NCBI GenBank assembly: GCA_009908725.1 | Contig: JAAAOT010000147.1 | Span: forward strand, 1 to 47,244 | DNA length: 47,244 nt | Source of the DNA: Bacteroidota bacterium | Lineage (GTDB): Bacteria; Bacteroidota; Rhodothermia; Rhodothermales; Salinibacteraceae | Direction of reading: 5' to 3' | Shown: positions 1 to 47,244 of the stretch, piece after piece | Layout: every line of letters starts with the position of its first letter | Numbering within the stretch: the stretch's first letter is position 1 | Program-made: the position numbers and the translations under genes | Notes under the pieces: model-generated | What the model saw: only the letters and a program-made list of their open reading frames with translations | Told to the model about the DNA's origin: nothing | Databases searched by the model: none

Positions 1-858
1 GTCGATCTGGCTGGCGTCGCCGGTGATGGAGACCTGCCGGTCGCTCTTACGGTAGTCGAAGCCCGCGTTGATGTCTGCCTGGCCGTTGACGCGGAGGTCG
101 ACCTGCGGCTTTCCAAAAATCGTAGAGAAAGGACTTTCGCGCCCGCCCGGCACAACGATGTTCACGCCGAGCCCGCCCCGGGACCGGCGTTGGCCCTGCC
201 GCTGCTTCGCGATCTGGCGCCAGGAATCGGTTTTGTTGCTCTCGAATCGCTGCCGGCGGTACGTGTCGGCGTCTACGCGCAGGACGGCCGACGTGTCGGT
301 CGTCGGGCGAACGACGTACTCTTCCCGCGTGGAGTCAAGCTGTGTCTCTCCCGGGCCGTAGGTCTTCGGTCCGAGAAGAGGGCTCGACCGATCGAAGCGC
401 ACGCCCTGCCGGTTGCGGTCGGGGCGAAGGTAGCGCTGCACGATGCCGGTGTCGACCCGGGCCACGGATGCAGAGTCGAGCGCACGCGCTGTGTCTGCCA
501 CCTGGTCGGACAGGTCCCGGACAACCGGATCCGGCGTCAGAAGGTCCGGACGTCGGGTCTGGCGCGCCCTGGAGGTGTCCTGTCGGCCGTCTTGCTGCCG
601 CGGCAGTGCGACGCTGTCAACGGCCACGCTGTCGGTATCCGAGACCGTCGGAGCCACGTTCACGCCGCGTGGGGCGGCCATGGAGAATGCCTTCACCGGG
701 GCGGCAGCGCCGGCCGCGATCGGAGCCTCCGGCCACAGTTGCATCAGGCCGGCCAGTCCCATCGTCAGAATAACCCATCGAGCCGCGCGCCACGCCGGAT
801 GGACACCGGTGGCGGGGGAAGGCCATGCAAAAAGTCGGGGGGCCGAGAAAAACGACAC
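1..858 (-). CDS. sprA: SprA/Sov-like T9SS outer-membrane translocon, N-terminal part, runs off the left edge
   Basis: Reverse-strand reading gives ...LLGPKTYGPGETQLDSTREEYVVRPTTDTSAVLRVDADTYRRQRFESNKTDSWRQIAKQRQGQRRSRGGLGVNIVVPGGRESPFSTIFGKPQVDLRVNGQADINAGFDYRKSDRQVSITGDASQID, typical of SprA N-termini. A GTG start at 858 is the most upstream in-frame option after a TAG stop; start uncertain. Confidence 0.8.
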   Translation of the reverse strand, partial: MSFFSAPRLFAWPSPATGVHPAWRAARWVILTMGLAGLMQLWPEAPIAAGAAAPVKAFSMAAPRGVNVAPTVSDTDSVAVDSVALPRQQDGRQDTSRARQTRRPDLLTPDPVVRDLSDQVADTARALDSASVARVDTGIVQRYLRPDRNRQGVRFDRSSPLLGPKTYGPGETQLDSTREEYVVRPTTDTSAVLRVDADTYRRQRFESNKTDSWRQIAKQRQGQRRSRGGLGVNIVVPGGRESPFSTIFGKPQVDLRVNGQADINAGFDYRKSDRQVSITGDASQID

Positions 859-1236
859 GTATCTGTGCTACCTCGTGGAGACGACGCCTGAGACACCGTA
901 GGGGCCGGGTCGCAGGTTCATCTGCAGATGGACAAAATGCAGAACTGAAGGAGGGGTAGCGACGTGATCGATACGCAGGAGGGAAAAAGCGAAAAACTTC
1001 GGGAGGTGAAAGTCGGTGCCGCTCCCATACGGTGGGTTCGACACGGAATAGAAGGTAACGCGCAGGTAAGACGGCTTCAAGCAGTATGCCGAACGTTCAA
1101 CACAAGGCGGTATGAAGGCGCTTGAACCGCAAATTTGCAATGCCCCTTCGCTCAACCGAACGGCCGGTTGCCCGTGGGGACCACCGACAGTAGCTTGGAA
1201 CGCCCGACAAACCCATTCAACCGACCACCATCCGAC

Positions 1237-1752
1237 ATGATCTGGCCGTTCGCGCTACTCCGCCCCCGTGGTGGGCGTTCCCGGATCGTTTGCCTCGTTC
1301 CGGTGCTTGCTGTTCTGGTTCTCTGCTCGGGGTGCCTCTCTCCATCAACACCCGATGTCGAGGCCGACGTACAGGCGCTGCGATCGATCCTGGACGCGCA
1401 GCAACAGGCGTGGAATCGCGGTGATCTGGAGGCGTTCATGGACGGGTACGCGCAAACGGATAGCCTCCGCTTTGCATCGGGCGGGTCGGTGCGCACCGGC
1501 TGGCAGACGACCCTCGAGAATTATCGGTCGGGCTACCCCGATCGCGAGGCCATGGGCACGTTGACGTTCGATAACCTGGATGTGAACGTGATGAGCCCGC
1601 GGTGGGCGATGGTGTTCGGCCGGTGGCGGCTGGACCGCGAGGCGGATGCACCCGGCGGCCTGTTCACGCTCATCTTCCACCGGGACACCCCGTCGGATCC
1701 ATGGCGCATCGTCCACGACCACACCTCCTCTTCCAGTGCCGGGACGTCTTAA
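1237..1752 (+). CDS. Lipoprotein with DUF4440/SnoaL-like (NTF2 fold) domain
   Basis: LCSGC lipobox after a hydrophobic signal; ILDAQQQAWNRGDLEAFMDGYAQTDSLRFASGG...WRIVHDHTS pattern of DUF4440 proteins; start trimmed to the ATG at 1237. Confidence 0.75.
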   Translation: MIWPFALLRPRGGRSRIVCLVPVLAVLVLCSGCLSPSTPDVEADVQALRSILDAQQQAWNRGDLEAFMDGYAQTDSLRFASGGSVRTGWQTTLENYRSGYPDREAMGTLTFDNLDVNVMSPRWAMVFGRWRLDREADAPGGLFTLIFHRDTPSDPWRIVHDHTSSSSAGTS

Positions 1753-1767
1753 GTCGGCGAGATACGC

Positions 1768-2964
1768 TCACGCCTCCTGCAGTGATCGCTTGCCCGACAC
1801 GCTGACGTAGCCTTCGTGCCATTCCTCACGGATGTCCAGGCCACGCTCGGCCACCTTGTCGGCGTACACATCGTACGGGACCACGTTTTCCGGCACGGCA
1901 GCCCCGCCGCCAGTGACGTGCTCTTTCTCCGATACGAGCCGCGCGACGACAACGGTCGGAATCGCGGTGGCTCGCATCATGGCCGTCTGATTGGTGTCCG
2001 CGTTGTAGCGCTCGACCATTTCGTAGACGAGGGATTGCTCGCGGCCATCCTTGATGCCGTGCAGCACAATGCGCATCAGCACGGCGTCCTCGTAGTCGCC
2101 CCCCAGCCGGTCGCGCATCCGTCGAACGAGGACGTCGCGATAGGTGAGGTGCGTTCGAACGCCGATCTTCCGGTCTTCGCCGAGTCCGAGCCCGATCACG
2201 AACCGCATCTGGTGGGCGTGCCCGGGCCAGCGGATCGTCTTATGGTTCAGCGTTTCGACTTTCCCCTCCAGCGCGTCGGTGAGCGTGGACAAACCGCCCT
2301 GCGTACAGAAAGCTTCCATGTCCCGGAAGGGCTCTTCGCCGAACCCGATCGTCTCGGTACCGGTCAGCGCGTCCACTTCGACCACGCGTCCGTTGCGAAT
2401 GTGCTGCGCCGGATTCGTGTAGTCGTCCAGGATGCGCTCGGCTGACCACGAGATCCGGAAGTTGAACGGCTCCTCGGGCTCCAGCGGCACATCCCCGACC
2501 CGGAGGTACGCAGCGGTCGGGGTGTCGAACTGCTCGATGCCCCGCATGCACATCACGTTGATAAGCCCGGGTGCCAGGCCACAGTTCGGCACGATCCAGA
2601 CGGATTTCTCGCGCGCCTCTTCGTCCAGGGCGAGTTCTTTCTGAACGATCGAATCGTTTCCACCCAGATCGCAGAAGTTGACCCCCGCGTTCAGGCAGAG
2701 CCGCGCGATGCCGGGATTCAGCTCCGCCGGCACGCAGCTAATGACGCAATCACTCCCGCGAAGAATCTGCGACAGCACATTGGTGTCGCGCGCATCCACC
2801 TGAAAGGAGCGGAGCACCCGGCTTTCGACCGTGTCGTGGAGCGCCTGCAGTGCGCGTGACCGGGTGTCGCAGACCTGCACCTGGTCAACCTCGTCCGCGC
2901 GGGCACACAGCTCGCGGGCGATGGCCGCCCCGATGGTACCGGCGCCGATGACGGAAATTTTCAT
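1768..2964 (-). CDS. Saccharopine dehydrogenase family oxidoreductase
   Basis: MKISVIGAGTIGAAIARELC Rossmann start, NFCDLGGND, PNCGLAPGLINV; the upstream in-frame extension of the ORF looks non-coding. Confidence 0.85.
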   Translation of the reverse strand: MKISVIGAGTIGAAIARELCARADEVDQVQVCDTRSRALQALHDTVESRVLRSFQVDARDTNVLSQILRGSDCVISCVPAELNPGIARLCLNAGVNFCDLGGNDSIVQKELALDEEAREKSVWIVPNCGLAPGLINVMCMRGIEQFDTPTAAYLRVGDVPLEPEEPFNFRISWSAERILDDYTNPAQHIRNGRVVEVDALTGTETIGFGEEPFRDMEAFCTQGGLSTLTDALEGKVETLNHKTIRWPGHAHQMRFVIGLGLGEDRKIGVRTHLTYRDVLVRRMRDRLGGDYEDAVLMRIVLHGIKDGREQSLVYEMVERYNADTNQTAMMRATAIPTVVVARLVSEKEHVTGGGAAVPENVVPYDVYADKVAERGLDIREEWHEGYVSVSGKRSLQEA

Positions 2965-3103
2965 GGGGGAATGCGACTTGGGGATCAATCGTCGAGCGGG
3001 AAACGCGCCGTGGCCGTACGCGAACCGGTCGTTACCGGCGCGAACGGCATGCCACGCTCCGTGACGTGGTGTTGTGTCTGTGTATCCATTGGTAGCGCGT
3101 CGC

Positions 3104-3871
3104 TCAGACGGCTCCGCGGCCTTCCAGCGCGCGGGAGAGCGTCGCTTCATCGGCGTACTCGAGGTCCCCCCCGATCGGGAGCCCGCGGGCGATGCGCGTG
3201 ACCGGCACACCCATCGGCTCGAGAAGTTGCGAGATGTAGTACGCCGTGGTGTCGCCTTCGACGTTCGGGTTAACGGCCAGGATCACCTCCTCCACCTCCG
3301 CCTCCTCGTCTTCGCCGGCGCCGTCAGCGCCATCGGCATCGTCCGGCGCGGGAGCACCGTCCCCCGCGTGAGGCTCATCGCCCACCTCGGGCGGTCCGGC
3401 CTCGCCGGATTCTGCCGCCTCCCGGGCGTCTGCAGCCGACACGTTCGCCGCTTCGCTATCCGCAAAGCTCGGGTCGACGCGGCGCGCCAGCTCGCGAATG
3501 CGGAGATCATCCGGCCCGACGCCGTCCAGCGGCGAGATCACCCCGCCGAGGACGTGGTACAGGCCCCGGTACTCGCCGGTGCGTTCGATCGCAAGGAGGT
3601 CGCTCGACTCTTCGACAACACAGATCGTCGATCGGTCGCGCTTTTCCGACGAGCAGATCGGGCAGGGATCGCGGTCGGCGACGACAAAACAGGTGGAGCA
3701 CCGCTGCACCTGATCCTTAACGGCAATCAGTGCGCGGGCGATCTCCTCCACTTCCTCGCGCGGCATCTTCAGGACGAAGTTGACCAGCCGCTGCGCCGTT
3801 TTCCGCCCGATCGTCGGTAGCTTGGTGAACTGCTCCACCAGGGCTTCGACCGACTCTGAGGTAAACTGCAT
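3104..3871 (-). CDS. recR: Recombination mediator RecR with acidic insertion in the Toprim domain
   Basis: [17 protein letters not shown], zinc finger [49 protein letters not shown]; start trimmed to [11 protein letters not shown]. Confidence 0.93.
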
Positions 3872-3961
3872 AATTGCCGTGCGTAGTTTGAAGTTCGAAA
3901 TGCGAAAAGCCGCGCAGCAATGCGATTTTCGCATGTGCCACTACGCATTCCGCACAGGGAA

Positions 3962-4303
3962 TCAGAGGCCGAGCTGGCTCAGATCCATGCCGGGCGGAAG
4001 CATGCCTCCCATCGACTTCTGCAGTTCGTTCTGCTTCATCTCGTCCGCCTCGTCGAGCGCTTTGTTCACGCCTGCGATGACAAGATCTTCCAGCAGCTCA
4101 ATGTCGTCCGGATCAATGGCTTCCGGATCAATCTCGATGGCGGTGATCTTCTGGGCTCCGTTGGCGGTCACCTTCACCATTCCGCCACCGGCTTCTGCCG
4201 TCACCTCTTTCTCGGCAAGCTCTTCCTGCGCAGCATTCATCTTCTGCTGCATCTCCATGATCTTGCCCATCATGTTCTGCATGTTCATGCCTCCGTTGGC
4301 CAT
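3962..4303 (-). CDS. ybaB: YbaB/EbfC family nucleoid-associated protein
   Basis: Met-rich N-terminus (MNMQNMMGKIMEMQQKMNAAQEELAEKEVTAEAGGGMVKVTANG); next to recR and dnaX as commonly seen. Confidence 0.9.
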   Translation of the reverse strand: MANGGMNMQNMMGKIMEMQQKMNAAQEELAEKEVTAEAGGGMVKVTANGAQKITAIEIDPEAIDPDDIELLEDLVIAGVNKALDEADEMKQNELQKSMGGMLPPGMDLSQLGL

Positions 4304-4528
4304 ATCTAAAACACGGTGTTTCGTGAAAAAGCACGGCGCACGCTAACCGTCGGGCCGGACCTGCGCCTGTGTATTCGATGAGATCGGTAAAGCACCCATA
4401 CAACGAACCAGTTTCGCGACCGATCCGTCAGGTTCGGAAGAATGCTGTGTATCCGCGTCTCGACGTTGTCGCCGGACGGAGCGGAGAACAGGTTCCAGAT
4501 ACGTGGGTGAACCGGGGCGAGCGCTCGC

Positions 4529-6733
4529 TCAGTATGCCGGCTCGGCGCCGAACTCATTCACCAGCGTGTCCACGCTCGGGTATCGCTCTCGGAGCTGCGT
4601 CAGCATCTCGTGGGGATCCAGCGGCATTTTCTCCTCAGGCGCTCCGTCGTCCTCCTCGTTCTCCTCCGGCTCCCGGACGACGAATCGGAGCGACTCAACG
4701 TCGAGCTCCCAGGAATCAAGCAGCGCGTTCAGCAGATAACGTTGCTTGTCGCGAAGGCGTTCGCGCGTCAGGTTGTCCGGTACGCCGATCTCCGCAATGC
4801 CGTTGTCGAAGCCAACCGGTTTCGTGGGGCCGAGCTGCGTGCCCACGCCGATCCGGTCCGCTTTCACCTTCTTGATCAGGTCGGGCCACACCTCTTTGAG
4901 CTCCCTCATGATCCGGTCCTCCCTGGCATCCGGCTCGCCGCTCGGACGCGCTTCGGGCACGCCCGTGTCGCCTGCCGGTGCTGCATCGCCTGTCAACGCG
5001 CTCGCCTGATTCTCCGGACGTCCGCCGTCGTCGGACGACTTCTTCTTTCCCTGGAGCGCCGGCGTGCCGAACAGGTCCTGCGGCTGGATGCCGCTTCCCC
5101 CGCTGCCATCCCCGGCGTCGTCCCCTGAATCGTCCGCGCTCGCCACGCCGCCGGTCGTGTCGTCGGCGTCGTCCTCGTCGGACTCGGTTCCCTCCTCCGC
5201 TTCGGCTACAGCACGCTTCTCGCCATCCGCAGCTTCATCTGCAGACTCCGCCTCCGGATCCTGTGCCGGCTTCTCGCGCCTGGCCGTATCCGTGGCCGGA
5301 GGTGCCGCGGTCTGCGTCGCCGCGCCGCCGGCTCCCGCCGCGGAGTCGCTCCCCGCAGCATCGCCGGCCTCTGCTGTAGAGGATTCGTCCGTCGTCGATG
5401 GGGCCGCAGCGGTGTCGTCCTCTGCGTCGCGATCTCCGGAACCAGCACGCTGCGATGGTACGTCCGACGCCGATGCGCTCTCAGCGGTCGATTCGGGATT
5501 AGAGGCGCCCCCGGCTGTGCCTGCTCCGTTCCCCAGCGGCAGATCGTCCGGAATCTCGCCCTCGTCCACCATCCGCTCGAGCCGGTCGATCTTCCCGAGA
5601 ACGGTCCGGAGGTCGGCCGACCGGGTCAGCGATGCCATCTTCAGCAGCGCCATCTCGAGCTTCAGGCGCGGCTGCGACGTGTTCTTGACGTCCTCTTCCG
5701 CCTCTCCCGTAATCATGAGGAGGCGGAGGAGGTCGGACTCGGAAAAGGCACGGCTATCCTCTTCGTAGCGGTCGCGGGTCGATTCGGCGACGTCTTCCAG
5801 CGCATCCGTGCCGAGCGAGTGCGCCACCAGCAGGTTCCGGATGTGCTCGGCAACGCCCGACAGGAATTCGTTCAGGTCGTAGCCGTTGCGAACGACATGG
5901 TGAACGAGCTTCAGCACACCGGCCGTCGACCGTTCGACGACGTGATCAGTCAGTTGGAAGAAAAGGTCCTGATCGACGACTCCGAGCGCCTGCGTCAGCT
6001 CGCCGTATTCGATCGTCGTACCGCACAGCGAGATGGCCTGGTCGAACGCTGAGAGCGCATCCCGGAGCGCGCCATCCCCCTTCCGGGCCAGCAACATGAG
6101 CGACTCTTCGTCGGCGTCGATGTCCTCCTCCTCGCAGATCGTACGAAGGTGCTCCACCATGTTCGGCACGGGGATGCGGCGAAAGTCGAACCGCTGGCAC
6201 CGCGACAGAATGGTGGGGAGCACCTTGTGCGGCTCCGTGGTCGCGAAAATAAAAAGCGCATGCGGCGGCGGTTCTTCCAGCGTCTTCAGCAGCGCGTTAA
6301 ACGCGGCCGTCGACAGCATATGCACTTCGTCCAGGATGTAGACCTTCTTCGTCGATCCCTGGGGCGGGATCCGGACCGTCTCACGAAGCTCCCGGATATC
6401 GTCCACTTTATTATTGGACGCGGCATCCATCTCGAAGACGTTCATGCTGCGTCCGTCTTCGAAGGACAGGCACGAGTCGCATTCACAGCACGGCTCGGCT
6501 TCGTCTTCCCGCTCCGACCGCGGCGTCTCGCAGTTGATCGCCTTGGCCAGGATACGGGCGGAGGTTGTCTTGCCTACACCGCGCGGCCCGCTGAACAGGT
6601 AGGCATGCGCCAGCCGGTCGAGCCGCAGCGCGTTCTTCAGCGTGTCGGTGACGTGCTCCTGCGCGACGACCTCCCGGAACAGCTTCGGACGGTACTTTCG
6701 GGCGGTGACGAGGTATCGCTGCGAATCGGCCAT
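4529..6733 (-). CDS. dnaX: DNA polymerase III subunit gamma/tau
   Basis: YRPKLFREVVAQEHV, FSGPRGVGKTTSARILAKAINC, CCECDSC, DEVHMLSTAAFNALLKTLEEPP; long acidic linker before the C-terminal region. Confidence 0.95.
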   Translation of the reverse strand: MADSQRYLVTARKYRPKLFREVVAQEHVTDTLKNALRLDRLAHAYLFSGPRGVGKTTSARILAKAINCETPRSEREDEAEPCCECDSCLSFEDGRSMNVFEMDAASNNKVDDIRELRETVRIPPQGSTKKVYILDEVHMLSTAAFNALLKTLEEPPPHALFIFATTEPHKVLPTILSRCQRFDFRRIPVPNMVEHLRTICEEEDIDADEESLMLLARKGDGALRDALSAFDQAISLCGTTIEYGELTQALGVVDQDLFFQLTDHVVERSTAGVLKLVHHVVRNGYDLNEFLSGVAEHIRNLLVAHSLGTDALEDVAESTRDRYEEDSRAFSESDLLRLLMITGEAEEDVKNTSQPRLKLEMALLKMASLTRSADLRTVLGKIDRLERMVDEGEIPDDLPLGNGAGTAGGASNPESTAESASASDVPSQRAGSGDRDAEDDTAAAPSTTDESSTAEAGDAAGSDSAAGAGGAATQTAAPPATDTARREKPAQDPEAESADEAADGEKRAVAEAEEGTESDEDDADDTTGGVASADDSGDDAGDGSGGSGIQPQDLFGTPALQGKKKSSDDGGRPENQASALTGDAAPAGDTGVPEARPSGEPDAREDRIMRELKEVWPDLIKKVKADRIGVGTQLGPTKPVGFDNGIAEIGVPDNLTRERLRDKQRYLLNALLDSWELDVESLRFVVREPEENEEDDGAPEEKMPLDPHEMLTQLRERYPSVDTLVNEFGAEPAY

Positions 6734-6927
6734 GAACGACGGGGCTGCCGGATGGAGAACGGGACATCTGCGGACGGATCGCGCGGCCTTTGGCGACGCC
6801 GCACGCTAAAAAACAGTACATACGAATAGTATACCGGAGGCCCCCGCGGGGATTCAACAGCGACGGCGACCCCGGCCTTTAATTTCCATCGATCCCCAAT
6901 TTCGGCGAGCCACGGACAGGCGGATGC

Positions 6928-7254
6928 CTATGCGTCGTTCTTCGGTTTCTCGGGCGAACGCTCCGGCTCGCGGCTCGGGTTCGGCGTCGACGGTTCACGG
7001 CGCTTGGGATCGGGCGTGGCCGGCTCCTTGCGTTCCGGTCCCGGCGTCGACGGGGAGGGCTCGGTGTTGGGCTCCCGGCTCGGATTCGGCACCTTCGGCG
7101 GCTGCTTCGGCCGCGTCGGCTCCCGCTTGGGTTTACGCTTGGGTTTACGACGGCGACCCGGACCGGGCGTGCGCTTCGGTCCCGGCGTACGCTTTGGCGT
7201 CGGATTCTGCGGCTGCGTCGTCATCATGGCAATACGATCCGTCTCCCGGTTCAT
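6928..7254 (-). CDS. Hypothetical Pro/Lys/Arg-rich low-complexity protein
   Basis: ORF with repeated P-x-P/KRTPGP/NPSREP units, mostly G/C third positions, and AAGG about 14 nt upstream of the ATG. No recognised domain. Confidence 0.45.
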   Translation of the reverse strand: MNRETDRIAMMTTQPQNPTPKRTPGPKRTPGPGRRRKPKRKPKREPTRPKQPPKVPNPSREPNTEPSPSTPGPERKEPATPDPKRREPSTPNPSREPERSPEKPKNDA

Positions 7255-7378
7255 TGACTTTCTGGACCTTCCCCTACCGCTACTGCCGCTACGTGTTGAG
7301 GGAGGATTACGGATCGATTACATTGCCAGGTCCGGTGCGACGCAGGGATTGCCGCCCGCCCCACCGCCTGGAGCAGCG

Positions 7379-8080
7379 TTAGCCTTCAGACTCCTCAGCG
7401 ACCGTTTCCCCGGGGTCTGATGCATCCTCGTCGGCACGCCCCGCATCGACGATGTCGAGCGCGTCCATGTCGAGCGCCTCGAGATGATCGCGGTCGACCT
7501 CCACGGGATGCGGCTTGAAGCAGTTGCGACACCGCGGCTCGTAGGCATCAGTCGCTCCGAGAAGGACGCGGTCATCGCCTGCGACGATGCGCTGCGAATG
7601 GTTTGCCGGTCCACCGCACACAACGCAGATCGCGTGTAGCTTTGTGACGTGCTCGGCCACAGCCATGAGTTGCGGGATGGGCTCGAACGGCTTGCCGCGA
7701 TAGTCCTGGTCGAGGCCCGTCACGAGCACGCGCTTGCCATCGGCGGCCAGCTTCTGGCACACCTCAACCAGCTCCGGGTCAAAGAACTGTGCCTCGTCGA
7801 TGCCTACCACGTCGACTTCCTCCGCGAGAAGGAGAATCTGCGACGCCGTGTGCACCGGGGTGGTGGCGATGGCGGTCGCGTCGTGCGACACCACTTCGTC
7901 GTCGGCGAACCGGTTCTCGATTGCCGGTTTGAACGCTTCGGTTTTCTGACGGGCAATTCGCGCGCGGCGCAGTCGCCGGATCAGCTCTTCCGTCTTCCCA
8001 CTGAACATCGACCCGCAGATAACCTCGATCCAGCCGGCGGCACGCGTACGGTCGACGATATGGGGTTCTGAGACGGACAT
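7379..8080 (-). CDS. tdk: Thymidine kinase
   Basis: [74 protein letters not shown]. Confidence 0.96.
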
Positions 8081-8185
8081 AGAGCGCGGGGACGACGGGA
8101 CAATAGACTCGGACCGCGTAATCTAACGGCCGCCGGACGCAGTGTCGAGGGAGAAGCGGGAATTTTGCGTGGGAGTTTGCGACCG

Positions 8186-9010
8186 CTAAATATCTCCGAG
8201 CGCAGGAGACGGGACCCAGCCAACACGCCCGGCCGGGTCTTCGATACGGCTCCAGCCGTCCTGCTCAGACTGCAGCAGGACGATTGTCCCCTCCACCAGG
8301 ACGGTGTCCGCCCCCGACCCCGCCATGACGGCGGTGGTGTCGGTGCGAGCGAGGGGCGTTCCGGTCGGCATGCCGGGCTCCGCATGCACCGGCACGCGAT
8401 CGACGAGCACGACCGCCCGCCGGTCGAGTGACTGAACATAGTCAACGCCCATAGCGAGAACGGCGGTGGCTCCTCCCAGGACGGCAATCGCGAGGGCCGC
8501 GGTCGTGAGCGCGCCCGACGCCCTTTCCTCCCCCGCCGAACCGCGTTCGGCCCGACGGCGCCATCCCCAGAAGAGCAATCCGGCCGTCCAGAGCGCCACG
8601 CCACCCAGGAAGAGCGCTTTTGCGGGCCACCCCTGGACGGCGCGGGCCAGGCCACCGCGCGTTCTGCCCTGTGCGGAGGCATCGGCGCGGCTCCGGGCCA
8701 TGTTCAGGTTGTGCGCGACCCGGGCATCGGACGGCATCCGACCCCGGGCTTTTTCATAGTATCGGATGGCCCTGCCCATCTGGCCCAGGCGGTAGTGGGT
8801 GTTGCCGAGATTGTAGAACAGCGTTCCGCTCTCAAATCCGGCCGCCGCGATCGACTCATACTCCGCGGCGGCGCGGGCGTACCGTCCCTGCCGGTACGCT
8901 TCTGTTCCGTCCCGCCAGGCCTCCTGCAGAGAGTCCGGGACGGGGTCTGCCCACGCGGTCGCCGGGACGGCGAGGAGGGTGGCGAAGAAAATGAGCAGGC
9001 AGCGGGCCAT
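8186..9010 (-). CDS. batE: BatE-like protein: signal peptide, TPR repeats, TM segments, C-terminal SH3-like domain
   Basis: LFYNLGNTHYRLGQMGRAIRYYEKARGRMPSDARVAHNLNMAR; position immediately downstream of batD. Confidence 0.8.
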   Translation of the reverse strand: MARCLLIFFATLLAVPATAWADPVPDSLQEAWRDGTEAYRQGRYARAAAEYESIAAAGFESGTLFYNLGNTHYRLGQMGRAIRYYEKARGRMPSDARVAHNLNMARSRADASAQGRTRGGLARAVQGWPAKALFLGGVALWTAGLLFWGWRRRAERGSAGEERASGALTTAALAIAVLGGATAVLAMGVDYVQSLDRRAVVLVDRVPVHAEPGMPTGTPLARTDTTAVMAGSGADTVLVEGTIVLLQSEQDGWSRIEDPAGRVGWVPSPALGDI

Positions 9011-9057
9011 GGTCGGTGGGTGCGGAACGGGGGCGGTGATGCGTCACAGTCGAGGCG

Positions 9058-10932
9058 TCAACGGTCCCCGGGGGCGGGTAGTCGGTCGTCGAAGTACCGG
9101 ATGAGCGTGCGGGTTCGCCGGAGCGCGATCTGCATGGCGTCGCGAGACGGCGAGACGGGACCGAACCGCGCCTGATCGCATGCGTCGAGCAGTTCCCGCA
9201 GGCCGTCACGGTGGTCGCGGTCGGCGCCGGCGTCCTCCAGGAAGCCGTCCAGTCGGTCCCGGGAGAATCCGGCGACGGACACGCCGGTTCGGTCCCCGAT
9301 GAATCCGAGGACGGCACGCTCAAGCATAGCGTACGCCTCGGACGCCTCCTCGGAACGGATCAGCGATTCGGCCTTCTCAAGCCGGGCATCGGCCGTCTCG
9401 CGAGCGGGCGGGGCCTGGCGTTCCCGGGTTCTCCGTACGGCAATGAGGCCGCCGGCGAGGAGAAGGGGAAGCAGAAACGCGACGTAGGGCCAGACGTGCC
9501 GGTGGAGTGGCTCGGCTTGCGCGGTGGCAAGGTCCGGAGACGCCATCGGCCCGGCAATGTCCCCGACCGGCAACCCGGCGCCGGTCGTGCCGAGCGCAGC
9601 CGGTGCCGCATCCCCGGTGACGTGGAGGGGAATGGGCTCCGTGTCGAGGGCGACGTATCGTTCGGAGGCGGGATCGAAGTAGGAAAACGTGGTCGGCGGC
9701 AGCGTGTACCGGCCGTTTTCACCCGGAACGAGGATGTAGGTGAAGGTCTTCGTGCCGCGGATCCGCGACCCGCCGCGATCCATCTCCGTTTCGACCTGTG
9801 GATCGTAGGCGTCGAATGCCGCCGGCACCTCTACCTCGGGCGGCTGCAGCGTCGCGATATTTCCATTCCCCTTCACCGTAACGCGGAGGCGAACGGTGCC
9901 CCCGACGCGTGCGGTGTCCGCGTCCACACGGGCCTCCAGTGAAAAACGGCCCACGGCCCCGCTGAACGAGGGCGGAGCGCCATCCGGAAGGTCGAGGACG
10001 TCCAGAGCGATCGACTCAGACGACAGCTTGACCGGCTCGTAGCGATTCTGCGACCGCAGCCGGTTGCGTCGGCGCGATGCGTCCGCGGAGTATGCCTCCG
10101 TTTCGATCTGAAGCGGATCCACGTTCAGCGATCCCGTTCGTGTCGGAAATACGGCCACCCGCTTCAGCACGATCGTGCGGTAGATTTCCCCGTCCACGCG
10201 GTCGTTTTCAGGAATGGGCCGGGACGCGACGTCAAGCTCCTCCCGCCAGAACCCGTTTGCATCCCATGCGCTGGCGAGACGGCTATGCCGAAGCTGTATG
10301 CCGGGACGGAAAAAGAGCCGGTATTCGATCATGGCCTGCTCATTCTGATAGACACGATCCGTGCTGGCCGTGACGTTGATGAACAGGTCGTCTGTACGGA
10401 GGGACGAAGGAGCCGGCGTTTGATCCTGCTGTCTCTGCCGGTCCGGGCCGGTCGGTCCTGCGGAAGCAGTTGGGGCCTGCGACTGGGGCACCACGCGGAC
10501 GCGCACCTCACCCGTCGTATACTCGTCGCCATCGATCACAACATCGGTCTCGCGTAGCCTCGCGATCCCGACGCGCATCGGCCGGTAGCGCCATTCGAAG
10601 GAGATCGCACGGCCCATTTTGCCGCTTTTAAACGACAGGTCGCGCCGCGTCACGGGCGTCGGATTGTTCAAGACCAGGTTGGTCGTCGGCGGCGGCTCGG
10701 GCGTTTCCACGGCCGACGGCGATATGCCGCGGACGGTGATCTTGTAGGTGACGACGTCTTCCGTGCCCACCTCCGTGCGGTCGGTCGAGGCTTCTACTTC
10801 AACATCCGACTGTGCGTACACCGGCACAGCGGCCACCAGCAGCACCCATGCCACGGCGACGGCACATGCACACCGTGCGGGCAAACGGGCCCGGCCTGAG
10901 TCGCAGCGATGGAGGGAGAAAGGCGTCTTCAT
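9058..10932 (-). CDS. batD: BatD-like oxygen-tolerance protein
   Basis: DVEVEASTDRTEVGTEDVVTYKITVRG, repeated Ig-like BatD segments, TM near the C-terminus; Bat operon context. Confidence 0.88.
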   Translation of the reverse strand: MKTPFSLHRCDSGRARLPARCACAVAVAWVLLVAAVPVYAQSDVEVEASTDRTEVGTEDVVTYKITVRGISPSAVETPEPPPTTNLVLNNPTPVTRRDLSFKSGKMGRAISFEWRYRPMRVGIARLRETDVVIDGDEYTTGEVRVRVVPQSQAPTASAGPTGPDRQRQQDQTPAPSSLRTDDLFINVTASTDRVYQNEQAMIEYRLFFRPGIQLRHSRLASAWDANGFWREELDVASRPIPENDRVDGEIYRTIVLKRVAVFPTRTGSLNVDPLQIETEAYSADASRRRNRLRSQNRYEPVKLSSESIALDVLDLPDGAPPSFSGAVGRFSLEARVDADTARVGGTVRLRVTVKGNGNIATLQPPEVEVPAAFDAYDPQVETEMDRGGSRIRGTKTFTYILVPGENGRYTLPPTTFSYFDPASERYVALDTEPIPLHVTGDAAPAALGTTGAGLPVGDIAGPMASPDLATAQAEPLHRHVWPYVAFLLPLLLAGGLIAVRRTRERQAPPARETADARLEKAESLIRSEEASEAYAMLERAVLGFIGDRTGVSVAGFSRDRLDGFLEDAGADRDHRDGLRELLDACDQARFGPVSPSRDAMQIALRRTRTLIRYFDDRLPAPGDR

Positions 10933-10965
10933 GGATGTCGCTCTAACTGTCGCAACCGAAACAAC

Positions 10966-11685
10966 CTACCAGTCTTTCTCGACGCGCCGCGGACGCGCCT
11001 CTCGCTTCTGCACCTCTCGGAGCAACTGCTTCTCCTGACTTTCCAGCGCATCCAGGATACGATCTGCCTGTGCGCGACTCAACCGGCCGCTCCGCCCTGC
11101 CTCTCCCTCTCCGTCCCCACGTCCCTGTCCTGCATCAGGGGCATCGGAGGGGCGATCCCGCGACGGGGAGCCCGCCTCTCCCTGCATTTCAGACTCGCCG
11201 TCGTCGCTCTCTTCGCCCGGCTCGGCCTTTGCATCTTGCGGAGAGCCGCTTTCGCCGGGGGCGTCGGATCCGGATTCGTCACGAGACGGCTCCGGCGGGG
11301 GCTGTCCGGCCGCGCCCTCTCCTGCCTGCGGGTTGCCCGACTCGGACGATTCTCCCTGCTCCTGACCGGCTCCGTCCCGCCCTTCATCGCCGGGTTGCGG
11401 TCGCGCACCCATTTGCTCGCGAATCTTGTTGCGTAAGGCGAGCAGCTTCGGGTGATTGGGAGCTACCTCCAGCCCCTCCTGGATGGCCTGAAGCGCAGGT
11501 TGCTTCTGTTCCGCGACGTAGTACTGCGCCGCTTCGTGAAAGAAGGGATCGCCTCCCTGTTGGCCGCTCTCGCCCTGCGCACCGACGCTCTGCGCCGAAG
11601 CGCCCGGAGCGAGAAGGATCCCGCCCAGCAATGCCGCCATCACGGCAGACATCATCGGCCCGAATGTGGACATCCGTCGCGTCAT
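10966..11685 (-). CDS. batC: BatC-like protein: TPR-like N-terminus, acidic linker and EKDW C-terminus
   Basis: RILDALESQEKQLLREVQKREARPRRVEKDW C-terminus as in BatC; signal peptide; FFHEAAQYYVAEQKQPALQAIQEGLEVAPNHPKLLALR. Confidence 0.7.
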   Translation of the reverse strand: MTRRMSTFGPMMSAVMAALLGGILLAPGASAQSVGAQGESGQQGGDPFFHEAAQYYVAEQKQPALQAIQEGLEVAPNHPKLLALRNKIREQMGARPQPGDEGRDGAGQEQGESSESGNPQAGEGAAGQPPPEPSRDESGSDAPGESGSPQDAKAEPGEESDDGESEMQGEAGSPSRDRPSDAPDAGQGRGDGEGEAGRSGRLSRAQADRILDALESQEKQLLREVQKREARPRRVEKDW

Positions 11686-11691
11686 AGGAGG

Positions 11692-12333
11692 CTACGGGAG
11701 ATCATCAATCGTCGAAACGTCTCGGAGGCGCTGTATGAAGTCGCGGTAGGCGCGAACAGTTGAATCACGCTCAAGGCCGTTCTCCATCAGAGTCAGGGCT
11801 CGCGAATAGGCCTGCTCCGCCACCAGGGCTTCTGCCTGCCGCTTCAGCCGCTCGGCGAACGCGGACGGGTCCACGTCGGGCGGTGGCGATCCACCCTGCG
11901 GGCGGCGCTCCTGGAGCTGGCGGTGGATGATTTCGTAATTGGCCCGCGCCTCCTGAAACGAGGGGTCGGCGAGCAGCGTGCGCCGGAAGAAGTCCATTGC
12001 CGTCTCCAGTGAACCGTCGCGCGCGGCGGCGTTTCCTGCGTTGTACAGCGCCCGAGCCCGCTCCTCGTCCGACAGCGCCGCTTCATGAGCCCGCGTGAAC
12101 GCGGCCTGCGCGTCGGTGAACTCGTCCTGCCGGTAGAGCGCAGCGCCCAGATTGTTCTGCAGAGCGGCGTATACCTTGCCCGTCGAATCCGGCAGGGCAG
12201 ACAGGGCCGACCGGTACGCCGATTCGGCCGCTTCGTACTCGCCCTGTTCGTACAACAGATTCCCGCGACGCCCGTCGTCCTCGGCGTCCCCACCGAGGAG
12301 TCCTACCAGCAATAGAATCCAGAGGACGGGCAT
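11692..12333 (-). CDS. TPR-repeat protein of the Bat operon
   Basis: GNLLYEQGEYEAAESAYRSALSALP, NNLGAALYRQDEFTDAQAAFTRA, ALYNAGNAAARDGSLETAMDFFRRTLLADP. Confidence 0.82.
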   Translation of the reverse strand: MPVLWILLLVGLLGGDAEDDGRRGNLLYEQGEYEAAESAYRSALSALPDSTGKVYAALQNNLGAALYRQDEFTDAQAAFTRAHEAALSDEERARALYNAGNAAARDGSLETAMDFFRRTLLADPSFQEARANYEIIHRQLQERRPQGGSPPPDVDPSAFAERLKRQAEALVAEQAYSRALTLMENGLERDSTVRAYRDFIQRLRDVSTIDDLP

Positions 12334-12384
12334 GAACGGAAAGCGTGGGATCTGCGGAAAACGGACGGGGAAGCGGCAGCCCGA

Positions 12385-13404
12385 CTACGTCGCACTACGG
12401 CGGCGCTCGACAATGGCAAGCTCAACAATCAGAAGAATCAGAGCGAGCCCGAGGGGCCACTGGAAGTACTCATCGTACTCTTCAAACCGCTCAACGCCGA
12501 ACGAGCTTTTTTCTAAACGATTAAGTGCGCTCGTCAGATCCGAGAGGGCGCTCGACGTTCGGGCAATTCGGAAGTAGGCGCCGCTCTCCGCCAGCGCGGT
12601 GAGGGCCGTCTCGTCGAGCCGGGAGCGCACAATCGAGCCGTCCGGGCCCCGCTTGACGCCCATCCGGCGGCCGTCCTGCATCTCCGGTACCGGTGCCCCG
12701 TCGCGCTCCCCGACGCCGGCGGAAAAGACCTTCCAGCCGCGATCCTCGGCCATCCCCTGCAGGTCGTCGATATCACCCTCGTGGTTTTCTCCGTCGGACA
12801 CAACCAGCAGGGCGCGCGATCGGGGCTGACCGCCGGTCGTGTCGGGCCGGGTGCGATCGAATGCCTGACGGGCCGCCCGGAAGGCCGCCTCAAAGTTCGT
12901 CCCGGGCGTCGGAATCAGTGACGGCTCGGCAACGTCAAGAAACAGGCGGACCGCGTCGTAATCCGTCGTCAGCGGACACTGCACGAAGCCGTCTCCCGCG
13001 AACAAGACCAGTCCGACGCGGTCGCCGCTGAGTTCGTCCACGAGCAACTTGATCTCGTTCTTGGCGCGCTCCAGCCGGTTGGGCGCCACGTCCTCCGCAA
13101 GCATGGATTGCGATACATCCAGCGCAACAACGAGGTCGACGCCTTTCCGCTCGACTTCCTGCACGCGCGTGCCGAGGCGCGGGCCGGCCAGTGCAACTGC
13201 TGCCAGCGTGACAACCATCACCAGGAGGATGGATCGGGTGAGGCGACGCGCCGGCTGCACCGAGCGGGCGAGTTGTTGCACCGTCGAGGCGCGCCCGAAG
13301 CGTTCCGCGGTCCGGCGCCGCTGCCAGGCCGCCCACGCCACCAGCAACGCCACAGCGATGCCTCCCGTCAGAAACCAGAGGTACGTCGGGTGAAGCCAGG
13401 ACAT
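12385..13404 (-). CDS. batB: BatB-like von Willebrand factor A domain membrane protein
   Basis: MIDAS motif DVSQS (VVALDVSQSMLAEDVAPNRLERAKNEI), N- and C-terminal TM segments. Confidence 0.9.
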   Translation of the reverse strand: MSWLHPTYLWFLTGGIAVALLVAWAAWQRRRTAERFGRASTVQQLARSVQPARRLTRSILLVMVVTLAAVALAGPRLGTRVQEVERKGVDLVVALDVSQSMLAEDVAPNRLERAKNEIKLLVDELSGDRVGLVLFAGDGFVQCPLTTDYDAVRLFLDVAEPSLIPTPGTNFEAAFRAARQAFDRTRPDTTGGQPRSRALLVVSDGENHEGDIDDLQGMAEDRGWKVFSAGVGERDGAPVPEMQDGRRMGVKRGPDGSIVRSRLDETALTALAESGAYFRIARTSSALSDLTSALNRLEKSSFGVERFEEYDEYFQWPLGLALILLIVELAIVERRRSAT

Positions 13405-13471
13405 GGCGGGGACACGGTTCTCGTGGAAGGTTCAGCTCGCAGCAATCCGTGGGAACGCGGGGAGCCGCGGT

Positions 13472-14455
13472 CTATGGGAATCGCCGGAGGACGGTCGACT
13501 GAAGCAGGGAGCCGGCCAACAGAAGGGCGATGGCGGGAATCAAAAAGTTCGGGTAGCGCTCCTCTACGTCGGTGTAGATTCGCTCATCAATTTCGCTTTT
13601 CTCCAGCTGCCCGATCTCCTCGTAGATGTCGCGGAGCGCCCGCTTGCTCGTTGCGCGGAAATATCGGCCACCGGTCGTCCGGGCAACGGTCCGAAGCATG
13701 TCTTCGTCGATCTCGACGGGGAGCATCTGCCGCTGTTGCCCGACAAAGGGCTGGTCGATAACAAACGGCGCCGTTCCCTTGGTGCCCACGCCGATGGCGT
13801 AGACGCGCACGCCCATGGCCTGTGCCACTTCCGATGCGGTGATCGGGTCGATCTCTCCGCGGTTGTTCTGCCCGTCGGTGAGGAGGATCACGACCTTGCT
13901 CTCCGCTTCCGTGGTTTTCAGGCGGTTGACCGCCATCGCCAGGGCTGTGCCGATCGCCGTACCGTCCTGGATGACACCGACACGGACCTCCTCAAGCATC
14001 TGCTGTAGAAAATTGTAGTCCAGCGTCAGGGGGGCCTGCGTGTATGCCTTCGCCGCGAAGACGACGAGCCCGACTCGGTCCGAAGCGCGACCTTTGATGA
14101 ACTCGCCGGCGACGTCGCGGGCTGCCTCGAACCGATTCGGCCGGAAGTCCTCCGCCCGCATCGACGTCGACGTGTCGAGCACGAGCATGATGTCGATCCC
14201 CTCGGCGCTCTGCGTCCGGACCACGTCGCGTTCCTGGGGGCGGGCGAGCGCGACAATACCGAGAACGAGAGCCGCAAGCTTCAAGAGGTCGGGGACGGCC
14301 CGCAGTCGGACGCGCCACGACGGGGTTGCCGCACGGGCCGCGAAGACGTCGCTGTACTGGAGGCCGGCCGCCGTCCGGCCACGCCACCACCGCCATGCCC
14401 CCACCAGCGGCACGAGCACCAGCAACCACAGAATGTAAGGGTGTGCGAAGGTCAT
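13472..14455 (-). CDS. batA: BatA-like von Willebrand factor A domain membrane protein
   Basis: MIDAS motif DTSTS (MLVLDTSTSMRAEDFRPNRFEAARDV), LLTDGQNNRGEIDP, TM segments. Confidence 0.92.
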   Translation of the reverse strand: MTFAHPYILWLLVLVPLVGAWRWWRGRTAAGLQYSDVFAARAATPSWRVRLRAVPDLLKLAALVLGIVALARPQERDVVRTQSAEGIDIMLVLDTSTSMRAEDFRPNRFEAARDVAGEFIKGRASDRVGLVVFAAKAYTQAPLTLDYNFLQQMLEEVRVGVIQDGTAIGTALAMAVNRLKTTEAESKVVILLTDGQNNRGEIDPITASEVAQAMGVRVYAIGVGTKGTAPFVIDQPFVGQQRQMLPVEIDEDMLRTVARTTGGRYFRATSKRALRDIYEEIGQLEKSEIDERIYTDVEERYPNFLIPAIALLLAGSLLQSTVLRRFP

Positions 14456-14551
14456 GTAGGGAGCCGTTTCTCTGTATCCATCCGATCAGGTGGCGTCCGA
14501 TACGCCGTCCCCTGTCGCCGGATGGTGGTTCGCTTCTAAACGGGGTCGTTT

Positions 14552-15298
14552 CTACGCAGCTTTGTCCAGGGACGACAGGATGGCCGGCAACACCTCGCCG
14601 GCCGGACCGGCCAGGTACTCGTCGACGTTTCCGGAGATCGGGGTTCGATCCGGGTTGACCTCGACGACGTAGGCCCCGGCTTCTTTCGCCAGCATCGGGA
14701 GGCGCGCTGCAGGGTAGACGACGGTACTCGTGCCCACGCTCAGGAAGACGTCACAGGTTGTCGTCGCCTCGCTCGCGCGATCCATGGCGTCGGGAGGAAG
14801 CATTTCCCCGAACCAGACTACATCCGGGCGAACCAGTCCCTCGCATTCCGGGCACGTGGCCGGTTGCCCGTCTTCAATCGCCGCGTCGATGCGGGCGGCG
14901 TCGACGTCCTGCTCACAGTCTGTGCAGTAGTTTCGGGTGATGTTTCCGTGGAACTCGACGACCTCCGAGCTACCGGCCCGGTTGTGCAGGTCGTCCACGT
15001 TCTGGGTGATCGTCGTCACGAGGTCCACGTGCTGTTCCAGGCGCACGAGCGCCCGGTGACCGTCGTTGGGCTCCGCGTCTTCGACGACCTGTCGGCGGTG
15101 GCGATACCAGCCCTGTACGAGTTCGGGATTTTCCAAGAACGCCTCCACGTTGGCCAGTTCCTGCGGCTCAAACTTTTCCCAGATGCCGCCGGGGTCGCGG
15201 AAGGTCGGGATGCCGCTCTCGGCCGAGATCCCGGCCCCCGTCAGAACGGCCACGCGGTCGGCGCTGCGTAGGTGATCGATGAGTGCGTCGCTGTACAT
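14552..15298 (-). CDS. cobB: NAD-dependent protein deacylase (sirtuin, class III-like)
   Basis: VLTGAGISAESGIPTFRD, YRHR (Y-x-x-R) motif, ITQNVDDLHNRAG, FHGN, two CxxC pairs (CTDC, CPEC), VGTSTVVYPAA, EVNPDRT. Confidence 0.94.
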   Translation of the reverse strand: MYSDALIDHLRSADRVAVLTGAGISAESGIPTFRDPGGIWEKFEPQELANVEAFLENPELVQGWYRHRRQVVEDAEPNDGHRALVRLEQHVDLVTTITQNVDDLHNRAGSSEVVEFHGNITRNYCTDCEQDVDAARIDAAIEDGQPATCPECEGLVRPDVVWFGEMLPPDAMDRASEATTTCDVFLSVGTSTVVYPAARLPMLAKEAGAYVVEVNPDRTPISGNVDEYLAGPAGEVLPAILSSLDKAA

Positions 15299-15312
15299 GG
15301 ACGAGCCGGAGG

Positions 15313-16377
15313 TCAGTCAGAGAGATCGTGATCGACGGTTTCGGGCGGCGTCGCGTTTCGGCCATCGCGCTCCGAGCCGGAAGAGGGGGCCGCTGCGCGC
15401 GTAGACGAGACCGTCTCCACATGCCGTGATTCGACGACCTCCACGACGTTTCGTGTTTCGCGGAGCGCCATGTCGCCGTCGTCTGCGCTCGTGCGGGCGC
15501 CGGAGAATTTCACCAGATCGGCGAGCTCCAGGACAGCGCGCACGCGGCTCGTGACAACGGGCGGGACGTCCGTGCGACGCTCCAGATGTGCCACCACCTC
15601 GCGGGTGGTGCGCTCCATCGTGGACATGTCGAGGCGCGCTCCCAGGTAGCGGCGGAGGCTATTCGAGAGCCGGACGTAAAACGGTTTCGCGTTGTCCGGG
15701 TCGGACAGGTCGACGGCCTCAAGGGCCTGTAGTTCGGCCAGGATCTGTTCGTGGGCCGTGGTGTCGGGCTGCGGTTCCTCGGGAACGGCGGGGGGCGGCT
15801 CCTCCTCCCGGCGTGTCCGCCAGAGGTACAGCAGCACTCCGATCAGGCACACGAGCGCAACGCCGAGCAGGATCCAGGGCCACCGCGGCTCCGGAAAGGT
15901 CGCCAGCGGGGCAAGACCACGCAGCCGGGTATCATCCGATGCCACCGTCGCGTACACCGGCACCTCCACCGTTGGCGTCCCACCGGTCAGCGTGTCACCG
16001 GCAGCGGTGATGACCTGGACGGGAAGGGTCGGGACGCGGGCGGTGTCGAGGGCGAACGTCGTGACGGTGTACCGCGCACTGTCGATGCGTGTGCCGGGCG
16101 CCTCTGCCCCGAGGTACCGTTCCCCGGTCTCGCGCGGTGCGACGACCTGCACGTCACCGAAGATCATCGGTCCGGCGTCGTTCTCGGGAAAGCGGATATT
16201 GACGGCAAACCCGTGCTCCGCCGTCACCACGAGCGTAAAACGCTCACCGACGGCCACGCTATCGGCCGTTGCGTACGCGTCCAGTCGTGCCGGAATCTGC
16301 TGAGCCTCTGCGTCGGAGGCACCGATGGCCGCGCCCAGCAGGACGCATCCGAGAACGAGGCGTGCGACGAAACCCAC
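15313..16377 (-). CDS. BatD-like N-terminal domain membrane protein of the Bat operon
   Basis: Signal peptide, Ig-like extracellular segment, one TM (WPWILLGVALVCLIGVLLYLW) and a cytoplasmic helical tail; sits between the DUF58 gene and the sirtuin. Confidence 0.7.
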   Translation of the reverse strand: MGFVARLVLGCVLLGAAIGASDAEAQQIPARLDAYATADSVAVGERFTLVVTAEHGFAVNIRFPENDAGPMIFGDVQVVAPRETGERYLGAEAPGTRIDSARYTVTTFALDTARVPTLPVQVITAAGDTLTGGTPTVEVPVYATVASDDTRLRGLAPLATFPEPRWPWILLGVALVCLIGVLLYLWRTRREEEPPPAVPEEPQPDTTAHEQILAELQALEAVDLSDPDNAKPFYVRLSNSLRRYLGARLDMSTMERTTREVVAHLERRTDVPPVVTSRVRAVLELADLVKFSGARTSADDGDMALRETRNVVEVVESRHVETVSSTRAAAPSSGSERDGRNATPPETVDHDLSD

Positions 16378-16428
16378 AGAGATCAGAGATAGGAGGGGAA
16401 ACGAAACGGGGCGCCACGGGAAGCGGAC

Positions 16429-17304
16429 CTACGCGCGCTCGTTTCGACGGCGGAAGAAGGCGACGAGCGGCTCGATGAAGTCAGGACCGGTATCGATGCG
16501 GACGTGCCCGATGCCTGCGCGGCGAAACAGATCGGCGGTCTGACGACGCCGCGTTTCGGCAGCTTCCTGGAATGCCTGTCGGGCCTTCTCACTTCCGGCG
16601 TCCACGGTCACCGTCTCCCCGGTCTCCGCATCCGTCAGATCAACCAGACCTACATCCGGCAGTTCCGTTTCGCGCGGATCGGCGAGTTCGACCGCGACCG
16701 TGTCGTGACGGCGGGCAACGGCTCGCAGCATCGAGTCATATCCTTGGTCGAGAAAGTCGCTGATGACGATCAAAATCGACCGGCGACGGACAATGTGCGT
16801 GACGTATCGAAGGGCTTCGCCGATGTCCGTGTCGCGAGACGCCGGCTCCTTGGCGTACAGGTCCCGAATCAGCCGAAGGACGTGGCGACGCCCCTTCTTC
16901 GGCGGGACGAACTTCTCCACCTGGTCCGTGAACAGGAGCAATCCGACCTTGTCGTTGTTCTGAACGGCGCTGAACGCCATGACGGCGCACACCTCGGCGG
17001 CGACATCCCGCTTCAGCTTTTCCTGCGACCCGAAATCTTCGGAGCCCGAGATGTCCACCATCAACATGACCGTCTGCTCGCGCTCTTCCTCGTACACCTT
17101 GACGTAGGTGTCGTCCATCCGCGCCGAGACGTTCCAGTCGATGTTGCGGATGTCGTCTCCGACCTGGTAGGGACGGACCTCGGCAAACTCGATGCCCCTC
17201 CCTTTAAACGCGGAGTGGTATTCGCCGCCGAAGACATTGTCGACGACGCCCTTCGTACGAATCTCCAGACGCCGGATTTTCTTAAATAGCTCCTTCGGAA
17301 TCAC
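16429..17304 (-). CDS. DUF58 domain protein (vWA-like, Bat/MoxR-associated)
   Basis: IPKELFKKIRRLEIRTKGVVDNVFGGEYHSAFKGRGIEFAEVRPYQVGDDIRNIDWNVSARM and DISGS motif, typical of DUF58. Confidence 0.94.
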   Translation of the reverse strand: MIPKELFKKIRRLEIRTKGVVDNVFGGEYHSAFKGRGIEFAEVRPYQVGDDIRNIDWNVSARMDDTYVKVYEEEREQTVMLMVDISGSEDFGSQEKLKRDVAAEVCAVMAFSAVQNNDKVGLLLFTDQVEKFVPPKKGRRHVLRLIRDLYAKEPASRDTDIGEALRYVTHIVRRRSILIVISDFLDQGYDSMLRAVARRHDTVAVELADPRETELPDVGLVDLTDAETGETVTVDAGSEKARQAFQEAAETRRRQTADLFRRAGIGHVRIDTGPDFIEPLVAFFRRRNERA

Positions 17305-17752
17305 GGTAAGTCTGGATGGTCAGCGTCCGGATGCGTGCGTGGGCATAGCACGAATGGTAGATGCCGAAGGGTCCGACCATAGCCTGTTTCTCCCGTGCGC
17401 TGCTACCAGTAGCGGACGCGACGACCCCAAATGCTGCGTCGACGAGGCACGGAGGATCCACACGGCACTCGGGAGGTCTTCGGGTCGTCAAGCCGGTTTT
17501 AGGTAGCGCGAAGTCATTCGGAAGGGAGGCTCCCCACATTGCTTGGCAGACGGCACCGGTGTCTGTCCGGACGGCGTTCATCCACGCCAGCGCCCTGCAT
17601 GCGCCACAGGCGCACGAGGACAGGCGTTCAGCGGCGACGTCCCCTTCGTCTCGTTGACGCGATGGCACGGTCCGAACGGGAGCACGCACACTTGCGCGGC
17701 CCATCGTCTATTGGGACTGCGATGGCCCTCTCCTCGCCCGACGCCCTTTTGA

Positions 17753-18505
17753 ATGAACGCTCGTCACCCGTCTCTTTTTATCCTGGCTCATGCCCCATCG
17801 CTACGCGTCGCGCAGGTCGTTGCCGACGCGGGCGTGGACGGCGTCATCTGCAGGCGTGCCTCACTGCGCCGGAACGGTGAACCCTCCGGTCTTACGGACT
17901 GGGCCAACAGCGTCGACGCCCGGCTCTTCGTACAACTGCGACGGCTGCACGCCGGAACAGCCCTCGACGTCGAATCTGCGATCGACGCGGGCGCCGCGGG
18001 CATCACGCTTCCCCGGACCCACTCCACCGGAGAGGCGGACACGATCATTCGGCTGGTTCGTCGCCGCGTAGAGACGCTGATCCGGGTCGATCCCGCTTGT
18101 CTTCTTCGGGACGTGCGAATGCTCGGCGCGCTGGGATGGGATCACCTTCACATCGGCCTCCGGAAGCCTGCTGATGCCGGTCCACCTGGGTGGACGCGCT
18201 CGACTCCGATCTGCGCAACCGCCGTGACGGACTTCATCGCGTCCCTCCCCGGCCGGAGCACGGGATTTGTCGACCTGCCCTTTCGACCCGGGGGCTCCCT
18301 GTCGCTCAACGACCTGCAAGACCTCCAGCGCATGGCGCGGGCCGGGGGGCGCCTGGCCGTCATCCACACCGCACCGACGCTCTCACCGGCGATAGCTCAT
18401 ACGTGGATCCGCGCAATCCGGCATGCCTGGTCGACCGATCATCCCGTGCTCACCCGATCGCCGGCCGAACCCGTGTATCTCCCCACCCGGACCGCGACGT
18501 CCTAG
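17753..18505 (+). CDS. Putative divergent HpcH/HpaI-like TIM-barrel protein
   Basis: VADAGVDGVICRRASL, AIDAGAAGITLPRTHSTGEADTIIRLVRRRVETLIRVDP, LGALGWDHLHIGLRKPADAGPPG recall HpcH/HpaI aldolases; remote assignment. Confidence 0.5.
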   Translation: MNARHPSLFILAHAPSLRVAQVVADAGVDGVICRRASLRRNGEPSGLTDWANSVDARLFVQLRRLHAGTALDVESAIDAGAAGITLPRTHSTGEADTIIRLVRRRVETLIRVDPACLLRDVRMLGALGWDHLHIGLRKPADAGPPGWTRSTPICATAVTDFIASLPGRSTGFVDLPFRPGGSLSLNDLQDLQRMARAGGRLAVIHTAPTLSPAIAHTWIRAIRHAWSTDHPVLTRSPAEPVYLPTRTATS

Positions 18506-18537
18506 CGGCACGGAGCACCAGTAGCATTCGAAATACA

Positions 18538-18585
18538 AAAAGCCACGCCCCGCTCAACCCGAAGGTGGAGAGGGACGTGGCTTTT
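18538..18585. terminator. Probable bidirectional rho-independent terminator
   Basis: Perfect 10-bp inverted repeat AAAAGCCACG ... CGTGGCTTTT with a 28-nt loop, between the convergent ends of the + strand HpcH-like gene and the minus-strand ftsZ region. Confidence 0.75.
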
Positions 18586-18651
18586 GACGTGGGAGCCGCT
18601 TCACGATTACCGTGAAACGGACATCCCGCAGAACCACAGGCACAGCGGTGC

Positions 18652-18789
18652 TCAAGCGCTGCGCGGGAGGGTCGACCGACGCTCGTACTGCCGCGTCACG
18701 GTCGCCCGTGGTGGGGCTGGAGGGCCCTCTTGTGTATCGAATCGGAGGTCGTACGCCTTTTCCGGCACGACGCCATGTACATCACTCAT
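18652..18789 (-). CDS. Possible small protein (45 aa) downstream of ftsZ
   Basis: ORF MSDVHGVVPEKAYDLRFDTQEGPPAPPRATVTRQYERRSTLPRSA*; lies between ftsZ and the terminator, not in the supplied ORF track (too short). Confidence 0.35.
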   Translation of the reverse strand: MSDVHGVVPEKAYDLRFDTQEGPPAPPRATVTRQYERRSTLPRSA

Positions 18790-18869
18790 AATACGCACAT
18801 GGGGTGACACCCCTATGTCATGCCTCGAAAAACTTCTTGTGCGATCCGCCCTCCGACGGTAGCGTCCGA

Positions 18870-20240
18870 TCAGTCCATCATTTTGCGAAGAAACGCGGGC
18901 GTGTCGTCGTCCGACGAACGGGAGCGCTGCTGGTCCCGGTTCGGACGGTCCTCGTTCAGGTCGTCCCCGCGAAGGCGCTTGATGTTGGAGCGGGACGAAC
19001 TGCCGTCACCGGAGGAGCTGCTCCGGGGAGGCGAGCTACTGCCGCCGTCGGACTCGCGATCCGCCGGCTCTCCGCCTCCGTCCTGCGCCTCCTGATTGTC
19101 TTTCTTCTTCCGGCCGCGCAACGGCGTGCTGCGGCGCTCATACGCCGGCGTGTCGAGGTGACGGAGGTTGTCCTCCCCCTTGTAGCGGTAGTTCGGGCCG
19201 TTGCCGTCGAGCGGAACCGTCCGGCGCATCCCCGAATCCTCGTCCTCCGCCTCGTCTTCCGGAGAATCGAAGCCCGTCGCGATGACAGTAACACGCAGCA
19301 GGTCGTCCATGTCGTCGTCGATCACCGTACCGAAGATGACCTCGACATTTTCTCCCGCCTCGCGCTGAATCACGCTGGTCGCCGTCGTCGCCTCGCGAAT
19401 GCCGAGGGACGAGCCGCTGGTGATGTTGACCAGCACGTTCCGGGCGCCGGCAATCGACAGGCCGTCGAGTAGCGGACTCGAGATCGCCTGTATGGCCGCC
19501 TTCTCGGCGCGGTTGTCGCCCTTCGCTTCCGCGGAGCCCATCAGCGCCTCGCCGCCGTTCTTCATGGTCGTCTTCACGTCGGCGAAGTCGAGGTTGATCA
19601 GGCCGTGGACCGTTATGAGGTCACTGATCCCGCGCGTGGCGTTGTAGAGGACTTCGTCGGCTTTCTCGAAGGCCTCGATCAGGCTGGTATTCTCATCCGC
19701 GATGTCGAGCAGGCGCTCGTTCGGGATGACGATGAGCGTGTCGACGTTCTTCCGGAGAAGCTCGATGCCCTCCTCAGCCGTCTTCTGGCGGCGGGCGCCC
19801 TCACAATCGAAGGGGCGCGTCACGATCGCCACGGTCAGGATGCCCATCTTTCGCGCAATGGATGCGACGACCGGGGCGCCGCCCGTTCCGGTCCCGCCGC
19901 CCATTCCGGCGGTGATGAAGACCATGTCGTAGCCGTCGAGGGCCTGCTCCAGTTCGTTGGAGTTTTCCTCGATAGCCTCAGCACCCACGCTGGGCCGCGC
20001 GCCGGCGCCGAGCCCCTTGGTCAGGGTCCGGCCCGCCTGGATCTTCTGCGGGGCCTGGTTTTCGGCGAGCGCCTGGGCATCGGTATTCACGGCGACAAAC
20101 TCGACGCTGCCGTGAATGCCCTGGTCGACCATGTTGTTGATGGCATTGCCTCCCCCTCCGCCAACGCCGACGACGCAGATTTTGGCTTCCTCGTTTGCGG
20201 CATCGTCAAACGAAAACCGCGAGCTAAATTCGTTTTCCAT
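18870..20240 (-). CDS. ftsZ: Cell division protein FtsZ
   Basis: CVVGVGGGGGNAINNMVDQGIHGVEF-like start, FITAGMGGGTGTGGAPVVA, C-terminal peptide DDDTPAFLRKMMD. Confidence 0.98.
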   Translation of the reverse strand: MENEFSSRFSFDDAANEEAKICVVGVGGGGGNAINNMVDQGIHGSVEFVAVNTDAQALAENQAPQKIQAGRTLTKGLGAGARPSVGAEAIEENSNELEQALDGYDMVFITAGMGGGTGTGGAPVVASIARKMGILTVAIVTRPFDCEGARRQKTAEEGIELLRKNVDTLIVIPNERLLDIADENTSLIEAFEKADEVLYNATRGISDLITVHGLINLDFADVKTTMKNGGEALMGSAEAKGDNRAEKAAIQAISSPLLDGLSIAGARNVLVNITSGSSLGIREATTATSVIQREAGENVEVIFGTVIDDDMDDLLRVTVIATGFDSPEDEAEDEDSGMRRTVPLDGNGPNYRYKGEDNLRHLDTPAYERRSTPLRGRKKKDNQEAQDGGGEPADRESDGGSSSPPRSSSSGDGSSSRSNIKRLRGDDLNEDRPNRDQQRSRSSDDDTPAFLRKMMD

Positions 20241-20464
20241 AAGTTCCCTCCAGTCTGTGTGGTTCGAAAGTCAGAGCGACCCGAAGATCCGGTCGAGGTG
20301 AGCAGCCCCGAGGTCATGCAGGATCGGGTCGTCGGGTGGTCGTGGGGTTCGTGAAGTAGTGTGTGAGGGTACGATGCTGCAGATTCCGGCAAAAGCCGCC
20401 GTGACGGTTGCGTGGAATGAATCACCGTCGTTCGGCGCACCCGGGTAGGGTCAGAGCCGCTAAA

Positions 20465-20493
20465 ATCTTATGTCGCAACGAGTTATCAGCCAA
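20465..20493 (-). promoter_or_regulatory. Putative ftsZ-proximal promoter
   Basis: On the minus strand TTGGCT, 17 nt, TAAGAT, in the 294-bp ftsA-ftsZ intergenic region. Confidence 0.35.
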
Positions 20494-20534
20494 AGAAACG
20501 GCATATCGTGGCGAATCGCAACGTACCATAGCAG

Positions 20535-21797
20535 CTACAGTTCGTCAAACCATGATTTCATCCGTGTCGCGATGCGGTTGACGAGCGTTTCTCCCGACAC
20601 GCGTTCTCCATTTCGATGCTGATCGATATCCTCGCTGAGGGTCGATCCGCCGATGACTTCCGGGCGCATGCCGTAGAGCACGAGCCCGACGCCGGTCGAG
20701 TACTTGGGATCGGACACCTCCTCGACGAGCCCGCCGGACAGCCCCATCGGGCGACCGATCCGGGCTTCCATCCCCAGCACTTCGGCGGCCAGGTCGGCCG
20801 TTCCGGGAATGAGCGCGCCGCCACCGGTGAGCACGCAGCCCACGCCGAGGTGACGCGCGTAGCCGGAGCGCTTGATTTCGATGGCCGCGATCTCCAGGAT
20901 TTCCTCCAGCCGAGGCTGAATGACCTGCGCGAGCGTGTCGCGCCCGATCGTCTTCTCGGGCCGCCCGCCGATGCCGGGAATCTCGATCTGCTCGGTTTCA
21001 TCGGCAAAGTCGACGAGTGCGGTGCCGAACTGTCGCTTCAGCTGTTCGGCCTGGTCGCGCATCACGCCCAGCCCCTTGCGAATGTCGTCCGTGACCTTGT
21101 TGCCGGCCACGGCAATGACAGCCGTGTGACGGATTGTGTTGTCTTCGAAAACGGCGATGTCGGTCGTCCCGCCGCCGATATCGATCAGCGCAACGCCCAC
21201 CTCCTTCTCGTCGTCGTGAAGGCACGAGAACGAGGAGGCAAGCGGCTCGAGCACGATGTCGGCCACTTCGAAGCCCGACTTCTCGATGCAGCGGTAGATG
21301 TTTTTCGCCGCTGAGACGAGGCCGGTGATGATGTGGACGTTTGCCTCAAGGCGGACGCCGCTCATGCCGACGGGGTCGGCCACGCCGTCCTGTCCGTCCA
21401 CGATGAACTCCTGCGGGATGACGTGCAGAATCTCGCGGTCGGCGGGCATCGCCACGTGCATGGTGTCTTCGAGGAGACGCTGCACGTCGTTCTGCGTGAT
21501 CTCGCCGGACCGAATGGTCACGACGCCCCGGCTCTGGAAGCTCTGCACGTGGTCGCCGGCAATCCCGACAATAACGCTTCGCACCTCCACGCCGGCGGCC
21601 CGCTCGGCCTCTTCGATGGCGGACCGAACGGCATTCACAGTGCGGTCGATGTTGACGACGACACCGCGGTTGAGTCCATCGGACGGGGCAACGCCCACGC
21701 CCAGGATGTTTACGCGGTCGAGTTCGTCCTCGGCAGCAACGACGGCACAGACCTTTGTCGTGCCGATGTCGACTCCTACGACGATATTTTCGTTCAT
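20535..21797 (-). CDS. ftsA: Cell division protein FtsA
   Basis: VVGVDIGTTKVCAVVA, GVALIDIGGGTTDIAVF, ...GGRPEKTIGRDTLAQVIQPRLEEI, C-terminal amphipathic RIATRMKSWFDEL. Confidence 0.97.
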   Translation of the reverse strand: MNENIVVGVDIGTTKVCAVVAAEDELDRVNILGVGVAPSDGLNRGVVVNIDRTVNAVRSAIEEAERAAGVEVRSVIVGIAGDHVQSFQSRGVVTIRSGEITQNDVQRLLEDTMHVAMPADREILHVIPQEFIVDGQDGVADPVGMSGVRLEANVHIITGLVSAAKNIYRCIEKSGFEVADIVLEPLASSFSCLHDDEKEVGVALIDIGGGTTDIAVFEDNTIRHTAVIAVAGNKVTDDIRKGLGVMRDQAEQLKRQFGTALVDFADETEQIEIPGIGGRPEKTIGRDTLAQVIQPRLEEILEIAAIEIKRSGYARHLGVGCVLTGGGALIPGTADLAAEVLGMEARIGRPMGLSGGLVEEVSDPKYSTGVGLVLYGMRPEVIGGSTLSEDIDQHRNGERVSGETLVNRIATRMKSWFDEL

Positions 21798-21983
21798 GGC
21801 GGGTGCGGGTGTCGATTCGGGGTGCTACGCAGAGCGCCGGTCGAGGCGACGAAGACCGTTGCCGGACCGAGCGGAGCGCGAGCATGTGTCAGAGAAGCCG
21901 GGCCTGTCGAAACAGGGAGCGGTTCGGAGCGAGCGGTGGAAATCTGGAGGGTAGTGAGGGTTCGTGTGAGGCCGCTATGAGCG

Positions 21984-22766
21984 TCAGCTTTCGACGGCAG
22001 CACGCCCGTCGGCGGCCTCGCGGGTCACGATCTGGTTGTCGAAGCGGAGATCCACGTATCCGACGGCCGGATTCGGCCCAGCCTGGAGCACCTGATGGTG
22101 GAAGGCCACGAGCCGTTTCAGCCGAAGACCAAACCGTTCACGACCGAGATCGGCGGTAACAGATGGATGGATGTCCGTGGGTCGAGTATACACACGAATT
22201 CGGTCGTTCGCGAATACATCAATTTCGGTAATGATGGACGCTGCCGCGTGCCCGTCGAGCGACTGCAGGAAGCCCGTTAGCCCCTCCCCGGCTATGCTCT
22301 TGAGCGGATGGTAATCGGCGGTCACGCCACGCAGGAGCGGTACGTCAAAAGCGGTGCTGTCGACGAGCGGCATCGCGTATCCGCCGGCGTCGAGGTAGTA
22401 GGCAGGTCGGTTCTCCTGGACCACGATCGCCGCCGGTGTACGCTCCGTCACGCCCAGAACGAGCGTCCGGGCGGATCGGCGCTCCCGAATGTCCACGCGA
22501 CGAACCCAGGGGTGCCGCTGCACGCGGTCGGCGATCAGGCCGAGGTTGAGGTCGTCCATGACGACGCCGGTGTCGACGCGCGCCAGCCGCCGCAGGGTAT
22601 CCGGGTGAACGTGCTGAGCGCCCTGCACCTGAACGACGGAGACCGGCACATTGGCCTGCCACTGCCAGCCGAGAAGGCCGAGCACGAACACGCCGCCCGC
22701 GACGAGAGCAATGCCCCCGAGGCGAACAGCGAGCTTGGCTATTTTGCGTGCGGTGTCCAGGTCCAT
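21984..22766 (-). CDS. ftsQ: Cell division protein FtsQ/DivIB-like
   Basis: Single N-terminal TM, POTRA-like VSVVQVQGAQHVHPDTLRRLA, RHPWVRRVDIRERRSARTLVLGVTERTPAAIV. Confidence 0.9.
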   Translation of the reverse strand: MDLDTARKIAKLAVRLGGIALVAGGVFVLGLLGWQWQANVPVSVVQVQGAQHVHPDTLRRLARVDTGVVMDDLNLGLIADRVQRHPWVRRVDIRERRSARTLVLGVTERTPAAIVVQENRPAYYLDAGGYAMPLVDSTAFDVPLLRGVTADYHPLKSIAGEGLTGFLQSLDGHAAASIITEIDVFANDRIRVYTRPTDIHPSVTADLGRERFGLRLKRLVAFHHQVLQAGPNPAVGYVDLRFDNQIVTREAADGRAAVES

Positions 22767-22779
22767 GGCGAAGGGTCGT

Positions 22780-24219
22780 TCAGGCAGATGCGTCGCTGTT
22801 CGAAAGAGCAGGTTCGAGGTCGGTCAGCCGGTCTACGAAGTCGCGGCTGTACCGCCAGATGTCGCCGGCGCCCATCATCAGCACGACGTCTCCGTCGGCG
22901 GTAATCTCCGCGAGCTCGTCGGGAAGCTGTTCCTTCTGGGGTACGTAGTGAACGCTGCGGTGACCGTAGTTCTGAGCCCGGCGGGCAATCTCTTCGCCGC
23001 TGACCCCTTCGATCGGCGCCTCGCGGGCTTTGTAGACGTCCGTCACGACGAGCACGTCAGCATTGAAGAACGCGCGGGCGAAGCCGTCCTGAAAGTCACG
23101 GGTGCGACTGTACAGGTGCGGCTGGAAAACGGCCACGATGCGCCGGTCGGAGAAGCCCTGGCTGGCGGCGTCGAGCGTGGCCTCAATTTCCGTCGGATGG
23201 TGCGCGTAGTCGTCGAGAACGACGCGCCCCGCCACATCGCCGATCTGCTGGAAACGGCGCCGGACGCCGTCGTAGGCGGCCAGTCCATTGCGGATGTGAT
23301 CGAATGGAACGTCGAGTTCGACGCCGACGGCCACGGCCGCGAGCGCATTCCGGACGTTGTGCATTCCGGGCACGTTCAACGTAACCGTCCCGAGTGCATC
23401 GCCCCGAAACTGTACGTCGAAGTGCGTCTTCAGGCCGTCGCGCCGGATGTTGATCGCGCGCACCTCCGCCTGTCGCGTCGTACCGTAGGTCAGCACTCGG
23501 CGCTCAATGCGCCCGACGATGGCCTGCACGTTGGGATCGTCGAGGCACAGGATGGCGGCTCCGAAGAAGGGGACGCTGTTCGCGTACTGGGTAAATGCGT
23601 CCTGGATGTCGTCCAGCCCGTCGTAAATGTCAAGGTGATCCTCCTCTATGTTGGTGATTACCGCGAGCGACGGTGTAAGCCTGAGGAACGTCCGGTCATA
23701 CTCGTCGGCTTCAATCACGATGATGTCTCCTTCCCCGGTGACGGCATTGGAACCGAACGCGGTCACTTTGCCACCCACGATGACCGTCGGGTCGAACCCG
23801 CCGTCCTTCGTGACGAGCCCGATCATGGAGGTCGTCGTGGTTTTCCCGTGCGTCCCCGCAACGCCGACACCGAACTTCATCCGCATCAACTCGCCCAGCA
23901 TCTCGGCGCGCGGGATCAGGGAGATGCGGCGCTGCTCGGCTTCAATGGTCTCCGGGTTGTCCGACGGGTCGATCGCCGAGGAGTACACGACGACGTCGGC
24001 ATCCCCCACCTGTTCGGCGGCATGGCCTTCGTGGACGACGGCACCGAGCTCTTCGAGGTGCCGCGTCACGTCGCTCCGGGTGAGGTCGGACCCCGACACC
24101 CGGTAGCCACGGTTGAGCAGCACTTCCGCGATCGAGCTCATGCCAATCCCACCGATGCCCACCATGTGGACCCGGCGGATCCGCCCCAGAGCCGGTTGTC
24201 TTCTGCGTTCGGTTTCCAT
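22780..24219 (-). CDS. murC: UDP-N-acetylmuramate--L-alanine ligase
   Basis: HMVGIGGIGMSSIAEVLLNRGYRVSGSDL, GVAGTHGKTTTTSM, DDYAHHPTEIEATL, FQPHLYSRTRDF. Confidence 0.97.
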   Translation of the reverse strand: METERRRQPALGRIRRVHMVGIGGIGMSSIAEVLLNRGYRVSGSDLTRSDVTRHLEELGAVVHEGHAAEQVGDADVVVYSSAIDPSDNPETIEAEQRRISLIPRAEMLGELMRMKFGVGVAGTHGKTTTTSMIGLVTKDGGFDPTVIVGGKVTAFGSNAVTGEGDIIVIEADEYDRTFLRLTPSLAVITNIEEDHLDIYDGLDDIQDAFTQYANSVPFFGAAILCLDDPNVQAIVGRIERRVLTYGTTRQAEVRAINIRRDGLKTHFDVQFRGDALGTVTLNVPGMHNVRNALAAVAVGVELDVPFDHIRNGLAAYDGVRRRFQQIGDVAGRVVLDDYAHHPTEIEATLDAASQGFSDRRIVAVFQPHLYSRTRDFQDGFARAFFNADVLVVTDVYKAREAPIEGVSGEEIARRAQNYGHRSVHYVPQKEQLPDELAEITADGDVVLMMGAGDIWRYSRDFVDRLTDLEPALSNSDASA

Positions 24220-24221
24220 CT

Positions 24222-25334
24222 TCAGGTGAGGCTTCGGTGGGTGTCGGCGAGGGCGAGGACATCGGCGGCGATGCGGTCGGCGGCTTCAGGGCGCGCCTCC
24301 CTTCGAGCAGCCTCGGCCATCTCCCGGCGGACGCCGGCGTCGCCCAGCAGGTCGCGGACAACGTGGACCAGGCGCGCCTCAAGATCCGGCTCTCGCAGGA
24401 CCCGCGCGGCCCCGACGCGCTCCATCGCCCGGGCGTTCTTCGTCTGGTGATCGGCTACTACGTTTGGTGAGGGTACGAGAACAGCCGGCGTGCCGGTCAC
24501 CATCAGTTCGCTGCACGTGATCGCACCGGAGCGGCAGAGGGCGAGGTCGGCGGCGGCGTACGCCAGATCCATCCGTTCGATGTATTTCAGCAGTCGAAGG
24601 CGCGGGTGGTCTGCGACGCGCTCGCTGATAGCGCTGTAGTAGCGCGACCCGGTCTGCCAGATCACGTGGACGTCCGGGTCCTCGAGCAGCGCGCTGAGGC
24701 TCCCTTCCAGCGCCGTGTTGAGAGCCTCGCTTCCCAGCGACCCGCCAAATACGAGAAGGACGCGAGCATCTGCCGGGATGTCCAGCGTATCTCGGGCCTC
24801 GGTCGCACCGGCGCGGAGTAGGGAAGCGCGGGTGGGGTTGCCGCTGACCGTTGCCCGCCCGGACGGCACCCAGTCTCGGGCCTCGTCGAAGGCCAGATGG
24901 ATATGCGAGGCCAACATGGACAGCAGGCGATTCGTCACGCCGGCGTAGGCGTTCTGCTCCTGAATCACGATCGGGCGACGACGCAGCCACGCAGCGAGCA
25001 GCACGGGGCCCGACACGTACCCGCCCGTGCCGACGGCGACATCCGGCTCAATCGCGCCGACGAGGCGCCAGCTCTGAATCATGCCTTTCGCCAGTTGAAC
25101 GGGAAAACTCAGGTTCTGTAGCGACAGGTCTCGCTGGAAGCCCGACACGGTGATCGGATGCAGCGCGTATCCCGCGTTCGGGACTGCCGTCGCTTCCAGG
25201 CGATCCTCCGTTCCCGCAAATACGACGCGCGCCTCCGGCCGCCGGGCCGTGATGGCGTCCGCGATCGCGATCGCAGGGTATACGTGCCCTCCGGTGCCAC
25301 CGCCGGCGATCAGTATGTGGGGAGGACGAGCCAT
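24222..25334 (-). CDS. murG: UDP-N-acetylglucosamine--N-acetylmuramyl-(pentapeptide) pyrophosphoryl-undecaprenol GlcNAc transferase
   Basis: ILIAGGGTGGHVYPAIAIADAI, QEQNAYAGVTNRLLS, GGSLGSEALN, CRSGAITCSELMVTGTPAVLVPSPNVVADHQTKNA. Confidence 0.97.
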   Translation of the reverse strand: MARPPHILIAGGGTGGHVYPAIAIADAITARRPEARVVFAGTEDRLEATAVPNAGYALHPITVSGFQRDLSLQNLSFPVQLAKGMIQSWRLVGAIEPDVAVGTGGYVSGPVLLAAWLRRRPIVIQEQNAYAGVTNRLLSMLASHIHLAFDEARDWVPSGRATVSGNPTRASLLRAGATEARDTLDIPADARVLLVFGGSLGSEALNTALEGSLSALLEDPDVHVIWQTGSRYYSAISERVADHPRLRLLKYIERMDLAYAAADLALCRSGAITCSELMVTGTPAVLVPSPNVVADHQTKNARAMERVGAARVLREPDLEARLVHVVRDLLGDAGVRREMAEAARREARPEAADRIAADVLALADTHRSLT

Positions 25335-25410
25335 GCGCGCGAGTAGGTTTAAAAGGTGGTCTTACGAGGAAAGCAAGGATGATAAAAGCCGCGGACCACG
25401 GGGGGCCGGG

Positions 25411-26604
25411 TCACACGAAGGATTCGGTCTTGCGGCGTTCGGTCGCCGGGGTTCGTTCTTTCACCTGCCGGGACACGTTCAGGATGACACCGACCATGAC
25501 GCCGTTGGCAATCATGGACGTGCCGCCGTACGACACGAAGGGCATCGGCAGACCGGTCACGGGGAGCAGCCCGCAGGCGACGCCGGCGTGGACGAAGCCG
25601 TAGAGCACGAGCAGCGTCGTGAAGCCGACGGTGAGAAACAGGCCGAGCGGGTCCGGAGCATCCCGCGCAATGCGGAGGAAGCCGCGGATGAGCAAGATGC
25701 AGAAGCCGAGGAGCAACGCGACCGCACCGAGCACGCCGTATTCCTCCGCAATGATGGCGAAAATAAAGTCGTTGTAGGGCGCCGGCAGGAAGTCACGCTG
25801 AATGCTTTTCCCCGGCCCGACGCCGGTCAGTCCTCCCATTGCGAAGGCGATGCGGGCCTGCTGCGACTGGTAGCCCTCACCCTGCGGGTTGAGGACATGC
25901 TCGGCATTCGTCGATGAGAAAATGTTCACGCCGAGGTAGCTCTCGACGCGGGCGGCTCGACTCGGGGAGTTGGCGATCATTCCCACCGCGAGCAGCGCCC
26001 CCATCATGCCGAGGGCGGCGATCTGATAGGTGCTGACGCGGCCCACGAAGCCCATCAGCATGACCGCGACGAGGAGGACGGCGGAGGTCGACAGGTCGTC
26101 CAGGCCGATCAGCAGGATCGTACCGAACGCCCAGATCAGAATAGGCAGGAACGCGCGGCCGAAGCTTTTCACATAGTCCTGCTTCTGCGCGAGCAGCACC
26201 GCGATGTAGAAGACAAGCGCCACCCGCGCAAGGTCGGACGGCTGAAATCCGAAGCCGGCAACCCGGAGCCAGCGGTCCGGCCCTTCGGTGAAGAGGCCCA
26301 CCCCTTTCACCACGAGTAGCAGCCCCAGCGCAATCACCAGGGCGACCTTGCTGTAGCGTGCGAGCGTCCGGTAGTCGATCAGGCTGACGACACCCATGAC
26401 GCCGAGGGCGAGCACAACCCGGATCACGTGCCGGATCAGGAATCGCTCGGTGTCGCCTCCGGCCTTCGTTTCCGCCAGGAACGTGATCGCGCTGTACACG
26501 GCCACGACGCCGACGGCGGACAGGGCCAGCACGACCCAGATCACGTACTTATCCGCCGACGAGCGGGCGGACAGGCGGTCCTTAAGTGTTCGAAATGCGT
26601 TCAT
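25411..26604 (-). CDS. ftsW: Lipid II polymerase/division protein FtsW (SEDS)
   Basis: Multi-TM; GEGYQSQQARIAFAMGGLTGVGPGKSIQRDFLPAPYNDFIFAIIAEEYG; TGLPMPFVSYGGTSMIANG. Confidence 0.96.
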   Translation of the reverse strand: MNAFRTLKDRLSARSSADKYVIWVVLALSAVGVVAVYSAITFLAETKAGGDTERFLIRHVIRVVLALGVMGVVSLIDYRTLARYSKVALVIALGLLLVVKGVGLFTEGPDRWLRVAGFGFQPSDLARVALVFYIAVLLAQKQDYVKSFGRAFLPILIWAFGTILLIGLDDLSTSAVLLVAVMLMGFVGRVSTYQIAALGMMGALLAVGMIANSPSRAARVESYLGVNIFSSTNAEHVLNPQGEGYQSQQARIAFAMGGLTGVGPGKSIQRDFLPAPYNDFIFAIIAEEYGVLGAVALLLGFCILLIRGFLRIARDAPDPLGLFLTVGFTTLLVLYGFVHAGVACGLLPVTGLPMPFVSYGGTSMIANGVMVGVILNVSRQVKERTPATERRKTESFV

Positions 26605-26668
26605 GACAAGCGGGGGGCAAAAAAGCGCCGGAAAGGCGACCCGAAGTATAGCTCAGGGTCCGGCCGGT

Positions 26669-28051
26669 TTACAAACGCCTCACGAGACGGCGAAAGGTGT
26701 CGCCGCGCTCTTCATAGTTTTCGTACATGTCGAAAGATGAGCACGCGGGACTGAGCAACACGACGTCTCCCGGGCGTGCGATGTCCCGGGCGTGCGCCAG
26801 GGCGTTCTCCATCGTCGTCGCCCGTTTCGCACAAGCTGCCGCCGCCCCGAGCTCCTGCATCACTTTCTCGGCACTCTCGCCGAGCGCAACGACGCCGCGA
26901 ACCCGCTCCCGCACCAGCGACGCCAGCGGTCCGTAATCATTTCCTTTGTCGCGACCGCCGGCGATCAGCACAATCGGTTCATCGAAGCTCTCGAGGGCGT
27001 ACCGGACAGCGTTCACATTTGTCGCCTTCGAGTCGTTGACGTAGCGCACGCCGTCGACCGTGGCTACGGTTTCGAGCCGGTGCGGCACACCACTGAACGT
27101 CGCCAGCCCCGCCCGAATCTGCGCGTCGGGGATGTCCATCAGCCGGGCCGATGTGGCGGCGGCGAGCGAGTTGTACAGGTTGTGCGGCCCGCGAAGCGCG
27201 AGATCGCCGACCGGCATGAGCGGCATATCGCCGTCGTCGTTGCGAAAGACGATCGTATCGCCGTCGACGAAGGTCCCGCGCTCCACCGGCCCCTCGATGC
27301 TGATCGCCACCGGGTCGAAGGCGTCCGGCTCTGCGGCCCGCGCCTGAACTGCCTCACGAATGAGGTCATCGTCCGCGTTATACACGACGGCATCCCCCGG
27401 GCCCTGTCGGGCGAAGATGCGACATTTGCTCCGCGCATAGGCGCTAAAGTCGTCGTCATACCGGTCAAGATGGTCCGGCGTGATATTCAGCAGGACGCTG
27501 ACACGGGGGCGGAAGGTATCGACGTGGTCGAGCTGGAAGCTGGATACCTCGAGCACGACGATGTCCTGCTCCCGTGCCTCGAGCACCTCGTCGGAAAAGG
27601 GATCCCCGATATTGCCGGCAACGAGCGTTGCGCGGTCATTCACCTTGCGCATCGCGGTTCGAATGACGTGGCCCGTGAGGCTGGTGGTCGTCGTTTTTCC
27701 GTTCGTGCCGGTGATCGCTATGATGGGGGCATCGCAGAACCAGGACGCCACCTCGATTTCCGAGTAGACCGGCAGTCCCGCCGCCCGGCACATCTCCACG
27801 ACGGCGGCATCGGACGGGACACCGGGACTCACAACGACCAGGTCCGCCCGGGCGGCGCGCTCGGTGTGCCCGCCAAACTCATACTCCACCCCGATCGCAT
27901 CCAGCGTATCGCGGATGCCGTCCTTCGGCGGTCCGTGCTCCGTCACAAACACGGACGCCCCGGCCCCGGCGAGCAGACGCGCGACGGCCCGGCCGCTGCG
28001 CGCACCGCCGACGACGGTCACGGACTGATCAGAAAGGGTGGAGGGATTCAT
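26669..28051 (-). CDS. murD: UDP-N-acetylmuramoylalanine--D-glutamate ligase
   Basis: VVGGARSGRAVARLL, ITGTNGKTTTTSLTGH, NITPDHLDRY, VPHRLETV, NDSKATNVNA; start trimmed to MNPSTLSDQSVTVVGG. Confidence 0.96.
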   Translation of the reverse strand: MNPSTLSDQSVTVVGGARSGRAVARLLAGAGASVFVTEHGPPKDGIRDTLDAIGVEYEFGGHTERAARADLVVVSPGVPSDAAVVEMCRAAGLPVYSEIEVASWFCDAPIIAITGTNGKTTTTSLTGHVIRTAMRKVNDRATLVAGNIGDPFSDEVLEAREQDIVVLEVSSFQLDHVDTFRPRVSVLLNITPDHLDRYDDDFSAYARSKCRIFARQGPGDAVVYNADDDLIREAVQARAAEPDAFDPVAISIEGPVERGTFVDGDTIVFRNDDGDMPLMPVGDLALRGPHNLYNSLAAATSARLMDIPDAQIRAGLATFSGVPHRLETVATVDGVRYVNDSKATNVNAVRYALESFDEPIVLIAGGRDKGNDYGPLASLVRERVRGVVALGESAEKVMQELGAAAACAKRATTMENALAHARDIARPGDVVLLSPACSSFDMYENYEERGDTFRRLVRRL

Positions 28052-28101
28052 CACGAAAGAGCCGCGGGGAAACCTGTGCGGTGGAATGGGAAGAGTCTGC
28101 G

Positions 28102-29259
28102 TCAGCGAATGCGGAGCGTGAGGAGGGCGGCGATCACCGTCAGCGCCGTGACGATCCAGAAGCGGGTGACGATTTTCGCCTCGTGCGTGCCGCGCGCCTC
28201 GAAGTGATGGTGCAGCGGCGCCATCCGAAAGAGTCGTTTCCCCGTTCCGGTCCGATGCCGGGTGTACTTGAAGTAGCTCGTCTGTAGAATGACCGAGAGT
28301 GCCTCGGCGAAGTACACGATGCCAAGGAGCGGAAGGAGCAATTCCTTTCGCACCATGAGCGTGACAGCCCCGACGGCAGCGCCGAGTGCCAGCGCGCCGG
28401 TGTCGCCCATGAAGACCGTTGCCGGATACCCGTTGTACCAGAGAAAGCCGAAACAGGCCGCCACCATGGCCGCCCCGAAGATCGTCAGCTCGCCGATCCC
28501 CGGCAGGTACATGACGTCGAGAAAGGTCGCCAGGTTGACGTTCCCCGAGATGTAGACGAGCGCGACCAGCCCGAGCGAAACGAAGGCCGTCACTCCGGTG
28601 GTCAAGCCGTCGAGTCCGTCGGTCAGGTTGACCGCATTGGACACCGCCGTCATGATGAAAACCACGACGGGCAGGTAGACCATCCAACCGAGATCGATGC
28701 CGTTCGTCCATGCCTCGAAGAAGTAGTAGTCGATCACGCGGTCCTTCAGGAAAGGAACGTACGTGAGCGTGTTGAACTCGGAAAACGAGGGGTGGAAATA
28801 GAGGACGCTCCCGACCACGAGTCCGATGCCGATCTGTCCGGCGACCTTGTATCGCGGTGCGAGTCCATCCTTTTGCTTCTTAACCGTTTTGATGTAATCG
28901 TCGGCAAACCCGACCACGCCCATCCAGGCGGTAGCCAGCATCGCCAGCCACACGTAGGTCTTGGCAATGTCGCCCCAGAGGAGCGTCGCCCCGAGGATGG
29001 AGAGCAGAATAATGATGCCGCCCATCGTCGGGGTGCCGGCCTTATGTGCGTGGCTCACCACGCCGGCGTCGTCGCCTTTGCGTATCTGTTCACCGAGCTG
29101 CTGCCGTGCCAGCCACCGGATAATGCTGCGCCCCGCGAAGAGGGCAATCACCAGCGCGGTCATGGCCGCCAGCGCCGCGCGGACCGTGATAAACTGGATG
29201 ACCTGAAAGCCGGGCGGCTGGTAGACCTGCTCCAGGTAACTGATGAGGTAGTAGAACAT
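28102..29259 (-). CDS. mraY: Phospho-N-acetylmuramoyl-pentapeptide-transferase
   Basis: AGTPTMGGIIILLSI, GFADDYIK, NAVNLTDGLDGLTTG, FMGDTGALALG, RMAPLHHHFEARG. Confidence 0.98.
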   Translation of the reverse strand: MFYYLISYLEQVYQPPGFQVIQFITVRAALAAMTALVIALFAGRSIIRWLARQQLGEQIRKGDDAGVVSHAHKAGTPTMGGIIILLSILGATLLWGDIAKTYVWLAMLATAWMGVVGFADDYIKTVKKQKDGLAPRYKVAGQIGIGLVVGSVLYFHPSFSEFNTLTYVPFLKDRVIDYYFFEAWTNGIDLGWMVYLPVVVFIMTAVSNAVNLTDGLDGLTTGVTAFVSLGLVALVYISGNVNLATFLDVMYLPGIGELTIFGAAMVAACFGFLWYNGYPATVFMGDTGALALGAAVGAVTLMVRKELLLPLLGIVYFAEALSVILQTSYFKYTRHRTGTGKRLFRMAPLHHHFEARGTHEAKIVTRFWIVTALTVIAALLTLRIR

Positions 29260-29355
29260 GTGGGGGGTGAAGAGGTCGCGGCGGAACCGGTCGCTCGGGG
29301 CATCGGATGAAGAAAACGGGCGAAGGGGGCGGAGCCGATCGCAGCGGATCGAAGA

Positions 29356-30957
29356 TTATGCGGCGGACGGGGAGGTGCGCTGCTGGAAGTACTGGTGCGC
29401 ACGCTTTCGGTCGTCGAAGGCGCGTCGCCTGGTGCCCACCACCTGGTACGTTTCGTGGCCTTTTCCGGCGATCAGAACCACATCGCCCGGCGCGGCATGG
29501 TCGGCAGCGAATCGGATGGCTTCGTCTCGGTCCACGATCCACTCGGCCTCACTGGGCCGGCTCATCCCGCGTCGGATGTCGTTCAGAATGGCCTCCGGCT
29601 CTTCGGTGCGCGGATTGTCGCTCGTCACGATGACACGATCCGCGAATGTCTCGGCCAGGCTGCCCATAACACGGCGTTTGGACCGGTCGCGGTCTCCGCC
29701 GCAACCGAACACGCACCAGAGCGTGGCGCCGTCGTCCGTGGCCTCTCGCACCGACTGCATAATGTTCTCCAGAGCGTCGGGCGTGTGGGCGTAGTCGACG
29801 ACGACCGTGGTGCCATCATCAAAGGTTCGCTGGTCAAACCGGCCGGGCACGGGCGTCGCCTCGCGCAGGACCTGGAGCACGTCGTCCGGGTCGTGGCCGA
29901 GAGCTCGAAGCGCGGTGAAGGCGGCGGCCAGGTTGTACGCGTTGAACCGGCCCGCCAGGCGGAAGGTGTGAACCGCCGTGTCATCTTCGGCTCCGTCGGC
30001 CGTCCGAAATCGGAGGCGGAGGCCGCTCGTTCGGCTTTCCACTACGTCGAACCGGACGTCTGCGCCCGCATCGGTTCCGTAGGTCTGGATGCTCGCACGG
30101 GTGGACGCTCCAACGGCCGCCGCGGCATCGTCATCCGCGTTCATCACGGCGGTCGCGCCGGGGGCGAGCCCGTCGAATAGCTTCTTCTTCGCGGCGCGGT
30201 AATTAGCCAGCGTGCCGTGGTAATCGAGGTGTTCGCTGGTCAGATTGGTGAAAATGGCGACGTCGTACTCGATCGCGTGAACGCGCTGCTGGTCCAGGGC
30301 GTGCGATGACGCTTCCATCGCACAGGCCTTGCATCCATCGTCGACCATGCGGCGAAGCGTGCGCTGGAGCTCCAGTGCGCCCGGGGTGGTCAGGGCGGCA
30401 TTGGTCGCAACGGCTCCCGTCCGGACCTCGATCGTCGAGATCAATCCGGGCGTCTCACCAAGCGCTTCGAGCGCGTGGTGGACCAGGTAAGAAACGGTCG
30501 TCTTCCCGTTCGTCCCGGTCACACCGACCATGCGAAGCGATCGCGAGGGGTGGCCGTAGAACGCGGCCGCGAGCTCGGCAACAGCGGTTCGCCCGTCCGT
30601 CACCTCGGCAAACACGACCTCCGGATACCGCTCGTCCGCCTGCTCCGGAACGGTTTCACACACAACGATGCCGGCGCCGTTCGCGATGGCCTGATCGATG
30701 AAACGGTGCCCGTCGACGGACACACCCTTCACCGCCACGAAGCAACAGGTCGTGCCGTCGGCGGCGTCCACGCGGATCATGCGGCTGTCGTCCGACACCT
30801 GCCCGACGAGCAGGTCCGTGCCCGTGACCTCTCGTGCCGCGTGAACCGAGCGCAGCACGCCCGCGTCCTCCAGCGCCGTACGCAGCGCGGACCACGACAC
30901 GGACGTAGCATCCGTGTTCGACCTGCCGGACTTGGAAGAGGAAAGATCGGGAGTCAT
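29356..30957 (-). CDS. murE: UDP-N-acetylmuramoyl-L-alanyl-D-glutamate ligase (MurE)
   Basis: VGVTGTNGKTTVSYLVHHALEALG, MEASSHALDQQRV, VDYAHTPDALENIMQ, VFGCGGDRDRSKR, TSDNPRTEEP. Confidence 0.97.
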   Translation of the reverse strand: MTPDLSSSKSGRSNTDATSVSWSALRTALEDAGVLRSVHAAREVTGTDLLVGQVSDDSRMIRVDAADGTTCCFVAVKGVSVDGHRFIDQAIANGAGIVVCETVPEQADERYPEVVFAEVTDGRTAVAELAAAFYGHPSRSLRMVGVTGTNGKTTVSYLVHHALEALGETPGLISTIEVRTGAVATNAALTTPGALELQRTLRRMVDDGCKACAMEASSHALDQQRVHAIEYDVAIFTNLTSEHLDYHGTLANYRAAKKKLFDGLAPGATAVMNADDDAAAAVGASTRASIQTYGTDAGADVRFDVVESRTSGLRLRFRTADGAEDDTAVHTFRLAGRFNAYNLAAAFTALRALGHDPDDVLQVLREATPVPGRFDQRTFDDGTTVVVDYAHTPDALENIMQSVREATDDGATLWCVFGCGGDRDRSKRRVMGSLAETFADRVIVTSDNPRTEEPEAILNDIRRGMSRPSEAEWIVDRDEAIRFAADHAAPGDVVLIAGKGHETYQVVGTRRRAFDDRKRAHQYFQQRTSPSAA

Positions 30958-30983
30958 AGCACGAGGGAAAACCTCGATGAACG

Positions 30984-32957
30984 TTATTCGCCCGTGATCA
31001 TCGCCGTGGAGGGCAGTGGTTGCCCGGCGGATGGCGACTGATCCTGAACGGTGCCGCGACCGAAGAGGCGGACGTCGATGCCGCGCTGGTGCAGCCAGTG
31101 GACGGCATCGCGCGTTGTGAGGCCCGTGAGATCAGGCATCGCGTCGGCCCCGGCGTCTGCGAGGCGCGCCTGAACGGCCGGCGGCGAAGCGGCAGTCGAG
31201 GCCGTGCGGGTTGCCGCGCCAGGCGCAGGGAGCGTGGCCCCGATGTCCGCCCGGGCCACGATGTGATCGACGACCTCCGGGAAGGTGCCCGCCCAGCGGC
31301 GAGCGATGTTCTGGAAAATGGGGGCGGCAACGGCGCCGCCGTACATGCTGGTCTCCGGCTCGCCCACGATCACGAGAACGGCGACCTGAGGATCATTCGC
31401 AGGGAAATACCCGACGAAGGATGCGCGCGCCTGTTCACCGGAATATTTTCCGCCGCTCACCTTCAGCGCCGTGCCCGTTTTCCCCGCAATATCAAGGCCA
31501 CGAATCTGCGCCGATGTGGCGGTGCCGGTCTGGACCGTTTTCTCAAAAGCCGGGCGCAGAGCTTCCGCGGTCGACGGCTGCAGCGCACGGCGAATCGAGT
31601 CGGGTTGCTGGCTCCACAGAAGGTCTCCGGTGATGCTCCGGCGCTCCTTCACGATATGCGGCTGGACAAGCAGGCCGCCGTTCGCCAGCGCCGAATACGC
31701 AGCCAGTAGCTGAATGGGCGTGACCGCCACCTCGTACCCGATGCTCATGGACGTGAGCGAGGTCCGGCTCCAGCTCGCCGGTTTCTTCAGCGTGCCGCTC
31801 ACCTCGCCCGGCAAATCGACCCACGTCGGCTGGCCGAAGCCCAGATTCCGGGCATACTGGTAGAAGATGCCTTCATCGATTCGCGTCGCGGTCTTTGCCA
31901 TGCCGACGTTGCTCGACTTCGACAGCACTTCCGCGAAAGAGATCGTGCCGTAGGCTTTCACATCCTTCATCGTGTAGCCGTGGAAGACGGCCCATCCGTC
32001 GCCCGTCTCTACGGAGTCGCCCAGCGAGACGATATCCTGCTCGACGGCCGCTGCCGCGCCGACCAGCTTGAACGTCGACCCCGGCTCGAACTGGTCGGTG
32101 ATCGACCGATTTCGACGACGGTCCGACGACGCCCGGCCCGGGTGATTGGGGTCATACGTCGGCACGTTTGCCATCGCGAGAATCGCGCCCGTCTTCGGGT
32201 CCATGGCAATGGCCGTCCCCCACCGGGCACCGCTCTCTCGAACGCCGCGGGCCAGCTCGTCCTCCAGGGCCGCCTGCCGTACGAGGTCGATCGTGAGCAC
32301 CACGTTCTGCCCGTGCTCCGGCTTCACCACGGTGCCACCGACAAAGGCCTTGATCCGGCCGCGCCGATCGCGCTTCACGGCGTGCCATCCCGGCTCCCCG
32401 GTCAGGTAGTCGTCGTACTGCAGCTCCACGCCGGACCGCCCGGTCCCGTCGGTGTCGATGTGACCGAGCACGTGGGCGGCGGTCGTCCCGTAGTTGTAGC
32501 GGCGGGCAAACCGCGGCGACAGAATCAGACCGGGAACGTCCCAGCTCTCAACCGTCTCACGCTGTGTCTCATCCAGGCCGCGGAACAGCATCACATACTG
32601 CGGGCTGTACCGCTCGGCCACGGTGGTCCGCAGGCGGGCTTCCGACATCCCGGTGAGGGCGGCGAACCGCTCGTAGAACATGCCGCTCTTCGCCTCGAAC
32701 CCATCGATCGTGGGGTCGAGCGCGACGTCGTACCGGGCGGTGTTGATGGCGAGTGCCCGACCGGCCCGGTCCAGGATGCTCCCGCGCATGGCGGGAATCT
32801 CGACGGTGGACCGCGCCTGGTTCTGGCCCTGAGCCTTCAGCTCGGCGCCCTCCGTCAGCATGATCCACCCCATCTGCGCCAACACAAACAGCGGCACGAT
32901 GCTGAGCAGCGTCAGCACCATGTACATCCGGGTGAGTATTTGATTTTTCGGCTTCAC
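30984..32957 (-). CDS. ftsI: FtsI/PBP2B-like transpeptidase with C-terminal PASTA domain
   Basis: RGSILDRAGRALAINT, FEPGSTFKL, SKSSNVGM, AGKTGTALK, C-terminal PASTA-like MPDLTGLTTRDAVHWLHQRGIDVRLFGRGTVQDQSPSAGQPL. Confidence 0.96.
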   Translation of the reverse strand: MKPKNQILTRMYMVLTLLSIVPLFVLAQMGWIMLTEGAELKAQGQNQARSTVEIPAMRGSILDRAGRALAINTARYDVALDPTIDGFEAKSGMFYERFAALTGMSEARLRTTVAERYSPQYVMLFRGLDETQRETVESWDVPGLILSPRFARRYNYGTTAAHVLGHIDTDGTGRSGVELQYDDYLTGEPGWHAVKRDRRGRIKAFVGGTVVKPEHGQNVVLTIDLVRQAALEDELARGVRESGARWGTAIAMDPKTGAILAMANVPTYDPNHPGRASSDRRRNRSITDQFEPGSTFKLVGAAAAVEQDIVSLGDSVETGDGWAVFHGYTMKDVKAYGTISFAEVLSKSSNVGMAKTATRIDEGIFYQYARNLGFGQPTWVDLPGEVSGTLKKPASWSRTSLTSMSIGYEVAVTPIQLLAAYSALANGGLLVQPHIVKERRSITGDLLWSQQPDSIRRALQPSTAEALRPAFEKTVQTGTATSAQIRGLDIAGKTGTALKVSGGKYSGEQARASFVGYFPANDPQVAVLVIVGEPETSMYGGAVAAPIFQNIARRWAGTFPEVVDHIVARADIGATLPAPGAATRTASTAASPPAVQARLADAGADAMPDLTGLTTRDAVHWLHQRGIDVRLFGRGTVQDQSPSAGQPLPSTAMITGE

Positions 32958-32993
32958 GGGACGGAGAACGAGGTTGCAGTAATCGGTCGTGCG

Positions 32994-33446
32994 TTACTCG
33001 GGAACGACCACGGTCCGGCCGGTCGGCACGGCTTCGCGGAGACCGAGCTCGCGGGCCCGGTCGTAAATGACGGATGGACCCGTCGCGTGGTCGAACTCCC
33101 CTTTCAGTCGGTTGTGCTTCAGGTGCAGCTTGTGATTCATCTGTCGCGCCTCCTGCACATCCATGAGGAGCTGCTGCGTGGCATGGACGTGACCGACGTA
33201 GAGCGTGAACAGCGCCGCAATCAGTAGCAGAACCAGCCCGAATCGGACGGTAGACACGTTTTCGAGAAACGAACCGTCATCGTCCCGCTCGTCTCGTCGC
33301 CGGTTTGTCTTCGGCTCGAGGTCCGACCAGGACGGCAGGGCGGTCCCGTGGCGCTGGTACCGCGTCGAATCGGTGTCGCGGCTCCCGCGGTCACGGCGGG
33401 ACGCGTCGTTCCGGGACGGTCGGCTTTTGTTCAGAATGCGGTTCAT
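32994..33446 (-). CDS. ftsL: FtsL/DivIC-like bitopic division protein
   Basis: Basic N-terminal tail, single TM (VRFGLVLLLIAALFTLYVGHV), short coiled-coil; position between rsmH and ftsI. Confidence 0.75.
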   Translation of the reverse strand: MNRILNKSRPSRNDASRRDRGSRDTDSTRYQRHGTALPSWSDLEPKTNRRRDERDDDGSFLENVSTVRFGLVLLLIAALFTLYVGHVHATQQLLMDVQEARQMNHKLHLKHNRLKGEFDHATGPSVIYDRARELGLREAVPTGRTVVVPE

Positions 33447-33511
33447 CGGAATCAGAGGGACGACGCCCTCGCTCTACATCGGGTCGGCATCAAAACGGCT
33501 GCAGGCAGGCA

Positions 33512-33997
33512 TCATGACGGCTGGCGCGCACGAACGGCGGCGTTGGAGCGGCGGCGCGCGGCCGGTTTGCAGGCAAGCATACGCGTCAGCCGGGCCTGCA
33601 GGCTGTTCGGGTCCAGTGGCTTGGCAACGCATCCGTCGAATGCAGCCCGCCGGTCGTCGGGGACGCGGCGTCCGTCGTCAGTGTCGTCGGACATGGCGAG
33701 GACCGGGACGTCCCGGTAGCCGTCGTCTGCGCCCAGGTGATCGAGAAGAGCATCTCGATCTGCATTCGGCAGGTCGAGGCTCACGAGCACGGCGTCATAG
33801 ACAGCGTCGGAGGCCAGCCGGATCGCGTCGGCGGCCGCGGTCGCGACGTCCACCTCCCCGTCGTGGCGCAGGGCGTACTGCACCTGCAGCCGGACCTTGG
33901 GGTCGGCATCGACAACGAGAAGTACGGGCTGCCCGTCCGGCGCGGACCGGCGAGCGCGGCGCACACGGCGCCAGAGAATGTCGGGGGAATCGGTCAT
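33512..33997 (-). CDS. Receiver-like (pseudo-receiver) protein lacking the phosphoacceptor Asp
   Basis: LLVVDADPKVRLQVQYAL..., YDAVLVSLDLPNADRDALLDHL, VPVLAMSDD, DGCVAKPLDPNSLQARLTRML aligns with CheY-like receivers; the D57 position is Ser and D13 is Ala. Confidence 0.82.
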   Translation of the reverse strand: MTDSPDILWRRVRRARRSAPDGQPVLLVVDADPKVRLQVQYALRHDGEVDVATAAADAIRLASDAVYDAVLVSLDLPNADRDALLDHLGADDGYRDVPVLAMSDDTDDGRRVPDDRRAAFDGCVAKPLDPNSLQARLTRMLACKPAARRRSNAAVRARQPS

Positions 33998-34045
33998 GGC
34001 TGTTAAAATCGGAATACGGTAGAACGAGGCACGACGGGGACAACG

Positions 34046-35098
34046 TCAGCGCGTCGGGACCGGCGTGCCGGCATCGTCCGGGGTGCGCTCGGCGACTCGG
34101 AGGCGTGCGCTTCGGGCCCGGGGGTTGGACTCCACCTCCGCCTCACCGGCTTCGATGGCCGATCGCGGCGTCTCCTCAAACGGCGCGATCAAGGTGCCGT
34201 AAATGTCGCGAATGGGCTTACCCTCGAAGTTGCCGTAACGCAGAAAGCGCTTGACGCGCCGGTCCTCGAGGCTGTGGTAACTGATGACAGCAATGCGGCC
34301 GCCCTCGCGGATCACGTCCACGCTCTGTTCGAGCACGTCTTCAAGCACGTCGAGCTCGGCGTTGACCGCAATTCGGAGGCCCTGGAAGACGCGCGCAAGG
34401 CTCTTCACCTCGTCCCGTTCCGGCACCGCCGAACGGACGGCGTCGGCAAGGTCATGGGTGGTTTCGAGCGGACGCGCGTCCACGATGGCGCGGGCGATCG
34501 GTCGGGACCGGCGTTCGTCGCCGTAGTGGAAAATCGCATCCGCGATGTCGCGTTGATCCCAGTGGTTTACAATCTGGTGGGCGGTGAGACCGCCGCGCGG
34601 GTCCATTCGCATGTCGAGCGGTCCCTCCCGCTGGAAACTGAAGCCCCGTTCGGGCTCGTCGATCTGATGAGACGAGACGCCCAGATCCAGCAGCAGGCCG
34701 TCCACGGTGTCGATTCCGGCGTCGTCCAGGAGCGACCGGAGCCGGCCGAAGTTGCCCTGCAGGGCCCGGAATCGCCCGGCATCGATCTCCTCCTTGAGCC
34801 GGTCACAGGCAACGGCAAGGGCGTCCGCGTCCTGGTCGATGCCGATCACCTCGGCCTTCGGCGCGAGCGCATCCAGCATCGCCTTCGCGTGGCCACCGCC
34901 ACCGAGGGTACCGTCCACGTAGCAGCCGGCCGCGTCCGTGATCAGGCGGTCCGTGACCTCGTGTGAAAGAACAGGCGCGTGGTACTCCGTTGCGTAGCGC
35001 AGCGGATCAGCGTCCGGGCCGGCGTCGGAGCCGGAGGAAGAAGCGGGGGCGTCGGAAGCCGTCATCGGTCGGTGCATCGGGGGAAGCGGTACAGGCAA
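34046..35098 (-). CDS. rsmH: 16S rRNA (cytosine(1402)-N(4))-methyltransferase
   Basis: [82 protein letters not shown]. Confidence 0.98.
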
Positions 35099-35101
35099 GC
35101 G

Positions 35102-35542
35102 CTACATGTTCATGACGCGCTCGGCCAGGGTTTCGTAGTCGTCAGGTTGCTGGTCCATGTATTCATCGAACCGGTCCGGATCCCAGATCTCGATGTGGTC
35201 GAAGGCACCGATGATCAGCGCCCGACCGTCGACATCGGCAAAATCCAGCAGTGGCCGGGATATCGTGACGCGTCCCTGTCCGTCGAGCGTGGCCTCATCG
35301 GCCCACATCATGATCGCCCGTACAAAGGTTCGGGCATCGGGGTTGAACATGTTCAGCGCCCCGATCGCCTCTTCGATCTCGGCCCACTGATCCAGCGGGT
35401 AGAGGAAAATGCATTCCTCGAAGCCCCGCGTGATCGTGAATGTGTTCTGGGCCTCCGGATTCAGCACCCCCCGCATTTTCGCAGGAATGGACACCCGTCC
35501 CTTACTGTCGACGGAATATTCAGCCTGACCCTTAAAAACCAT
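35102..35542 (-). CDS. mraZ: Transcriptional regulator MraZ
   Basis: MVFKGQAEYSVDSKGRVSIPAKMRGVL and second repeat EATLDGQGRVTISRPLLDFADV; start trimmed to MVFKGQ. Confidence 0.96.
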   Translation of the reverse strand: MVFKGQAEYSVDSKGRVSIPAKMRGVLNPEAQNTFTITRGFEECIFLYPLDQWAEIEEAIGALNMFNPDARTFVRAIMMWADEATLDGQGRVTISRPLLDFADVDGRALIIGAFDHIEIWDPDRFDEYMDQQPDDYETLAERVMNM

Positions 35543-35670
35543 GATGGCAGCCCCCGAACTACGGAGTGGGCACGACGCCTCGAACGCGCATCCCGGCGCC
35601 GCGAGCACGGGTCGGATGGCGGAGAGGTCGGAATGAACGCGCTGTCGACGTGAGGCCGGATGGGAGCACT

Positions 35671-35695
35671 CCCCACTTTTCCCCACGCATCTCCA
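35671..35695 (-). promoter_or_regulatory. Candidate MraZ box array (three repeats, 10-bp period)
   Basis: Minus strand TGGAG-ATGCG-TGGGG-AAAAG-TGGGG, directly downstream of a putative -10. Confidence 0.65.
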
Positions 35696-35696
35696 C

Positions 35697-35724
35697 AAAG
35701 TACGGGGATGGCCCCCAATGTCAA
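35697..35724 (-). promoter_or_regulatory. Putative mraZ (dcw cluster) promoter
   Basis: Minus strand TTGACA, 16 nt, TACTTT, about 155 bp upstream of the mraZ start. Confidence 0.55.
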
Positions 35725-35745
35725 GGTCTCCCCGCGAGAAACCCC

Positions 35746-35767
35746 GATTGTTTGCGCCAAAACAATC
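35746..35767. repeat. Perfect inverted repeat upstream of the putative mraZ promoter
   Basis: GATTGTTT-GCGCCA-AAACAATC, 8-bp arms and 6-nt spacer, 21 bp upstream of the -35. Confidence 0.6.
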
Positions 35768-36120
35768 ATGTCCGATCGATGTGCACATACCCTATTTACG
35801 GGCGGATCGCCGTCGATCGGAGCGGCGATCTGCGTCCATTTAAGATAAACGCGCATCGGGAGACGACGTCGCCTCATTTCGGCGGCCGCATTATTTTGCT
35901 CCACACATATCTCCCGCTTCGGACGGGCGATATAACGGCGTCCGAACGAACTCGCGCATCGGCTCGATGACGAATTTTTTCTTCACCTGGCGGCACCTGT
36001 CGCCGCCCAGCGATCCCAGATCTGCTCATGCAGAACCAAGGTGAGATGCAGTGGGCGGGGTGGGACGACGACCAGCTGTAGGCCGAGGGGCGAGACGAAT
36101 CGGAGGAGCCGTCCGGAGAT

Positions 36121-37068
36121 TCAGAAAAGAATCCGGTTTTGAGACGGACTCCGGATCGTCGAAACCGTGTGGATCGGGATCCGCGTCGCCTCGTCTTCCT
36201 TCTGGTGGACGACGACGTCCGTCCCGTCAATGTGAAATCCGTCTCCACGAACGGTCGGCTGGTCGCGGCGATACACGATCACGGCATTATCGGCTTCCAG
36301 GAGAAAGGCTTCCGGCCCCACCCGCTGCCCCGTTGCTGACTCTACCATAAGCGACCGCATCCCGTAGCGGACGGCGTCCTCGTTCGACGAGATGCGCTCG
36401 TAATTCTTGGACAACGCCGACCGCAGGCCGACCCAGATCGGCCGCGCCCCCGCGGTATTCTCACCCTGCGCCGGCCCCATGTCCCACACCATAGCAACCG
36501 TCATTGGAGACCGTCGATTGAAAAGGTCAATCTGAAGCACGGGGATCGAGACGCCGATAGAGAGACCGGGGGCTACGACCGGGCCAATGAACGGAGGCGA
36601 CATCCCGTCATCGTCGATCTCCATCTTGATGTTCGGATCGACAACCAGAACGTATTGCGCATCTGCCTCGGCTGCCAAGGCGCGAAGCACGTCCACCCTC
36701 ACCCGCTGCGGCGAATCCTCATCGACATCACCGTCCTCGGGAACGGGTTCGTACAGCGAATCCGCAGATATGCCGGTGTCCCGGTGCGGAGCATTCGCAT
36801 ACACGGAATAGGTTTGTCCGTAGCCATCCAGCGACTGCGTTGCCTCGGCCAGCACGTGCTTATAATATCGCGCAAGGTCGAGATCCGAGGCATCCGCAAA
36901 CCGCGGGCTCGGATGTACGGGGACGACGAGCCAGGACGCATCGTAGACGTCGGCGGACAACGGCGGCGCCGTCGGCTCTGTGGACTTACACCCCGTCATC
37001 ACCAAGAGGAAGAGAACCAGAATAAACGCTCCCTTCCGGAAGAGACGACGCACGAACGAATCAGTCAT
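36121..37068 (-). CDS. Lipoprotein of unknown function
   Basis: MTDSFVRRLFRKGAFILVLFLLVMTGCKS signal peptide and lipobox; no family recognised in the remainder. Confidence 0.75.
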   Translation of the reverse strand: MTDSFVRRLFRKGAFILVLFLLVMTGCKSTEPTAPPLSADVYDASWLVVPVHPSPRFADASDLDLARYYKHVLAEATQSLDGYGQTYSVYANAPHRDTGISADSLYEPVPEDGDVDEDSPQRVRVDVLRALAAEADAQYVLVVDPNIKMEIDDDGMSPPFIGPVVAPGLSIGVSIPVLQIDLFNRRSPMTVAMVWDMGPAQGENTAGARPIWVGLRSALSKNYERISSNEDAVRYGMRSLMVESATGQRVGPEAFLLEADNAVIVYRRDQPTVRGDGFHIDGTDVVVHQKEDEATRIPIHTVSTIRSPSQNRILF

Positions 37069-37277
37069 TTTGCAAACGGGAAATGGGGCAGAGAATATCA
37101 CACCGGGAAGTTGCTCTCTGCCCGACAATAGAGAGATGCGACGGTGGCAGCTGCATATCCCGGAGAGGGCGCACGGGCCAGCCCAGAAGCGGGGCAAGGG
37201 ACGGGCGTCCGGGTTTGATTTCAGCACCTCCACCCGGACCTCACATCCCGAACCTCAATCCCGCCTCCTACGAACGC

Positions 37278-38969
37278 CTACATATCGGCCGAGGCCAGCG
37301 GGACCACTTTGCGCTCCGGCGGCTGGGGTGATTCGCGGAGTCCGCGCTCCTGTGCGTACGCCGCGCATGCCTGAACGAAGGATCGGAACAGCGGGTGGGG
37401 ATCGCCGACTGTGGTTTTGTATTCCGGGTGGAACTGCACACCGAGGAACCAGCGCTTGTCCGGTAGCTCCATGATCTCCACCAGGTCGGTATCTGGGTTG
37501 ACGCCCGTGAAGCGCATCCCCTCCTCCATCAGCTTGTACCGGAGGACGTTGTTAACCTCGTACCGGTGACGATGACGTTCGTGGACCAGGTCCGCCCCGT
37601 AAATCTCCGCCGCGCGGGACTCCGGCTTCACCTTGCACTCGTACTGCCCGAGCCGCATCGTGCCGCCCTTGTCGGAGATTTTCTTCTGCTCCGACATCAG
37701 GTTGATGACCGGATACTGCGTCTCGGGATCGAACTCCGTGGAGTTCGCGTCCTCCCACCCGCATACGTTTCTTGCAAACTCAATGATACCGCACTGCAGG
37801 CCCAGGCAGATTCCGAAGAAGGGGATGTCGTTTTCGCGGGCGTAGCGGACGGCCTGCACCTTCCCCTCGATGCCGCGATCGCCGAAGCCCGGCGCGACGA
37901 GCACGCCGGCCACATCGCCGAGCTGCTCTTCCACGTTGTCCTTGGTCAGGTCGTCGGACAGCACGTAGCGGCACTCCACCTGCACCTCGTCGGGCACGCC
38001 GGCCAGAATGAAGCTCTCGGTGATCGACTTGTAGGCATCCTGGTGCTCGACGTACTTGCCCACGAGTGCGAGCGGTATCGTGACGCTCGGGTTCTTCAAC
38101 CGTTTCAGAAAGTCGATCCACGCGTCCAGATCTGGCGTGGTAGCGAAGCGGTCCTGCTCCTGCTCGGTGAACAATCGGTCGACGACGAGCTCACCGATGC
38201 CTTCGTCCCGCAGCAGAAGGGGCACCTCGTAGATCGTCTCCGCATCGAGCATCTGGATGACCGCCTCCTCGTCTACGTTGCAGAAGAGGGAGATCTTCCG
38301 CCGGATGTCGGCATCAAGGGAGCGTTCGGACCGGCAGATGATCGTGTCCGGCTGCAGGCCGTGGGCCAGCAGTTCTTTGACGGAGTGCTGCGTGGGCTTC
38401 GTCTTCAGCTCTCCGGCCGCCCGCAGGTACGGGACCAGCGTTAGGTGGGAGGTGAGGGAGTTGCGCGGGCCAAGCTCGTTGCGGAGCTGCCGGATGGCCT
38501 CCAGGTAAGGCTGCGCTTCGATGTCGCCGACCGTCCCGCCGATCTCCGTGATGACGACGTCGTATTCACCCGTCTCGCCGAGCTTCAGCATCCAGTGCTT
38601 GATCTCGTCGATGATGTGGGGCACGACCTGCACGGTCTTGCCGAGGTACGCCCCCTCCCGCTCCTTGGTGATCACCTCCAGGTAGACGCGTCCGGTGGTG
38701 ACGTTGTTGGCCTGACTCGTCGGACGCCCGAGGAATCGCTCGTAGTGCCCGAGGTCGAGGTCCGTCTCGGCACCGTCGTTCGTCACGTACACCTCGCCGT
38801 GCTCGTAGGGATTCATCGTCCCCGGGTCGACGTTGATGTACGGGTCGAACTTTTGGATGGTAACCGTCAGGCCGCGGGCCGCGAGAAGGCGACCGAGGGA
38901 GGCGCTAAAGATGCCCTTGCCGAGGGACGACGTCACGCCGCCGGTGACGAAAATATACTTGGTATGCAC
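37278..38969 (-). CDS. pyrG: CTP synthase
   Basis: HTKYIFVTGGVTSSLGKGIFSASLGRLL, KFDPYINVDPGTMNPYEHGEVYVTNDGAETDLDLGHYERF, GICLGLQ, FHPEYKT; GTG start inferred. Confidence 0.97.
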   Translation of the reverse strand: MHTKYIFVTGGVTSSLGKGIFSASLGRLLAARGLTVTIQKFDPYINVDPGTMNPYEHGEVYVTNDGAETDLDLGHYERFLGRPTSQANNVTTGRVYLEVITKEREGAYLGKTVQVVPHIIDEIKHWMLKLGETGEYDVVITEIGGTVGDIEAQPYLEAIRQLRNELGPRNSLTSHLTLVPYLRAAGELKTKPTQHSVKELLAHGLQPDTIICRSERSLDADIRRKISLFCNVDEEAVIQMLDAETIYEVPLLLRDEGIGELVVDRLFTEQEQDRFATTPDLDAWIDFLKRLKNPSVTIPLALVGKYVEHQDAYKSITESFILAGVPDEVQVECRYVLSDDLTKDNVEEQLGDVAGVLVAPGFGDRGIEGKVQAVRYARENDIPFFGICLGLQCGIIEFARNVCGWEDANSTEFDPETQYPVINLMSEQKKISDKGGTMRLGQYECKVKPESRAAEIYGADLVHERHRHRYEVNNVLRYKLMEEGMRFTGVNPDTDLVEIMELPDKRWFLGVQFHPEYKTTVGDPHPLFRSFVQACAAYAQERGLRESPQPPERKVVPLASADM

Positions 38970-39125
38970 GGGAAGCCCAGATTCTTGCCGAAGAGACGCG
39001 CGGGAAATCTGGAATACAAGGTAGCCCACGCGACGGGTGATTCTCAACGACCGCCGCCCGTCAGCGTCGATTTCCCGTGCAGCGGCGACGGAATCGCGGT
39101 GAAGCAACGGTGGAGACACAGAAAA

Positions 39126-39152
39126 CGGCCGGCCTCACGGAGAGGCCGGCCG
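39126..39152 (-). terminator. Rho-independent terminator (for the CBS-domain gene)
   Basis: Stem CGGCCGGCCT...AGGCCGGCCG (fwd 39126-39135 / 39143-39152), followed by TTTT on the minus strand. Confidence 0.75.
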
Positions 39153-39189
39153 TCGAGCAAGCGTTCGCGGTCCGGGGTGGATTCGGGCT

Positions 39190-39618
39190 TCAGGCGTCGT
39201 GACCGCGGTAATACTCGAGCATGTCTTTGGTCGTGACGATGCCGACGAGCGTGCCGTCGTCCACGACCGGAAGACTGGAGATTGCGTGGTCGAGCAGCAG
39301 AGTGGCCGCCTCGCGGACGGTCATGCCGGGCGTGGCGGTCACGGGATCGTCGCGCATCAGGTCGCTGGCCTGCTCGGCGAGCGTACGGACGTCGCGCGGG
39401 GTTTCACTGCGGGTGTCGAGGAACGGGCTCAGCGTACGGAGCACGTCACGATCGGAAATGACCCCGACGAGGGACCCGTCCTCCACCACCAGAAGATGGT
39501 GGAAGCCGCGCTGGTCGAGAAGGTGGCGGATCTCCATGAGCGACGTATCCGGGGAAACGCACTCCGGCTCTCGACTCATGATGTCAGCGATGGTCATGGC
39601 GGTCTTGGTCTGCGTCAT
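39190..39618 (-). CDS. CBS-domain protein (tandem CBS)
   Basis: IADIMSREPECVSPDTSLMEIRHLLDQRGFHHLLVVEDGSLVGVISDRDVLR and ASDLMRDDPVTATPGMTVREAATLLLDHAISSLPVVDDGTLVGIVTTKDML. Confidence 0.9.
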   Translation of the reverse strand: MTQTKTAMTIADIMSREPECVSPDTSLMEIRHLLDQRGFHHLLVVEDGSLVGVISDRDVLRTLSPFLDTRSETPRDVRTLAEQASDLMRDDPVTATPGMTVREAATLLLDHAISSLPVVDDGTLVGIVTTKDMLEYYRGHDA

Positions 39619-39924
39619 GTCGAGATCGGTCGTCAATGAGAAGCGGGCCGGTCGGCATATAAGATCGAACATCGCTCACGGGAGCACTGAGCGGTCCGTC
39701 CCTACACCGTCGTGGGGAAATCCCTTCTCTTGGGTAAAACAGGTAGATGGCCTCGACGGAAGCGCCGCCGGTCGAACGCGACGGCAGCGTGAACGAACCC
39801 TTCGAAATGCGAAACGCTACATACGTAATGCCACGGTCCCCGGTACGGTACCATCAATCCTAACTCCCTGATCCGCCATCCTCAACCCCTACGATCCTAC
39901 CCGCCGACACACCTACAGGCGAAC

Positions 39925-40749
39925 TTACTCCGCCGGCTTCTGCGCCACCACCAGCACACCGGTGCCGCTTTCGTTCTCATTAGCGACGTCGCGGGCATTC
40001 AGCAATAAGCCGATCGGAAGCGCGGCGAGGTAGTAAAGCGGCAGGATGACGATTGACGCCCAGGTGGCACCGAGCATTTGCATGGGGCGTTTGATGAGCC
40101 AGCGCCATGCGGTTGATCCGTACTCTCCGTACGTGTAGATGCTGCGGACTGGCTCCAGTCCGGCATCCCGCAATTTCCCCTCAAGATCCCGGAGGTTGTA
40201 GCCGTCTCGCACGTGCTCCCCGATGAAGCTCTCATCGCTGTCCTCCTGCACGTCGGAGCCCCCCTGATCCGAAGGCGTGTTGATGATGACGTGCCCACCG
40301 GGGCGGAGGACGCGCTCGAAGTGGCCGAACACGGCACGGTCCTCGGCGATGTGCTCCATCACGTCCACCGACAGGATCAGGTCAAACGGGCCCTCGGACT
40401 GAAGATCCGTCAGATCATCAATCGCCCAGGTCACCTGGTCCGACTGCGGCGTCTGGTCGACGAAGTCTTTCGCGCGGTCCAGGTACTCCTGCTTGACGTC
40501 CACGGCGCGCACGGTCGCCTCGGGAAAGTTCTTCGCCACGAAATAGGCGTACTGCCCGAAGCCGGTCCCGGCATCGAGGACCCGCACGGTGCGTCCGGTC
40601 GGCTGCAGGCTCATGATGCGGCGGATTTCGCGACGAACGTACCAGGCCCGTAGAAAAAGCAGGTTGAGCACGCCGAAGAACAGGCGATGCAGCAGCGGGT
40701 GTCGGCTGAAAAAACGACCGAGACGATCTTTGATGGGGTCGTACTTCAT
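39925..40749 (-). CDS. SAM-dependent class I methyltransferase
   Basis: VRVLDAGTGFGQYAYFVAKNFPEATVRAVDVK, DLILSVDVMEHIAEDRAVFGHFERVLRPGGHVIINTP; C-terminal hydrophobic segments. Confidence 0.88.
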   Translation of the reverse strand: MKYDPIKDRLGRFFSRHPLLHRLFFGVLNLLFLRAWYVRREIRRIMSLQPTGRTVRVLDAGTGFGQYAYFVAKNFPEATVRAVDVKQEYLDRAKDFVDQTPQSDQVTWAIDDLTDLQSEGPFDLILSVDVMEHIAEDRAVFGHFERVLRPGGHVIINTPSDQGGSDVQEDSDESFIGEHVRDGYNLRDLEGKLRDAGLEPVRSIYTYGEYGSTAWRWLIKRPMQMLGATWASIVILPLYYLAALPIGLLLNARDVANENESGTGVLVVAQKPAE

Positions 40750-40895
40750 GCGAGCGGGCGTGTAGCGAAGTCGTGACGGAGGCCGGGAGCGTGAACATAA
40801 CGGAAACGGAACGCTACAGACTGTATCCCGGCCGGCCTCCCGGTGGTTCCTCGACACAAATTCACGTCCTCCTCTCGCCAGACCACCTTTTTTCC

Positions 40896-41429
40896 ATGAC
40901 GTACGAGACCGACGGGGTCACAATCGAGCTCGTGCAGGGCGACATCACGAACCAGCCCGACATCGATGCCGTGGTCAATGCGGCCAACGCCCAGCTCCGC
41001 ACCGGCGGCGGAGTGGCCGGGGCCATCCACCGGGCTGCCGGCCCCGGGCTTGCGCGCGAAACCCGACCCATGGCGCCCATCCAGCCCGGCGAAGCCGTCA
41101 TCAGCGGTGGACACGACCTGCCGAACGATCACGTCATTCACGTCCTCGGACCCGTCTACGGACGGGACGAACCGTCGGGGGAACTGCTCCGAGCGGGCTA
41201 CGAAAACGCGCTGGACCTGGCCGAATCGAACGAGCTCACCTCGATCGCCTTCCCGGCGATCTCGACCGGCGCCTTCGGCTTCCCGCTGGAGCCGGCCGCA
41301 CAAATTGCCCTCGACGCCGTCCTCTCCCGCGCCGGAGACCTGGAGTGCGTCCGGCGCGTCCGGTTTGTGCTGTTCGACAACGACGCCCTGGAGACACACC
41401 GCTCGATCCTGAGCGATCTCACGGAATAA
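40896..41429 (+). CDS. Macro-domain (ADP-ribose-binding, MacroD-like) protein
   Basis: VQGDITNQPDIDAVVNAANAQLRTGGGVAGAIHRAAG, AFPAISTGAFGFPLEPAAQIA. Confidence 0.93.
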   Translation: MTYETDGVTIELVQGDITNQPDIDAVVNAANAQLRTGGGVAGAIHRAAGPGLARETRPMAPIQPGEAVISGGHDLPNDHVIHVLGPVYGRDEPSGELLRAGYENALDLAESNELTSIAFPAISTGAFGFPLEPAAQIALDAVLSRAGDLECVRRVRFVLFDNDALETHRSILSDLTE

Positions 41430-41571
41430 TGAGTCAGCACGCACACGAGCCGTCACGAATCATTTCGGGGTCTCGGTTCTTGCCAGAGGCTTAACCGGGA
41501 CCGCGGAGGCGAGCAGGCGACGGGGCGTATACCTTCATCCATCGATTTTGCCCTCGCCTGACGTCCGTTTT

Positions 41572-42339
41572 ATGTCCACCCGTTCCGTCTGGACCGAGTC
41601 GTTTCCCATTCGTGCGTACGACATCACGCCGCGGGGCACCGCGTCCCCGCTCGCCATCTGCGATTTCCTGCAGGAGGCCGCCGGCAACCATGCCGATCAT
41701 CTCGGCGTGTCGATGGAGGACCTGCTGTCGGACAACCGGGCGTGGGTACTCGCCTTTTTGCATCTTGAGGTCGAACGGTATCCGGCGTGGCACAGGGAGG
41801 TAACACTGGAAACGTGGCCGTCCGGGCTGGACGGCATCTACGCGACGCGTGAGTTCGTCCTTTCGGATGATGACGGGCCGTGTGCACGGGCGACGAGCGC
41901 CTGGTTTGTGATTGACACGGACCGCCGCCGGCCGGCCCGTCCCCCCGCCGTTCTGCACGACATCGACCTGCCGGATCGCCCCCGCCCGCTCTCGACGCAG
42001 CAGAGCAAGTCGTCGGTCCCGGAGGGCTCTCCGCCCCATGAGCGCGACTTCCGCGTCCGGTACCACGACCTCGACCTCAACCGCCACGTCAACAACGTCC
42101 GATACGTCGAGTGGGCCGTCGAAACACTCGACGCCGGCTGGCTGGACACGCATGAGCTCTCCCACCTGACGCTCGAGTTTCGCGCGGAAACCACGGCGGA
42201 CGACCCGGTTCGGGCCGAAGCGTACGCCGGTGCCGAGGACGACCCCGACAGCACCTTCCGACACCATCTCCGCCACGCGGAAAGCGACCGCACACTTGCT
42301 CTGGCCTCCACGCGCTGGCGGGTCGCTGAGAATGACTGA
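41572..42339 (+). CDS. Acyl-ACP thioesterase family protein
   Basis: ESFPIRAYDITPRGTASPLAICDFLQEAAGNHADHLGVS, DLDLNRHVNNVRYVEWAVETL (hot-dog fold). Confidence 0.88.
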   Translation: MSTRSVWTESFPIRAYDITPRGTASPLAICDFLQEAAGNHADHLGVSMEDLLSDNRAWVLAFLHLEVERYPAWHREVTLETWPSGLDGIYATREFVLSDDDGPCARATSAWFVIDTDRRRPARPPAVLHDIDLPDRPRPLSTQQSKSSVPEGSPPHERDFRVRYHDLDLNRHVNNVRYVEWAVETLDAGWLDTHELSHLTLEFRAETTADDPVRAEAYAGAEDDPDSTFRHHLRHAESDRTLALASTRWRVAEND

Positions 42340-42600
42340 CTAGACGCCCGGTTGCAAGACGCGCCCCACCCTATGAGCCCCACCATAACGGCGAAGAAGG
42401 CACAATTATGAAGGAATGCCGAAACCTTCTCGGGGATGATTTCATTTTATGAGCGCGGGTGTGTCCTGTTGCGCCGGAGGCGATTATTCTAACCGGTGCC
42501 TGTGTCGTCCCGGCACGCGGAAGCCGTCGTCCCAGGCCGCGGCTCCGCTCCCGTCCCCTCCCGCTTATCAACAGCTTCTCGGGCCACTCGTCTCCCCGCC

Positions 42601-44862
42601 ATGGCCACTGCTCTCGACCGTTTCCCTTCGCGCCTTCGACCCGTTGCCATCGCCGGGTTGTTCCTTGCGACGGTTTGCTTCTCCGCGCCCGACGTCTTCG
42701 CACAGCGGGGCATGGCGCAGCATCAGACGCCGGACGTACGGGGCGTGTCGCCCGAGACGCAGCTCGCAGCAGCAATCAACCTCGTTCACTCCGACCAGTC
42801 CGACGCATCAGTTCCCCTCCTGCGCGGCATCGTCACCGACCGCGCCACCTACGTATCCGCGACGCACGGGTCAGCAGCCTACTGGCTCGGGACCGCCCTT
42901 GAACGCTCGGGCGATTCAGACGCCGCCTATCGCACGTGGCGAGATGCCGTCCGCGCCATGCGCGACCGCAACGCCTTCGACATCCAGCTTGCCGATGCAT
43001 TCATTCAGTCCCTAACCCCCGTACGACTGCGGGATGATCGATCTCTCGCGCTTACGACCTACGGATCCATCATCTCCTCCTTCGGCACCGCCGCCAGCGA
43101 GACCGAGCGCAGCATCCAGCGTCAGTATGCAGCCGAGCTCGCGCCGCTCATGACGCAGGAGCACGTCTCGAAGATGATTAACGAGTCGCCCGACGCCGAC
43201 GCGGAGTCGTGGACCTTCCCACCGGACGCGGGAGACTTTGTGTCGGCGTGGTGGAATCAGCTCGATCCCATGCCGGTAACGGCGGAGAACGAACGGATCG
43301 AAGAACACCTGGGCCGGCGGGCCTACGCCCTTCAGGAATACGGCTGCGACGAGCGAGTGAGCGGGCTCGACGACCGTGGCCTCGTCTTCCTGCGTTTCGG
43401 GGCTCCGGGCCGCACGCACGTGATCGACTATCAAGACCCGGAGTTTCGCCGCGAGGTCTTCCGGTTCGGCGTCTCCGTAACCCCGCGCGAGTTTCCCGAC
43501 AACGAGCTGTGGTCGTACGGCAGCCTGTCCGACGCCGGCTACTACATCTTTACGGAAAACAGCGACCAGTGCTACGAGATCTCCGGGGCGATGGATCTGC
43601 TTCCATCTCGGCTGCACCAGAACCGGGGTGACACCGAGCGCGCGGAAAATATCTCCTATTCGGCGCTGATGGCCCTGAGGTACATTTTCTCCGAGCTGTC
43701 GCTTTTCCACATCGACTTCGCGGCAGCCTTCAACGAGATCTCCAGCTACGCCATCTTCCAGGAAAACCAGGCGTTGTCGGTGGAGGCGCGGTCCCGCCTG
43801 AGCGGCGACCGGTCGAATGCTGAAGGAGAGGGCGCCGGGATGGAGTCTCAGACCGTGGGGGCCGGGTTCGGGCAGACGCGGACCGTGTCCTCATCGGCCA
43901 ACTTCGGGATCGAGTCGCCCAGCGGCTTCATCAGTTCGATGGTGACAAGCTTGAACCACCAGGACAACGCCGCGCGTCACCGTCGTAAGAACGCCATGCC
44001 GCGTCAGGCAACAGAGATCTTCCAGCAGCAGGAATCCATTCCGGTCGCCCTCCGAACGGCCCGTTTCCTGAACACGGACGGCTCCACACGCACAGAGATT
44101 TACTGGGGCATCCAGAAACGGCATCTGCGCGCGGAAGACAAACCGCAGCAGCCGTCCGTTCTGACGTTCGACGCGGTGCAGTACAACGGGGACCTCAGTG
44201 CGTCCGGACGCGCCGAGCGCCGGCACCTGCTCACGGCCCAATCCCTCAACGGAAACAGCATTTTCGTGTCGCCGCCGGTGTCGGTGAACAGCCGATCTGA
44301 CCTCTTCCACATCGGGCTGCAGTGGTCGCAGTTCGCCGTCAATTCGGAGGACCCGAACAACGCGAGCCTCGGGGACCGCGTGCGCTACACGACGCTACGT
44401 GCGGACTCGCTCCGGCCGATCGATGCGACCCCGAACGAGGTGGCGATGAGCGACCTGCGCGTGATGGTATCGCAGACCGGTAGCGTGTCCGATGCCGTCG
44501 CGTTCCCCTTCTCGACCATCGGTCCGGACACGCCGCTCATTCTCTACTTCGAGCTCTACCACCTCACGTACGATGCGGATGACCGGACGCGGTACAAGGT
44601 TGCGTACGAGGTGGAAGGACGTACGCAGCGCGGCTGGACGCGCGTTTTCCGGGACGACGAGGTTCGCCGCACCAGTACGGAGGCCGAATACTCGAGCACG
44701 GCCCGCCGGACGCAGGAGTACATCTACCTCGACCTCTCGAAGCTGCGCGACAAGAAGAACCAGGACGTGCGGGTGACAGTGCGGGTGACGGACACGGTGA
44801 CCGGCGCCACCACCTCGCGCACGACCGCGTTCGAACTCGTCGGCACCGATCGGTTTGACTGA
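42601..44862 (+). CDS. Secreted GWxTD-like domain protein with TPR-like N-terminus
   Basis: Signal peptide; WWNQLDPMPVTAENERIEEHLGRRAYALQEYGCDERVSGLDDRGLVFLRFGAPGRTHVIDY resembles the GWxTD-domain region. Confidence 0.65.
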   Translation: MATALDRFPSRLRPVAIAGLFLATVCFSAPDVFAQRGMAQHQTPDVRGVSPETQLAAAINLVHSDQSDASVPLLRGIVTDRATYVSATHGSAAYWLGTALERSGDSDAAYRTWRDAVRAMRDRNAFDIQLADAFIQSLTPVRLRDDRSLALTTYGSIISSFGTAASETERSIQRQYAAELAPLMTQEHVSKMINESPDADAESWTFPPDAGDFVSAWWNQLDPMPVTAENERIEEHLGRRAYALQEYGCDERVSGLDDRGLVFLRFGAPGRTHVIDYQDPEFRREVFRFGVSVTPREFPDNELWSYGSLSDAGYYIFTENSDQCYEISGAMDLLPSRLHQNRGDTERAENISYSALMALRYIFSELSLFHIDFAAAFNEISSYAIFQENQALSVEARSRLSGDRSNAEGEGAGMESQTVGAGFGQTRTVSSSANFGIESPSGFISSMVTSLNHQDNAARHRRKNAMPRQATEIFQQQESIPVALRTARFLNTDGSTRTEIYWGIQKRHLRAEDKPQQPSVLTFDAVQYNGDLSASGRAERRHLLTAQSLNGNSIFVSPPVSVNSRSDLFHIGLQWSQFAVNSEDPNNASLGDRVRYTTLRADSLRPIDATPNEVAMSDLRVMVSQTGSVSDAVAFPFSTIGPDTPLILYFELYHLTYDADDRTRYKVAYEVEGRTQRGWTRVFRDDEVRRTSTEAEYSSTARRTQEYIYLDLSKLRDKKNQDVRVTVRVTDTVTGATTSRTTAFELVGTDRFD

Positions 44863-45021
44863 AGCACAGCTACGACTCATACCCGGCCGGCCCTCGTCGG
44901 TTGGAGCAAACGCGAAAGGCGGCCCCGTTCCATGTCGGAGGCCGCCTTCGGTTTGAGGTGCAGGGACCGCTCGGGAATGCCCGGGGACGGCCTGTTTCCG
45001 GTGGAAAAGCCGGGTCGAGAA

Positions 45022-46812
45022 TCAGTACCCTGCGACGGTACCGTCCTTACGCATCTCCGTGCCGCCCCAGTAGACACCCTCCTCCGGGTCCCACATGATG
45101 GCCTGGTAGCCTCCGTACCCGCCGGCGTCCACCTCCACGGCATGACCCCGGCCACTAAGCGCGTTCACGACATTCTGCGATACACCGCTCTCCAGGTGCA
45201 GGGTGCCGCGACCATCCATCGCTTCCCCGGTCGGTGATGTGCTGCCGCGGTGGCGATACCGGGCCGCGTCGCCAGCCTCCTGGACGTTCATGCCGAAGTC
45301 AACCATGTTGCAGATGATCTGCACGTGGCCCTGCGGCTGCATGGCGCCGCCCATGACGCCGAAGCTGAGCCACGGCTCGCCGTCTTTCTTCGCGAACGCG
45401 GGAATGATGGTGTGGAAAGGCCGCTTGCCGGGCTCATAGACGTTCGGATGGCCTTTTTCCATCGTAAAGAGAGCCCCTCGGTCCTGTAGCATGAAACCGA
45501 GTCCATCCGGCACCAGGCCGCTGCCCATGCCGGCATAGTTGCTCTGGATGAGCGAGACCATCATGCCGCTCTCGTCCGCTACCGTGAGGTAGATCGTGTC
45601 TCCTTCTTCCAGTCGGTCGCTGACCACCGCCCGGGGGTCGCCGTGCGACGGCTCCGACAGCACGCCGTCCATTTCGATGAGGGACCGTCGCTCCGCCGCG
45701 TACTCCTCGGAAAGGAGTTCCTCGATTGGAATGTCGGCAAAGTCCATGTCGGCGTAGAACCGGGCGCGATCCTCGAAGACGAGCTTCTTCGCCTCGGTCT
45801 GGACATGGAGGTAATCGGTGCTGTTATGCCCCATCCCCTCAAGATCGTATGCCTCCAGGATCTGCAGCATCTGGAGCGCGGCAATACCCTGTCCGTTCGG
45901 GGGAAGCTCGAACACCTCGACGCCGCGGTACGTGACGCTCTCCGGCTCCACCCAGTCGGACGTATGCTCGGCCAGGTCCTCCGCCGTCAGGTAGCCGCCG
46001 ACCCGCTCCATGTAGCGGTCGATCGTCTTCGCGATCTCGCCTTCGTAGAAAGCGTCGGCCCCATTCTCCGCGATCAATTCCAGCGTGTTGGCAAGGTCCG
46101 GATTGCGAAAGATCTCACCTTCTCTCGGTGCACGCATCTCGCCGTCCTCGCCTTCGACCAGATACGTTTCGCGCCAGTTGTCGTCCGTCAGCGTGCCCTG
46201 CTCCTCGTAGTACTCGAACGCCTGGATATTTCGGTCCCAGTAGTAAGCGATGACCTGGGAGAGCGGGAAGCCATCCCGTGCGTATTGAATGGCGGGAGCC
46301 AGATTGTCCGCCATCGATCGCTCGCCGAACCGCTCATGCAGCATCTCCCAGCCGCTCACGGTCCCCGGCACACTGACCGGCAGTACGCCGACGAGCGGGA
46401 TCTGGTTAGTGTCGCCCAGCTCTTCCCGTAGCTGGTCGTAGGACAGGCTCTGCGGGGATCGGCCGCTGGCATTCAGGCCGTAGACGTCGTCGGTCTCGGG
46501 GTCGTACACGATCGCGTAGAGGTCGCCGCCGATGCCGTTACCTGTCGGCTCGACCAGGCCGAGCACGGCGTTCGCGGCAATCGCCGCGTCCACGGCACTC
46601 CCGCCCTCTTTCAACACGTCCACCGCCACCTGCGAGGCAAGCGGCTGACTGGTGGCAGCTATTCCGTTCGGGGCAATCACCGGGCTCCGAGCAAACCCGG
46701 CACCGGTCAACCGATCGCCGCCCCCATCCCCGTTCTGGGCGGATGCAGGCGACGGAACGCCCAGTAGAAGGGCGAGAGCGAGAACAGCAAGCAATACACG
46801 TCCAAACGACAT
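45022..46812 (-). CDS. ggt: Gamma-glutamyltransferase family protein
   Basis: Signal peptide; GGSAVDAAIAANAVLGLVEPTGNGIGGDLYAIVYD, DTIYLTVADESGMMVSLIQSNYAGMGSGLVPDGLGFMLQDRG, RPFHTIIPAF, VMGGAMQPQGHVQ. Confidence 0.94.
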   Translation of the reverse strand: MSFGRVLLAVLALALLLGVPSPASAQNGDGGGDRLTGAGFARSPVIAPNGIAATSQPLASQVAVDVLKEGGSAVDAAIAANAVLGLVEPTGNGIGGDLYAIVYDPETDDVYGLNASGRSPQSLSYDQLREELGDTNQIPLVGVLPVSVPGTVSGWEMLHERFGERSMADNLAPAIQYARDGFPLSQVIAYYWDRNIQAFEYYEEQGTLTDDNWRETYLVEGEDGEMRAPREGEIFRNPDLANTLELIAENGADAFYEGEIAKTIDRYMERVGGYLTAEDLAEHTSDWVEPESVTYRGVEVFELPPNGQGIAALQMLQILEAYDLEGMGHNSTDYLHVQTEAKKLVFEDRARFYADMDFADIPIEELLSEEYAAERRSLIEMDGVLSEPSHGDPRAVVSDRLEEGDTIYLTVADESGMMVSLIQSNYAGMGSGLVPDGLGFMLQDRGALFTMEKGHPNVYEPGKRPFHTIIPAFAKKDGEPWLSFGVMGGAMQPQGHVQIICNMVDFGMNVQEAGDAARYRHRGSTSPTGEAMDGRGTLHLESGVSQNVVNALSGRGHAVEVDAGGYGGYQAIMWDPEEGVYWGGTEMRKDGTVAGY

Positions 46813-47001
46813 GAGCGACTGAAATCCGTGAAAGGGAGGCGCGATCACAGAAGATGCACACTGCTGCTTAAAAGATCATGTCGTCCCGCGCCACGAACGG
46901 ACGCGTTACGTTTCAGGCGAGCATTTAAGGGTCAATGTTCAAGGGTTTACGCCCGGAGCACATCAACCCGAACATTCGCACCCATCGCCTTCACCCCCTC
47001 T

Positions 47002-47023
47002 CACCCTTTCACCCTTTCACCCT
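47002..47023. repeat. Short tandem repeat (CACCCTTT)n
   Basis: CACCCTTT-CACCCTTT-CACCCT, about 2.75 copies in an intergenic region. Confidence 0.6.
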
Positions 47024-47049
47024 CTTGTATCTTCGATCATAGCATGAGA

Positions 47050-47244
47050 TCATGACTTTGGAGGCGGTAGCTCGTACCCCTCTAGGTCCTTTCGAAGGGT
47101 CTGTCCCGGAAAGAGACCGCGGGAGAGCTGGAGCGCCGCTTCCTTTTGCCCACCGATAGACCCCGAACCGTTGCCAGAACCGAAGCGAGGTTTCCCTTCG
47201 AGTTCGCATCGACAAGGCTGGGTCGCTTTGGGCGTTCGTTTTCT
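47050..47244 (-). CDS. Possible C-terminal end of a CDS running off the right edge, unknown product
   Basis: Open minus-strand frame ending ...GGQKEAALQLSRGLFPGQTLRKDLEGYELPPPKS*; a competing frame is also open. Confidence 0.25.
   Translation of the reverse strand, partial: RKRTPKATQPCRCELEGKPRFGSGNGSGSIGGQKEAALQLSRGLFPGQTLRKDLEGYELPPPKS

Follow-up and report, generated by a model that had tools for sequence, protein, structure and literature searches.

In part of the Salinibacteraceae, a family of salt-loving bacteria, the dcw cell-division cluster harbors a lineage-restricted gene for a single-domain receiver, which has become a pseudo-receiver in one genus. The gene is real and its setting is new, and the function put forward for it is a proposal. 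A search of the open-licence literature returned no dcw-resident receiver or response regulator and only regulators acting in trans, in line with a first-pass annotation, made from the sequence alone, that knew of no described protein of this kind.

A receiver-family gene inside the dcw cluster

The window, which is the whole stretch of 47,244 nucleotides analyzed here, corresponds to one entire contig of a genome available as a draft of 4.05 Mb in 394 contigs, with a completeness of 84%. Its RsmH shares 67% identity with that of the nearest named relative, Salinibacter altiplanensis, and the genome is placed in the Salinibacteraceae, order Rhodothermales. The dcw cluster is complete and is borne by the minus strand in the order mraZ, rsmH, receiver ORF, ftsL, ftsI, murE, mraY, murD, ftsW, murG, murC, ftsQ, ftsA, and ftsZ, the genes downstream of ftsL being identified by reading their translations alone. 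The receiver ORF (33512–33997, minus strand) starts with an ATG, encodes 161 amino acids and is co-directional with the dcw genes. It is separated by 48 bp from the end of rsmH, or mraW (34046–35098; profile match of 289 bits to TIGR00006), and by 65 bp from the start of the ftsL-like gene (32994–33446), coordinates that agree with those first annotated. The product of the ftsL-like gene is recognized by its position and by weak but consistent matches to FtsL-like and DivIC profiles. Further downstream are found ftsI (30984–32957), which encodes a PBP3-like protein with a C-terminal PASTA-like region and was anchored by tblastn, and the genes from murE to ftsZ (18870–30957). The common strand and the two spacers bear on the transcription of the receiver ORF, which may be joint with that of rsmH and ftsL; no promoter-like site was found within 32900–36200 and no terminator-like site in either of the spacers flanking the ORF.

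Two observations concern the neighboring genes. The mraZ ORF as listed (35102–35788; 124 bits to TIGR00242) carries about 80 surplus N-terminal residues: profile matches begin at residue 85, and the true start is therefore probably near 35540 (MVFKGQAEYSVDSKGR). The FtsL of the window, like that of every Rhodothermales locus examined, carries at its N terminus a cytoplasmic tail of about 70 amino acids with a conserved RHGTALPxWxDLEPxxNRR-like motif, independently of the presence of the receiver gene.

The assignment of the 161-residue product to CheY-like receivers holds by several approaches. Residues 27–137 (33587–33919) match PF00072 at 37.0 bits (curated cut-off of 30.2; E 4e-9), and the AlphaFold2 model, with a pLDDT of 83 overall and above 90 across most of residues 21–140, displays a (beta-alpha)5 fold of five alternating strands and helices with a short alpha4. 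Foldseek searches with this model returned receivers only among the top 50 matches, the best being 3nhm, 4hnr, and 7c1j, with TM-scores by target of 0.82–0.87. No output domain was detected in the 161 residues, for which Pfam gave receiver-like matches only. The N-terminal extension (residues 1–23; 33929–33997), which bears an ILW..IR.A....P motif, is modeled with low confidence because the alignment used for the prediction consisted of the window protein and 44 distant receivers from viral contigs.

Examination of the active site confirms each of the substitutions initially read from the sequence. The position of the phosphorylated Asp (D57) is occupied by Ser73 (AGC codon, 33779–33781), the acid pair is broken, with Asp30 (D12) kept and the second acid (DD2, D13) replaced by Ala31 (GCC, 33905–33907), and the aromatic residue of the K-3 coupling position (Y106) is Cys123 (TGC, 33629–33631). 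Retained are Ser103 at the T87 site and the conserved Lys (K109), Lys126 (AAG, 33620–33622), while the Gly at D+8 is also gone (Arg81). With both D57 and DD2 missing, the protein fits the definition of an Asp-less receiver and resembles in this respect the Asp-less and pseudo-receivers already described, among which Ser is a common replacement (PMC4395418, PMC12632262). Since Ser makes up 15% of phospho-Asp replacements (PMC4395418) and pseudo-receivers and Asp-less receivers represent about 6% and 4% of all receivers, respectively, the substitution itself is not rare. Within the window genome, 37 receiver domains were counted, and the Asp-less ones are the receiver ORF and one weak match (24.6 bits), a second receiver-like domain (G000:C163:5018-5350, locus L251) with a Glu at the phospho-Asp position.

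Distribution among relatives and loss of the phosphorylation site

When 115 genomes of the order were searched at the protein level, clear homologs appeared only in a genome of the same genus (G055, 55% identity) and in three genomes of two other genera (G054, G068, and G072), the window genome being G000. The other matches, with E values of 5e-13 or weaker, resemble ordinary receivers, and none is comparable to the five, so that this search gave no relocated copy in genomes lacking the gene. All four homologs lie between rsmH and ftsL in the same direction, which brings the arrangement to five genomes and three genera. The comparison was extended to the rsmH regions of 80 genomes of the order and to 80 loci from many phyla. 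Both rsmH and ftsI are present in 152 of the loci, of which only the window and L121, L123, L139, and L140 have an intervening receiver, and none was found at this place in the remaining loci, many phyla included. A profile built on the five proteins scores them at 221–286 bits and other receivers at 115 bits at most in 396 genomes of the phylum, a sample to which G054 and G072 do not belong; the same profile found no relatives in viral contigs, which counts against a viral or mobile origin.

The conservation of the position, which the first-pass annotation had proposed to check, thus holds for these five genomes and fails for the rest of the family: of 24 genomes with a readable rsmH-ftsL junction, 19 lack the gene although they are syntenic, and no remnant is visible at their empty junctions. 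As the gene is gone without trace in 19 relatives, it is dispensable and cannot be essential for division in this family. An additional genome, G053, was not counted because both of its relevant contigs end at this junction, one at the end of rsmH (G053:C308:1-1045) and the other just before the start of ftsL (G053:C115:4365-4808), as if the junction had broken the assembly.

These comparisons also bear on the nature of the ORF. A chance ORF is ruled out by four other genomes, which carry the same gene at this junction, and by codon substitutions that reject neutrality. That the locus is an assembly artefact or a contaminant contig of a metagenome-like assembly could be suspected from the fragmented and incomplete draft, but is scarcely credible, and is largely refuted by the independent congener G055, which is 99% complete, shares both the gene order and the AGC codon, and groups with the window in the flanking genes.

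Phylogenetic analysis of 95 receivers groups the five dcw-encoded proteins in one clade (support 98/97), nested among hybrid-kinase receivers and small stand-alone ones from the same phylum. The N-terminal extension is common to the five and absent from the nearest stand-alone paralogs. The branching order of the receivers, (G054,(g1,g7)), where g1 is the window genus and g7 the genus containing Salinibacter, is that of the tree built on rsmH, ftsI, and ftsL. As the position is identical in all five, these data are most simply accounted for by a single insertion followed by several losses. When presence and absence alone are counted, three gains require fewer changes, so that the segment may instead have passed between relatives.

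The phosphorylation site differs between genera. The proteins of G054, G068, and G072 possess the Asp (GAT or GAC codon), the Thr, and the Lys, the second acid being already missing in G068, whereas both members of the window genus have a Ser encoded by AGC, a codon at least two base changes away from GAY. Lost in the window genome alone are the K-3 aromatic residue, which is Phe or Tyr in the four orthologs, the Thr at T87, replaced by Ser, and the Gly at D+8, replaced by Arg. The PF00072 scores fall in the same direction as these losses, from 72.9 bits in G072 through 70.4 in G068, 64.4 in G054, and 59.6 in G055 to 37.0 in the window. Because Ser is found in both genomes of the window genus and Asp in the three from two other genera, the ancestor at the dcw locus was most likely a single-domain receiver that could be phosphorylated; the pseudo-receiver state would be a later, recent derivation at the genus level. 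The expectation that Ser would be conserved is thereby borne out in the only other congener sampled, with Asp at this position in the three more distant orthologs. Likewise, the pseudo-receiver assignment stands for the window genus, where the site is lost, and cannot be generalized, as relatives outside this genus show the two features that had been named as counting against it, namely an Asp at this position or the absence of the ORF from a syntenic locus.

Selection and a possible decay of the gene

Between the two congeners, the receiver has a dN of 0.34, compared with 0.06–0.09 for rsmH, ftsL, and ftsI, and between G068 and G072 a dN of 0.15, compared with the same range for these three genes. 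An omega of 1 is rejected for both pairs (2 delta lnL of 109 and 128), the value for G000 and G055 being only indicative since the receiver dS is saturated. On a fixed tree, the receiver branches measure 0.58 for the window genome and 0.27 for its congener, compared with 0.09 and 0.08 for rsmH, which corresponds to a receiver evolving 3–6 times faster than rsmH in this genus. A Tajima test with G054 as outgroup counts 19 unique changes in the window copy and 5 in that of G055.

The strongest rival to a kinase-binding function, because the gene is so often missing and the window copy changes fastest, is that of an accessory gene heading for loss, for which kinase input has become unimportant, the Asp and other sites have drifted, and the protein is made but does little. 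We regard this as a serious possibility, although one on the less probable side. It would accord with the lack of any remnant in the 19 family genomes, with the acceleration of the window copy relative to its congener and to the flanking genes, and with the stepwise loss of the D+8 Gly and of the K-3 aromatic residue. Against it, both copies remain intact over 159–161 amino acids despite saturated synonymous sites, neutrality is strongly rejected, and the Lys, the hydrophobic core, and the N-terminal half are retained.

The changes are furthermore unevenly distributed along the protein. When segments are grouped post hoc, after inspection of the data, 58 of 77 positions are conserved between the congeners in the N-terminal, beta1-alpha1, beta3, and beta5-alpha5 segments, compared with 24 of 58 in beta2-alpha2, alpha3, and beta4-alpha4 (p 8e-5). 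The Asp-bearing pair shows no such split (63/77 and 50/58). This is the pattern that would be expected if the phosphorylation switch were no longer needed and one face of the protein still bound a partner.

A putative phosphorylation-independent binder and its precedents

We consider the prospects about even that the window protein acts by binding, independently of phosphorylation, with a histidine kinase as its most plausible target. In this scenario, a receiver gene of the hybrid-kinase or stand-alone type would have been inserted a single time between rsmH and ftsL of the dcw cluster, within the Salinibacteraceae, and its product would initially have been a normal phosphorylatable single-domain receiver. 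The window genus would then have lost the phospho-Asp by two base changes (GAY to AGC) together with the second metal-binding acid, and the window genome, in addition, the Tyr/Phe coupling residue, the D+8 Gly, and, in the alpha3-beta4-alpha4 switch region, the conserved shape. Since purifying selection persists, the protein most likely works without phosphorylation, as a binder whose dose may be set by dcw transcription.

Contacts of receivers with the DHp domains of kinases involve mainly alpha1 and the beta5-alpha5 loop. The face that appears to be retained (N-terminal extension, beta1-alpha1, and beta5-alpha5) would include this docking surface, an argument based on conservation at the level of segments and on two genomes for the Ser form. 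As the most specific mechanism, it is therefore proposed that the protein may bind and restrain a histidine kinase or a phosphorelay, thereby tying the pathway to growth and division. The mode of binding and the partner are both inferred, and three findings count against this reading: no kinase gene adjoins the receiver ORF, no measured gene of the cluster changes faster than the window copy, as a weakening function predicts, and 19 relatives manage without the gene.

Precedents exist in Osp of Rhodobacter (Cereibacter) sphaeroides, which acts on CckA, and in FixT, two single-domain receivers that inhibit histidine kinases in the unphosphorylated state (PMC9430884). Like them, the window protein is a stand-alone receiver fold with no output domain and a partial acid pocket, unphosphorylatable as judged by its residues. 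However, it has the Lys but no Asp, whereas Osp has an Asp but no Lys; moreover, Osp and FixT are not encoded in dcw clusters, and for the window protein kinase binding is a prediction. These precedents, combined with the conserved docking face, lead us to favor a kinase-restraining binder over both a decaying gene and a direct divisome adaptor. According to the latter hypothesis, which we hold to be unlikely, the receiver would bind the product of a neighboring gene, such as RsmH or the extended FtsL tail in the cytoplasm, its ancestral form being controlled by phosphorylation. The stability of the rsmH-ftsL position across three genera and the clade-specific extension would suit such an adaptor, but the RHGTALP.W.DLEP motif of the FtsL tail is found just as well in genomes that lack the receiver, which hence does not explain it, and operon position is no proof of physical contact.

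A replacement of Asp phosphorylation by Ser/Thr kinase control at Ser73 is very improbable. Ser is among the commonest phospho-Asp replacements, such a regulation has been proposed (PMC4395418), and Ser73 is common to both congeners; nevertheless, the same article calls the idea speculative and knows of no case at a former Asp site, and the metal-binding acid pair is broken in the window protein.

Other systems share some of these features. Many characterized pseudo-receivers are joined to an output domain, DNA-binding or other, whereas the window protein is a single domain encoded in dcw and, unlike pseudo-receivers in general, has a private N-terminal extension and Asp-bearing orthologs at the same locus. 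These orthologs have the architecture of DivK, MrrA, and similar phosphorylatable single-domain regulators, and the solved structures that the clade profile matches include that of DivK; there is, however, no orthology with the dcw receivers, and the window protein does not have the residues for Asp phosphorylation. As here, two-component signaling is tied to dcw genes by CenKR (PMC9275681), NtrYX (PMC7240162), and GluR (PMC8281045), but these are DNA-binding transcription factors encoded elsewhere, whereas the window protein resides in the cluster and is devoid of a DNA-binding domain.

That division or wall synthesis is coupled to another signal, as first suggested, is inferred from the position of the gene. 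A broader proposal, which we put forward quite tentatively and which is more probably wrong in some part than right, is that in part of the Salinibacteraceae the dcw receiver links a phosphorelay to the division and wall operon, and that one genus turned it into a constitutive, dose-controlled pseudo-receiver restraining a kinase or the divisome. If true, it would offer, at a fixed locus, a natural series of the states before and after a receiver lost its phosphorylation. According to a recent review, the mechanisms by which bacterial pseudo-receivers are activated or inactivated are still a mystery (PMC12632262), and how such proteins arise and act is an open question that this set of orthologs addresses. 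With Asp- and Ser-bearing forms at one chromosomal place, the loss of phosphorylation is testable by swapping them.

In other families of the Rhodothermales, a different small ORF of 75–102 amino acids occupies the same rsmH-ftsL junction, with the pattern ILxWLASLGYxxxGRTxxExxxMFLREAxQWExxP. In rsmH-oriented coordinates, it is found at 2072–2380 in L150 (G020), 2137–2364 in L151 (G019), 2072–2371 in L154 (G024), and 2439–2705 in L165 (G036), and the two members tested have no Pfam match. Extra genes seem to have been taken up repeatedly at this junction, which would make it the one particular place where the highly conserved dcw cluster of this order admits additional regulators.
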